DNA from: Zymoseptoria tritici IPO323 | Lineage: Eukaryota; Ascomycota; Dothideomycetes; Mycosphaerellales; Mycosphaerellaceae | Reading direction: 5' to 3' | Assembly (NCBI RefSeq): GCF_000219625.1 | Contig: NC_018214.1 | Location: 1,922,001 to 1,986,000 of the forward strand | DNA length: 64,000 nt | In this document: piece by piece, positions 1 to 64,000 of the stretch | Layout: every line of letters begins with the position of its first letter | Position numbering within the stretch: the first letter of the stretch is position 1 | The notes under the pieces: generated by a model | Seen by the model: the letters and a program-made list of their open reading frames with translations, nothing else | The model's database searches: none | What the model was told of the DNA's origin: nothing | Translations under genes and position numbers: made by a program

Positions 1-154
1 TCAAAGGATTCGAGCTTCGCCGTACATCGACTTCAGCTTTCGGTGTCAAGTCTGTATGACGCTTCGACTTCTTATCATCGCATCCGACAGTGAATGTTCA
101 CCGTATACCTGCTTGATCATGTCCGCTGTTGAGCAAGCTCTCTCGATTACGTCC

Positions 155-917
155 AAAGATGAGCAGCAACATCTCGAGCTTCAAATCCGTCTTCAAAGTC
201 GACATCAAGCGGACATGCCGAGCTGAAAGACTCGCTGCCGCGAGCGCTCGTACCACGAAGGGCTCATAAAAAGACTCGCAATGGCTGCTTGACTTGCAAG
301 AGACGCAGAGTCAAGATAAGTACGCCGAAAAGACAAAGCCCAGCGATCTGCGACTTCCGGACAGTGATCTACCTGTACGGGAGAGACATGACTCTTCACT
401 CGCATTGCGGACCGATTGTGCTTTCGGCAGATGATAGCAACGGCGTCCTCGGGCGAGAGACCGGATGTTGCTTGCAGGCCTGCCGCGGGCTTTCGTCGAG
501 TTGTGTCAGTTGGAGGAAGACTCTTGCTATGAGAATGATGCATACCACCGAACCCTGCGGACACTGACGCCGCTGTTTCTTCTCGAGTCGTCCGCGGAGA
601 ACTTCACGCCACTAATAACATTCATTGTTTGGACTTGATCGGATCTGAAGCCGTTGCTAAGGAGGAGGGATTATCGGGCTCTGCTCTTGTTAGCGTACTG
701 GTATGCGATATTTGGGCAGATCGGGCAGTGGTGGATTGAGAAGAGGGCGAGGTCGGAGTGTCGTGTTATAGTGAGGTAGTTGTCGATGCGGGCCGATGTG
801 GATATGGGGAGTCTGCTACGGTTTCCAGCTGCATTGGGTGCTGGTGATGAACTGTTGGCTCGGAAATGTCTGAAAGAGATTGTCGGGGATCTCGGACCAA
901 CGAACGTGGACTTGTAA
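155..917 (+). pseudogene. Decayed Zn2Cys6 transcription factor (UPC2-like)
   Basis: This is a relic of a fungal Zn2Cys6 regulator. A plausible old start is the ATG at 155, in another frame from what follows. At 268-312 frame 1 reads a typical zinc-cluster start (NGCLTCKRRRVK), but the third and last cysteines of the cluster are not found. A short stretch near 388 (DMTLHSHC) resembles the start of the fungal regulatory domain. From about 441 frame 3 gives its C-terminal part, including LLAYWYAIFGQIGQWWIEKR, a pattern typical of UPC2-type sterol regulators. That frame is broken by TGA at 636-638, in a Trp-rich spot, and TAG at 777-779, and ends at TAA 915-917. At least two frameshifts and a large central deletion are needed. 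It is non-functional as read. The family call is from recalled motif similarity, not a search. Confidence 0.7.
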
Positions 918-1083
918 AATGTGTCGATAATTTGCTGCAGTCAATGAAAGTGGCACGAGGTCAACATGCACAAGGTCTTCTGTGGAGTCGTCAAAGGTGA
1001 GGCGTCCCGCATGTTGATTCATCATCCATATCGTTGCGGCGAAATGTCAGAGCGAAGATGAAGGATGCGAGCAATTATGTGGC

Positions 1084-1867
1084 TCACACAATGTTCTTTG
1101 CCAGCCATGCTTCCCAGTCGTCCTTGCTGAAACTGCTCTCAATGCCGTTCTCCACGATTCCCTGCACAGAGGTCAGCAAGGATTCTTTTCATCAGAGAAT
1201 AGGGTATCGCAGGACTAACGTTGAAGAGTACAGTCGGTGTAACGTGGACGCCCTGCAGACGAGCAGCCTACGGCGAGTCAGTCTGCGTCAATAGCATAGA
1301 GCACCGTGGATCTCACCTTCACCAACAACTTCAGATCATTGGTCACCTTATTCCCACCGTTGAGCCCGCCATCCTTATCCGGCTTATCAGAAATCTCCAA
1401 CAGACTGTAAATCTTCTTGTCATCGAGCCCGACACCGCCAGCCAACTTCGCGAGTCTCTCATAAGTCTTGTTGCGAGGCTCATGGACAACATTCGCATCG
1501 AAGTACTCCGTCTGCTTGTCAAACAGCGCTTTGCTGAAGGCCCAGAACTTATCCGGTTGGGTCTGTAGCACGGCAACTCCAGCCTCGTGGACGAGTGTCG
1601 ATGATGGGTGCCATGGCTGGATCACTTGACGGAAGATGAGCTGGACCTTGCCGGGGTATTTCTTCTTGATCACTGGATACACGTTGTCGTATACTGTATC
1701 GAACATCTTCTTGCTGAAAGGGCAGACATAGTCGAGGACTGGAGTTTGGTTAGGTCAATGGCTTTCGAGGACAACTGTCGACACATACACAGCTCGAGCG
1801 TGTGGAGTGTTTCCGGGTTGGCTGCTGCTACGAGCTTTTGGCCGGCGAATTTGGGTGCGAGCGCCAT
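1084..1867 (-). CDS. DsbA-like thioredoxin-fold protein
   Basis: Four exons on the minus strand: 1789-1867, 1317-1738, 1220-1252 and 1084-1161, giving about 203 residues. The joins restore a DsbA/thioredoxin-like reading: an N-terminal beta strand (HTLELFLDYVCPFSKKMF), a helical middle, then GVHVTPTVLFNG, the cis-proline strand typical of this fold, and a C-terminal end in DDWEAWLAKNIV. The site is C-P-F-S rather than C-x-x-C, so only one active-site cysteine remains. This is common in fungal members of the family and argues against a simple dithiol oxidase role. No signal peptide is seen, so it is probably cytosolic. The 33-nt third exon rests on reading frame and splice signals only. The fold assignment is fairly sure; the substrate is unknown. 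Confidence 0.75.
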
Positions 1868-2118
1868 TGTGATGATTTGATCGTATGTGCAGGAGGAGAG
1901 TACCGCTCACTTTGAAAGAGTCTTGAGATATATAGTTGTTCAAGAGCTGATGATGTTTTGACGAGGTTGGATTTCATCATCGTCGAGAGACGTCAGCACA
2001 AGTCCCCACATGTTTTTGCCGAACTCAAACGCGTCTTCCCACGGCGCGACTCACTTCACTTCAACAATATCATCTTTTCTTCATCCTTCATGCATCATCA
2101 GGATGGTCAGTCATCAAT

Positions 2119-4965
2119 ATGGGCATACAGGAGCTGCCGCAGAATACGGTCAGAGCGCTGGGTGCCAACCAGGCTCTGACGGATCCGGCTTCACTCGTAA
2201 AGGAGCTCATTGACAACGCCCTTGATGCGAATGCCAACTCGATATCCGTGGAGATCAGCAACAACACTCTCGACACCATTCAAGTCCGCGACAACGGCCA
2301 TGGCATCGCACCCGAGGACCGCGAGTTGGTGGCACGACGCTACTGTACAAGCAAGATTTCTCGCCACCAGGACCTCAAGGACATTGGCGGCTCGTCGCTC
2401 GGATTTCGGGGCGAAGCACTTGCGAGTGCAGCGGAGCTGAGCGGCGGTCTGGTGGTCATCACCCGAGTGGAGGGCGAGCAAGTCTCCACGGCACTCAAGA
2501 TCAACCAGCAAGGTGAAGTCGTCGGGCAGGAGCGTGCGTCTTCATCAATCGGCACGACTGTCAAGATCACCGACTTTATCAAAGCCAATCCGGTTCGCAA
2601 GCAGGTGGCATTGAAGAACACAGATGCATGTCTCAAGAAGATCAAGAGGATGCTGCAGGCCTACGCTTTCGCTCGTCCACATGTTCGGATATCTCTGAAA
2701 GTGCTCAAGGCCAAGAACAACAAAGGCGACTTCGTGTATGCACCGAAACCAAATGGCAACGCAGAAGATGCAGCATTCAAGATCGTGGGTGCCGCGTGCT
2801 CATCGCAGTGTATATGGTCCGTCCTTGAAGAAAGAGGCTTCACTTTGCAAGCTTTCCTACCCCGACCAGATGCCGACTTGAACAAAGTCTGCAATACCGG
2901 CACTTTCCTCTCAGTCGACGCACGCCCCGTCTCCACGACTCGAGGTCATCTCAAGCAAATGATGAAAATCTATCGAGAGTCGTTGAAGGCATTGCATCCC
3001 AAACACGGCGAGATCAAGGAGCCTTTTCTGTTCCTCGAGATCAGCTGTCCGCAGGGAGCGTACGATGCTAACATCGAGCCGGCCAAAGACGACGTCTTGT
3101 TCGAAGATGCAGACATTGTTGTCGAGATGGTGAAACAGCTGTTTCGTACTGTCTATGAGCCTGCGCCGGATGTTCCTGTCCCTGTCGATGAGCCTATCAA
3201 AAAGCATGCCGCAGTCACTCAACATGTCGACGAGTTTGCCGATTTTGAAATGACATTTGGTGATGACCTTCCAGCAGCACCTGCAGTGGTGTCGCGAATA
3301 GCTGAACAACCTCGAACTTACAACGCCGACGACTTACTGGCAGGCAATGACAATCAGCAGAGGGGCAACGACGATGTAATAGAGTCAGCTCCAGTACGAC
3401 GGAATCTCAGATCGACCATGTACGGATGCGACGAAGAAGATATCGACCTGTATCAGGACCAGCCTCTCGCTGACAGCACCGAAACTGACATGGAGGAGCT
3501 TCGTCAAGCCAGGAAAGACAGGACACTTTCCAATCCCTGGACGCTCGCGAAGCTGAACACTTCTAACCGTCGTCCGGACGTCACTGCAGACATGCCTGTC
3601 GTCCGAGCCATATCGAGCTCCCCAACGAGGCGCGAGGAGTCTGGCCATGTAAATCTACCGCTCGGCCTCCCGACTCCCAGGGCATCATCGCCGACTCGGC
3701 CGGCAGAGAGCTTTCACCCCTCGGAGCACGTCCCTCAAATGCGAATCGCAAGAGATGGTCGAATGATCGATGATCCCTCACCATTGCCTCCACCGCAGAG
3801 GTATATGCCTACTCCAATGACTGCCCGCCCGAATCGAGATGCGAGATCGCCTTCTCTCTTCGAAGACATGACACCGTCAGTCTACGATCGCAGCTCACAG
3901 CCCATTGGCGAGACAATGGGCTCAGGTACTCCTTTGGACGCCATCCCGCAAGCCCCAGGCAGGTCAAGTCGATCGCCCATCAAGCGCCAGCAGCCCCGCG
4001 TCAACAAGCCATTCGTTCCGCCGATGAGAGCCGAGCCAGAGCGGGAAAAGGTCTGGTTCGACAACGTGGAACCGGCTCCGCGAAGGAATGGAGCTGGTCG
4101 GGCGAGGAAGTCTCAAGGCCATCACAACACCGACAACTTGGTGACGCAAGGAGAACTCGGCGACTTAATCGAAGACGGCCGCGCGCTGACGCCACCACGA
4201 GCCAACCGCGACATTCGCGACTTCGTGGGCAGAGATCCGAGCATTGACTTAGGGAACTTCATCGAGGATCGTAATTTCGCCCGAGACGGACCTACCAACC
4301 AAACGACGGTATCAGGAACCCACGACGAGGAATCTCATCCTCCGCCACCAATCCGCCGCGATTTCGTACCCGCAAGCGAACTCGCCATCCCCGAATCCGA
4401 GCCAGACCTCTACAAACACGACCCCCGACCTCCAAAACGAAGAAAAACAGCCGACCGCCCCGCTCTCCAAGAACTCAGTCCCAACACGTCCGCACCCACC
4501 TCCATCATCATCGACGACGACGAACCCCGGCCCACAACCACAACCAGCACCCGCGCCCCTTCCCGCCGCCGCAGCTCCAAAGGCACCCACCGCAGTAAAT
4601 CCAGCCGCTTACCGCTCGAGCGCACTCCAGCTGGGAAGAGAGTCCACGATCTCGCTACGACTATTACGATCGACACGGCCGAGCTGGCTAGTTTCGCTGG
4701 GCGGGGGTATTTGAGGCACACTTTGCCGGGGTATGAGCAGTCGGCGGAGGATGGTGACGGTGGCGCTTTTCAGGGAATGGATTTCGATTTCGATGGTCTC
4801 GCGACGAGGTTGCATGGACTACTACTCAACGCGGGCTCGGAAGTAGAAGTTGACGACACCGCCCTTGTGCGTCGGGATACTCTGCGTTCGGAGATCGAGA
4901 CTGCGTTCACGCAGTATGAGGAGCAGATGGCGGATCTGCCGGGTTCGACGCTGCCATCTGTTTAG
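2119..4965 (+). CDS. MutL-family mismatch repair protein, Mlh2/PMS1 type
   Basis: Single-exon gene, 948 residues. The N-terminal GHKL ATPase is complete. It has KELIDNALDA at 28-37, with the general-base Glu29 and the Mg-binding Asn33 of MutL proteins. It also has DNGHGI at 58-63, TSKI at 77-80 and GFRGEAL at 95-101. The start (GIQELPQNTVRAL) resembles human PMS1/yeast Mlh2 more than Mlh1, Pms1 or Mlh3. The region after about residue 350 is long, polar and Pro/Ser/Arg-rich. I do not see the metal-binding DQHA endonuclease motif, which fits an accessory MutL protein that pairs with Mlh1 in nuclear mismatch repair. Motif I is unusual (IDN-ALDANA instead of VEN-SLDAGA). The ATG at 2119 was chosen because the family starts only a few residues before this motif block. 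Confidence 0.85.
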   Translation: MGIQELPQNTVRALGANQALTDPASLVKELIDNALDANANSISVEISNNTLDTIQVRDNGHGIAPEDRELVARRYCTSKISRHQDLKDIGGSSLGFRGEALASAAELSGGLVVITRVEGEQVSTALKINQQGEVVGQERASSSIGTTVKITDFIKANPVRKQVALKNTDACLKKIKRMLQAYAFARPHVRISLKVLKAKNNKGDFVYAPKPNGNAEDAAFKIVGAACSSQCIWSVLEERGFTLQAFLPRPDADLNKVCNTGTFLSVDARPVSTTRGHLKQMMKIYRESLKALHPKHGEIKEPFLFLEISCPQGAYDANIEPAKDDVLFEDADIVVEMVKQLFRTVYEPAPDVPVPVDEPIKKHAAVTQHVDEFADFEMTFGDDLPAAPAVVSRIAEQPRTYNADDLLAGNDNQQRGNDDVIESAPVRRNLRSTMYGCDEEDIDLYQDQPLADSTETDMEELRQARKDRTLSNPWTLAKLNTSNRRPDVTADMPVVRAISSSPTRREESGHVNLPLGLPTPRASSPTRPAESFHPSEHVPQMRIARDGRMIDDPSPLPPPQRYMPTPMTARPNRDARSPSLFEDMTPSVYDRSSQPIGETMGSGTPLDAIPQAPGRSSRSPIKRQQPRVNKPFVPPMRAEPEREKVWFDNVEPAPRRNGAGRARKSQGHHNTDNLVTQGELGDLIEDGRALTPPRANRDIRDFVGRDPSIDLGNFIEDRNFARDGPTNQTTVSGTHDEESHPPPPIRRDFVPASELAIPESEPDLYKHDPRPPKRRKTADRPALQELSPNTSAPTSIIIDDDEPRPTTTTSTRAPSRRRSSKGTHRSKSSRLPLERTPAGKRVHDLATTITIDTAELASFAGRGYLRHTLPGYEQSAEDGDGGAFQGMDFDFDGLATRLHGLLLNAGSEVEVDDTALVRRDTLRSEIETAFTQYEEQMADLPGSTLPSV

Positions 4966-5490
4966 CAGTGTACTTTAGAGCATATCATTAAAGTCGCTGT
5001 GATCAGCGCTGGCGTTTTGGGAAGGATGATGATACCCAAGGGATGTTATGAAGTGGAGTGAGCAGGACCTAGAGGACATGTCAAAAGCAAGAGAAAGGGA
5101 TGATGATACCCGCGCAATGACTGGCAGAGTTTACAGAACATGTCAGAGAACATACCCAAGGAACACGAGTACAGATGCATCGCGCATCATCAGTACAGAA
5201 CCAAAATATCCATAGTCAGCATCACACCGAAAGCGAGAGTCCGACCCAGATGCACATTCTAATAGACTTTCCATTTCCCTCCACGCACACAATAAAACAG
5301 TCTAAAACCGGACGGACTCTACACACGCGACAACGCTAACGCACACACTCTCTCACACACACACAAACGCCTACCTACTCCTCCTCTCTTCTCTAGCACA
5401 ACCTTCTATGCAGCATGTCCTTCCCTCTGTCCAGCTCCCCCTCCCCTTCGCATTCTTCCTTCTCCCTTCTTCTTCCTCCATCCCCATCAT
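4966..5490. other. Convergent intergenic region with CA-rich tract
   Basis: This is the space between two convergent genes. It holds a short CA/CT-rich microsatellite-like tract at about 5335-5372 followed by a pyrimidine-rich stretch to about 5480, probably the 3' UTR of the downstream minus-strand gene. No coding frame was recognised. Confidence 0.5.
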
Positions 5491-8400
5491 CTACAACGGC
5501 TTCCCTCCAATAAAATCACTCCACCTCCTCACCTCACTCGGAATCCCCTCTCCCTTGGGCAATTTCTCACTCATGCACTGAGCGAAGAGGACGGCAGTCT
5601 AACACAAATCAATCGTCAGCAAAAGTCATCCGATCATCAGCTCCACCCGACGAAGGAGGGCCAAAGCCCCTCAGAAGGGGAAAAATGTAGAACTCACCCT
5701 CGGCTCCATGAACAACGGCACCCCAAAATCCACCGCATTCCTCCTCATCACATAATCCTCATCCACCATACTACTCGCCCTCCTCTTCGCGAGGTTGAAC
5801 ACCCCCTTGATATCATACTGTTCGAAAACCTCCCTCAACGCCCTCTTGTCTTCCTTCGGGAATTCAATCACCTGCACACTGACGCTACCATCCTTGGAGG
5901 TCGACTCGAGGTGTGCTTTTACCTCCTCATTCGCCGCGAAGAGTTTGTATCCCAGAGGAGTGAGGTAGTCTACGATCTTACCCAAGTCCGGGGTGGAAGT
6001 GTCGCCGCCAAAGAGGAGTCCCTCACCGGGGAGAGGGAGGCGGAAGTTCATGGTGGATTGCATAGCGGTCCAGTAGGCTTCGACGAGGTTTGTTCCGAAA
6101 CAGGCCATTTCTCCGGTCGACGCCATTTCCACGCCGAGGTAGGGGTCTGCGCCGGCGAGACGGGTCCATGAGAATTGCGGGACCTTGACGGCGAGGTAGT
6201 CGCGCGTCACAGCCATGAGGTCGACAGGTTCAGGGACGTCTTTTCCGACCAAAGCCTTGGTGGCGACGTCGATGAAGTTTGTTCCGAGAACTTTGGAGAC
6301 GAAGGGGAAAGAGCGGGAAGCGCGGAGATTGCACTCGATGACTTTGAGAAGGGGATCGCCAGAAGGATCCTCGGGATTAGTGGCGGAGATAATTTGCATG
6401 TTGAAGGGACCGGTGATGGACCAGGCCTTGGCGACTTTTTGGGCAATCTCCTTGACGCGCTCGATGGTGCGAGCAGGGAGGTGGGCGGGTGGGAGGACGA
6501 GAGAGGCATCACCAGAGTGGACACCCGCGTTCTCGACGTGTTCACTGACGGCGTGAACGAGGAGCTTGCCATTGTGAGCGACGGCATCGCAGTCGATTTC
6601 GAGGGCGCCTTCAATGAATTTGGTGATGACGACGGGATGGTCGGGGGAGACGTTGGCGGCGGCGAGGAGCTTCTCTTCCAGTTCGGACTCCGAGCGAATG
6701 ACGGTCATGGCGGCGCCTGAAAGGACGTAGCTGGGACGGACGAGGACGGGGTATTCAACTTCGTTAGCGAAGTCTTGGGCTTCCTTGTAAGAGGTGAGTT
6801 CCTTCCAGGCTGGTTGGTCAACACCGATGGAGTCAAGGATCTGAGAGAACTTGTGACGATCTTCGGCTTTGTCAATGTCCTTGGGGTCAGTTCCGAGCAC
6901 CTTGGCTTTGCCAGTCTCTTGGAGCTTCAGGGCCATGTTCTGAGGGAGTTGACCTCCGACAGAGACGACAACACCAGTAGAGGATTCCAGTTCGTAAATG
7001 TCCATGACACGTTCGTAGCTCAGTTCTTCAAAGTAGAGGCGGTCGGGCACGTCGAAGTCGGTGGAGTACTGGATGGAATGTTAGCAGGTTCAATCATTCT
7101 CACGACTCTGGCTCATGACATACCGTCTCGGGATTGTAATTGATCATAACAGTCTTCTTCCCCAACTCCTTCAACGACAAAGTCGCATTGACAGCACACC
7201 AGTCGAACTCGACCGAAGATCCAATGCGGTACACACCGGAACCCAGCACGATAACACCGTGGTCGTCAAACTTGACATCATGGCTCGAAGCGTTGTAGGT
7301 AGTGTAGAGGTAGTTGGTATCAGCAGGAAATTCCGCAGCGAGCGTGTCGATCTTCTTGACCCACGGACGGATACCGAAGTTCTTCCTCCTCGCGCGGACC
7401 TCATCTTCAGTGCTGTTGACCGCTTTCGCGATTTGAATGTCGCTGAATCCGAGTTTCTTCGCTTTGAGCATGAGTTCCTTTTTGACGCCGAAGAGGGAGC
7501 CGATGTTTTGCAGTTCGTGGGTGCAGTCGACGATGTTTTGAATCTTGTACAGGAACCATTTGTCGATCTTCGAGAGTTCATTCACTTTGTCGACAGAGTA
7601 TCCCTCGTGGAGCATAGCCTGTCCAACAGCGAGCCATCGGCGATCGGTGGGGTTGCGGAGAACATCATCGAGGTCTTCAAACTTGTCACCTTGCAGGCCG
7701 TGGAAGCGTGGATCAACTTGGCGAATGGCTTTTTGGAAGGACTCTTCGAATGTACGACCAATGGCCATGACTTCTCCGACGGATTTCATGGCAGAGCCGA
7801 TGTGACGGTCGACATTCTGGAACTTGGCCAGGTCCCATCGAGGGATCTTTGTAACGATGTAGTCAAGAGAAGGCTCGAAGTTGGCAGTTGTGGTGCGGGT
7901 GACGGCGTTGGGCAATTCGGGAAGAGTGTGTCCGAGACCGATCTTCGCGGCGGTGTATGCCAAGGGGTATCCAGTAGCTTTCGAGGCGAGGGCAGAGGAA
8001 CGAGACAAGCGAGCGTTGACTTCAATCACACGGTAGTCGAGACCATCAGGTTGCAAAGCGTATTGCACATTGCACTCTCCCACGACACCGAGATGACGGA
8101 CGATCTTGATCGAGGCAGAGCGGAGCATGTGGTATTCCTCATCGCTGAAGGTTTGCGAAGGAGACACGACAATGCTGTCTCCAGTGTGGACACCCAGCGG
8201 ATCGAAGTTTTCCATGTTGCAGACGGTGATGCAGTTATCCGAAGCGTCACGTACGACCTCATACTCAGCTTCCTTCCATCCCTTGAGCGACTTTTCGACC
8301 AAAATCTGAGGGGAGAGAGTGAGGGATCGCGCAGCCAAGTTGCGAAGCTCCTCCGCATTGTCCGCGAATCCAGATCCAAGACCTCCCAGCGCGTAGGCAG

Positions 8401-9154
8401 CACGAACGATGATCGGGTATCCGACGGTATCGGCAGCTTGTAGTGCCTCGTCAATGGTGGACACAGCGATCGATTCCGCAATGGGGATGTTGATCTCCTT
8501 CAATGCTTTCGCGAAGAGATCTCGATCCTCGCTCGTCTTCAACGTCTGCACACTGGTTCCCAACACCTTGACATTGTACCTCTCGAAGATTCCCATCTCG
8601 TCCATCTTGACACCCAAGTTGAGCGCAGTCTGTCCACCAAACGACAAGAAGATACCATCCGGCCTCTCCTTTTCAATCACATAGGTGACATACTCCGGAG
8701 TGACGGGGAGGTAGTAGATCTCATCCGCCAGCACGTGGGCGGTCTGAATGGTAGCAATGTTGGGGTTGATCAGAATCGACTTGATGCCCGCCTCTTTCAG
8801 TGCCTTGAGACATTGCGAACCGGAGTAGTCGAATTCACCGGCTTGACCGATGGCGAGACCGCCGGAGCCAATGACCAGGACTTTGTTCACGTCGACGAGG
8901 TTTTGTCCGCCGGCAATGGCGCCGCTTTCGAGGTAGGCTTTGGCATTGGGTGCGACCTCTGCTTGGCTTGCGGCGCGGACAGCGGTGTGGGAGAATTGGC
9001 GGTGTTGGCGGTGAACGAGCTTGGTCTGAGGAGTGCTGCGAGCGGTGGACGGCGAGAGAAACGTTCGACGAGCGATTCGGGGAGCGACCTGGCGGGAGGC
9101 ATTGGAGAGGAGCTCTTTTTGCAGCTGGCGAGCAAGTCGCTGGCTGAGAGCCAT
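5491..9154 (-). CDS. cpa2: Carbamoyl-phosphate synthase (arginine-specific), large subunit
   Basis: Three exons: 7124-9154, 5698-7068 and 5491-5598, giving 1169 residues, the usual length. It makes carbamoyl phosphate from bicarbonate, ATP and ammonia supplied by the small (glutaminase) subunit, for arginine synthesis. The first 60 or so residues are Arg/Ser/Gln-rich and nearly free of acids, a likely mitochondrial presequence. Both CPSase halves are seen. The first has [36 protein letters not shown] and [20 protein letters not shown]. The second has [16 protein letters not shown] and [18 protein letters not shown], followed by the C-terminal MGS-like allosteric domain. Intron 1 splits NPET/YSTDFD. 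Intron 2 precedes the last 35 residues, which end GGKPL. The absence of fused glutaminase and ATCase parts separates it from the pyrimidine enzyme. Confidence 0.95.
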
Positions 9155-11276
9155 TTTCGCTATCTTTCCACGAGCCCGGCACTCGAGTGCTCAAGGCCTA
9201 GACAAGACTGTCCCTCAGCTCACTCCGTCGAGAGAGGGGAGAGGAGGATTTCGCGTGCGAGATATGAAGGATTGTGGTGTGTCAGTGGGAACAGAAGTTG
9301 TTCTTCGGTGAGCAAAGACGAAGCTCTCGCATTTGGGAGTCAGAACGTCAAAAAGTTCGCGGGCCGGTGCACGGAAACCTTAAAGGTCAGATAAGGATTT
9401 CTGGAGATACCCAACACACAAAGTAATGCAATGTCCACTATTCGACTGAACGGATAGGAATGATTCTTGGTCTACACTGATCGAATCTGCATACAGTTCT
9501 CATATCCAACCTGTCAAAAGGATCTCTCTTCAAGCAATGATATGCCAAACAGCAAATATTCATGTTCAAAGCTCGTCGACAGGCCCTCCTCCCAGTCCCC
9601 ACAGCAAAATCGAGGTCAGCCATTGGAACCACTCGACGACAAAATTGAACAGTGCGTGCCAGGCAACCCTGTCCATGCTCGCGAAAGCACCGTGACGAGA
9701 AAGTGAAGAGAATTTTTCAGCTTCATGCAGTGTCCAAGGAAAGCAAAGCGGAGACGTACGGTAGTCTTTATTTCGTTGGGTCTCGATTCTGCAGTTGCTT
9801 TAGGATTCTTGTTATTGTTATCGGCAGCAGCGACTTCGGAGGGCTTTGGCTGGGTTGCTGGGGACTTGGACTTGGACTTGATGGAGGAACAGAGGAAACA
9901 TGGCTTCGATCGGCGGACTGTGACGGTGACTGGCGGATCGAGCATTGGATCTCAGGATGCATTGGAGAAAGCATCTTTCAAAACATTCACTCAAAAGCAT
10001 GCTCCCTCATGAGCTCACCTTGCTGGAACGATGTTCGTGCTCTCGAACGGTTTAGACTCCACCTCAAGAAATCCTTGGGGTTACGAACAACCCTAAGCCA
10101 TTGAAAATCACTGCACTTCTTACTTGGACCTTCCTGTCGTCGTGTGACTCCTCTTTGAAGAGCATAGTCCGCCTGATTGGAATCGTCAATGCGGTAGAAA
10201 TGCTTCCAATGTTAAAACCACACGGTAGTCTTATTGAACAGTTACTCGCATTGTTGGTACATTTCACGTGGGACCCTTCAGACTTCCTGAACGAGACGAT
10301 CAGGATCGTTTCAAATCCAACCTGAGCTACTCTCCATATGCTGTGAAGACATCTTTGCAAGATTGTCTTCATCGACTCCTCCTTCTCAAACCGACTCGCT
10401 ACAGGCAGGACAGGCATTGAGCTTGTGAAAGCCGATCTTTCGTCTCCAGCCCCATACTAAACCGCAATGCCATTGGCTCTCGAAGTACCGACCGACCACG
10501 TCTTCCTCCCTGCGACCCTTCATGCAGACTCCAGCTTCACCAATACTCAAACTCCAGCACCAAGCCGCAGCCCCACTGTCTCGCCTTAAGTCCTTCTGCC
10601 TTGGAGTCGCCTGACTGCCTTCACCTCGAATTAGTTGGAGGCACAGTGTCTGACACACGAGGCGATTGAACACGAACGATTTCCTTTTCCATTCTCCACA
10701 TCTCAAAGTGGTCCTTTCTCTCTATGTACCAACACACAACCCCGTCCCCTATGCCAGAGATTCACTCGGCCGTCCCCTCAGTCCTCCCAGTCCTCCTTAC
10801 ACCCACTGCTCCTCATTTTCCCCTCTTCATCGATCCCATCCCTTTCCTCCCTCTCTTTCTTCCTCCCATCTTGCCCATCTCCAGACCTTCCTCCATTCCT
10901 CCAGTCCCCTCTTCTTTCCTCCGCAGCGAAAGACACTGCTCTCATACACATTAATACTAAAAACCAAAAAACAGGGAAAGAAAGAGCGGCCAGTCAAGAG
11001 CCAAGTTTATAACAAACAATGCCAAAAAGGGGAAATGATAGAGACACAAGGTGGTGTGGTGTGGTGTGGCCGCCGACTTTTTCTCAATCATGCAGTCCGG
11101 CTCCAGTTCCAGGGCCGTCCATGCGATCCATCCGTCCAAATACGCGCAAAGGAAATTCGTCAATGTGGAGGGGTATCATCTCATCGTCAAACGCACCAAG
11201 AGCACAGCCGTTCATTCGCTCGCTCGCTGAGCGAACCAGGGACATCAAGGGCAAGAAGGAACACGTCCAGGAATCA
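9155..11276. other. 2.1-kb intergenic region, no gene recognised
   Basis: Between the 5' end of cpa2 and the 3' end of rax2, both on the minus strand. It holds the cpa2 promoter and 5' UTR, and a strongly pyrimidine-rich (C/T) stretch at about 10690-10930, which gives long low-complexity frames in several phases. A 62-codon minus-strand frame near 9945-9760, followed by a GT donor-like site, is Lys/Ser-rich and has no recognisable domain, so it is not called. Confidence 0.4.
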
Positions 11277-14200
11277 TCATATCCGCGGCGCTCCGTCCTT
11301 GCCCATCGCTCCCTGACCAAACAACTTCTCCGGCGGCACGCGTTCTAAATTCGCGCCCTTGTCCACCGTCATGGGGACGTAACCCTCCTTCTTCCTCCTC
11401 CTCCTCTCCATCAGAATGCCCGCGACAACCATCAAGAATACAATGCCCAACGCGATGGCCAGACCGATGACGACCACCAGTCCTAACGCGAGATGATGTC
11501 CCCCGCCCGACATGAGATTCTGCGGTCGACTGACAAACAGCGCGGACAGACTCCCTTGTCCACCACCTTGCATGGACGTCAAGATGAAGGGTTCGTACGC
11601 CGTGCCGTTGAAGAGGACGGCGCTGGCGTTGCCGAGGGAAGGGAGTTCGACCGCGCCGAGGATGAGGAGGACTTGGTTGGAGGACATGAGTTCGGAGTTG
11701 GCGTGGGGAGTGGAGAGGGGCATGATTTGGAGTTTTCGGATGGAGGAGTCGGCGCCGAGACCGGTGGCGGGCGTCCAGGTGTTATCGGCGAATTTGTAGA
11801 GGAAGGCGGAGTTGTCGGAGGTGGATACGCCGGCGGCCCAGAATTCGTCGTAGGAGTTGCTCACGGCTGTGAGAGCGACGATGGGGCCGGGAAGGGTAGA
11901 GGCGCCGGTGTAGGCTTCGAATATCTGCTTCTTGGTGTCGTACGTCGCCATGGTGGTCGCGTTGCCGAAGATGGTGAGATTGCCCGCGATGATGAGCTGA
12001 GTCTTGCTCGCCCACATCATGTCGTTGACGGTACCGCGAAGGCCCGTGCCCAGAGATTGCCAGGCAAGCTGTTTCGTGTCATAGGTGCAGAGCGCTGCGC
12101 ACTGTAGAGAGCCCGCGCTGGAGAAATGCCCGCCCACGTAGACGTTTGTTGATGATGGCTGGGCGGAGACGGCGTTCACAACCACGTTGTCGCCATTCAG
12201 AGCTGGTGGATGAGGTGAGACAAAGTCGTTGGCCACGAGGTCGTAGACAATCAGGCCGGTGACTTCGTTACCGCCAGCAGTGCCGTTGATCGCTCCGCCG
12301 GCCCAGAGTTGGGTCTCGTACGTGTCCATGGCGACGAAGATGGAGTCGCTGGACAAACCGCTGATGCCGGAAGTGCTGGCAGTGGAGTCGGTATTGTTGA
12401 TGAAGACGAGATTCTCCACAGACTGACCGTTGCCGGTGCTAGCGGAGAAGCTTCCACCCAAGACAGTGATGTTGAGATTGTTCTGGCTGTAGAAGAGACC
12501 ATCGTAGACGCCGGTGTAGTTTTGGCCAGCGTTCTCACCGATCAGGGCACGCTTGTGCTTGGAAGAGGTCGTGCTTGGATCGGATCGAGATGCACGGAGA
12601 AGTTGAACATCCAACGCTTCAAGCTTGGGCTCATTGCCGCCAACGAGCTCGACTACGTTGCTGTACTCGAGACCTTGCGAGGTAATGACACCGCCGTAGA
12701 CCGGCGCCATACCCGGGACGGTGGAGTAGGCGGTGAGTTCGCCTCCCAGAGCGACGTTGGCAAACTGGACATTATGGAGCCAATTCTTCTCGCTAGGAAC
12801 CCAGACCGTGAAGCCAGACGCCTCAAATGCAGCATTGCCTCCGAATGAGTTGACGGAGGTGAAGTTTCCAGTGAGGGTAATCACGTTCTGCAGATTGCCA
12901 GTCGTGACGTTGAGCTGGAGAGGGACGATGCTGTAGACAGCGCCGTTGACGCCACCTCCCAATGCTGACCACTCGTTGTTGGCGGTTGAGAACAGTGCTA
13001 TGTGGTTCAATCCTTCAGTGGGACTGTCCTTGGTGTTGTTGAAGGTGCCGCCAATGTACAAGTCTTTGTCTTCCATGTACATATCCAAGACAGCGCCGTC
13101 GAGACCACCCTTGACGAGAGTCGTTGCTTCATCGGTGATCGCCATGATGTTGTGAAAGCTGTCGCTGTTGAAAGAGCCACCGACGAACAGAGCGTCACTC
13201 CCTTGAACGACCTTGTTGATGGTGGCGCGAGACTGGAGCGATGACCCGGCAGTGTTCACAGCTGAGCTGGAGAAGTTGGCAGAATCCGAAGTGACCTCTC
13301 TCGGGTTGTATTCGTACAGCCCGTTGAGTTCTCCAGTCGATCCAGCAGTCGAAGTGACCAATTCGAAGCGGACCCTATTCGCTACGACAGTCAAAGGGAC
13401 TTGCTGTCCAGCCACTGGAGTGAGCGTGACCATCGGGCTGCTGTCAGCGTCGATGTAGCCGTAGTAAATCTGATCAAACTTGTCGTAGTTGTTGGTTTGG
13501 AACAGCACTTGCGAGATGGTGTCGCTCGAGGTCATCGTGCCAGTCATGTTGACCCGTCCTCGCGTAGCGCAGCTCCCATCCAAGACACAACCAGGAGTGT
13601 AGACCGTGACGGAATAGTTCCCAGATTCACGTAGGACTGGCTGGAACACGACTCTCGTGTCGTCCGAGACTTGCGAGGGCTCAGTCAAAGTGGCAGTCAA
13701 GAAGTCCGACTCAGTCAGGCCTTGATTGGGAGTTCGAACCCAGCGATCAGCAGGTGTTGCGGTCGAGCTGGTGCCTTGACCGGTAGTGATGCTACACTTT
13801 GGCTCGTTGAATGAATTGACCGCATAGTCGAACATGTCATCGGAGAACATCTCAATGCCGCTGAGACCTGCACCAGCGCCGTACCATTCCGTAATCCAGA
13901 TGCGGAAGTGGTTCATGCCGATGGGCCTGACGAAAGCAAAGTCCTGGGCAGTGCTGTTGTTCTCCGGAAGAGGGCATCGTTCAACGCACCACTCTGTCTC
14001 ACCGCTGACAGAGTTGGTGTATGTCAGATTGAGGACGCCGCCACTGTTCATCTCTTCAAAGTAGAAGGTCTTGGTGCCGCGACCATCTCGCGCAGTGTTG
14101 TACAGGCTGAAATTGGTCGGAATGAAGCCAAATCCAGACTGAACATCCCAGTATCCTCCCGTGTTGTCATTAAGCAGCCAGGTGTTGCCGGCTTCATCGG

Positions 14201-14999
14201 ATCCACGCTGACAGATGATGTTGGCCGGATCGCTAAATCCAGCAGTGCTCGATGATCCTGCGGCGGTGATGCTGCCGGAACCGAGATTGATAGCCTGCGA
14301 ATCGGCCTGCTTCGAACCATTCGGCGAGGTTGTGTTGCCCAGTCCATCGAATTGACCGCCAAAGACAATGTTGCCTGCAGAGTTCTTCTCAATAGTCTGC
14401 ACCGGTCCATTAAACCCAGCAAACGGCAAGTTCACCCAGCCCGTTGTCCACGCCATGGCATTTGTCGAATTACCCGCCATGAAATTTCCACCAACGTACA
14501 CCGTGCCTGATGTCGCGTCGCAATACAATGCATTAACCGGTCCTGATAATCCCGGCAGCGCAACCACCTCATTACTCGTCGGATTCCACAACGCGACCGA
14601 CGCCGCCTGTACACCTCCTAAACTTGTGAAATTTCCTCCCACGACCACGCCTTGTAATGTTCCATCCGTGGTGACAAACGGACACATGGCGGCGATGGTC
14701 GCGTCAGCATCGGCCAATGCGAGTGATCGAAAGGAGCCATCGGGATATCGCGTGAGGAGTGACTGGCTGCCATTATTGGACAGGTTCTCGTTCTGTCCGA
14801 GATATTGATACAATGAGATGCTGTCGAAGTCGCCGCCGATGGCCACGCGGCCTAGTTCTGATAGATCGAGATTTGATGATGAGGCGATGTTCTGCGCGGA
14901 TGCAGTGTATGCACCGCGGGCGTCGAGTAGCGGTGCTGTGAGGATGTAGGTGGCCAGTTCCGGGCCGACGGCCAGCAGTGTTGATAGAGGAGACCTCAT
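11277..14999 (-). CDS. rax2: Rax2-like cortical polarity marker
   Basis: Single-exon gene, 1240 residues, close to the size of fungal Rax2. It starts with a hydrophobic signal-like segment (about residues 5-30) and has a long extracellular part rich in Asn-x-Ser/Thr sites. It contains many beta-propeller-like repeats of the type VYVGGNF and LFVGGSFNS, which match the Rax2 pattern. A single membrane span (about residues 1165-1190, LGLVVVIGLAIALGIVFLMV) is followed by a basic cytoplasmic tail starting ERRRRKKEGYVPM. In yeast and filamentous fungi Rax2 marks the cell cortex at bud or hyphal sites and helps place polarity. Topology and length support the call. Confidence in the family is high; the polarity role is inferred from it. 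Confidence 0.9.
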   Translation of the reverse strand: MRSPLSTLLAVGPELATYILTAPLLDARGAYTASAQNIASSSNLDLSELGRVAIGGDFDSISLYQYLGQNENLSNNGSQSLLTRYPDGSFRSLALADADATIAAMCPFVTTDGTLQGVVVGGNFTSLGGVQAASVALWNPTSNEVVALPGLSGPVNALYCDATSGTVYVGGNFMAGNSTNAMAWTTGWVNLPFAGFNGPVQTIEKNSAGNIVFGGQFDGLGNTTSPNGSKQADSQAINLGSGSITAAGSSSTAGFSDPANIICQRGSDEAGNTWLLNDNTGGYWDVQSGFGFIPTNFSLYNTARDGRGTKTFYFEEMNSGGVLNLTYTNSVSGETEWCVERCPLPENNSTAQDFAFVRPIGMNHFRIWITEWYGAGAGLSGIEMFSDDMFDYAVNSFNEPKCSITTGQGTSSTATPADRWVRTPNQGLTESDFLTATLTEPSQVSDDTRVVFQPVLRESGNYSVTVYTPGCVLDGSCATRGRVNMTGTMTSSDTISQVLFQTNNYDKFDQIYYGYIDADSSPMVTLTPVAGQQVPLTVVANRVRFELVTSTAGSTGELNGLYEYNPREVTSDSANFSSSAVNTAGSSLQSRATINKVVQGSDALFVGGSFNSDSFHNIMAITDEATTLVKGGLDGAVLDMYMEDKDLYIGGTFNNTKDSPTEGLNHIALFSTANNEWSALGGGVNGAVYSIVPLQLNVTTGNLQNVITLTGNFTSVNSFGGNAAFEASGFTVWVPSEKNWLHNVQFANVALGGELTAYSTVPGMAPVYGGVITSQGLEYSNVVELVGGNEPKLEALDVQLLRASRSDPSTTSSKHKRALIGENAGQNYTGVYDGLFYSQNNLNITVLGGSFSASTGNGQSVENLVFINNTDSTASTSGISGLSSDSIFVAMDTYETQLWAGGAINGTAGGNEVTGLIVYDLVANDFVSPHPPALNGDNVVVNAVSAQPSSTNVYVGGHFSSAGSLQCAALCTYDTKQLAWQSLGTGLRGTVNDMMWASKTQLIIAGNLTIFGNATTMATYDTKKQIFEAYTGASTLPGPIVALTAVSNSYDEFWAAGVSTSDNSAFLYKFADNTWTPATGLGADSSIRKLQIMPLSTPHANSELMSSNQVLLILGAVELPSLGNASAVLFNGTAYEPFILTSMQGGGQGSLSALFVSRPQNLMSGGGHHLALGLVVVIGLAIALGIVFLMVVAGILMERRRRKKEGYVPMTVDKGANLERVPPEKLFGQGAMGKDGAPRI

Positions 15000-16398
15000 C
15001 GCAGCGAGCGCGACGGGTGGATGGTATTAAGAGGCCGTCGCAATCGGAAGTCGGTGGAATGATGTTCGGTGTGTGGTATGTGAAGAGTAGTGTAGCAGTC
15101 TCCTCTCGCTCTTCCCTCTCTCAATCCCGCATGGTCGGCCGCCAAGCACGGGAAGCAATAGCAGCGAAGGTTTTTGGTTATTACCTTTGAGTTTGGAAGA
15201 ATCGTGCGAGGTGGAGGCGCAATTGGCTCGGGACGGAGGATTGTAGCCGTAGCGTGGCCCGTGTTCGTATTTGGTGGTGTGTGGTGATGTGGTCGTGAAG
15301 GAATGTTATGCTGGAGAACGAATGACTGTGGGTGAGTGAGCGGCGGCGGCGGTGGAGGAGGAGGTGGTGGTCAGACGGACGTCGATGATGACCGTAAGGT
15401 GTGATGAGAGAGATGGGTGAGAACGAGCAACCTAGGAAGAATGCGTGTCTCTCGTTGTTCCCCTGGACACCGACGAGGATTTCGGTTCGCACGGTTGGCC
15501 CTATTCCGCCGCTGCACCAATCAACGCCGTGCGACTCAACGGGCTGGTCCGGGGGGAAATGAGATGCTTGGAATCGACGGAACAACAACAGAACACGAAT
15601 ATTGCTATTCGTGATATCATCGTCTTGTTGTTGATATGTTGGAAATGTCGAAGAAGACGACACTGCAGTTGCGGCATTCACGGCCGTCGATATTCATCAC
15701 AATGCCTCCTCGCAGCATTTTCCAACCTCCTCACAAATCCCAGTCAGCAGATCATGCACCTGCAGTCCCTTGGATCGTCCTCCACAAAACAGCCACGCCC
15801 GGCTTGCTTGGCCCGGCTCTCGTGCCGTGAAACATTGTCCCGCGATACTCGAGTAAGAACAAACGTCTCACAAACACGAAGCTCTACCTCCTATAGGGCT
15901 GCAACGCGATCGCTGGAGGACCCTCGGAGGACTGAGGTCTCAATGAATGACTTCATATTCCGTTCTTGACTTCCAACTTGTTTATCCATGAACCATGTCC
16001 TCAACCGGATGTCATCAGCAAACCAGATAGGAACGATCTCGAACACGCCACGCATCGCTCGATGAGAACAAACGCCGAACGCATCGTGGCAAGCTCTGTG
16101 GTACCGTGCGACCATCCTCCACGAGAGAGTGTGGGCAGAAGGGAGAAGATGAGGTCGCACTACTCGGGTGTTCCTGCAGTAGCAGCTGTAACACGATGCA
16201 ATGGCCCAGCCATGCTATACGCTTCCCTTGCTGTATCCATGTGCTGTCGAACGTGGGCCAGTATCGGTGATTGCACCTCGCACGTCTCCCACGAGGTCAA
16301 TCTGCCAGTCGCCCGTTCTCTCCAGAGGAGCCCGCCGAACAATCGCTCAGCGTGAGTGTCAAGCCACCCTCTCCATCGAAGCGTACATCATGCCATCA
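15000..16398. other. 1.4-kb intergenic region, rax2 promoter side
   Basis: Upstream of rax2 and downstream of the minus-strand lyase gene. A GGC/GGA-type low-complexity run at about 15338-15375 corresponds to a CCG/CCT-rich leader if transcribed toward rax2. Overlapping frames on both strands (for example 15181-15681 and 15445-15969) show no family motif and are not called. Confidence 0.4.
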
Positions 16399-17793
16399 CT
16401 ACGCAATCCCCTTCTTCTCACCCATCTTCAACACAACATCAGCCATCTCCCTCGACTGCCCCAGATAATTCCCCGGCTCACACAACTCCTCCACCCTCTC
16501 CCTCTTCAACACCTCCATCACCTCCTTCTTCCCACAAAGCGTCTCACACAACGTCCTCCCCTCCTCTTCTTCACTCTCAATCGTCTCCCTACAAGCCTCA
16601 TACACCACATCATGCGCCTTCTGCCTGCCTATCCCTCCCGCCAATTCCATCATCACCCTCTCCGCCACGATCAACCCTCGTGTACTCGCCAGATTCTTCC
16701 CCATGGCCTTCGTATCAACCACCAACCCACTCATCGCAAACTCCATCTGGCTCAGCGCACCCACCGCAACAACAAAACTCTCCGGCACAGCAACCCATTC
16801 TAAATGCCACGACCCACTCGCGCGTTCAAAGTCCGTAACCATCGCATCGAGACCAAGACCAGCATTCGCCCGCAAAATCTTCGACGCGGCGAGCACGACT
16901 TCACTGGAAATAGGGTTCCTCTTCTGCGGCATTGTAGAACTCGCGCCTCGATGCAGCACAAACGGCTCACTCACCTCTCCAAACTCATTCGAACTCATAA
17001 CCATAACATCCATCGCGACTTTCCCCAGACTTCCACCCACCAACGCCAGAAAATTCAGAATCTCCGCCACCCCATCCCGCGCGGTGTGCCACGTGATATC
17101 CGGATCTCCCAATCCCAACTCCTCCGCTAAGCTCTTTCTCACAGCCATTCCCTTTCCCTCTGCTCCTTCACCCAGACTAGCCAACGTACCCGCCGCACCT
17201 CCAAATTGCACCATCAAACACCGCGGCCTCAACTCCCTCAACCTCTCAAAATGTCGCTGAAAAGAGGAGAGGTAGACAGCGCATTTGTACCCCCACGTCA
17301 CGGGCAGGGCATGCTGAAGGTGAGTCCTACCCGCCATCGGCGTGTCTCGATACTTCCCCGCCAATTTGCTCAAAGATTTGCACAGAGCAGTGAGGTGAGT
17401 CTCCACGAGATCCAGTCCGGCCTTCATTTGGAGTACGGAAGCGGTATCTTGGATATCCTGCGTTGTAGCGCCCCAGTGGACATATCGTCCCGCTTCATCG
17501 CCGCCCTCTCCGCATTGGGCGGCTAGTTGACGGACGAGGGGGAGGATGGGGTAGCCCACCACTTCTGTCTCGGTGGACAGGCGGTCGTAGTCTAGTTCAA
17601 TGGTCTGACATGTTTGTGTGATGTGTTCTGCCGCGGAAGCTGGGATAACATGGTGCTGTGCTTGAGCGCGAGCTAAGGCGGCTTCGACTTGGACGCAGTA
17701 GTTTATGTAGGATTTGTCGTCGAAGATGGAGCGGATGGAGGAGGTGCCGAAGAGGTTTTTGAAGAGGAGGGAGTCGAGGGCTGAGATGGGCAT
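16399..17793 (-). CDS. Fumarase/aspartase-superfamily lyase (carboxymuconate cycloisomerase-like)
   Basis: Single exon, 464 residues from the ATG at 17793. An in-frame ATG at 17895 would add a 34-residue Ser/Lys-rich tail without family similarity. The superfamily motifs are in order: HWGATTQD (107-114), GRTHLQHALP (155-164) and the signature GASSTMPQKRNP (283-294), whose flexible loop carries the catalytic Ser. The combination resembles 3-carboxy-cis,cis-muconate cycloisomerase and bacterial-type adenylosuccinate lyase more than fumarase or argininosuccinate lyase. In fungi the beta-ketoadipate cycloisomerase is normally an unrelated propeller protein, so the true substrate is unclear. No targeting signal is seen, so it is probably cytosolic. 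Superfamily membership is certain; the reaction is not. Confidence 0.85.
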   Translation of the reverse strand: MPISALDSLLFKNLFGTSSIRSIFDDKSYINYCVQVEAALARAQAQHHVIPASAAEHITQTCQTIELDYDRLSTETEVVGYPILPLVRQLAAQCGEGGDEAGRYVHWGATTQDIQDTASVLQMKAGLDLVETHLTALCKSLSKLAGKYRDTPMAGRTHLQHALPVTWGYKCAVYLSSFQRHFERLRELRPRCLMVQFGGAAGTLASLGEGAEGKGMAVRKSLAEELGLGDPDITWHTARDGVAEILNFLALVGGSLGKVAMDVMVMSSNEFGEVSEPFVLHRGASSTMPQKRNPISSEVVLAASKILRANAGLGLDAMVTDFERASGSWHLEWVAVPESFVVAVGALSQMEFAMSGLVVDTKAMGKNLASTRGLIVAERVMMELAGGIGRQKAHDVVYEACRETIESEEEEGRTLCETLCGKKEVMEVLKRERVEELCEPGNYLGQSREMADVVLKMGEKKGIA

Positions 17794-18482
17794 TTTTCTT
17801 ATCGTATTCTTCTTCGCACTTGTTGGAGATAATGGAGACGGGGATCGGGAGTAAGTAGAATGGCTGGAAGAGGGCTTGTACTTGACCTTGACCACCTACA
17901 ATCGAAGCTGCGAAGTCGGGAGTGATATGCCGAGCTTGCTGCTGCTGTTGGCTTGCTTTGGGGAGGGGACCGTCGTTCCTTCTCGTCCTCCTGCTTCTTA
18001 ATACTTCTCGTGCACGAGGATTCACCTCATATCACGACCGCATCCTCCTGAATCGAAGGCAAGGACAGACGAGATGGACAACGTGAAGTGAATCTACAGT
18101 ATTCAACAGCAAATCCTTAGGGTTACGCCTCACACGTGGGGGCGGAGAAGCTTGCGGCTGATCTCTCCCGGCGCTTGCGGCGATACGAGGGAGATACGAC
18201 GGACCCCTACGCCATCATCCTTCCGGACGAACTTCCAAGCAATGGCATCCGCATCTCCTTGGTCGTGTCTCAAGTCAGCAACCTTGTGCATCGTTTCTTG
18301 CTGCATGTCTTCTTGATGCCTGATTATTGCGAGTTGTGTCTATATGTTTGCTTCACTTGTTCTCGCATTGGATAGATCACCACCACTCCTATCATCTCCC
18401 TCGCCTCTTAGCCTCGAGCTCCCACGCCCTCGATTTCAACCCCGAACCCACCTCCTATAGTCCTCACACATCCTGAGCGAGC

Positions 18483-19685
18483 ATGGCACGACCCGAATAC
18501 GCCTCCACCGCCCGCGCCCTCGCCTCTCAAATCGACATCTCCGACGATGAATACTCTCCGCCCTCCAATCGCCCTCGCTCCTCCTCCCCCCTCTGGACTC
18601 GTCGCTCGCAATCGAACGCTAGAAGTCTACGAAGCACAAGAGAAGGACGCCCAAACACATGGCTGCAAACCGCCGAAAAACTCCAAACCCGCGCAACACG
18701 CGCCTGGACATCCCTCTCTCCCCCCCAAAAAATCGGCCTCTCCGCCTTCGCAGCCATCGCCTTCATTCTCAGTATCCTCGCCCTCATCTTCTCCCAACGC
18801 ATCTTCCACGCTCTCGCTCCCGCGGCAAAACGCTGGCACGACTTAAAAGGAGGATGGTTGATCCTCTGGTTCATGACGTTCTTCGTCTCCTTTCCCCCTA
18901 TGATCGGCTACTCCACTTGCGTCACCATCGCGGGTTTCGTGTTCGGATTGAAAGGATGGTTCATCGTCGCGTCTGCTACGATTATCGGATCTACGGCCTC
19001 CTTCCTCGCGAGCAGGACGTTACTCAAGAGCTATGTGACCCGATTAGCGGAAAAAGACACCCGCTTCGCGGCCCTGAGTTTAGTCCTCAAACACGATGGG
19101 ATCGGATTGCTCTGTATGATTCGACTTTGTCCGCTGCCGTATAGCCTGTCGAATGGAGCGATATCCACGATCCCGAGTGTGACATGGCAGAACTTCATGC
19201 TCGCGACGGCGGTGGTGTCGCCGAAACTCCTACTGCACGTCTTCATTGGAGGCAGACTAGGCGCCATCGCGGAGGAAGGGGATAAAATGGACGCCCGAAC
19301 CAAAGCCGTCAGTTACATCAGCATCGCGATTGGGATGGTGGTTGGAGTGGGAACAGGATACATCATCTACGTGCGCACGAAAGCGAGGGCAAAGGTATTG
19401 GAGGCGGAGGAGGCCGCTCTCGCTGGACAGGGTGGGAGGAGGACGAGTGCGGGTGTGGGAGGGGAGTATATTGATGATAGTGATGGGGAGAGGCCGGGAC
19501 GGAGGGAGGATGAGATTTCGCTGCATCAGACGTATGAGGATGATTTGGAAGCTGGGTCGGGGTATAGGGATCAGTTTACGGATGATGAGGATGCGGTGGA
19601 AAGGGATGTGTTTGATGCGGGGGACGAGACGGAGGAGGAGGAGGGAGGTGGTGGTGGATATTTGAGCAGAGGAGGGATACGATAG
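18483..19685 (+). CDS. tvp38: Tvp38-like Golgi membrane protein (VTT domain)
   Basis: Single exon, 400 residues. A polar Ser/Arg-rich N-terminus (1-80) is followed by a first membrane span (about 84-107) and the SNARE-associated/VTT (DedA-like) core. The core includes FPPMIGYSTCVTIAGFVFG, a re-entrant segment with GSTASFLASRTL, and IRLCPLPYSLSNGAIS, all hallmarks of Tvp38/TMEM64 proteins. A last span (about 279-298) leads to a highly acidic cytoplasmic tail rich in Asp, Glu and Gly. Tvp38 proteins sit in Tlg2-containing Golgi compartments; VTT proteins are linked to lipid scrambling. The gene lies 2.2 kb upstream of pex13 on the same strand, with no sign of shared control. Confidence 0.9.
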   Translation: MARPEYASTARALASQIDISDDEYSPPSNRPRSSSPLWTRRSQSNARSLRSTREGRPNTWLQTAEKLQTRATRAWTSLSPPQKIGLSAFAAIAFILSILALIFSQRIFHALAPAAKRWHDLKGGWLILWFMTFFVSFPPMIGYSTCVTIAGFVFGLKGWFIVASATIIGSTASFLASRTLLKSYVTRLAEKDTRFAALSLVLKHDGIGLLCMIRLCPLPYSLSNGAISTIPSVTWQNFMLATAVVSPKLLLHVFIGGRLGAIAEEGDKMDARTKAVSYISIAIGMVVGVGTGYIIYVRTKARAKVLEAEEAALAGQGGRRTSAGVGGEYIDDSDGERPGRREDEISLHQTYEDDLEAGSGYRDQFTDDEDAVERDVFDAGDETEEEEGGGGGYLSRGGIR

Positions 19686-20247
19686 AGATAGATTGGCATG
19701 AATGGCATGAACATAAGAAGGCAGGACTTGTGTTGGGTGCATTCATGTGATCGATATACTTATCCGTCTACTAGCTCCGTGCTGTCAATGTTGGACAGTC
19801 GTTCGATTTGCAGGCCATTGCTGCCATTGTACTCGCGATCATGTCGTCTCTGTTGCTCCCAGGGATTCATACAGAATATCGATTGTTGAAGGCATATATT
19901 CAGGAAGTCTACAGGAGCATGTGGTTTAGACCTAAAGGCCGAATCCGAGCCGAGGCTTCTTTGTACTTCGGCGCCACCACCGCTCCCGTCCACCACCGCC
20001 CTGTCGACGGTGAGACACTCTCACTTCCCCTTCACCTCGACTTTGTCTCCACTACCCTCACCAGCACCCTCTCGCGACCGACAGATTCTCGTGAGATTGT
20101 GCGGATTTCACAGCTGACTCGGCGCGAGCGACGGCTGCATCCCGACCTCTGCAACCGTCATCAAATTCTCCACTTCGAGTCTCGACCGCATCCGATACAC
20201 TCGACCGCCGCTTCACCACGACTGCGCGCTCGCCAGAGGAACAAGAC

Positions 20248-21680
20248 ATGGCCTCACCGCCCAAGCCTTGGGAAAGAGCTTCGGGAAACCAGTCAGGTAA
20301 TTGAGGACATATACATCACAAACAAGACATCCCACTGACTCACCTTCAGCGGCCATCCCATCATCCACAATCGCGACCACAACAACACCATCCAGCACAT
20401 CCTCCTCCGCCGCCACACCAGCACTACCCGCACGACCAGACGCTCTCAACCGAGTCGCATCCCAAACAGCAGGCGCTTACTCCTCCTCCCCATACAATCG
20501 CACATCACCTTACTCCTCCCCATACGGCGGCGGCATCGGCACCGGCCTGGGTGGGATTGGCGGCATGTCCTCCTACAGCTCGCCCTACTCCCGCTTCGGC
20601 GGCATGGGAGGAGGCATGTACGGCGGAGGAATGGGAGGGATGTATGGAGGTGGATACGGCGGCATGGGAGGCTATGGTGGAGGGATGTACGGCCAACCAG
20701 GCATGATGGGACCCAACGGACAAGATCCCAGCTTGACGCAGACGTTCAGCAACAGCACGCAAGCCACATTCCAAATGATCGAATCCATCGTGGGAGCATT
20801 CGGAGGTTTCGCACAAATGCTCGAGAGCACGTACATGGCCACCCACTCCTCCTTCTTCGCCATGGTCAGCGTCGCCGAACAATTCGGCAACCTCCGCCAA
20901 ACCCTCGGTTCCGTCCTCGGAATCTTCACAATAATGCGGTGGATCCGCACGCTCATCGCCAAACTCACGGGTCGTCCTCCACCCGCTTCTTCCTCCGACC
21001 TCACACCCGCCGCCTTTGCCTCTTTCGCAGGCACACCCGGCCCCGACGGTGCTCCCGCCAAACCATCCCGCAAACCCTTCATCTTCTTCGTCGTGGCCGT
21101 CTTCGGCCTGCCCTACCTCATGGGCAAACTCATCCGCTCGCTTGCAGCCAGCCAAGAAGCCGCCGCTGCGCAACAGCAAGGCCAACTCACACTCGGTCCC
21201 GACGGCCAGCCCGCGCCCATGGACCCTTCCAAACTCGACTTCTGCCGCGTCGTGTACGACTATACACCCGCCACGCAACCCGGCCAGCCCTTCCAAGAAG
21301 GCATCGACCTCGCCGTGAAAAAGGGCGATCTCGTCGCTGTGCTCAGCAAGTCCGACCCCATGGGCCAAGCATCCGAGTGGTGGCGTTGTCGCGCACGAGA
21401 TGGAGGCGTGGGATACCTGCCAAGTCCATATCTGGAAACGATCCAGCGACGGCCCGCGCAGGGACAGATCGCAGCGAAGAGTGCGAGTGAGAATGGGAGT
21501 CGGGTGAATACCATGACGAGCGGCAGTCTGGGTGAGAGTCGGGCGAATTCGATGAAGATTACGGAAAGGGAGAAGGCGGAGGTAAAGAAGGCGGGGAAGG
21601 AGGCGCCCCCGATGTTGCCGGTGGGGAAAGGGGGGGATGTGCCGGTTGAGAGTTTTCAGAGGGGGGCTTTTTACTCATGA
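20248..21680 (+). CDS. pex13: Peroxisomal import protein Pex13
   Basis: Two exons, 20248-20296 and 20350-21680, giving 459 residues. The first exon supplies the conserved start MASPPKPWERA of fungal Pex13, which a frame starting inside the intron would miss. A Gly/Tyr/Met-rich region with repeats of the GGMGG/GGMYGG type spans about residues 65-145. The Pex13 core with a membrane-associated segment follows (about 150-290, including FIFFVVAVFGLPYLMGKLI). An SH3 domain covers about 312-385 (ALYDY-like VVYDYTP, then EWWRCRARDGGVGYLPSPYLE). Pex13 is part of the docking complex with Pex14 and binds Pex5 for matrix protein import. Architecture and order of parts are complete. Confidence 0.95.
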
Positions 21681-22863
21681 ATGAGAAAGGAAGGTCGAGG
21701 ATGGGCGATGAGAGGTGGGATTTTTCTTGTTTGTACAGTGGGCGATGATGACGAGTTGAGGACATGGTATGGTCTTCTGCATGGTGTTTATGTTGCGTTT
21801 TGAGCGAATTTGTAGATGTAAATGATCTATTGGTTTGGTATATGAAGGTGGACGATGGGATGGACGGTGGGGTTGGAAAAGCAGGCAATATCATGAGGAA
21901 AGACGATGCAATGCAACGCAAAAATCTCTCACAGAAATGGTTTTCTCGTTCCCACTTATTCTACTGCCCTCACTCCGCGGAGTTCATGTTGAATATTGGT
22001 AGTCGAACAGATCAGCTCAGTCCTTGTCCGTAGGGAAGAGGTCGCTAACTCGTCCGTCAGGGCAAGACTCTTTGATGGATACGGACAGAAAAATCGATCG
22101 AAGACTTCGACGGTTCAGAACCGTGAATGATCGTAGGCAGGTCAACAGTTTGAGCAGCACCACCGTAGACCGGTCCATGGACATCGGCCTCTAATCGACA
22201 GTGGTTGCAGGGCACTATGGACGGGAAAGATGAGCAATGCAGACGGTGAGGCATCACATGAATGTTAGACGGATGTCGTGGTGCAGAAATTCTCAATTCG
22301 AAACTGTTCAATTCGTGAAGTTGTCTGGCTTCATCGCTTTCCTGAAGACTGAAAGATCGTGCAAACGAGACGAAGTGTGTTTCAACCCTTGACCACCAGC
22401 AGCGACTTGTCAAGTTGCCAATCGTAGTCTGCTCCGCGATAATGTGCCATGCGATCTCAAGTCTTGAAGACTTTCAGCAACGCTGAACCAACGCAAAAGC
22501 ATTTCGCAGCGTCCGTCGCCACGGCAGTTGCAAGGTAAAGGAGAATTTCAAGCTGCAACAGTCATGCTCGGTCCCTTCGCCGCGGCAATCATATTCTGCA
22601 CCCCCTTCCTCAGCTCGTGTTCATAGCGCTCCTGCATTTCTTCGGCGCAACTGTGACGGCGACTGGTCAAGCCGCAAAGACAGGCCCACGCGGAAGTCCT
22701 GAAGAGAATCAAAACGCATAAGCAATCATGTCGATCTGTGCTTTCGTGAAAGTTGAGGTTGGAGAAGGAGAAGATTATCTATGGTGTATGGTCAGTCTCT
22801 GTGGAGTCAGGGCAATGGTGTAACAGGGGAACATGGGCAGGAAAGGGGACACACAGCACAAAC
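21681..22863. other. 1.2-kb convergent intergenic region
   Basis: Between the 3' ends of pex13 and the F-box-like gene. I see no frame with family motifs, no RNA gene and no clear repeat in it. Confidence 0.4.
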
Positions 22864-24064
22864 TCACTTCATCTTCGCCTTCAACTCCTCCTTAAACACC
22901 TCCACCATCTCCACCGTATAATTCTTCGGCGTAGCCCCCGAATCCTTCATCTGCAGCGCCGCCTTTCCAAAACTGAGAACCTCGATCCCCGCTTCCTTGT
23001 TTCCCCTCTCCTTGCCAAACGCCTCCAAGAATTTATACCCATCCTTCCAGAACGCATTCGCAGCTTTCTTCGGGTCGTCCTCGCCCGTCACGACTCCCGC
23101 TTCGAAGTGTAGACGTGTGAGCGCGGTGGCGGACGAGAGCATGTGTAAGGCGTTGCGGGCGGAGGCTTTGACCCAGGATTTGATCTCGATGGAGGTGAGG
23201 TGCGAGACAGTGGATTTGGAGAGTTCGGACAGGAAGTCGACTGTCAAGGCGGTGTTTTCGAGGCGGAGAGGGTGGAGGTATAGGAGAGGGAGGGCTTCGG
23301 CGGTTATCTGTGGAGAGGTTAGAGGTGGGAGGAGGGACAGGGGAGGGATGGGATGACGGACCTGCTTGTTGACGGCGAGTAGGGCGACGCGGTACTTGCT
23401 TCCGCCGGCGTAGGTCTTTGCGTAGATCTCTCTGTTGGAGGTACGCTTTCCGTCGAGGCTGATTCGGTCGGTGGTGGAACCAGCGGAGGCGAAGTAGAAG
23501 CGGTAGACGCGGTTGCGGGCTTCGTCGGGCAGTCCGAGGAACTCGAAGGGTTTGGACGGGCGGATTACGATGGCTTGTTGCCCGGCGTAGGGACCGCTGT
23601 CGAGGATGATCTACGAGGAGTTAGTCATTGTATTGTTGAGTTCATGCTGGCGGGCTCACCGTCTTGGTCAACTGAAAGGAGTTGGGAGCGTCCAGCTTCA
23701 GCAGCAGGTGGTAGCCTCCGCTCGACGTGGGATTGGCGTGGACGTTGCCACCGTCGACTTTGACTGTGACTGGAATCGTCACACCTTCGTCTTTCGCGAG
23801 AGGGAGGAACTCGGCGACGTGTCCTGGATCCTTCTTCTTAGCTGGGGTTCGTGGTGGCTTGGGCGTCTCGCTCTTGATTTTTGGCTTCGGCTTCTCCGGC
23901 GTCGCGGCAACTGTGCTCAGGGCGGCCGCTTTCACGGCGGCGTTGACGTCGAGCTTCGCGGGAGCCTTCGCTGGCGCCTTCGTTTTCTGTGGTGGGTTCG
24001 TCAGTGATGTGAACGATCGATATCGGCAGCGACTTCAGCTCACCTTAGCGTCCTTGGGTGGCAT
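22864..24064 (-). CDS. F-box-like fungal protein with basic N-terminus
   Basis: Four exons: 24044-24064, 23660-23986, 23362-23610 and 22864-23307, giving 346 residues; every join keeps frame with GT-AG signals. The N-terminus (1-60) is rich in Lys, Pro and Ala. The middle contains LGLPDEARNRVYRFYF, close to the LPxELRNxIY core of the many fungal F-box/2EXR-type proteins. It is followed by a repeat-free alpha/beta region with AEALPLLYLHPLRLEN, typical of the same group. The C-terminus is helical and acidic/basic mixed. Such proteins are usually thought to be substrate adaptors of SCF ubiquitin ligases, but many have lost that role. The short 21-nt first exon (MPPKDAK) is the least certain part. 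Confidence 0.7.
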
Positions 24065-25364
24065 CGTTGCGGTTGTTCAGCTCAGCGCGGTGAAGGTGTA
24101 TGAGAAGAGATGGATATGCAAGCTGCGAAAGACCGTCAGCTTATTGGTACCCCGCGACTGTGACTGGCTATCGAATGAGGAGAGTGAAGGCAGAGACAGT
24201 TGGTCGGAAGAGAGCCAAGCTTGGAACAAACAGAGTGAAGTAAGAGAGCCCGATGAAGACGGCGAAGTGAGATTAGAGAGCACGTGTCAACAGCCGAGTT
24301 CCCAAACAGGCAGACGTGGAAGTCAACAGTCAAGATGGACCAATGAGAAAGCATGATCGCCGTCGCTTTCGCGAGATCGAGAGAGCAAACCTCACATGAA
24401 ACTCGGGGCAGACCGGATGCAATGAGAGTGACTTTACCAATGAGAGGACGAAGTGCTGATCAGAACTGAAGTTGAAGGAGAGACAATGACTTCCAACAGC
24501 GAGCTCAGCCTCAAGAAGGCGCGAGGATTCTCGCATCGACTCAGGCTCGGTCGAAGCGGAAAGCTTCCAGTCTACTGCTCGTTCCCAACTGAACATGGTC
24601 GAGCCCGACAATTTGATCGGCGTCCGCGAATGGACTGCTTCAGCTCGCGAGTCACGACGGTCCAGGTCCATTTTGTCCCGGACTAAGCACTCAGCGGTCG
24701 TTCGAGGGTTGGACTTCTCGGAACAAGCCCTCGATTATCTCGACTTCAGTCTAGTGCAAGGGCTTCGACGCTCAAGATATGTAGAGTTGGCGAATTGGAA
24801 GTAATTCAGGTTGATTCGGACCACGAGAAATCGTGAGAAGACCAGGGAGCACGCGCATGCTTCATATCAGAACGAGAAATTTTGCTTGAGACTCGCCATC
24901 AGCTTGGGAGTCGCCATTCAGTGCCAGCTCTGGCATCAACTTGGGGTTCGTCATCAGCATCAGTGCTGTGAAACTTCGGCCAGCTGTGCATCGTCTCGCG
25001 CAGTCAAATACGAAGCCTTACTGCAGTGAGTTTGTCAAACCTTGAAGCCCTTGCGATCAAGCAAGAGACGGCGCTTACGCTTGCAGGAAGTACTTCAGTG
25101 CTCGATCGGTGTGGAGCCTATAGCCATCGCTGGCCTCTTGGTGCATCAGGAGGAATCGTTGAGATGTATTCGGGTCTTGGGAACGTAAGATGGATGTTCA
25201 AAACGTAAAGTGAAGTGAAGTCAACGCCAAGCCCCACCAAAACTCCCGGGACGCGACTTCCAACTTCGACGCGGTCTAGCATTGGAAACAGCTTCACATA
25301 CGAACGCTTTCTGCATCCAACCACCCGAACACTCTGCATCCAACCACCCGAACACTCTACAACC
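24065..25364. other. 1.3-kb divergent intergenic region
   Basis: Shared upstream region of the F-box-like gene (minus) and the Dpy-30 gene (plus). Just before the Dpy-30 start, an 18-nt unit with the core CATCCAACCACCCGAACACT is repeated twice in tandem at about 25313-25357. Otherwise no coding sequence or RNA gene was recognised. Confidence 0.4.
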
Positions 25365-25878
25365 ATGGCCTCCGACCTCACCAATGGCACCGCGCCCAAC
25401 GCAGACATCGAAATGAAAGAAGAAACCCTCGACGTACATCCCCACCCCAATCCCCACCACTCCCATCCAAAACTAACCTCCCCCATGCCAGACCTCAATG
25501 GCCGACCTCCAACAAGACCCCACAGACCCCAACCCACCCCCTCAAGAACCCTCCTCCGCTGCTCCACCTCCTCCTCCTCCGCAAACAGAACACCTCTCCA
25601 CCCTCCTCCCCGCGCCCTCAACAGCAACTCCACCTCCTGCAGCGGCACCCTCAACAGCAGCAGCAAGACCAGGCAGCATACCTCCCAATCGCACGAATCT
25701 CCCAGATTTACCAGAAAAGCCAGTCGCACATGGTGGACCTACGAGACAGTTTTTGAATGCGAATCTGACGCCGCATTTACTGGAGGGAATGAAGTACGTG
25801 GCGGCGTATGAGCCGGAGAAACCGTTGTTGTGGTTGAGTGAATTTTTGAAGGAGAGGAGTAAAGAGGTTGAGGGATGA
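25365..25878 (+). CDS. sdc1: Dpy-30 domain protein, COMPASS subunit Sdc1
   Basis: Two exons, 25365-25433 and 25492-25878, giving 151 residues. The 58-nt intron has a perfect CTAAC branch site, and the join restores one frame. After a Pro/Ala/Thr-rich low-complexity region (about residues 30-100) comes the Dpy-30 motif at about 104-145 (PTRQFLNANLTPHLLEGMKY, then PEKPLLWLSEFLKERS). This is the two-helix dimer module that binds the Ash2/Bre2 subunit in Set1/COMPASS histone H3K4 methyltransferase. The size and position of the motif at the very C-terminus fit Sdc1. The protein acts in the nucleus. The motif is clear; the symbol follows the yeast ortholog. Confidence 0.9.
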
Positions 25879-26495
25879 AGGGCATTCTGACATACCGATC
25901 GATGATCCGGGAAGGGATGGCGGCTTGTGGAGGAGGAATGGCTTCGCGTACAACGAGCAATCGATGAGCATATGATGAGCGTATCGCGCACTGGCTGCAG
26001 GGCCACAGCATTGCTACATCGATTGTCGGCCCACAACTCACTCGAGGTGGATGTGTGTTGGTCGCTTCTGAGCGCTCAGCGGAGTGTGAGCAAGGAGGAA
26101 GGGATGTCAGTCTGGCGAACAGTGCAGTAGCGGCCATGGACGACAGCACAGGCGCGTGAAGGCGGATGCCTGTACAACGCACAAGGACATGGTATAATGC
26201 CTTTGCCAAGCAGTCGGACAAGAGTATCGACACAGCGAATGCAGAGATCAGCTCGTTGCACGGGAGGACACGAATGCAGCACCGGCCTCGAAGAGACACT
26301 GGGGCAGACACAGAAAGTGAAGGGGAGGAAATCTCCGATTTTCAAGTCCAAGTATGTAGTTGGATATCATATCAAAGCAGCCGGCTTTTCCACACCTAAG
26401 CAAAAAGCGCCAATCCCATCATGTCTACATCTATGTACATCCCAACATCCCAACATCCAATATCCAAGCATCAATCGTCCTCACAACCTCCTCAC
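25879..26495. other. Convergent intergenic region, 0.6 kb
   Basis: Between the Dpy-30 gene and the phosphotransferase gene, which converge here. No gene or repeat was recognised; frames present are short and without motifs. Confidence 0.4.
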
Positions 26496-27808
26496 TCACG
26501 CATGCTTCCCCTTTCCCTCTCCTTTGCCCGGACTATCAACCAAAGCAGGCATAGCCTCCACCCTCCTCCGCTCCTTCAACGCCCGAACCTTCTCCTCCGG
26601 AATCGTCAAACAATTGATCCCAAGATAATCACAAATCGCCGTGCACACCACATACGCCCACCGCGCGTAGACGAACATGCTGAGGAAGAAGTACGCCCAG
26701 AGGTAATACAGCTGGACTTCCGCCGAGGGCGCCGCGATACCCACGAGCGGCAAGTTGACCATCACCGCGCCACCGATTAAGGGAGCGAGGAGAGCGGTCC
26801 AGTAGGGAAATGGTTGGCGGGTCAGATGAGCGAGGATGGTTTTTGTGGTCATTCGCCCGAAGACGAAGGAGAGGGTTAGGCAGAGGAGGGCGAGGTGGTT
26901 GTCTCGCAGGAGAGTCGAGTGCGGCGAGCCGAGCCATGCGACCAGACACCCGCAGAAGAGGATCATGGGACTCCACTCCAGAAACACGGGGGCGACGGGG
27001 AGGTTCTTTGCCCGTCGGGCTTGGACGACGTTGTAGACGCAGCCCGGGAGGTGGGCGATGAAGAAGGCAGAGAGGATGAGGGCGGCCCAGAAGTCTTGCA
27101 CGCTGAAGGTCTCGCCGAAGATATCCTCATGGCCGAGGAAAGAGTGTAGAGGGGCGTGCCAGACTTGTGGACCGTAGATTCCTGACACGATCATGATGGA
27201 CGCCGCGAGGATGAGACCTTCGGTGGGACCGTTGAAGTAGCCCAAGTAGAGGGTGTGCGTGTGGTAGGTCTCCCAGGTGGAGAAGAACATGGGTAGACAA
27301 GGGATGAGAGCGGTGAGGGCGCCGATCTTGGTGGGACCGAGAGCCATGGCGGAGGTTTCGAGGAGGGACGCGAGAGTGCAGTTGAGGGAGTCGATTCCGT
27401 GGTCGAAGAGCTCGCCTAAGCCGGAGGAGGTTCCTGTTCGTCGGGCTTGTTTGCCGTCAATGTTGTCCATTGTGCTGTAGGCCCAGACGCCGAAGGCGTA
27501 GGAGAAGTAGATCCAGGAGTGGTCGGGTCCGGTGAGGTCAGGATCTGCTATTTGTTGGAGGGCAACGTTGCCGATGATGAAGAAGAAGCCGATGAGGGTG
27601 ACCATGTTTGGGGCGAGCCAGAGGGGAAGGTAGTCGACGCAGAAATTCCACTGCGAAGGGTTAGAGAGGTATTGGACGGTGATAGCTTGAGGGTTCATAC
27701 GTAATGCCGGAGAATGTGATTTGATATAGGTGACAAGTCCACGGAGGAGTATTTGTACGTCTTGAAGTGTTTGAGGCCTTCTTCCGAGAGGGTGCCTGTC
27801 TTGGGCAT
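26496..27808 (-). CDS. ept1: Choline/ethanolamine phosphotransferase (CDP-alcohol type)
   Basis: Two exons, 27701-27808 and 26496-27650, with a 50-nt intron, giving 420 residues. Exon 1 restores the conserved N-terminus (MPKTGTLSEEGLKHFKTYKY), lost if translation is read from the ATG in the intron. The catalytic CDP-alcohol phosphotransferase motif DG-xx-AR-x8-G-xxx-D-xxx-D is complete (DGKQAR, then G-ELF-D-HGI-D). About eight to ten hydrophobic membrane spans follow. These enzymes move phosphocholine or phosphoethanolamine from the CDP carrier to diacylglycerol in the ER/Golgi, the last step of the Kennedy pathway. Sequence alone does not separate Cpt1 from Ept1 activity, so the symbol is provisional. 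The last 40 residues are basic and polar. Confidence 0.92.
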
Positions 27809-28587
27809 TTCTGTAGACGATATCTTGTCAACATACTGCATTTAGAGCTTGTGAAAGCCCGAGGCAGGGATGGGGAGGGAGGTACCTCTTCTCGTTGCCA
27901 TTGCCGCGGCGCTGTGTCTCGAAAGTTGCTCAGACTTCTCGGAACAGAAGAGAAGGAGGTCGTGAGAACGCAGTCTGTCGCTCCGCTGCACGCCCAACAA
28001 AGGCGGTGGGAGGCAAAGGCAAGATGCGGAAGGTTGATCTCAAAAAGTCGAGCTCGAGGACAAGGGAAGATCCACAATTCCGTCACAGCGAGCTCTGATT
28101 GGCTGCGCTGACTTATTGCACATATCGATACCTTAGAACTCCAACAATGGCCGAGCGACCTACTTGTACATGTACACATATCTGTACGGCTAGATAGACT
28201 GCTGTGTATGCTTGAGATAATGTGCATGCACAGTGCCGGTCATTGTAAAAGTACCGTGGCAGTACACTGCAGATACCGGTACATGTAACTTAGCAGAACG
28301 CATCCATGTTCATGTCCAATGTAGTTGTGTAAAGAGGCTCGTTACCATTTTAGACAGCTACGTAAAAAGTGCTCTTCTCGAAGCACCGTTTGACACCGTG
28401 ACGACCCGTATGCTGATCATACATCAATCTTCGCTTTTGACTTTTGCGCTTCTGGGTCATTGCTATGCGAACTATCCGCGCACGGAAATCGATCCGTGCT
28501 GCACACTCATTGCATCGTTTCGCCCCGTATGTCTCGCCTCTCTGCACGCCAACGCCGGTAGAATGAAGGAAAAGGAACATGGCACGC
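27809..28587. other. Intergenic region with TGTACA palindrome
   Basis: Between the phosphotransferase 5' end and the ssb1 3' end, both on the minus strand. It holds a 12-bp perfect palindrome TGTACATGTACA at 28165-28176 and a related CGGTACATG near 28275. No gene was recognised. Confidence 0.4.
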
Positions 28588-30947
<2,360 letters not shown>

Positions 30948-31824
30948 GTTGAGTGATGTGTGAGTGGGTGGGGGTAGGTGGTGGAGGAAGAGGGTAGAGG
31001 ACGAGGGCGGCGCGAAAAGTTCGATGGATTTTGCTCTCTGCAATAATTTAGCGGACGTGCGAGCGGGTCATCCCGGCCCCGCTTGTGATTCCCACCGGAG
31101 CGGTCGCCCATTGACAGGACCCTGAGAATTTGACTAAGAATTTCATGGGAGAGCAATATCCATCTTTCTACATGCCCATGACGAACTCTGATCGTGAGAG
31201 ACCTGTTTCCTCAAGCCAAAGAGAAGACGACAATCGCACGTTCAAGACTGGCTGATTACCAGCTGAATACATGCGCTCTGTGATCTACTGTCGTCGAAGA
31301 GTCAACGTGGACAACGACAGTCTCATCCGCCTGGATTACCCGTATTCGTCGCAGGAGCGACCCGTGTTCCTGCCGTCTATCGCAGACGTACTGCTAAGTA
31401 ACACGCACGAGTTCTATCAAATGACATGTACGTGCACCGCTGACTGACATGTACGTGATCTGCCAAGTTACACGTACGGACACTACAAGTTACACGTACG
31501 GATACGGCTAAGTTACACGGACGGGTACTGCTAAGTTAGATGTACGTGGACTGCTAATAAGGTACAGTTACGTGAACTGCTCCGTTGTCGATACTTGTAC
31601 GGCTACTCTGTGCGTCCTCGTAGTAACAGTGTCCTGCTGACTTATCTGTTCCGTGACAATGAGGCCTGGTAAGGTACCTCGCAGATGCCTTGCCAGCGTA
31701 CCTGCGCATCTTATGAAGGTGGTCCCGTGAAGCAGCCCACTTCCATTACTGCTTAAGTACCCACGTTCTTCTAGCCCGGACCATAGCCTCACCACCGAGA
31801 TCACACCATCCATCCTCCTTCCCT
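30948..31824. promoter_or_regulatory. ssb1 upstream region
   Basis: About 880 nt between ssb1 and the DUF423 gene, both on the minus strand, so it holds the ssb1 promoter and the DUF423 3' flank. The proximal 80 nt of the leader is CT-rich when read toward ssb1. The distal part contains the degenerate 23-bp repeats listed separately. No coding frame was recognised. Confidence 0.4.
31461..31580. repeat. Degenerate 23-bp tandem repeat array
   Basis: About five diverged copies of a unit close to CTAAGTTACACGTACGGAT; the AAG of each lies at 31465, 31487, 31510, 31533 and about 31559, a period of 22-26 nt. Looser copies seem to extend back to about 31390. Each unit carries an ACGTAC-like core. 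The array lies upstream of ssb1, so it could be a degenerate minisatellite or a set of binding sites. Confidence 0.7.
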
Positions 31825-32303
31825 CTACATCATAATCCTCCCCCGACTCCCAAAAGCCAGAGCAATCCATCCTCCCATCAAACACATCCCTCCCAACGGC
31901 GTGACCGGACCAAGAGACTTGAACGTCTGTCCATCCAGAACGAGAAGATAGATCGAGCCAGAAAACATCGTAATCCCGGCTGTGAACAAGCTCTTGGCCC
32001 AGACGTTCTTTGGAGCAGCGTGTTCGGCTACGAGTAGGGCGATGGAGTGGACGAGCTGGGAGGGGAAGTCAGCTTACGTTCATTGCAGACCTTTCGGCAG
32101 GGAGCCTTGAGGTCATATAGACACGACCGATCCAATGGAGATGTCGTGGATGTTTATCGTACCTGGTAATGCGCCGCCGTCTGAAATGAAGCGATCTTCG
32201 CCGGCTCCAGGCCGCGATTCTTCAAGCCATGAGCTCCGAAAGCTCCGATGCCGACTGATGAGGCAGCGGACAGGGCGCCGACGAGCCAGAATGGTGAGTT
32301 CAT
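31825..32303 (-). CDS. DUF423/TMEM256-family small membrane protein
   Basis: Two exons, 32163-32303 and 31825-32055, giving 123 residues. It has four hydrophobic segments and the DUF423 patterns GALSAASSVGIGAFGAHGLK near the N-terminus, FQTAAHYQLVHSIALLV in the second span, and GSIYLLVLDG and LGPVTPLGGMCLMGGWIALA toward the end. Members are found from bacteria (YwdK) to human TMEM256; their function is unknown and they are probably inner or organelle membrane proteins. The start at 32303 was chosen because family members begin directly with the first membrane span. An upstream in-frame ATG at 32480 would add about 59 residues without family similarity. Family membership is clear. Confidence 0.9.
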
Positions 32304-32850
32304 CGTATCTTGTTGATGTCCGCTTGCGAATAGTCTCTCGTGGTTCTCACGTATCAAGACGATCTGAATGTGATGAGTTTTGACGAGATTCCTCCAGAGT
32401 TTGGTGTACTGGTAATGTGAGGTGAGCCGGTACGAGCTATACGAACCGCAGGTCTTCAGTCCAGAAAGGTCGACGGCCATTTCTCGGAATCATCAACGAC
32501 AGCACAACGAGCGGCACATTAGACAAGGGCGTTGCACGGCGGAATCTGATACGCAGAATGGTGTACTGAACGAAGGTTTGGCATTGGTTCAACAGCTAGT
32601 AATGTTTGCGAAGGACATGCTTTTCGATTCGTGACAGGTAGCCACCGCGCTTGCTTGGTATCGTAGATGCAAACCACCTCCCCGGCAGAATGCAAATGCA
32701 TCGAAACTCTCATGAACAGCAGCTTTCATGACCGACGAGACGTCTCGTCCCTGTCGCACGTGACTTTAATGATATGTCGCCTTTCACTCCCAAACGCTGC
32801 ATCAGAACACCTCGCGGGCCGTGGCTGTCGTTGGTCTGTTGCGAGCTCGC
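32304..32850. other. Intergenic region upstream of the DUF423 gene
   Basis: Promoter side of the DUF423 gene and 3' flank of top1. No gene, RNA or repeat was recognised. Confidence 0.4.
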
Positions 32851-35800
32851 TCAGAAGTCCCAGTCCTCGTCGACTGACTCTATAGCCCAATTGAACTTGG
32901 CCCTGTCGTGTACAAGTCAGCTGAGGTCCAGGCAATGAGGATCCGATGCAGAGTAAGACCTGCTGGCGTTCCCGTGGAAAAGCGCGGGTCACTGCAGGTC
33001 TTACACACTGTAGTACTCACCTAAGTGTCTTGGAGAAGAAGCGCTCGATGGGCACGTCGAACTTCTTGCTGAAGACAACTGTGAGGCGAGGGTCGATGTA
33101 GTTCTGGGGTCTCTGTTAGCAAAAGTCTTCTCCTGCAACAAGACAAACACGATACTCACGATCTTCGACGTCCCCAGCGCGACCTCCTTGTTGTTGTCAC
33201 GATCTTCCGCCTGCAATCTCATCGTCGCGATGCGAGCGTCAAGCTTCTCGAGATCTTTCTCGTACTTGTCCACGGTAGCACTCTTGCCCTCAGCCTCGAC
33301 TTTGCCCTTCTTGAGCTCCTGCTTGAGCTTGCTCTCAAGTTCTTCAACAACGACCATACGTTGCTCGAGCTCCTTGGCCTTCAGCGGCTTCTCGCCCTCA
33401 GCCTCGAGCTTCTCGTTCTCCTTGTCGAACTTCTTCTGCACCTTTGTTCGCAGCTCCTCCACCAGGGCCTCGTGGTGCTTCACCTGCCAGTCCTTGTCAA
33501 GACCTTCGGGAAGCGCAAAGTAAGCCTCGCCCTTCTTCTTCTTCATCTTCGGGTCGAGATCGATCATCATGTGCTTGATGCGGTACTGCTGGTAGCGCAG
33601 GCCATTGATCTTGTCCTCCATCTTCTCCATCTGGCCCTCGTGACCGGCAGCCACAGTGCGCTTGTGGTTACAGAGGATGGCCACCATTCGATTGGCGTCG
33701 TTGTACGCTTTGACCTTGTCCATAATGTTTCCTTCAGCTTTCAGCTCACGCAGGAGCGTGGCCATCGTGTACGAAGCGTTGTAAGTTCGGAAGACCTTGG
33801 CGGTCAAGCCAGGCATATAATTGGACAGATGCTTGTTGAGTGACGATGTAGTGAGCCGGTCGAAGATCTCGTCACCTTCTTTCTTTGGACTCCGCTTGAA
33901 GATCTTGAGGTTCTTGAAGACTTGCGGGTCGACCTCGACTTCGTTGTAGAAGCGGATGGAATCCTTTCCGAGGAAGTCGAAGATGACCTTGTTGGGCGGG
34001 CTGAGTGAGATGTTCTCAAACTTCAGCGAGCAGCAACCGACTGTGTCGGCTTCATCGTCGCTCTTCTCATTGCCGGCACGAAGGGCGAATCTGTCGATGA
34101 GGTAGACAGCGGTGGCGCGTTGCCGTTCAGCCATGACCTCTGACTTCAACTCCTTTTCGTAATCCTTGCGGATCTTGTCGATATGCTTCTTCAGCTCGCG
34201 AGCCTTCTCGAATTTCTTGAAATCGCTCATGCCCTTAATGTCGGAATTGGCAGCCAACATAACGTATTTGTACGCATTGTTGATGTTCTCCTGCCACATA
34301 GCCAACCACGTACCCTCGCCATCGTGCTTGACCTCTTTCCACTTGTGACCTTCCGGCGGCTTAGGTACCATCGCATCTTTGCCGATGTTGATGGTAACCT
34401 GCTCTGGCAGAACACGCTTCTTCCACTTGCCAGTCTTGGGGTGTTCACCACGGCCGCGGAAGAGACCAGGCGGCTCAACGCGGAAGTTGCCCACCTTCTG
34501 TTTACGACCATCCCACAAGCAGTACTGGTAGGGCGCTTCGATCGCGTCCTTCTCAGCCTTGAGTGCCTTCTTCTCGGCACCGGACAAAGCCTTCTTCGCG
34601 GTGCGTTCGGCGTCGACGTGGTTAAAGATTGGCGTGAAGTCGCACTTCTCAAACTTGGTGATCTTGACAGTATTGCCGCTCTCGTCCTTTGCTCCGCCAG
34701 TCTTGTCCAGCATTTCCTTAAAGTCGTGGAGGAAGTTCTTCTGGAATGTTGGATTCTCCGTGTTGTGTGTCGACATCAACATAGCGCCGAAAGCATATGC
34801 AATCTCCTCCGCATCCTTGTGCATGCTGACGGGCTTCCCGTCGTATAGCATTTTGACATTCTTCGGAAGAGGCGTGTACTCTGGTGGGAAGATCACGCCG
34901 TTGTGCTCGAGTGTTGTCCACTTGGTAGTGTCATCGCCATTGCCCATGTCTTCCCACCACCTGTACGGTTCCTCTTCTTCTTCGCCATCCTCCTCCTCGG
35001 CAGACTCCTCCTTCTTCACCTTGCCTTTCTTGGCAGGTGTGCTGGCCTGCTTCTTGACAGCTGCCTTCTTTGCAGGAGCCTTCTTCGCTGCAGCTTTCTT
35101 GGCCAGCGGCGCATCGTCCGAGTCGGATTCGTCCTTCACTTTCTTCGCCTTCTTTGTACCATTGGCCGGAGCTTTGGTTGCAGGGTTCTTCTTCTTCGCG
35201 AGGGGAACGTCATCTTCATCATCGCTCGAGGCCTTCTTCCGCTTCGCGTCGGCAGAACGTATCGCTTTGGCTTCCTTCTCGGCATTCTTCTCAATCGCTT
35301 CCTTCGCCTTTTCAAGTGTCTTTGCCATGGGCTGGCCTGCTCCCTTTCCACCAATTTGTGCTGCAGTCGCTTTGATCGGTTGCTTCGTCACCTTTGCTAG
35401 TGGTTCGTCGTCCGAATCGTCCGCGATTGCCTTGCTCGTTTTGCGTTTCTTGGAGATTGGTACATCGGAGTCCGAGTCGGAGGGGTCTTTGTAGCTTTTG
35501 CGGTTCGCGAGTGAGGTTTTCCGCTTGTTGCCATTGCCGTTAGTCGTAGGCTTGTCGATGTCCATACTTCCCACTGGACCGTTCGCGAGACTGGCACCAG
35601 AGTGGACCATTTTGCCAGAGGTGTTGGCCATGTCGTTGTTCGTGACAGCGGCTTTGGACTTGGCTGGAGGATGGTCAGTCATGGTGGTAGACATGGTTGT
35701 TGGTTGATGAAGGATGAATAGTTGTGATCGCTAAGGAAGGGCAAAGGCAGACAGGCATGACATGTGCAATACAGTGACATGTGCTTGTGAAGGATAGCTG

Positions 35801-35901
35801 TCCGTGCAAATTCGTCCATGTCCCTCCTTGACAGGTGAAAGTGATGCGCGCGGAGGGATAGACTCACCCACGAGCGGCCGATCGTCTTCTGAGTCGGACA
35901 T
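32851..35901 (-). CDS. top1: DNA topoisomerase I (type IB)
   Basis: Four exons: 35868-35901, 33160-35663, 33021-33103 and 32851-32902, giving 890 residues. The first exon encodes [11 protein letters not shown], the acidic start typical of fungal Top1, and joins in frame to AKSKAAV. A start at 35694, inside the first intron, would replace it with [10 protein letters not shown]. Residues 15-240 are Lys/Ser/Asp-rich with several basic nuclear-localisation-like runs. The core follows ([32 protein letters not shown]), then a coiled linker. The catalytic domain has the active-site Tyr848 in SKI-NYIDPR, placed just after an intron. The C-terminus is [15 protein letters not shown]. It relaxes supercoils during transcription and replication in the nucleus. 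The last intron (118 nt) bears a long hairpin. Confidence 0.95.
32903..33020 (-). repeat. Hairpin-bearing last intron of top1 (introner-like?)
   Basis: This 118-nt intron is twice the usual length here. Read in the sense of top1 it holds a perfect 11-bp inverted repeat, GTAAGACCTGC with GCAGGTCTTAC, enclosing about 30 nt with an inner CCCG/CGGG pair. The block GCCAGCAGGTCT followed by TCTGC, and an upstream CCTGCAG, are also present in the same order in the two introner-like introns at 43084 and 45090. That suggests a diverged member of the same family; it is an inference from short shared blocks. Confidence 0.45.
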
Positions 35902-36348
35902 GTTGTAGATTCGCGATCAAAGGAGTGTTTGAGAGTGTATGGAGCGTGTCCGGAACCCAGGCAAGATATCGTGGTCGAGTCCAGTTCGACGCGTCTTCTG
36001 AATGGAAGTGACGATGTAGGCGTGTTCGACGCGGAGTGCGATCACTTTTTGAACTTCTTGATGGCCGTGAGTGATGGATGAAAGATCACACAGGAAGAAA
36101 AGAGCACACAGTGACCGGCCGGTGAAGCTCGTGGAAGGAAACAATAAGAAGCAATGGAGCCCCATCGGATTGCTCCCATGGTTCACTTTTAGCATATGCC
36201 TGAGGCAGATACTCTCTGGAGCAAACTGAAACGCACGGACTTTCTCGGAAGGAGCCGCCGAGGAGCGACTTCATCGTGTCGAGCTCTGTCGGCTGTGTGT
36301 TGAGCGCGAATAGTTCGTAGACCATCACCACCACCACGATCTTCCGCC
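35902..36348. promoter_or_regulatory. Divergent top1/atp3 promoter region
   Basis: The 447-nt space between the divergent starts of top1 and atp3 must hold both promoters. Short CACC/CCACCA runs precede the atp3 ATG. No specific binding site was identified with confidence. Confidence 0.5.
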
Positions 36349-37418
36349 ATGTTCCGCGTCGCCACTCCCGCCTTGCGTGCAGGCGCTTCATCGCTGCGGT
36401 ATGCCAGACAACAGCCCTTCTCTCCGATCGCATCTCAAAGGAGGAGCACGAGAGTACGATCCATGAAGAAGACACACTTGCTGACACAGCCATTGCACCT
36501 TCAGACCGGCAGTCGTCGCATCGCCCGCTCTCCAAAGTGCCAACTATGCCACCCTTCGCGAAATTGAGGGCCGCCTCAAGTCGATCAAGAACATCGAGAA
36601 GATCACCAAGACGATGAAAATTGTCGCCTCCACCAAACTCACCAAGGCTCAGCGTGCCATGGAGTCATCTCGCGCATACGGTAGCACATCGGACACTGTT
36701 TTTAAGGAGGCGGAAACCAAGGCTATTGAGGGCACGGACAAGAAGAGTCTGCTGGTTGTGTGCAGCTCCGACAAGGGCCTGTGTGGTGGTATCCACTCCG
36801 GTCTCTCTCGCGCCGCCCGCCGTATGTTCGATCAGGATGGCGTCAACTACGATCTTGTCATCATCGGCGAGAAGGCCAAGGCACAAATGAGCAGGAGCAA
36901 CCCCAAGAACATGCAGCTTTCGTTCGCCGGTATTGGAAAGGATGTCCCCACCTTCAGCGATGCGTCGGCCATTGCGGACCAGATCTCGCTCCTCCCGGAA
37001 GAGTACTCCAGCATCAAGATCCTGTACAACAAGTTCGTCAACGCTCAGAGCTACGAGGCGACCGTTATCGAGGCTTTCTCCGAGGAGGCAATTCTTGAGT
37101 CACGTGAGTCAAGATTGATTGTACAACGTTCAGGATGAAACTAACGACGAATTAGCAAACTTCTCCAACTTCGAGGTCGACGATGCTGTTTTGGGCAACC
37201 TCCGCGAATACGCTCTGGCCAACTCTCTCTACTGGGCTCTCGCGGAGGGTCACGCGTGCGAAATCTCCGCCCGCCGCAACGCCATGGACAACGCCTCAAA
37301 GAACGCCGGCGACATGATCGACAAATTCCAGATTCTCTACAACCGAACTCGACAGGCCGTCATTACTGGCGAACTTGTCGAGATTATCACCGGTGCCGCC
37401 GCTTCAGAGGACTCGTAG
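36349..37418 (+). CDS. atp3: Mitochondrial F1 ATP synthase gamma subunit
   Basis: Three exons, 36349-36398, 36505-37103 and 37156-37418, giving 303 residues. The first intron (106 nt, GTATGC..TTCAG) was chosen because it joins [17 protein letters not shown] to [20 protein letters not shown] in one frame; the GT at 36474 would shift frame. The N-terminal 25 or so residues form a basic mitochondrial presequence. The gamma core starts at [20 protein letters not shown], the first helix of the rotor stalk. [12 protein letters not shown] lies in the middle, and the C-terminal family signature [14 protein letters not shown] is intact. This subunit is the central shaft that couples proton flow through Fo to ATP synthesis in F1. 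It is divergently placed from top1. Confidence 0.95.
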
Positions 37419-37654
37419 ATGTGGTAGTGGAGAATGGGAGTGTGTACGATGTACATATAGCGCAGGCAGAGTGGAAATAAGAGTTTCCTTTGTCGACTCC
37501 AATCTTCACCTACGAGCAGTGTCTACGCAGGAGTACTGATCTGCATGAATCTTAGGTTGCCCAATGGCATCCTTTTACCGAACAAGATTCCATATGTGGC
37601 TCGGTGATACACCAGCACTGCTAACACAATGCTGATCGGTTTAGACTGGAAACT

Positions 37655-38373
37655 GATGTTACCCTTGGCCGTTCTGTCGTATCGTGTTCGAGAACAAGAG
37701 AGCTACCGGCGTCAACGTCACCATCAACGGCATGTACCCTTTCCTGCTCTCTGCCAGGAGAGATGTCATCGTATCTGCTGGAGTGTGGCACTCGCCTCAG
37801 CTACTCATGGTCTCTGGTGTAGGGCCTCGATCAAAGCTGGAAGATTTCGACATTCCTGTGATCTCTGATCTCCCTGGAGTTGGTCAAAACATGTGGGACA
37901 CCTGCGCCATCGGAGGTGTAAGCTACGAAATTGAGATGCCCGAGTTCACAGCAGCGAGCGCCATCCTGGAAGAGCAGCGAATGCACGAGGCTGTAACCTC
38001 TCTCCTCGCCAACGCCACTGGACCCCTGACGAACGAAGGCTCCAACATAGTGGGCTGGTACAAGATCCCCGAATCCGGCCTCGCCGATATGTCCGCCACA
38101 GCACGAACCGCACTACAGACGTTCCCCGAAGACTGGCCAGAAATGGAAATCAACCTCGCTACTTCGGCGACTCTGCCCGACGTGAACAGCACATCCAAGC
38201 TCGTGGGAACCATCAGCGGACTGCTCATCGCACCAATCAGTCGTGGAAACATGATGATCCGATCTGCCAGCGACCTCGATGCGCCTGTCGTCAACTCGAA
38301 TTGGCTGCGAGATCCCACCGATCAGGAGGTCGCCGTCACAGCTTACAAGGTTATGAGGGAGATGTCCGCGTAA
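37655..38373 (+). pseudogene. Truncated GMC oxidoreductase remnant
   Basis: A coding fragment of about 235 residues from the middle of a GMC-type FAD oxidoreductase. It contains GVWHSPQLLMVSGVGP, which matches the second GMC signature, and then a substrate-domain-like stretch to MREMSA, where a GTAAGT donor-like site follows. The N-terminal FAD-binding GxGxxG part and the C-terminal catalytic His/Asn region are both missing, and I do not find them in the next few kb on either side. Upstream, GCTAAC..TTAG just before 37645 looks like the 3' end of an old intron. The fragment itself has no internal stop, so the loss may be recent. It could be glucose or aryl-alcohol oxidase-like; the class cannot be resolved. 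Confidence 0.75.
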
Positions 38374-38617
38374 GTACCACCAGTGGATACCCAATGGGAG
38401 AAATGCCACTCGTTCTGGTACCGAAAATGCTGTGTGCATTCCATCTGCCTGGTGTCGGGTGGCATGTTGTAGGCGCAGATAGCGATCAGGTATTTGCTAC
38501 CACAGTCGATCTTTGGGTCTACGTCTGTGAAGCAGCACAGATGTGGTGATGTTTGTAAGCAGCCAGGACGACGGGAATGAGCAGGCCAATGACTGCGCCG
38601 GAGATCGAGAGCTTCAT
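38343..38617 (-). pseudogene. Frameshifted small secreted protein candidate
   Basis: The ATG at 38617 opens a frame starting with a clear signal peptide (MKLSISGAVIGLLIPVVLAA) that stops after 32 codons. A one-base shift near 38550 would lead into a second frame that is cysteine-bearing (LCCFTDVDPKIDCGSK, then ICAYN and MECTQH) and runs to 38343. About 50 nt upstream of the ATG lies a TATATA box at about 38663-38668, as in many secreted-effector genes. No GT donor placed to join the frames was found, so a frameshift is the simplest reading. Its 3' end overlaps the GMC remnant tail to tail. The identity is unknown; the call rests on signal peptide, cysteines and promoter only. Confidence 0.4.
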
Positions 38618-39077
38618 TTTCGTCCTGTTCTTGATAGTACGCACGCTTCGGCATTGAAGCAGTATATATTGGGCTGTTTGAGCGTGCCGTTGTGGAGAGT
38701 GAGCAGAATAGTGTCGTAGCTGTTGAGAGGAACTGTGGTGGCGAAATCGAAGGACGTGTACTTGTATAGCCTCCTTCCAGCGCATTGAATGTGAGGCTTC
38801 CATACATCCTGATGCCTGCGATCACGAGAACACCGCGCAGGTTCTGCATCAAGTGCCCTGTGAGGCTATGTAGAAGAGATTCCCTCACTGTCCGTAGATC
38901 CGAGTACCTTGCGCCGCATGAAACTCGACCAATACCTCCCTTCTGGACAATACAGCCACACTCGGAGACAATGCTCTGATGTCTAGACTTTTGGCTGACA
39001 GAGAGCCGCCAAGCTGCCAACGAGTGAAAAGAAGCGAAGCGTGTTGTAGCCTGATGTCACCAATCAACCAATGTGCA

Positions 39078-39661
39078 TCACGTCCTGTCTGACCGGAATC
39101 GGCGTCTCCTCAAGAAGGACCACTTCGTTTCCCTGAATCCCAGCTGCTCCGGCTCGCCAATATCAATGCCAAATCTCCTCTCCTTGCCAGCACCAACCTG
39201 GAGTGAAGGAAGGTCTTCGCTTCCTTCGCTCCCTGGCCGACTTGGAGATACGCCCCACCAGCCAAGACTGAACAGCCAGCCATCAAGCACCGAATCCAGC
39301 TCTTTCCTGCTCATCAACTCTACATTCTTCGGCAGTCGCACTTTCTGCTCATCACAGATATCCGAGCCAGCCAAGAAGCCCGTAGTGCTCGCAATCGAAG
39401 TCGGCTTCCTCGGCAGCGTCCCTCGAAGGTCGGCGAGCAAGAACGCCAGCGCTCCGAAGAATGTGATCAGAGCCAGAGTGATCTGAAGCACGAGCTTGGA
39501 GGTATAGTCGATTTTGAGGCGAGAAGTGGTCATTATCACGCTACCTTTGACGGCCATGTCTGCCTTACCACCTTGCTCGATTGGCTGTCTGCGGAACCAA
39601 CCCAGGTTGCCCGCTCCCCAAGAATCCGCAAGCACTTCCTTCCAATACGTTCGCAAGCAAT
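39078..39661 (-). pseudogene. C-terminal remnant of a DUF3433-type membrane protein
   Basis: A minus-strand frame of about 190 residues with one membrane span (LVLQITLALITFFGALAFLL). It is followed by LRGTLPRKPTSIASTTGFLA, resembling the C-terminal end of large fungal DUF3433 membrane proteins, which are usually over 1000 residues. Just upstream the frame is stopped by TGA at 39662-39664, and I find no further family sequence before it. It therefore looks like the last piece of a deleted gene. The family match is from memory of the pattern and is moderate. Confidence 0.45.
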
Positions 39662-39758
39662 CTCAACAGGCTGCCTCGTTGTTCGCCACTCGAGCGATTG
39701 AGATTCCTGTTTCCTTGTCAGCCTTGCCACTGCGCATAGAATAGAAGAGTCGACCTAC

Positions 39759-40020
39759 CTCTGATGAGATGCGTTTCTCGGTGACCCTGTCGCAGTTCTT
39801 CGGACTGCAGCATTTGTGGCCATTGACGCAGTGCGCTAAATCTTGCTAGCATAAAGCATGAATAGGTAGTCATTCATGATGTCCCTTGAGAGCAGAAGTT
39901 CTGGCGCTTGGAGACGTCTTCAAGATTAACATCGCTGTCGGGGTTTGATTCGTGAGGCACAGCGTGAGCTCCGAGTACGAGGCACAAGGCCAGGCCGATG
40001 AATTTGTAGACGACCTTCAG
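39759..40020 (-). pseudogene. Small cysteine-rich secreted protein gene that lost its start codon
   Basis: At 40020-40018 a CTG stands where the ATG should be, in a good start context (ATCACC before, AAG after). It is followed by a full signal peptide (KVVYKFIGLALCLVLGAHA), an acidic pro-region and a Kex2-like Lys-Arg site (DVSKR), then NFCSQ. A 49-nt intron-like stretch (39836-39884) ends in TTAG, but its donor reads GG instead of GT. Removing it joins in frame to HCVNGHKCCSPKNCDRVTEK at 39759-39835, which ends at a GTAGGT donor-like site. Later exons are unclear. Pre-pro layout plus clustered cysteines suggest an effector-like or antimicrobial-like secreted protein, now inactive unless CTG initiation occurs. 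Confidence 0.55.
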
Positions 40021-42385
40021 GGTGATTGGACGTGGTGGTATCTCCCAGAGGTGTCCCTCGAGATGTTCGTTGGAGACAGAGTAATCGGAAGACTTTTGGT
40101 TGGAGCCGGAGTTGGTCCGAGGACTCAGAACGAAAGAGTAGCACGGTGGGCTTCAATGCCACAGCATCAAGCAAGAAGTCAAGGTGCTGTGAGGGAATTG
40201 CAGCAGCGCGGCGTCCGTGGGAGATGCTGGCAGAATGGCAACTTGGGCGCTCGTGCTCCCTGAGAGGAATACCAGGACGTCCGCATCGTTGCAAAGAATC
40301 CCGATGACCTCAAGAAACTGTCGGTTATTGTGCAAGAAGGGCATCGACTGAGGTTTTGACAGTAAGCGCTTTTCTTGTGTACAAGTTATCGCGCATAATG
40401 GATACTGCATACAGGAAGCAGCGTCGAGGGAATTCAGCCAATGGGTAGGAGCGGCCTGCGATTAGACACCTTTGACTTTGCTGGAGGTCGTCGTTTTCCT
40501 GCATGATGTTCTTCCTCTGTATGAACGCATCCGACTAATCAGCTCGATCACACAAGGCGCAGGGACGCATTGCTCCTGTTCCTGGACATCAGGCCTTGAA
40601 GCTCACGCCGGATTCAGATAATGACTCCGATGTGTTCGCATGCTGCACAAGGCCGGACCTTGAATGAAGAAGGAGACAGTGGCTCTTCCATGCTTGCGAT
40701 CTTGGACGGTATATGCTGCCACAGCTTCGATGTGCGCGGAAGTCATGAGCGCACACTCACATCACCGGGCGCTGTCTCGAACGTCGGCGAAGAAGCGAGG
40801 ACACAGTATCTACAACGATGTCCCAAGATAAGAGGTTCACCATGATCGACTACGGCACGGAATTGGGTGTCAGAGGAGCGCTGCCATCGGTTGACATGTC
40901 CGAAGCTGCTTCGATCGGGACTACCATTCCCTTTCCGCGGTCTGATTCCTGGGCTGACCTCAAGAACCTGATCCTTTAATGACGCCTTCCCAGACTGGAG
41001 GACCGGGCTTCCGTAAAGATCATCTCGGAACGAGATGACAGCCAGGAGAAAGTGTTCTTCGCCGTGGGTGTCAACGCAAGAACTTTCGGGAGGTGCAGTG
41101 GAAAGCCGCCACCACCCAAGGCGCTTGGATCTTCGCGAGCTTCGGAGTTTGACGGCTCCGGCAGATTCGCTTGTTTTGGTGTGGAAAAAGGCCCGTAATC
41201 TCGCCGTGTCCCATGGAGACCCCGTGATTATGCTGGGCAAGGATGTCCTGCTCCGCAGCGCCGAGGCCTCCGAGAGATCGCGGGTTAATAAAAGTACTCC
41301 GTCAGGGCGACTGTGCACGTTACAATGGAATTGAAATCGAGCAGCCGCGATACGATGTCGATGTCATGATTTGAGTGGATGGATGAAGGACAGGAGATGA
41401 GTGAAGGGCAGTGTCGCATCGAGCGTGGCCGTGAGGTTGCTCGCTAGCTTGAAACCACGTGGCTTGGCGAAAACTCAAGCCATTTTAGACGAGCCCGTCC
41501 GCTCCTGAATCTCGACCAACTCCATCACCGTTCGGCACCAGACTTTGACTCCATCTCCATGATCAATTCGGTCGATACGACCGCACGTACATCGAGCCGC
41601 ACCATATCAGCAGCGGATACAGGCGGGAGACGAAGGATTGATGTGATCCGACCAACAGCCCTGACTGAACGCGGGACGGCTTACGTGCGTTGGTGCCAGC
41701 ATCGAAAAGGCCCGGTTCGTGCTTCGTTGCAAGTCGGCGTGCATGATACAACCTCGTCGTGAGCCCAGCAGAGCGGATCAGTGTCATCCGCTAGCGAGGT
41801 TGCGAGACCACGCCGCGTGACTGCATGAGCCGCCTTCTTACCAGGTACCTCCATCGCCTGACTGCCCTCCATGCGGTTGACCGGCTGGCCACATTTCCAC
41901 CATACCAGGACCAGCCTGCATCAAGGAAACGCAATTCGATTTTCTGCAGTGGAGGTGACTGCGACATCTCACTCATCGAGAAGGATAATGCGGGGTGCGC
42001 CTGAGATCCTGGACAGTCAAAGCGCTGTACAGGAGCATGTCGTTCTGACTCTGCGTCAAGAGCTGCGCAGTACGACCGAGAATCGACCTAGAGACAAGAG
42101 GTGCCCAAGACTCCACCTCGGTCTTGTTCCAATGCTTGCGCTTCGCCGTCTAAAGCCTAGAACGGGTAAGCTCTGTTCGCACGACAGGGACCCCAGTCCT
42201 GTCACCTCGACCGGAGCGATGGGTTTGCAGGCATGAGTACAGACTCTTGTGGAGCCCCACACCTCCGCACTGACTACTTAATGCTCTCGTATCACGCGGT
42301 CTCTTCCCTTCATCCTTTTTCTTTCCCTTTCTTGTTCCATCATCATCTTCAGGTCTGTTGTTTGAGCAGAGACATTAACGATACC
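40021..42385. other. Gene-poor stretch of the accessory island
   Basis: About 2.4 kb without a recognisable gene. A 191-codon minus-strand frame at 40743-41318 and short plus-strand frames have no domain, signal peptide or membrane pattern. The last 150 nt or so are CT-rich and form the promoter/leader of the sugar transporter. Confidence 0.4.
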
Positions 42386-44288
42386 ATGGGTTTCACGATC
42401 AAGCCGCCGCCCGGTACGCCTGGTAAGGCATGGCCTGCGATTTGCGTTGGTCTGTTCGTTGCTTTCGGAGGTGTCCTCTTTGGATACGATGTGAGGCCAT
42501 TCCCGCTCACACGCACGAGAGTTGGCAGGTGCTGATAATGCAACAGACCGGCACTATCAATGGAATCCTGGCTATGCCATTCTGGCTGAAGACGTTCTCG
42601 ACCGGACACGTCGACAAGAACGGAGATCCGGCCATCACGTCTTCACAGTCCTCCATGATCGTCTCCCTGCTCTCTGCTGGAACCTTCTTCGGTGCTCTGA
42701 CGGCATCACCCACTGGTGACTACATCGGTCGTAAACTTGGTCTCATGGTTTCTTGCCTTGTGTTCTGCTTTGGTGTCATCCTCCAGACTGCTGCCACGGA
42801 AATTCCACTCTTCACTGCAGGTAGATTCTTTGCCGGCTACGGTGTTGGCATGATCTCTGCATTGATTCCTCTTTACCAGTCTGAGACTGCGCCAAAGTGG
42901 ATCCGTGGAACGATCGTTGGCACATATCAGCTTGCGATCACTGTCGGTCTGCTATTGGCTGCGGTGGTCGATAATGCTACGAAGGATCGCCAGGACTCCG
43001 GGTCTTATCGAATTCCAATCGCCGTCCAGTTCCTGTGGGCCCTCATCCTAGCCGGCGGCATGCTCGTTCTCCCAGAGACGCCAGTAAGAAAACCGAAGGC
43101 CAGAACGCCTGCAGCTGTCCGAGATTGTCTCTCGGGCTATGCCAGCAGGTCTCAGTCTGCCCTTATACTCTGTCCGAACTATTGCTAACCCTTCTGCCCT
43201 TCTGTTTTAGCGCATGTATATCAAGCGTGGCAAGCCGGAGGCAGCAGCGAAGGCGCTCGCCAAACTTCGCAGACTCGACATTGATCACCCGGCGGTCGTG
43301 GAAGAGCTCGGTGAGATCGCCGCCAATCATGAGTACGAGATGTCGCTCGGAAAGGCAACCTACGCGGATTGCTTCCGTGGAAACATCGGTGTCCGCCTTC
43401 TCACTGGATGTCTCTTGCAGTCGTTGCAGCAGCTGACCGGGTAAGACGACCATGCCATTACAATGGTGAAAATTCGCTGACAACAGCACAGTGTGAACTT
43501 CATTTTCTACTACGGCACATCATTTTTCAAGCGAGCTGGCATCCAAAACTCCTTTGTCATCAGCATGATCACGTCCGCGGTCAACGTCTCGTCCACCTTT
43601 CCCGGGCTGTACATGGTCGAAACCTGGGGTCGTCGCCCACTCCTTCTCTTCGGGGCCGTCGGAATGGCCGTCTGCCAATTCATCGTTGCCTCAGTGGGTG
43701 TCGGAGCTGGCGTCGATAACCAGGCCGCTCAAAACGCCCTGATCGCCTTCGTGTGCATCTACATCTTCTTCTTCGCCTGCTCGTGGGGTCCTTGTGCCTG
43801 GGTCGTAAGTCTTCATCCCGCTCTTCCCAACTCGACATCCTCACATATTGACCCTCTCGCAGGTTACCGGCGAGATCTTCCCTCTCAAAGTCCGCGCGAA
43901 GTCCCTCTCCATGACCACCGCGTCCAACTGGCTCCTCAACTGGGCAATCGCCTATTCCACACCCTACATGGTCGATCCAGGTCCAGGCAACGCCAACCTC
44001 GGCGCCAAAGTCTTCTTCATCTGGGGCACCTTCTGCTTCGTGTGCATCATCTTCGTCTACTTCATGATTTACGAAACCAAGGGACTTGCACTCGAGCAGG
44101 TGGACGAGTTGTACGCCAAGGTTCCGCATGCCTGGAAGTCAGCGGGTTTCGTACCCACTGTCTCTTTCACGGAAGTCACGGAGGTTGGTGGTGACTTCCG
44201 AAAGGCGAGCCTGGCGGATATCGAGAACAATGCGATGAGGAAGAAGTCGGTGCAGCATGAGGAGCACAATGCGGATGAGAAGAGCTAG
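42386..44288 (+). CDS. MFS sugar transporter
   Basis: Five exons: 42386-42490, 42547-43083, 43211-43440, 43492-43804 and 43863-44288, giving 536 residues with 12 predicted membrane spans. Sugar-porter signatures are present: GVLFGYDTGTINGI in span 1 (rebuilt across intron 1), GRKLGLM after span 2, YQSETAPKWIRGTIVGTYQL, PETPR, QSLQQLTGVNFIFYYG in span 7, and YETKGLALEQVDELY at the end of span 12. It is a proton-coupled monosaccharide transporter of the plasma membrane; the exact sugar cannot be read from sequence. Intron 2 (127 nt) is one copy of the introner-like element described separately. It is the only full gene with a clear housekeeping-type family in the 37.6-45.3 kb island. Confidence 0.93.
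43084..43210 (+). mobile_element. Introner-like element, copy A (sugar transporter intron 2)
   Basis: A 127-nt intron that matches the intron at 45090-45217 along its whole length, from GT to AG, by eye at roughly 85 percent. It holds a nested hairpin: outer arms CCTGC and GCAGG, inner arms CCGAGA and TCTCGG with a 5-nt loop. Near the 3' end are a GCTAAC branch site and a pyrimidine tract. Full-length similarity limited to introns of unrelated genes, larger size than ordinary introns and stable folding are the marks of introner-like elements reported from Dothideomycetes. Confidence 0.8.
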
Positions 44289-44360
44289 GTGACTGCATTG
44301 GATACCCGTTGCTCATTCGAGCTCTATTTGGTCGGATGTCGTAATGCCTACACGGAATCT

Positions 44361-44393
44361 GATTTGCCAATTGGCGGTGTGTATTGGCAAATC
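44361..44393. repeat. Perfect 11-bp inverted repeat after the sugar transporter
   Basis: GATTTGCCAAT at 44361-44371 and ATTGGCAAATC at 44383-44393 are exact reverse complements with an 11-nt spacer. The left arm overlaps a 10-bp palindrome GCCAATTGGC. It lies about 70 nt after the transporter stop codon, so it may be a 3' UTR hairpin or a relic of an inverted-repeat element. Confidence 0.8.
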
Positions 44394-44441
44394 AAATTTG
44401 TACAATAGCGATTACAAAATTGCACATATGTGCTGACCTAT

Positions 44442-44487
44442 TTCCGCATCCTATCTTCCGCATCCTATCTTCCGCATCCTATTTTCC
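44442..44487. repeat. 14-bp tandem repeat, three copies
   Basis: The unit TTCCGCATCCTATC occurs at 44442, 44456 and 44470 (last base changed), followed by TTCC. This is a small minisatellite between the sugar transporter and the secreted-protein gene. Confidence 0.85.
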
Positions 44488-44802
44488 TTTGAGCTCAGAG
44501 GGCGCAACGCAGTTCGAACGCCCAGGTCATTGCTCATCTCCATCAGCCTTGTTGGTCAAGCATTCGCTGTCCCGGTCTATGGCAAATGTCGGACGTAAGT
44601 TCGGCGTGAGAGGAAAGTGACGCTGACTGGCTTCGCACGTGAAAAGTACGTTCAATCAGGGACAGCGGCTGGGTGCCAGCAGGATATGTTCAGGGACAGC
44701 GGACGAACGATGCGGGCTTTAACAGTGGGTCACTCTCAATTTGCTGCTGGTGCCTTTCCCAGACCACGCTATTCGGCGCGAACACCGACCTTCGTGGCAG
44801 GC

Positions 44803-45269
44803 ATGCGTCTTCACCTCCTCACCGTGTTCTCCATCCTCTTCCTATCCAGCTCAGATTGCCGCATCGCCTGTATCTATCAACACGCCGACGGTAAGTCTCC
44901 AAAAAGCATAAAACTCGCGACAGTCGAGACTGTGTCGCCGCATTGTCCGCGCATCGCTAACCCTCATCCTCTCGGTCTTCAGGAACCCCCAGCGTGTTAC
45001 GCTGATATCGAGAGCTGGAACTTCTTTAGGCAATATAAGTGTGACGCCTACTGCCATGACCGTACCTGTGCTGGTCTTGGCTTCTTTGGGTGCGAAGATC
45101 GAAGAGCAGAAGGCCTGCAGCCGTCCGAGACTGTCTCTCGGCCATGCCAGCAGGGCTCACTCTGCCCTTATACCCTGAGCCCGAACCACTGCTGACCCTT
45201 CTGCCCTTCTGTTTCAGGGAAAAGTGCCTCGTGTGGAAAGGAAAATGTGACAATCATAACTTGAACTAA
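44803..45269 (+). CDS. Small secreted 8-cysteine protein (effector candidate)
   Basis: Three exons, 44803-44890, 44993-45089 and 45218-45269, giving 78 residues. An N-terminal signal peptide (MRLHLLTVFSILFLSSS) is followed by eight cysteines at 19, 23, 31, 46, 50, 55, 65 and 72, enough for four disulfides, and a short polar end. No family is recognised; size, secretion and cysteine content fit an apoplastic effector or antimicrobial-type protein. Intron 1 (102 nt) is spliced here at its second AG (44991-44992); the AG ten bases earlier gives a stop. Intron 2 (128 nt) is the second introner-like copy. That this intron's known borders also give an open frame supports the gene model. The flanks are gene-poor. 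Confidence 0.7.
45090..45217 (+). mobile_element. Introner-like element, copy B (secreted-protein intron 2)
   Basis: A 128-nt intron homologous over its full length to 43084-43210. The inner hairpin CCGAGA/TCTCGG and outer arms CCTGC/GCAGG are kept. An added outer pair GCAGA/TCTGC fits one long stem-loop. The branch site is GCTGAC and the acceptor TTTCAG. The host genes share no exon similarity, so copying of the intron itself, not gene duplication, is the simplest explanation. Confidence 0.8.
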
Positions 45270-45428
45270 TGGCGATTGGACTCCACGCTTGCAAGAATGG
45301 CCCGTGGGACGACACGGAAGAAGTGTTTGCCTGGAGAATCGAGATGATGGTAGCATGCTCTGGGGTACTCGAGTCTATCGTAGGCATGTAGGCTATCGAC
45401 AGCCGTCTGCGATACAATTTCAATCTTT

Positions 45429-46542
45429 CTATCCCTGCACTCTGAATGTCCGGCCACTGGCGGTCTTGCGTTCCTTTTCCTCCGTTTCGGGCCTGGCTCT
45501 TCGAAGCACTGAAATGATGGTCAGCAAGAACGCATGTAAGATGAGATCTGACAAGGACAACATACCTTGGAGGAAGTCTGCTGTCCGCCGGCGCATACGA
45601 CTGTGAATGTATGCCTTGCTCGCCTTGATGTGGTAGTGGAAGTAATCGCGGAAAGTCTGAATGTGGGAGATAACCTCGTATCTCCGTTGTGGCGTGAGAT
45701 GGCGAGGGAAGAGAACTGCAATCTGTCAGTCATCGCTCTGTTTCAACCACCTGGACCGAACTCACCGAATGTGACATAGCCGACCTCTCCTTTCCCAGTC
45801 GCCAGGCCTTTCTGTCCCTGAAGCTCGAGCGGCGGATCGTCGCGGAACAGAACCTGCGGCGCATTCTGGATCGCTCTTCTCCGGGCGTCTACAAACTCTT
45901 GCAAAAACACTTTGCCGAAGATCCTGTCCGTCTCATCCGAGAACACAGTGCTGAAGATCACAGTGACTCTGTCGTGGGATGCTTTGATGTAGATGGCCTC
46001 CTGATCTCGGTAGTGGATCGCCCGTACATCCCCTCCTTCCCGGACACCCTGCGGTGCGGTCTCGCTGGTGTAGTGACTCGCCTGCTCTTGCAATGTTGCG
46101 TATTCGTCAAATGCTTGTTCGAAGGGTGCTGCCATTGCGTTGCGCTTGAGCAAGCTGATCCTCCTGATCAAATCGTCCTTCTCTTCCTGCGTTGGTGGGA
46201 GATTCTCAAGATCGACTTGGATGCTGAAGTCATAGCCTGATTCGGGTTGAACGATGTACGGGCCATATTCGCGCTCCAGCACTGCCTGAGCTCCGTATGT
46301 GACAAGCTCGGGAAAGCACTTTACGGCGATGGAGATGAGGATCTGGGTCTTTGCATTCGGCGTGGAGATGTGGAAGGTGACATTGTCGAAGTCGGAGACA
46401 ACTTGGTCGATCGAGGAGGGAGCGGAGCTGGGTAGTTGTTAGCTGGCTGCCATTGATGCATTGTCGGGCAGACATACTCTGAGGAGAAGCGGTCCTTGAG
46501 CAGCGACTCGATCAGCACGTTTTGATAGTCAAGGAGCAGCAT
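45429..46542 (-). CDS. arc35: Arp2/3 complex subunit 2 (ARPC2, 34 kDa)
   Basis: Four exons: 46478-46542, 45766-46427, 45566-45715 and 45429-45508, giving 318 residues, the normal size. It starts [20 protein letters not shown], continues with [20 protein letters not shown] and has the conserved middle [19 protein letters not shown] and [11 protein letters not shown]. It ends with the long C-terminal helix ([25 protein letters not shown]) typical of ARPC2. With ARPC4 it forms the core of the Arp2/3 complex that nucleates branched actin, used for endocytic patches in fungi. The last two introns were set by frame continuity. It shares a 289-nt promoter region with utp12. Confidence 0.93.
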
Positions 46543-46831
46543 ATTGATGTTGGAGGCTGCGTCCTGTATTCGGTCGTTCGGAAGGAGAATGCTGTGTTCG
46601 CAAGATGCCTCCCGTCTTGTGGTCGTACGTAACCAGCGGGCAAGTGAAGTGGGCTGTCGATGGTTGGCGGCGGCCCATGCTCGCGGCCCGTACCGTTGTC
46701 GATTAGGGCTGAGATCAAGGCCAAAAAAGTTCAAGCGATGGCGCATGTGGAAGTACATATTCGCGCGAATTGTCTCCCGATCATGTCGCCATTTGAAAGA
46801 CTGTGATCGCATGTGCGATTGAAATTCCACG
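46543..46831. promoter_or_regulatory. Divergent ARPC2/utp12 promoter region
   Basis: Only 289 nt separate the two divergent start codons, so both promoters and leaders must lie here. No specific site was identified. Confidence 0.5.
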
Positions 46832-49717
46832 ATGGTACGCTCATACCGGAAGTACGAAGCTGGTCCAGCCTTCTCCACCATTTGCACCGCAACATCGAAC
46901 ATTGTCTGGACTTCCGATGGATCGAGTCGCAATGCTGGAGCTGGAAAGGCCTTCGTCGGCGCGAATGAGGAAGTGCTATGCTGGGATGTGAAGAAGGGAG
47001 AACTTCTATCAAGGTGGCAGGACAAAGACAACAAGAGCGAGGCAACATGTATAACACAATGTGAAATACAACCAGATCTAGTTGCTGTAGGATATACGGA
47101 CGGATCGATTCGAATATGGGATTCCCTGTCAGGACAGATTGTGGTAAGCTTTAATGGCCACAGGAGTGCTGTGACACATCTGCAATTCGATCGAGAAGGT
47201 TCAAGACTCGCCAGTGGGAGCAAGGATACGGACATCATCATCTGGAATCTGCTCTCGGAGACTGCCGAGTTCAGGTTACGAGGTCATAAAGACCAGATCA
47301 CTGGCATAGCTTTCTTGTCGACTCCGCTTTCTGGTACCCTGGACTCTGAGGGAGATGCTGTGAGGGGCGAGGTGGAGGAGAAATATTTGTTGTCCACATC
47401 GAAGGACGCCCTTGTCAAGATCTGGGACTTGGCCTCACCACACTGTATCGAGACACATGTTGCGCAAACAAGCGGCGAGTGTTGGGCATTGGGAATGAGC
47501 CCAGATGGTGCTGGATGTATCACAGCTGGCAACGACGGCGAGATGAAAGTCTGGAGGCTGGACACAGTTGCATTGGCGCGGCTGAACGACAACGTTGATG
47601 GTGGCAAGAAGGAGGACGTTCTCACAAGTCAGGGCATCATACATCGGCAAGGCAAAGACCGGACGATCGGCATATCGTTTCACCCTCATCAGGACTACGT
47701 CGCGATACATGGCTCAGAAAAGGCGGCAGAGATTTGGCGGATACGGTCTGCAGATGAGCTACATCGTCACATGCAACGAAAGCGCAAGCGAAGACGTGAG
47801 AAGGCCGCAGCTGCCGGCGAGACACTGGGTCCTGAAAAGGATGAGGCGCTCGAGGCTCCGGAAGTCACAGACGTCTTCGTCCCATTCGTGATTGTGCGTA
47901 CTGGTGGCAAGGCTCGCTCCTTGAGCTGGGTGACGATGGGGTCCAAAACTGCAAAGGAGATTCAAATCCTGGTCGCAACGACCAACAATCAGCTTGAGCT
48001 GTACAAAGTCGCAAATCATCGCTCACAACAAGGTTCGGCCACACGAGAGGCGCCTGACTACAGTCGATCTCTTGGAGTGGATTTGCCAGGCCATCGAACC
48101 GACATCCGCACCCTCGCGCTCTCCTCGGACGATCGAATGCTGGCCAGTGCGTCCGCAGGTGCTCTCAAAGTGTGGAATCTGCGAACGCAATCATGCTTGA
48201 GGACACTCGAATGTGGTCAGGCTCTCTGCTCTGCTTTCCTACCTGGCGACCGCATGGTGCTCCTCGGAACCAAGTCAGGAGAGCTGGAGCTATACGATAT
48301 CAGCACAAGTACGCTGATCGAAAAGATTGCGGCGCACGACGGTGCAATTTGGACGCTAGCAGTACATCCTGATGGACGGTCCGTTGTCACAGGTTCTGCT
48401 GACAAGAGTGCGAAGTTTTGGCGATTCGATGTGGTGGATGAGGACATTCCCGGCACGAGGCGGACCACGCAAAGACTGAAGTTGACACAGACACGGCAGC
48501 TCAAAGTCTCCGACGATGTGCTCTCGGTCTGCTTCTCACCTGACCAAAAGTACTTGGCGCTTAGCACACTCGACAACACTGTCAAGCTGTTCTTCGTGGA
48601 CACGTTGAAGCCTTATCACATCTTGTATGGCCACAAACTACCTGTGTTGAATTGCAGCATAAGTAGCGATTCGAAGCTGATCGCAACTTGCTCTGCCGAC
48701 AAGAATGTCAGGATCTGGGGTCTCGACTTCGGCGACTGCCACAAAGCCTTCTTCGCTCATCAAGACAGTGTGATGCAAGTCGGCTTCATCCCGCATCCTG
48801 TGGAGGCAGACGAGAGGCATACAGTGTTCAGCGCCAGCAAAGATGGTGTGCTCAAATCGTGGGACGCCGACAAGTTTGAACAGATCCAGAAGCTTGAAGG
48901 TCATCATGGAGAGATCTGGGCGATGGCTGTCAGCCAGACCGGAGACACTGTTGTGACAGCATCACACGACAAGAGCATTCGCATTTGGTCTGTTGGCGAT
49001 GACCTTGTCTTCCTCGAAGAAGAGCGAGAACGAGAGTTGGAGGAAATGTACGAATCCACACTCGCTCAGAACCTGGACCGAGACTTCAAAGACGAGGAAG
49101 AACAGAACACCGACGTGGCAGCAGCCAGCAAGCAAACGATCGGCACCCTAACACACGGTGAGAAGATCATGGAAGCGTTGGAGGCCGGTCTGACAGATCT
49201 CGAGCTCATGCGCGGCTACGAGCGAGACAAGCTACGAAATGCGAAGATGGCCGTCCCGCAGCGCAATCCGATTTTCCTCGCTCTCGGCAATATCTCCGCA
49301 GAGGAACACGTCCTGCGCATCCTTAGAAGAGTTCCCGCGCCAGCCCTCAACGACGCCTTGCTCGTCATCCCCTTCAGCACTCTGCCCACACTCTTCACCT
49401 TCCTCGGCATCTTTTTGCAGAAGCGCATGCAGCCTGAACTAGCGTGGAGAATTACATACTTCATGCTCCAAGCACACATGACCCAAATCGTGGCGTCGAA
49501 GCAGTTGAAGGGCATCTTGACAGATGTCTATGAGGCGTATGAGCAATGGCAAGAGGAAGAGCAGCGTGTTATGGGCTTCAATCTTGCGGGTCTGGAGATT
49601 ATGAGTCGGGAGGCAAGGGAGATCGAGACGGATATGGGATATGTGGACGAGCCGGTGGAGGAGGATAGGGGTTTGGAGAAGGGGCGGAAGAAGAGAGCTT
49701 TCGCTAGTATGGCGTAG
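46832..49717 (+). CDS. utp12: U3 snoRNP / SSU processome WD40 protein Utp12 (Dip2)
   Basis: Single exon, 961 residues, matching Dip2/Utp12 (human WDR3). It starts with MVRSYRKYEAG, the family's own start. About a dozen WD40 repeats follow in two propellers, for example GSIRIWD, TDIIIWNL, DALVKIWDL, LKVWNL, KSAKFWRFD, KNVRIWGLDFGD and KSIRIWS. A charged insertion lies near residues 310-335 (RKRKRRREK), and the C-terminal Utp12 helical domain covers about 790-900. Utp12 belongs to the UTP-B subcomplex of the small-subunit processome, which processes pre-18S rRNA in the nucleolus. The C-terminus ends in a basic run (KGRKKRAF). No introns are needed. Confidence 0.95.
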   Translation: MVRSYRKYEAGPAFSTICTATSNIVWTSDGSSRNAGAGKAFVGANEEVLCWDVKKGELLSRWQDKDNKSEATCITQCEIQPDLVAVGYTDGSIRIWDSLSGQIVVSFNGHRSAVTHLQFDREGSRLASGSKDTDIIIWNLLSETAEFRLRGHKDQITGIAFLSTPLSGTLDSEGDAVRGEVEEKYLLSTSKDALVKIWDLASPHCIETHVAQTSGECWALGMSPDGAGCITAGNDGEMKVWRLDTVALARLNDNVDGGKKEDVLTSQGIIHRQGKDRTIGISFHPHQDYVAIHGSEKAAEIWRIRSADELHRHMQRKRKRRREKAAAAGETLGPEKDEALEAPEVTDVFVPFVIVRTGGKARSLSWVTMGSKTAKEIQILVATTNNQLELYKVANHRSQQGSATREAPDYSRSLGVDLPGHRTDIRTLALSSDDRMLASASAGALKVWNLRTQSCLRTLECGQALCSAFLPGDRMVLLGTKSGELELYDISTSTLIEKIAAHDGAIWTLAVHPDGRSVVTGSADKSAKFWRFDVVDEDIPGTRRTTQRLKLTQTRQLKVSDDVLSVCFSPDQKYLALSTLDNTVKLFFVDTLKPYHILYGHKLPVLNCSISSDSKLIATCSADKNVRIWGLDFGDCHKAFFAHQDSVMQVGFIPHPVEADERHTVFSASKDGVLKSWDADKFEQIQKLEGHHGEIWAMAVSQTGDTVVTASHDKSIRIWSVGDDLVFLEEERERELEEMYESTLAQNLDRDFKDEEEQNTDVAAASKQTIGTLTHGEKIMEALEAGLTDLELMRGYERDKLRNAKMAVPQRNPIFLALGNISAEEHVLRILRRVPAPALNDALLVIPFSTLPTLFTFLGIFLQKRMQPELAWRITYFMLQAHMTQIVASKQLKGILTDVYEAYEQWQEEEQRVMGFNLAGLEIMSREAREIETDMGYVDEPVEEDRGLEKGRKKRAFASMA

Positions 49718-50111
49718 TGAGGTGGAGGTGGACGATGCAGCTCGTGGGCACGAAAGACAGCGAGAAGTGCTGTCTGAAAATATAGTGAGTACCATCTGGT
49801 GTCGATGAGTATCTTGAGTTGATGCACAGCAAAGTATGACTGTTTTTCGGCAGATGGCTCTGTTATGATACCGGTCACCTTGTAAGTAGTAAGTGCCAAT
49901 CGCTCATTTTGCAATGCTCACTGCAAGCTGTCAGCCTTGACTTCCGCGCTGTTCTCGTTGGGCGCGTTCTTGCCGTTGGCGACTCCCGTTGTTTTGTTGA
50001 TCCGCCGCGTTTGAGCTGCTGCCTTCCGCTTTCAGCTTCACTTCCTCCGTCAACTTCGCTTCATTCATCGACTTCACTTCATTTCGCCGTCACACCGCAC
50101 CACACAACAAG
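49718..50111. other. Intergenic region upstream of the Cys-rich protein gene
   Basis: Holds the utp12 3' flank and the leader of the next gene. Near 50036-50085 a run of CTTCACTTC/CAACTTCGCTTC-like pyrimidine repeats precedes the start. No gene was recognised. Confidence 0.4.
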
Positions 50112-51815
50112 ATGTCTGACTCTAGTGGTGGGCAGGTGCGTCGTGCCGATTCAATCCACAAGATCCAGGATGACTGACCAACACTACAGGAAATCATCTC
50201 ATGCGGCTGTATGCCTTGCGCACAATTCTCCTCTACGGTCGGGCAAATCAACGCTTTGCTCGGCAGAGATCATTACAAGGACATCGGTCAGGAAGCGGTC
50301 GATGAGCATCTGTTCGAAACAATGCGAGCGCTGAAGCGAGCGTGGGCTTGTCTTCAGATGCAGCGCAGCCATCAACCGAGAGGCTTTTTCCTCAAGCAAG
50401 CACTCCTCCAGAGACAAGCGCTCCTCCAAGCCCACGCTCCACCTCCTACTGCCAGACCTCGCCCGATCTCGACCAGTGCTTCCGATGCCGCAAAGTCGAT
50501 GCACCCAGCACGAGCAGCGTTGTTGAAGAGACCTGTGTCGTCGAATGATCTCGACGGCTCTGACGCTGCATACACTGCAAAGAGAGCTCGTGTTGACTCT
50601 CTGATCGACGCGGGTCGAGCGCTCGCGACCTCGGGTGCTGCAAACACCGATGTGGTGAGCCGTGAGCGTCTACCAGCGCCTTCCTCAGCTCGTTCGGGGG
50701 GCTCAAAGGAACACTACCGCCCCTCTCCAATGATCGCAGAACGTTCCGTTACACTCGACTCCTATCGTCCAAACTCCGCTCTGATAGACCGCCTAGCTGG
50801 GATCGACTCGTATCGGCCGCTGCCCGCGACCTCGGGAGATCGCCCTGCTACAGTCGACTCTTATCGCCCGCCTACGCAGCGTCTAACCCGTCTCACAGGC
50901 GGCGTCGAACCCAGTCGCCCTCCTTCCGCTCCAAAGGCCCCTGCTGGCAGCGTGGGAGACATTGGCCACCCCCCTGCTCACTGGAGAGGTGGGTGGGACC
51001 GCGACAAAGACTCGATCCTCGTGAGATCGCCAGAGGCCAAAGTCGCAACTGGCTATGCGCCTCCACTGCTTCCAACACTGACCGGATGCCTGAAGCACGA
51101 AGTAAGCCTCGGTATACTTGAGACATGCATTACAGTCACTGACAATTTGCAGCTCAGTCCACCAAAGTCTCGCACGCCAGAAATCAATGCAGACGCCGTT
51201 GGGCTGCTCAGATCATCGTCGCCACTTCCTTCAGCAGAAATCGAAAGAAAGACCGTGGAAGAAGCGGCACCGGTAAAATCGGCGGACGACCGTGCCTATG
51301 GGCGTCTCGTCGCCGAGATCGCCGGACAAATGCTAAAGTCTGGGGAGAAGTCAGCGTCACAGTCGGGAAGCAATAGCGGTTGCGGCAATTGCACCGATGA
51401 AGCAGACACGAACAAAGATCGCAGTGGAGACTTGGAAGGACGCGCGAGCTTCGGAGCCTCTGCTTGCTGTGGTTCCTGCGGGGCCAAGAACCGCGAGGTC
51501 TGGAGCTTGTGTGTCTGCAACAACAGGATGTGCTGCGATTGTTGGATCAAACTTTGTGTGCTCGCTGAGCACTGGCACTGTGTCACCTGCGGCGGCGAAG
51601 CCTCCTTCATCCTCACGGAGAGCGTGGAGTTGCGGCACGATGACTTCCGGGTCTGGGACATGGAAATGCAAGATTTTGCTCTGGCAGTCCATTACTCGAC
51701 GGAGATTACCCTGCAGGCAGTCATTGACCGGCTACAGGACGTTCCCTGGGCATGCGATTTGTGGAAGGGCGAGGGCTCCACGACCATGGAGGAGGCGTTC
51801 GTGGACTACGTCTGA
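50112..51815 (+). CDS. Unknown protein with SYRP repeats and Cys-rich C-terminal domain
   Basis: Three exons, 50112-50135, 50190-51101 and 51153-51815, giving 532 residues. Intron 2 is a 51-nt in-frame intron with clean GTAAGC..CTGAC..TTTGCAG signals, so unspliced reading would add 17 residues. The middle has four imperfect 16-17-residue repeats starting E/D-H/S-Y-R-P (about 182-252). A cysteine-rich region at about 389-458 reads CGNC, CCGSCG, LCVCNNRMCCDCW and CVTCGGE, a likely zinc-binding, RING/FYVE-like module. The end is acidic (WKGEGSTTMEEAFVDYV). An N-terminal CGCMPC cluster lies near residue 13. I do not recognise the family. By look it could be a lineage-specific ubiquitin-ligase-type or scaffold protein, but function is not assigned. 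Confidence 0.65.
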
Positions 51816-52027
51816 CATCTGCACGCGAGCAGATTTGTCGGAGGAGGAGCCTCTTACGCAATGCCATCACGGATCGGGTAGAATTTGCGAAAAGAGACGG
51901 GAGATGTTGAGCTACGAGTGGCCGATGTTGTGCTGCACAGCGGTCTGTTTCCGCAACAGCAGTACGTCCATAGCATGATCACATCCCGTATGTCAGCTGA
52001 ACTTCAAACTGCTCAAAAGCTTTGGCG

Positions 52028-53074
52028 TCAGGGCAGTGGAGCCGAAGCAATCTCCCTCACGAGCACATTAAACCTTGTGTCCTTCTCTTGCACAACCTCG
52101 GGCGTGAGTAGTGGCAAATAGTCCTTCGCCGCGACCGCATGAAAAGCAAGCTGATTCTCATACATCGCTCCCCCGAACGTCGCCATGTTTTCCCGCAACT
52201 CGTCCTTCTCCTCCGCCGTGATCGGTTCATGCATGTACTCGACATGCTTCACCGCCCATGTCGGCCAAAAGAATGTCGTCGGGGAAAGCGGACAGATCAA
52301 GTCAGGGTGCTGTACTTGCAGTAACTTCGGCATCCGCACGGAATGTTCATTCCACTGCTCACTGTCGAATGTGCTGTAACTCTGATGCCAGAGCTCCATG
52401 AACTGACTGTTGGGACGAGCGATGGTGACAGCATTACAGAGTCCGTAGCGATTTCCGCCTTCGTGGCCCATGAGGACATCTCGCTGATTGGTGAGGAGGT
52501 TTGAGAAGGATCTGAGGGCGAAGACGTCCGTATCGAGGTAGATTCCGCCTTCTCGAGTGAGGATGTCGAGGCGGATGATGTCGGACTGGTGAGCGAGGCA
52601 GATGGAGGTAAAGGGGCGGCCGTCTGGACTGCGGTATTCTTCAAGGTCGATGGGGATGAGTGTGATGTGGTGTTTGATGGTTAGGTACCATTTGTTCGCT
52701 GTGTTGAGGGCTGTGGTGTGGAGTTTGATTTCGGAAGCGTTCATTCGTAGGATTACTGCTTTGATGGCGAGGAAGTCGGAGTAGGACAGTTCGACTTGTT
52801 TGGTTTCCCGCGCTAGGATGACGAAGTGGACCATGTTGGGGATTGGAGGTTTAGTACGTGGAAGTTCGTGGGCGGATTGGCAGAATATTTCTTCGGAGGT
52901 GGATATCCAGTTCCAGCGTTGAATGCGCCATTCGAGTTGTATGCCGGATTGATTCAGTCGAGTTGCGAGAAGTTTCCTGTTGGGGATGAGGTAGAGGATG
53001 GCGAAGAGGAAGACGATGATTGCGAGGTAGGTGCTTAATCTGCGAGCAGACCCGTAGCGAGGGAACAGCACCAT
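52028..53074 (-). CDS. GT32-type glycosyltransferase, type II membrane protein
   Basis: Single exon, 348 residues. One N-terminal membrane anchor (residues 14-31) gives a type II Golgi topology. The DxD sugar-transferase region is complete: HQSDIIRLDILTREGGIYLDTDV, with the DTD at 181-183 that binds the metal and nucleotide sugar. Conserved features after it (GHEGGNRYGLCNAVTIA) also match the family containing Och1-like and capsule-type transferases (GT32). The luminal C-terminal half carries aromatic residues typical of such enzymes. Donor and acceptor sugars cannot be read from sequence. It converges with the Cys-rich protein gene, with about 210 nt between stops, and lies just upstream of the tRNA locus in opposite orientation. 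Confidence 0.88.
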   Translation of the reverse strand: MVLFPRYGSARRLSTYLAIIVFLFAILYLIPNRKLLATRLNQSGIQLEWRIQRWNWISTSEEIFCQSAHELPRTKPPIPNMVHFVILARETKQVELSYSDFLAIKAVILRMNASEIKLHTTALNTANKWYLTIKHHITLIPIDLEEYRSPDGRPFTSICLAHQSDIIRLDILTREGGIYLDTDVFALRSFSNLLTNQRDVLMGHEGGNRYGLCNAVTIARPNSQFMELWHQSYSTFDSEQWNEHSVRMPKLLQVQHPDLICPLSPTTFFWPTWAVKHVEYMHEPITAEEKDELRENMATFGGAMYENQLAFHAVAAKDYLPLLTPEVVQEKDTRFNVLVREIASAPLP

Positions 53075-53493
53075 GATGATGAAGGGCCGGCATGGAGTCC
53101 AGGCGAGATGTGGCAGGCAACGGAGGACGTTGATAAATGTATGTTTAGGCCATCCAATATCGTAGGCCGCAGCAATTCAACCGATACCCCTTTGCCCAGC
53201 TCATGGATCTCAGCCTCAGAGGCACGCGTCCTTGATTAGTTCTATCCCGAGGAGCTCGTGCTCAACTAAGGCCACTGAATTCGGCAGCCCGTGAGGCTAC
53301 TAGGGTTCAAAACTAGAATGTCGTTGTGAGTCACGAAGATAACTACCTTAGAGATGCAAATGCGGTGACTTTGGGGTCGCTCCTTCCTCTGATACGCGGT
53401 GCAGGTTGTTAGCGCCGCCAGAGAAAATACGATATATATACGTTTACGTCTCGAAGGTGATAATATTCAGGGCAACCAATCAGGTCCCTTAGC
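53075..53493. other. Region between GT32 gene and tRNA
   Basis: Upstream region of both the GT32 gene (minus) and the tRNA (plus). An AT-rich GATATATATACG at about 53430-53441, some 55-65 nt before the tRNA 5' end, could serve as a TATA-like element for either polymerase. No coding sequence was recognised. Confidence 0.45.
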
Positions 53494-53502
53494 GCCGGGG
53501 TA

Positions 53503-53557
53503 GTGAGTAGCTTCTGCAACTTCACTGGTTGAGATGTCCTCAACTAACAACCTCCAG
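53503..53557 (+). other. 55-nt spliceosomal-type intron between tRNA positions 9 and 10
   Basis: It begins GTGAGT, has a CTAAC branch-type site 12 nt before the end and finishes CCTCCAG, all in line with the fungal mRNA introns in this window. Its removal restores the acceptor stem junction and the A-box order T8-A9-G10. It splits the Pol III A box. Confidence 0.65.
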
Positions 53558-53624
53558 GCTCAATCGGTAGAGCGTGTGGCTCTTATGGCTTCGGTCAACT
53601 GCAACCTCAAGGTCGTGGGTTCGA

Positions 53625-53678
53625 GTGAGTTTCTCTCTTGTGCCTCCAATTCCAGGTCAGTATCTGACTAAAGATTAG
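53625..53678 (+). other. 54-nt spliceosomal-type intron between tRNA positions 58 and 59
   Basis: It begins GTGAGT, contains CTGAC (53669-53673 region) and ends GATTAG. Its removal joins TTCGA to GCCCCAC and restores a perfect T arm. It cuts the Pol III B box after GGTTCGA. Confidence 0.65.
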
Positions 53679-53693
53679 GCCCCACCTTCGGCT

Positions 53694-54315
53694 ATTCCTA
53701 TACAGTCCATCCCGCTGGGATGAGACACTCTCGAAGACCTTTCTTTTTCCCTTTTGCCTCGTGGTTTTGAGAATTTCCTTTTTAGGAAGTTGTGAAGTTT
53801 TTGGGAAGGAGCGGACATTTTTGGGCGGCGGTGAGGTTGCGAGCGGGCGTTAGTGCCCGACTACGAGTCGGCAACAGTACATGACTTTGTGCGAGCGGAA
53901 AATCTTGCAATATACAGATTTTGCATGGAGACTTCCTCAAGCCTATGCAAGGAGCTGAACGGACAACTATGACCAAAGACTGCTTCAATCCATTCCTTGC
54001 CAGATTGATTTTGCCATCATTTCCTGTCGTATACCGAAGAGGGAGCCTGTTTTGCGAAACGAGACGATCTCCCGTACATTACACTTTCACGCCGACCGTC
54101 TCCTAAACGACTTTGACAAGCTTGGTGTGGAGCGAACATACACAATATGAAAGAGAGCAATCTGCGTATTTAGAGGGCCTTGGATGCACAAACGATTCGA
54201 GTGGTTTCGTCAAAGATCACCTTGCTATGTTGAGCTTTCAAAGTGTGCCCTTCGCATCTTGTCAAAACATTCCCGGTTTCGACAAATCCACACAGCTCCG
54301 TCAGCCGTTACCAAG
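53694..54315. other. Intergenic region after the tRNA
   Basis: A TTTCTTTTT run at about 53749-53757 may end Pol III transcription. The rest holds the promoter of the next gene; no coding frame with motifs was recognised. Confidence 0.4.
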
Positions 54316-55697
54316 ATGGCCGACGAGGTCACACTTGGTGAAGGCGACTTCACGAAATCGCAGAATTGGCCGCAGATCGTCTATGGCAATCCAGACAAGG
54401 CGAGTGACACATGCAGCGCAAGTTGTTGAGGATGAAGTGACTGACGCTCTTCTTTTGCAGTGTGACATTCTCGACGCCCAAAACCAGGTCATGGCCAAGC
54501 ACATGATCGGGGAAGCTGCGAAGAACAAGGACTTCCGCGAGGAGGTGATGAAGATGTTCAAGAAGCAGCACAACCTCCTCTCCCAGGTCGCCACCGCCCT
54601 CGATATCGACGGAGCCGACATCAACGCCTCCAAGCCGACCAAGCAGACTCCAGCAGCCGACAAGGACGATGAAGTTGTCAAAGCCCTCAGCGAGGAATTG
54701 CAGGAGGAGGTGAAGGTCCTCACAATCGATTACTCCGACAGCGGCAATCGCAACAAGGTCAAGTCAAAGGAGACCAAGACTGTGAGAGATGGAACGTTGG
54801 TCCAAGATTGGGTCGCGCACATCGAGAAGAAGATGCAGAATCGATACCATGCAGAGTGGCAGACTTTGACGGTGGCCCAGAAGAAGCGCTTCTTCTTCAA
54901 GATGGTACTCATGTTGATCGCTGAGGAGAAGGAGGCGAAAGTCAGCGACAAAGCCAAGGAGACAGCAGAGGTAAGTCATTCTCCTTCGTCCATTCATCAT
55001 GTATGATCGCTGACATTGTGAGGCTCAGGGCAGCAAGCGCAAAGTCACGCAGGCATCGATTGGTGGCAGCGTGCAGGGTCGCCGTGGCCGTGATTCGATG
55101 GATCTGGACACGCCGACTACTGTTCGTGGTGGCAGCATCGGGAGAGGCGGAGGCGGTACCAAGTCCTCCAAGTCACGCAACAACACACCCTCCATCGGTA
55201 TTGATACTCTCTTGCCGCGTCAACTGTCCGCCGACTTTCGCGAAGCCGTCAACACCCGGATTGCCACCAAGGCTCAGGAGAGCGAGCTCAAGGTGATGAA
55301 GCGCGAGCAGAAGAGCCATGGCGATGACCAGGACGCCGCGGAGGAGAAGGAGGACGATGAGGAGGAAGAGGAGGAGGGCGAGGACGAGGTGAGGATGAGG
55401 AGGACTCAGGCCCTCCCTTTCAGAACTAGAACATCGTCTAGAGTCCGCCGTCGCTCATCGAATGTGGCGCATCGGGACAACGTTGCGGCAAATGATAAGA
55501 CAGGACGAGAAACCCAACAAGGATGCATCGCTCCGTGGCATACGATCAATGTAAAGGAAAAGGGTCTCCTTCGACATCTCCCCGCCGAGTGTCGAGGACC
55601 ATCAGAATGTTCTCTGCTTCCCAGTGATTCGGTCGTGACCATGTCGTTGACGTGGACAGGTCTGGGATGTAACTTGAGGTGGCCTTCGGAAACATGA
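54316..55697 (+). CDS. Unknown protein with helical core and acidic C-terminus
   Basis: Three exons, 54316-54399, 54461-54970 and 55029-55697, giving about 420 residues. The first intron uses a GC donor (GCGAGT) with a CTGAC branch site and TTTGCAG acceptor. Residues 29-150 are helical and polar (CDILDAQNQVMAKHMIGEAA). Residues about 165-215 (VQDWVAHIEKKMQNRYHAEW, then KKRFFFKMVLMLI) look like a folded helical unit. A Gly/Arg/Ser-rich stretch (about 220-260) precedes a highly acidic run near 300-315. After that the frame turns basic and Ser/Arg-rich, which may mean the true end or an extra intron lies near 55390. No known domain is recognised. The N-terminal two thirds are credible; the last 100 residues are doubtful. 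Confidence 0.6.
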
Positions 55698-55994
55698 AAC
55701 GAAATTGAAGGGTAATATTGATTGATACTTGAATGTATTTCTGGGCGCCTGACTTTTGAGGACGAAAATTTGATGCCTCAGGCATGACAAAGTCCGGGGC
55801 TAGCATCGTGACCCACTCTCCTCCTCGCGCGACGTGAAAGTCGAAAGCATGTGCTCGTATTGTAGGTGAATCTATTGTCGCGCCAAAGTCTCCGATTGTC
55901 CTTCTTTTCTGGCCAAGATCTAAATACATATCGTGGCCTCCGTGTGCATCCCGAATCGCGCATCCTCCTCAATCCCCACATCAAACGCGCGAAC

Positions 55995-58438
55995 ATGGAC
56001 TCCAGCCGAAAACGCAGGGCCGTGGATGAGACTCCCACGACGGGGTCCGCGACGAAGAAGCTCAAGTTGCTGGTGAGTCGCATGCACATTGCAATAATTT
56101 GCGCCCGGTCGCATGCCCAATGGCCGAATGACGGATGCGCGAGCGCGCCCCCGGTCGCATTCTCGGTGTTGTGGTGGGAGTGGTGGATGTTCAGAAGAGT
56201 TGGTGAACAGAAGATGAAGAGGGAGCTACGCGCGACGGAGCATGGCCGGCATCTACACAACCCACCCTCCTCAAGCACCTCCGTCATTCGCCGCCAAGTC
56301 GAGATCACCACCGCGAGCGCAACATGCAAGCTCGCATCCAGAACATTCTCGCTGACCTTGTGCCTCCCTCTCCAGAACTCGAACCCAGCACCAGTACCGC
56401 AGCAACCATCCGCAGAAACCGTTCAGAAGGTCGGCTTGAAGCTGATCGGACAAATCAACAATGCCACAGACAAGACGTACGCTATCGCTCGCCTGCCCGA
56501 CAGTCACTCACGAACTAACCAGCAACACAGTGGTCGAACCATCTCAGATGCCTTCATCGACCTTCCCGATCGAGTGGACTTTCACGACTACTACGTTCAG
56601 ACGAAGATGCCTATATCAGTCAGCATGGTGGAAGACAAGATACGGCGCAACGGATATGCGACCATCACCGAGATTGAGAGCGACCTCAAACGAATGGTTC
56701 AAAACGCAAAGGAATACAACATGCCGAAAAGCGACATCTACGAAGACGCGGAACGGATACGAAAGCTGGTCTACAATTACATGAAGATCCACAACCCGGC
56801 TTACACACTGGATCCAAACTACCAATCGTTCTGCACCCCGATACCTGAGACGAAGATCACTTTGACGAATGGTGGAGCGCACAGTGCAGGGAACGTCAAG
56901 GCAGAGCCCGGAAGTCGAGGCGGCAGCAGCAAGCCAAGAGCATCACTCGGGCCTAAAGCGTCCGAGCCGCCGTCGGAAAGGAAGTCTTCAGCAGCGCCGA
57001 GTGCATCCGCGGCAGAGGGCGAGGACCAGGTCGATGCGGATGTTGATGATACAGGCAATCGCGACTTCACCGGCAAGACATTTCAAGAGGCCCAGCAAAT
57101 GATTGTTGCGGAGCTCATCAGTCACGCTGAGGATGGGTATGTTTGAGTATGTCGATTCATGTTGAGCGCTGCTGACCTCTGTGAAGTGTCGAGATCTTCA
57201 CACCTTTCGTGACCTTGCCGTCGCGCAAGCTGGAAGACTATTACAAGACCATACGGCATCCAGTATCGTTGAAGAGTGTGCAGAAACGCACTCGCGGTAT
57301 ACATGGTCGCGCACCGCCCACTGGGCGCACGGACTTCAAAACATGGGACGCATTCGAGGAAGAGATCAGCTTCATCTGGCGGAACGCCAGAGAGTACAAC
57401 CTAGATGGAAGCGAGATGTACGAATTGGCGGGCGAATTCGAGGTATGTCAGGCTACGCTTGAACAAATTTTCCGACCTCTGACAACGATGCAGGGATACT
57501 TCAAAGCACAGCTTGCAGAGGCCAAGTCGAAGGTCGAGGAGCCTGCTGCGCGCATCACGCTCGCAGCTCCGAAGAAGTCCGGCATCACCCTTAACCTCGG
57601 TCAGCACCGCAGCTCACCAACACCTGGAGTCAGTGTGGATAATGAGGCATTGGCACGTCAGCGTCAAATGGTGCAGGCTGGAGTGAATGGTCAGCAGACT
57701 CAAGCCAAGCCCACGCCGCCTGTCAACGGAGCTACCAGACCACCATCACAAGGCATGCAGGACGCAAGACCATCGAGCAGTGCACAGGCTTTACCGCCTG
57801 CATCTGCGCCCGTCAAGAACGAGAGAGTGTCGACAATGTCTCCCGCGGCAACAATGGCACCCGCAGTTCAAGCGATCCCGAATGGCCATACCAATGGCAT
57901 GATGCCGCCTCCACTACAACGGCATATGAGTGGAAGTCCGTATCCAGCCCAACCTACCATGGCGCCACCAGTCACAAGCTTCCACTTCACCGCACCCTCC
58001 GCCCTTCCACCGACCCCAATCCGCGAATACCCAATCTCGCAGAGCCTCCTGCCGGTGGTGACACTCTCTACACATCCGCAGTTGCGGCTACAGAAGCCAT
58101 ACAGCCTGGCAGTCCCACCACATGCATCGCTTTCGCAGCAAAGCAGAACCATCACACTGCCATCAACGCACTACTACGTGCAAATCGCGCCCACCATATC
58201 CCGAGAGCTCTCCATGGGTCGCGCTTACAAGATGTTCGTCACCGTCAATGGCACTCGCTTGACTCAACGCGACACGCAGTTTCACGCAGATTCTGGCAAG
58301 CGGACGCACATGTACGAGGGGAGCCTGGCATCCGGCGTGAATCGGATCGAGGTGGAGGTTGCTGCCGCGAAGGTTGATGGGGATGGCAAAGGACTTGACG
58401 TGGAGAAGGTCACGATTTTTGCCAACTTGACGAGATAA
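55995..58438 (+). CDS. rsc4: Tandem bromodomain protein, RSC subunit Rsc4-like
   Basis: Five exons: 55995-56072, 56376-56476, 56531-57136, 57187-57442 and 57494-58438, giving 661 residues. Intron 1 is long (303 nt) with a GCTGAC branch site near its end. Two bromodomains are visible. The first spans about residues 48-150 (FIDLPDRVDFHDYYVQTKMP, then NAKEYNMPKSDIYEDA). The second spans about 255-350 (FVTLPSRKLEDYYKTIRHPV, then WRNAREYNLDGSEMYELA). Their YYxxI/M-P and NAxxYN patterns are the acetyl-lysine pocket elements. A Pro/Ala/Ser-rich linker leads to a C-terminal beta-rich domain (residues about 540-661) like that of Rsc4. Rsc4 helps the RSC remodeler bind acetylated histone H3. A Polybromo-type alternative is less likely given only two bromodomains. 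Confidence 0.85.
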
Positions 58439-58900
58439 GCGCAAGAGGGCGCGATGGCGAGACTGTCGTATCTTTGTTGAACTGCCGGCTAAGAGACTCA
58501 AGTGTTGAGTTTCACAGGGGCAGTGGTATTGCGGCCTCTTCACTGGCTGGCGATTGGTGGACGGAACTTGAATTGAGAGTATGAAAGTAACGACACAGCA
58601 ATGAGCCCATCGCTGGCGACAATGCAATTTGAATAATGCTCTCCTCAAGTGCTGCCTCTCGTACCTTACTCTCCCCGTCTGACTTCTTCAACAAGCACGT
58701 GATACATGAGCTAGCGAAGCTTATTCCACCATCGCTGGAACTTCGAAGCCCGGCGCCCGCCAAACGAATTCTGTGCTTCGACAAGACCTTCAACCCATCG
58801 TGCGTGCGAGCATCTTCCAAAGGTAGCATCTCAATTGCATGCATACCAAAGCCAGCGCCTTCAATTAACTAAAAGCAGCGCCAGCGCGCAGTCGGTCGCC
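58439..58900. other. Intergenic region between rsc4 and the SF3B1 gene
   Basis: Holds the rsc4 3' end and the SF3B1 promoter/leader. An in-frame ATG at 58835 could only be used if the first intron were retained. No other feature was recognised. Confidence 0.4.
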
Positions 58901-61900
58901 ATGTCTGACGGTATGTATTGCCTCGAAACCACGGAATGCTCGAAAACTGACAATTCACTCTCAGCCGACTTCGACAAAGTGCGCGCGGCGCAGGCGGAGC
59001 GCAACGCCTCTTCAGGTAAAAAGAACCTCATGGACACGTCGAGCCAGCGCAATAACTCCGATAAGGCGTCGCTCACGAAAGCCTTCGACCGCGACCTCTA
59101 CGATGATGACGACAGATCGAAGTACAATACCTCAATTGCCGTCAACGATGAGGACGATGATATGCTGGACGCGGAGGATGATGGAGAAGGTGGAAGATTG
59201 GTTGGCCAGTACACAGCGACCGCTGCCCAAATAGGGGAGTGGGCGCATGGCGAGACTGAGGAGGCCGATATTCTGGAAAGTCGAGAGAAGCAGGCACAGA
59301 TTGCGAGTCGAGAGACGGATTATCAAAAACAGCGCTTCAAGCGTGGACTCGACGGCGATGGAGAGAAGACATACAAGGAGGTCATGGCAGAGCGAGAGCT
59401 GCAGCGGGAAGAGGAGCGCGTAAAGAGGCTGATTCAGGAGAAGGAAAAGGAGCAGATTGCGGCCGACAGCGACAGTGATATGGAGGATGTGGAACATCAG
59501 GCTACGTTGACGGAAGGCAATGGTGCGGGCAAGGACTCGGACTCGGACGATTCTTCCGACGAAGACGAGAAGGCCAACGGCAAATCCACAGCGGAGAGGA
59601 AGAAGCGGAGATGGGACGATGAGGGAAAGACCAATGGTGATGCGAACGGCACATCTGAGGGCACAAACGGCGCATCGAATCGGAAGAAGTCACGCTGGGA
59701 CTCATCTGCAGAGGCGAGCTCCGAGCAGAATGGTGTCAAGAAGACATCTCGATGGGACGCTACCGCGGAGCCCGAAGCCAAGAGCGGCAAGAAGTCATCA
59801 CGATGGGATCAAGTCACCGGGGACGACGCCGAGGAGGAGGATACCACGGAGGTTGCATTGCCAGTTGCGCCGGGCTTCGGCGCCGATGCTGGTGGACCGA
59901 ATGCCTTTCAATCGGACGAAGAGCTGGATGCGATACTGCCCAAGGAAGGGTACAAAATCTTGCAGCCGCCTTCGACCTACAAGCCTACCCTGACTCGGCG
60001 TGGTGGAGGCTTCATGAACCAGCAATCGGTCGACCCGCGCTCGATGGCCAAGCAGCTTCCTTCAGAAATTCCTGGCGTGGGAGATCTTCAATTTTTCAAA
60101 GCTGAAGATATGGCTTACTTTGGGAAGCTGGTTGACGGTGTGGATGAGAACGAGCTGAGTGTGGAGGAGTTGAAACAGCGCAAGATCATGCGTCTGCTTC
60201 TTAAGGTCAAGAACGGTACTCCGCCGATGAGGAAGACTGCGCTTCGTCAATTGACGGACAATGCGCGCACATTTGGCGCCGGGCCTCTCTTCGATCAAAT
60301 CCTGCCGCTGCTGATGGAGAAGAGTCTCGAAGATCAGGAGCGACATTTGCTCGTCAAGGTCATCGATCGTGTTCTCTACAAGCTGGACGACCTGGTCCGG
60401 CCATATGTCCACAAGATTCTCGTCGTCATTGAGCCTTTGCTCATTGATCAAGATTACTACGCTCGAGTCGAAGGTCGCGAAATCATCTCAAACTTGGCTA
60501 AGGCCGCCGGACTTGCCCACATGATCGGCACAATGAGACCAGATATCGATCACGTCGACGAGTACGTGCGGAACACCACAGCTCGAGCATTCGCTGTCGT
60601 TGCGTCAGCTTTGGGTATCCCGACTCTTCTGCCTTTCTTGCGAGCTGTCTGCAAGAGCAAGAAGTCATGGCAAGCGCGACACACTGGTGTGAAGATCGTG
60701 CAGCAGATTCCCATTCTCATGGGTTGCGCCGTGCTTCCTCATCTTAACGGCTTGGTGGAGTGCATCGGCGAGAATCTCAACGACGAGCAGGCCAAGGTCC
60801 GCACAGTCACAGCGTTGGCAATCGCCGCATTGGCCGAAGCCTCCAACCCATTCGGTATCGAGAGCTTCGACGATATTCTCAATCCTCTTTGGACTGGTGC
60901 GCGTAAGCAACGTGGAAAGGGTCTCGCTGGTTTCCTCAAAGCTGTTGGATACCTCATCCCTTTGATGGACGAGGAATACTCAAACTACTACACCAGCCAG
61001 ATCATGGAGATTCTGCTACGCGAGTTCCAAAGTCCTGATGAGGAGATGAAGAAGGTCGTGCTCAAGGTCGTCAGTCAAGCTGCAGGCGGAAGTGGTGTCA
61101 CAGCTGCGTACCTGAAAGAGAACGTCCTGGATGGTTTTTTCAAGAGCTTCTGGGTACGAAGAATGGCTATCGATAAGCGCAACTACAAGCAGGTCGTCGA
61201 AACCACGGTCGATCTTGGCAACAAGGTCGGCGTGGGTGAGATCGTTGAGCGCATCGTTGGCAACCTCAAGGACGAGAGCGAAGCCTACCGCAAGATGACT
61301 GTCGAGACGATCGAGAAGGTTATTTCTGCCATGGGGGCTGCAGACATCAACGAGCGTCTTGAAGAACGTCTCGTGGATGGCATCTTGCACTCCTTCCAAG
61401 AACAAAGCGTCGAAGACATTGTACTGCTCAACGGATTCGGCACTGTCGTCACGGCTCTCGGAACTCGCTGCAAGCCCTACCTGCCACAAATCGTCAGCAC
61501 CATCCTTTGGCGTCTGAACAACAAGTCTCCCACAGTGCGCCAGCAAGCTGCGGATCTCATCACCCGAATTGCGATTGTGCTCAAGCAGTGCGACGAGGAT
61601 GGTCTGCTGGGCAAGCTTGGCTCTGTGCTCTACGAATACCTTGGCGAGGAGTACCCCGATGTGCTGGGAAGTATCCTTGGAGCCATGAGGAGTATTGTAT
61701 CAGTCGTTGGAATCAGCATGATGCAGCCGCCTATCAAGGATCTGCTCCCACGTCTGACACCTATCCTCAAGAACAGACACGAGAAGGTGCAAGAGAACAC
61801 CATCGATCTCGTGGGACGCATTGCTGATCGTGGACCGGAATCTGTCAACGCTCGCGAATGGATGAGAATCTGTTTCGAGCTTCTCGACATGCTCAAGGCC

Positions 61901-62602
61901 CACAAGAAGGGGATCCGGCGCGCAGCCAACAACACATTCGGTTTCATCGCCAAAGCCATCGGACCTCAAGATGTGTTGGCAACCCTGCTCAACAACCTCC
62001 GCGTCTTGGATCGTCAGTCAAGAGTGTGTACAGCTGTGGCTATCGGCATCGTGGCCGAGACTTGCGCACCGTTCACTGTGCTGCCGGCGCTGATGAACGA
62101 ATACCGCGTCCCGGAGCTGAACGTGCAAAACGGTGTTCTCAAAGCGCTCTCCTTCCTCTTCGAGTACATCGGCGAGATGGGCAAAGACTACGTCTACGCC
62201 GTTGTGCCACTCTTGGAGGACGCACTCATCGACCGTGACCAAGTGCATCGGCAAACAGCCGCCAGCGTCGTCAAGCACGTCGCTCTCGGCGTGGTCGGTC
62301 TTGGATGCGAAGACGCCATGATGCACCTGCTCAACCTCCTCTGGCCCAACATCTTCGAGACCAGCCCTCACGTGATCGATCGCATCATTGAGGCCATCGA
62401 CTCCATTCGTCTGTGTGTCGGCACGGGCGCGACCATGAACTACGTCTGGGCGGGACTCTTTCATCCTGCAAGACGAGTGCGCACGCCGTACTGGAGACTG
62501 TACAACGATGCTTACGTGCAGAGTGCGGATGCCATGGTGCCGTACTATCCGGCTGTCGATGATGATCAGATGAAGAGGCCGGAGTTGATGATTGTGCTTT
62601 AA
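58901..62602 (+). CDS. sf3b1: Splicing factor 3B subunit 1 (SF3B1/Hsh155/Prp10)
   Basis: Two exons, 58901-58910 and 58965-62602, giving 1215 residues, close to fungal homologs. The 10-nt first exon (ATGTCTGACG) joins to [14 protein letters not shown], the conserved start; the frame from 58835 would read through the intron. The N-terminal third is charged and carries four RW/WD ligand motifs (KKRRWDD, KKSRWDS, KTSRWDA, KSSRWDQ) of the type bound by U2AF homology domains. From about residue 370 the HEAT superhelix runs to the end, with highly conserved stretches such as [20 protein letters not shown] and [20 protein letters not shown]. It is the U2 snRNP scaffold that recognises the branch-point helix in the nucleus. 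Confidence 0.95.
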
Positions 62603-62915
62603 GGAGATCAGCATGCATGGAGAGTCGGGAAGGATAGCTGAAAATGGGATCTGGGCATGGTGGAGTTTCGGAGGGCTTGTGTATGAGCAAATGGATCCGG
62701 CGCAAAGTGCGTGCAGTCGTCGGAACTGCTTCATCTGTAATTAGTCGTAGTACGACCGAGCTGGAGTCGCGAACGAGAAGAACGATGCAACAAGCCCCTT
62801 CTTTCTTCAAGGCATAGATCGTTGCGGATGCTCAAATGGCTGCAGATCTGCCCGGTAAAGGGCAAGTGCTGCTGAAGGATCACCTTGGTGGGGAGCTATC
62901 TGACTGCGACCTACT
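62603..62915. other. Intergenic region before the ankyrin gene
   Basis: SF3B1 3' flank and the short upstream region of the ankyrin gene. No feature was recognised. Confidence 0.35.
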
Positions 62916-63854
62916 ATGACTACATCTCGAAAACCATCATCATGCAAACCTTTCTGGCTCCGAGAAACGATGAACGAGCAAGAGGAGGAAGATGAAGAAG
63001 ACAATACGCCTCTACAGATAGCAGCATCCCAAGGCGACCTCGAAGAAGTTCTCTTACTCCTCGCGCAAGGCACAAACCCAAACGACCCACCGAAAGGCTG
63101 GTACGGCAAGACCGCCCTCCAAGCCGCATCGCTCCAAGGACTTATTGTCATTGTAGAAGCCCTTCTCGCAGCTGGCGCCAATGTTGATGCTCCAGGAGGC
63201 AACAACGGCGGGCGCACAGCTCTCACTTTAGCAGCTGGAGCAGGCCGCGAAGAGGTCGTCGACAGACTGCTGGCACATCACGCGAGAGTAGATCTTCTTC
63301 CGCATCGATACTGCGGCCGAACACCCCTTCAGGCTGCTGCGGAAGGACGGAGTATCTCCATTATTCGTAAGCTCATCGACCATGGTGCCACGGTCAATGA
63401 TGTGATCGCACACAACTTTGGACGGACTCCTTTGCAGGCTGCCGCCGAGAATGGACATGCAGACCTCGTTGAGCTTTTGCTCTCCCTCGGCACAGACGTC
63501 AACGCTGCTCCATCAAGATACAAAGGCGTCACCGCTCTGCAAGGTGCGGCGTTCGGTGGACACGTTGGAATTGTGCAACGCCTGATACGTGCTGGTGCCG
63601 ATGCGGATGCTTCGGGTTCGTACTATAACGGAGTTACTGCGCTTGCTGCTGCTGCGGAAAATGGACATGTTGAAGTCACGAGAATGCTGCTGAAAGCTGG
63701 AGCGGATGTTGGAGGACTGTCGGGGAATAAGCGGCAGACTGCTTTGCAGATTGCTGTTGCTAGAGGGCAAGTGGAGACCGCGGCATTGATTGACAGGTAT
63801 CGAATGGGTGTGTTTGCTGAGCGCGCAGTCGTGACGCATTGCGAAGATACCTGA
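62916..63854 (+). CDS. Ankyrin-repeat protein
   Basis: Single exon, 312 residues from 62916; a second in-frame ATG at 62970 (MNEQEEEDEED) is an equally possible start. Seven or eight ankyrin repeats fill residues 29-295, for example TPLQIAASQGDLEEVLLLLA, TALTLAAGAGREEVVDRLLA, TPLQAAAENGHADLVELLLS and TALAAAAENGHVEVTRMLLK. The spacing between repeats is about 34 residues, with a longer N/Y-rich loop (NNGG, RYCG, NFG, RYKG, YYNG) in each hairpin. There is no signal peptide, membrane span or catalytic domain. Such stand-alone ankyrin proteins are binding modules; the partner is unknown. Related proteins are often ankyrin ends of larger fungal NACHT or vegetative-incompatibility proteins, but I see no such part upstream. 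Confidence 0.8.
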   Translation: MTTSRKPSSCKPFWLRETMNEQEEEDEEDNTPLQIAASQGDLEEVLLLLAQGTNPNDPPKGWYGKTALQAASLQGLIVIVEALLAAGANVDAPGGNNGGRTALTLAAGAGREEVVDRLLAHHARVDLLPHRYCGRTPLQAAAEGRSISIIRKLIDHGATVNDVIAHNFGRTPLQAAAENGHADLVELLLSLGTDVNAAPSRYKGVTALQGAAFGGHVGIVQRLIRAGADADASGSYYNGVTALAAAAENGHVEVTRMLLKAGADVGGLSGNKRQTALQIAVARGQVETAALIDRYRMGVFAERAVVTHCEDT

Positions 63855-64000
63855 ATTGCACGAATTACACTTCATCGACATGGAGTGTGCAGCATGAGCG
63901 GGAGGACGGAGGTATCGAATGGAAGATCTGGTGAGCACAAAATCGTGGTCCCATACGAGGACGAATGATGCGGTGGTCTGATGCTGCTGGCATGTTCTGG

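Follow-up and report, generated by a model that had tools for sequence, protein, structure and literature searches.

The window analysed here, 64,000 nt of the genome of Zymoseptoria tritici IPO323, carries on its forward strand a tRNA-Lys(CUU) gene at 53494..53693, with four exons that join to 73 nt and include U73. The earlier note had described a cloverleaf that emerges once inserts of 55 and 54 nt are removed and 73 nt are left; coordinates and sequence agree with that description, and ARAGORN reads the joined exons as tRNA-Lys(ctt) with a score of 111.4 (with the threshold reduced to 90% and with CCA and short flanks appended).

Exon 1 (53494..53502) supplies tRNA positions 1-9, that is, the 5' strand of the acceptor stem, U8 and A9, and is followed by a spliceosomal-type intron at 9/10 (53503..53557; 55 nt) of the form GTGAGT...CTAAC...CAG, which ends in CTAACAACCTCCAG and has its branch A 10 nt ahead of the 3' splice site. 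Exon 2 (53558..53585) covers positions 10-37 with the D arm and the anticodon CUU and leads into an ordinary tRNA intron (53586..53603; 18 nt, non-GT-AG), for which the earlier note had named the normal tRNA intron site; it does lie there, at 37/38, and is distinct from the GT-AG inserts. Exon 3 (53604..53624; positions 38-58) is separated from exon 4 (53679..53693; positions 59-73) by a second spliceosomal-type intron at 58/59 (53625..53678), which is 54 nt long, has the form GTGAGT...CTGAC...TAG, ends in CTGACTAAAGATTAG and places its branch A 11 nt from its end.

All flanking elements lie on the same strand. A TATA-like element, TATATATA, stands at 53433..53440, some 60 nt upstream of the gene, and a CCAATCA element that may mark the start site at 53476..53482. 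Downstream, the sequence can be read as a 3' trailer hairpin, CATCCC-GCT-GGGATG (53708..53722), and a T5 run at 53744..53748, 50 nt past the tRNA 3' end, is a likely Pol III terminator. The Lys copy on contig 3 (L064, described below) has a trailer hairpin CAACCC-GCT-GGGTTG, a paired change relative to the window gene, and then a T5 run at the same distance of 50 nt; in the contig 8 copy this distance is 43 nt.

In the joined product all seven acceptor-stem pairs form. The unspliced gene received no ARAGORN call at the default threshold, and in the whole window no tRNA was found by ARAGORN run without introns or by Rfam at gathering scores. When only the two GT-AG inserts were cut and the 18-nt intron was kept, ARAGORN returned a tRNA of score 105.0, labelled 'Stop (tta)'. 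The minimum-energy structure that RNAfold gives for the joined exons is not a cloverleaf, and the anticodon stem holds a U-U mismatch at 29:41, passed over in the earlier note, that is common to all three Lys copies located. Near-matches to the internal boxes, AGGCTCAATCGG and GGTTCGAGTGA, can be read in the sequence of the window gene.

Genome-wide searches used the IPO323 assembly of 39,686,251 bases in 21 contigs, the first of them 6,088,797 bases long. Since this genome was described as finished on publication (PMC3111534, in whose accessible main text the word 'tRNA' has 0 occurrences), an assembly fault is an unlikely cause of the interruptions.

Two further tRNA-Lys(CUU) genes

The earlier note had proposed counting the tRNA-Lys(CUU) genes, and a joined-exon search together with a pattern search located two more, on contigs 8 and 3, both interrupted at 9/10 by a GT-AG intron (55 and 52 nt, respectively). 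The contig 3 copy also has an intron at 58/59 (53 nt), which the contig 8 copy does not, and the 37/38 intron of these paralogues is 38 nt long. The exons are the same at 73 of 73 bases in all three copies. With one mismatch allowed, the pattern search gave exact matches at these three genes only, and its 30 other matches compare with 41 in the reversed control. Because two further loci share the same 73 exon bases and the insert at 9/10, one of them that at 58/59 as well, and 14 other genes are built in the same way, the pattern of inserts in the window gene goes beyond chance.

The bodies of the introns, taken without their splice signals, behave quite differently from these exons. Four pairs of Lys introns were 44-65% alike, as compared with shuffled means of 47-50%, and none exceeded the shuffled maximum. 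Identical exons are found in two other families, Ile (two genes, 74 nt) and Asp (three genes, 73 nt as cut there), and over the nine same-site pairs from all three families the bodies were again 44-65% alike and within the shuffled range (means 46-50%). Seven of the nine pairs were above their own shuffled mean, one of them equalling the shuffled maximum, so that a trace of common origin remains between same-site introns of paralogues. Given identical exons and intron bodies that resemble shuffled sequence, selection seems to maintain exons and splice signals but hardly anything that lies between them.

These comparisons bear directly on the proposal that the locus is a dead tRNA gene into which two intron-like sequences were inserted, a reading that could draw on the invisibility of the unspliced form to ARAGORN and Rfam and on the anticodon-stem mismatch. 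Three copies with fully identical exons and otherwise divergent introns, and the same situation in Ile and Asp, argue against it, as does the lack of any uninterrupted Lys(CUU) gene in the joined-exon and pattern searches, which sample candidates and can miss genes. We regard a dead gene as extremely improbable. The earlier note's interpretation is supported as regards the presence of spliceosomal-looking introns in a nuclear tRNA gene, and is not supported as regards a gene 'hit twice', if this is taken to mean a dead gene.

Other interrupted tRNA genes

Including the three Lys genes, we located 27 such introns in 17 interrupted tRNA genes, the other 14 being genes for Ile, Asp, Gln, Ser, Val, Tyr, Glu and Arg; the numbering of their sites is our own. 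Both Ile(AAU) genes have an intron at 11/12 and the one on contig 4 another at 69/70, while all three Asp(GUC) genes are interrupted at 30/31 and two of them also at 59/60. The single Gln(CUG) and Tyr(GUA) genes each have an intron in the D loop. The two Val(AAC) genes have introns at 9/10 and in the D loop, where the ends are GC-AG, and Arg(UCU) has introns at 8/9 and 68/69. In Glu(UUC), introns in the variable loop and at 64/65 leave an internal exon of 19 nt, and the two Glu(CUC) genes are interrupted in the D loop and at 48/49 or 50/51. Ser(AGA) has introns after the variable arm and at 70/71; its acceptor stem seemed broken until removal of the second GT-AG intron restored seven of seven pairs.

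Fifteen of the 17 genes also have an ordinary 37/38 intron, of 13-38 nt as cut; some ends of these introns were shifted by hand by a few nt for the final ARAGORN test. In that test all 17 joined products were called as tRNAs, with scores of 110-122; the anticodon was clean in 13 and was not for the Ser gene and the three Glu genes, for which the hand-set 37/38 ends were used. Unspliced, 13 of the 17 genes drew no call from ARAGORN, and the other four were called with introns of 76-120 nt. Within the Glu(CUC) pair the D-loop introns are offset by one base and the T-stem introns by two, and these offsets, together with the differences in intron presence among paralogues, show that introns have been gained, have been lost or have slid since the genes were duplicated.

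Spliceosomal signatures of the introns

The 27 introns begin with GT in 26 cases and with GC in one and end in AG in all, their length is 48-58 nt in 26, and every one has a branch A 9-13 nt from its end, a feature shared by 11 of 158 random stretches of the window with GTNNGT..AG ends and a length of 48-58 nt; these counts are partly circular, because GT-AG ends and a branch site were presupposed in finding most of the other 14 genes, the exception being three sites defined by paralogues. The likeness of the window inserts to mRNA introns, to which the earlier note had pointed on account of their GTGAGT...AG form and CTAAC/CTGAC motifs, is borne out by eight mRNA introns of the window, which match in length, ends and branch site: these measure 50-61 nt and have a branch A 10-16 nt from the end in all eight, as read by eye, each join leaving one or more frames open. 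An mRNA-type intron with GC-AG ends, read by eye, lies in a neighbouring protein gene (54400-54460; 61 nt, GCGAGT...CTGAC...CAG).

At three sites the ends can be set free of any motif by comparison with a paralogue that lacks the insert, namely Lys 58/59 (contigs 5 and 3 against contig 8), Asp 59/60 (contigs 12 and 5 against contig 1) and Ile 69/70 (contig 4 against contig 1). Each of the five inserts so defined allows one or two slides, and GT-AG is among them every time; for the 58/59 intron of the window gene the alignment permits two, one of which is GT-AG. If sites are independent and bases equal, the chance of GT-AG at all three sites is about 2 in 10 million.

We also cut candidate loci by motif, using 36 of 106 distinct B-box sites, those with three further T-stem pairs. 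Cutting by GT-AG ends and the branch motif yielded tRNAs at 11 T-arm loci, in addition to the six that needed no cut, as against one and two low-scoring extras with two mock motifs. The totals were 18 for the real motif (6 uncut, 11 cut and one doubtful, at the second B box of locus L023) and 7 and 8 for the mocks, with unequal numbers of candidates (721, 597 and 390). At three loci (L082, L168, L170) the top-scoring cut differs from the reading adopted, for which we relied on paralogues or on how well the complete cloverleaf fits. A motif-free deletion scan with ARAGORN was not sharp, with no deletion scoring above the GT-AG cut for some introns and up to 260 for others, and the case therefore rests on the paralogues.

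Multiple ectopic introns of the bulge-helix-bulge kind occur in Cyanidioschyzon nuclear tRNAs and in archaea, according to the accessible text of PMC3978253, and a relaxed tRNA endonuclease acting on such motifs here, with the GT-AG ends incidental, would be a comparable explanation. Four central bulge-helix-bulge pairs are indeed possible in two of the three Lys 9/10 introns. However, none of 26 inserts had these four pairs together with both outer helices in what is a crude and weak test, one that all 15 of the 37/38 introns fail too. Moreover, such cleavage would leave the GT-AG or GC-AG ends and branch site of all 27 introns, and the introns of U6 described below, unexplained, and the yeast endonuclease is reported, in the part of PMC4033280 available, to be strict for 37/38. 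We judge endonuclease cleavage of the GT-AG inserts to be very unlikely.

Introner-like elements are present in Z. tritici. There are reports of such elements for fungi and studies of the spread of introns in Zymoseptoria, as far as the accessible sources go, so the inserts could be recent arrivals of this kind in a small number of tRNA genes, with functional copies that lack them at other loci. Against this, the 18 of the 27 introns that were searched matched only themselves at E 0.01 with very common words skipped, and thus give no sign of a recent introner burst; same-site introns of paralogues, being within the shuffled range, are likewise not recent. Insertions of this sort are in our view highly improbable as the explanation.

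Transcription signals

In 15 of the 17 interrupted genes a run of five or more T residues follows within 60 nt downstream (background in the window, 28 of 1065 pieces), and such a run is absent from the interior of all 17. The exceptions are the Ile gene on contig 1, which has T4 runs only, and Tyr, whose first T5 is at 66 nt. Among six uninterrupted tRNA genes (listed below) such runs start at 5-22 nt in four and at 36 nt in one, and Arg(CCU) has T4 and no T5 in 80 nt. Upstream, TATA-like elements, defined by a pattern picked after the sequences had been viewed, accompany 12 of the 17 interrupted genes and one of the six uninterrupted ones (300 shuffles: mean 1.2, maximum 6), and CCAATCA accompanies nine and none, respectively (300 shuffles: mean 0.27, maximum 3).

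The A box, the B box or both are interrupted by introns in several genes, and for this reason we do not claim that these are ordinary Pol III genes with internal promoters. The interrupted genes may have a different type of promoter, judging from these upstream motifs, in which the TATA may substitute for the split internal boxes; an upstream TATA box is described as important for tRNA transcription in some plants and fungi (PMC3978253, in its accessible part). TATA-like elements and T-runs together point to transcription by Pol III.

The earlier note had raised a Pol II transcript, and one can envisage the same introns being removed by the spliceosome from a capped Pol II precursor out of which the tRNA is cut later. 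Splicing by the spliceosome normally goes together with Pol II transcription and a cap, the internal boxes are split as just described, and CCAATCA is similar to a CCAAT box, all of which would suit such a precursor. On the other hand, T-runs close behind the genes and absent from within them are what one expects of Pol III terminators, they are found near five of the six uninterrupted genes as well (T4 in the sixth), and introns of the same build occur in this genome in U6, which Pol III transcribes in other organisms. Pol II is therefore less likely than Pol III as the source of the transcript, and we hold the capped precursor to be unlikely.

A U6 snRNA locus with similar introns

Spliceosomal introns are known from fungal U6 genes. 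By eye we recognised a U6 snRNA locus on the reverse strand of contig 8 (1401275-1401477; L193), using the U6 motifs. Here ACAGAGA is followed by a GT-AG intron of 51 nt and AGATTAGCATGGC by one of 50 nt, each with its branch A 11 nt from the end; an internal exon of 13 nt separates the two, and a long T-run stands behind. The U6 family search placed two partial, weak matches (23.3 and 18.2 bits; cut-off 44) next to each other on contig 8 and found none above the Rfam cut-off in the genome; weak matches to this family also occurred in 10 of 14 control genomes. Two other places from the search, at 25.7 and 23.9 bits, were set aside as not U6-like in appearance.

Uninterrupted genes and the question of other sources

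Six of the 23 tRNA genes located have no GT-AG intron: Arg(CCG), Arg(CCU), Ser(UGA), Ser(CGA), Leu(CAG) and Pro(CGG), where Arg(CCU) and Ser(UGA) are our own readings of genes that ARAGORN labels Trp and undetermined. The set is a sample, drawn from most of the first 100 of 325 B-box places (193 in the control), which were fetched, from one GC-rich T-arm pattern run genome-wide (26 places, 10 in the control) and from the paralogue search, and several T arms in it resisted decoding.

A search with the joined exons at E 0.01 gave 21 matches, touching 12 of the 17 interrupted genes as well as Ser(CGA), an Asp fragment (L182) and a Tyr-like 3' half (L169). It found no uninterrupted copy for any of the ten anticodons, and it also missed both other Lys copies. 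An A box starting with TAGC and followed by a B box 27-57 nt on has one match in the genome, Arg(CCG), which shows, for this one form of A box, that few such tRNAs are uncut. The pattern GGTTCRAGTRNGT occurs at 22 places as against 23 in the reversed control; two are Lys genes, and none of the eight that were read among the other 20 had a tRNA identity. Beyond the genome, the Lys pattern matched 11 viral contigs, every one with an uninterrupted tRNA-Lys-like sequence, and intron-joined patterns gave no match elsewhere, with the Lys pattern run against genome contigs and the Ile pattern against viral contigs.

Matches of the Rfam tRNA family were rejected as an inventory: ARAGORN reads 32 of the 40 fetched, from 58, as Cys(aca) and four as Tyr(ata). 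A tRNA-derived repeat family (L013-L051, one family by its look) dominates these matches in the genome.

Other loci are of interest in their own right. L182 (contig 7:1230110-1230144) corresponds to the 5' part of tRNA-Asp and lacks the 30/31 intron, running on past that site with the CTTG of the joined exons; it might derive from a spliced RNA by copying, be a relic from before the intron or reflect a four-base coincidence. L157 and L089 (contig 1:4796400 and 4796889) are T arms whose 5' halves seemingly lie past long tandem-like arrays of short units, GGCTTGTCCTG... and ACAGTCTTG.... L075, L088, L164/L150 and L169 are T arms with tRNA-like 3' halves and 5' parts that resisted decoding; GCTAACAATTCACAG stands upstream of L075, and L169 has its 3' half in common with tRNA-Tyr.

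A probable spliceosome-dependent tRNA supply

Taking the sequence evidence together, we put at roughly 88% the probability that the window holds a working nuclear tRNA-Lys(CUU) gene, with a Pol III precursor from which the spliceosome removes the 9/10 and 58/59 introns and the endonuclease that at 37/38. A short precursor, most likely made by Pol III, would extend from the TATA-like and CCAATCA elements to the T5 run at 53744-53748, as the motifs suggest. The major spliceosome would excise the two GT-AG introns, to judge from their ends, branch site, length, presence or absence among paralogues and conservation. The restored cloverleaf would be processed at its ends, and the 18-nt intron cut by the tRNA splicing endonuclease with ligase in the established pathway.

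The Lys gene appears to be one of at least 17 so built, and the supply of tRNA for at least ten anticodons is probably spliceosome-dependent. In the 18 ORFs of at least 300 aa in the window, lysine is encoded by AAG 393 times versus 149 for AAA. We further consider it likely that most of the tRNA genes located (17 of 23), together with U6, are Pol III genes with an obligatory passage through the spliceosome, and that at least ten anticodons, including the main-codon Lys(CUU), have no other source; translation would then depend directly on the splicing of transcripts only a few hundred nt in length, and U6 would need U6. It would be unusual for an uncapped Pol III transcript to be spliced around an internal exon as short as the 19 nt of Glu(UUC).

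If this is true, the tRNA-intron and spliceosome systems are joined in one genome, Pol III transcripts might serve generally as spliceosome substrates, and the misses of tRNA finders in Z. tritici are explained. The genes would offer a direct test of splicing uncoupled from Pol II and of very short internal exons, and paralogues that differ in introns at known sites would be a place to study intron gain and loss.

Comparison with known systems

We know of no case of spliceosomal introns in tRNA, and among the matches listed from the open-access literature (titles and the starts of abstracts, with preprints and most subscription papers outside) there was no report of them in tRNA genes. In the accessible parts of PMC13149111, PMC4033280, PMC3978253 and PMC8450103, tRNA introns are removed by endonuclease, some at bulge-helix-bulge motifs, or are self-splicing group I introns in bacteria and plastids, and a 2026 review has them handled by the tRNA endonuclease, separately from the spliceosome (PMC13149111, accessible part). 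Only 44 tRNA genes were counted by tRNAscan-SE in Peltaster fructicola, which is called a close relative of Z. tritici in the part of PMC7181583 available; our guess would be an undercount of the same kind.

Fungal introner-like elements are likewise spliceosomal introns that have spread in related fungi, but the multi-copy matches typical of them are absent for the 18 tRNA introns tested. The mRNA introns of the window resemble the tRNA inserts in length, GT/GC-AG ends, CTRAC branch site and its distance, and the differences lie in the tRNA host and in an internal exon of just 19 nt. Canonical 37/38 tRNA introns differ from the GT-AG inserts in position, ends, length and presumed enzyme. The ectopic introns of archaea and Cyanidioschyzon merolae share with them sites away from 37/38, and upstream TATA-like elements are discussed there as well (PMC3978253, in part), but those introns have bulge-helix-bulge motifs and are cut by endonuclease, whereas the Z. 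tritici inserts have GT-AG ends and a branch site. Fungal U6 introns likewise combine GT-AG ends and a branch site in a short noncoding gene of Pol III type with a T-run behind, although U6 is a component of the spliceosome and not a tRNA.
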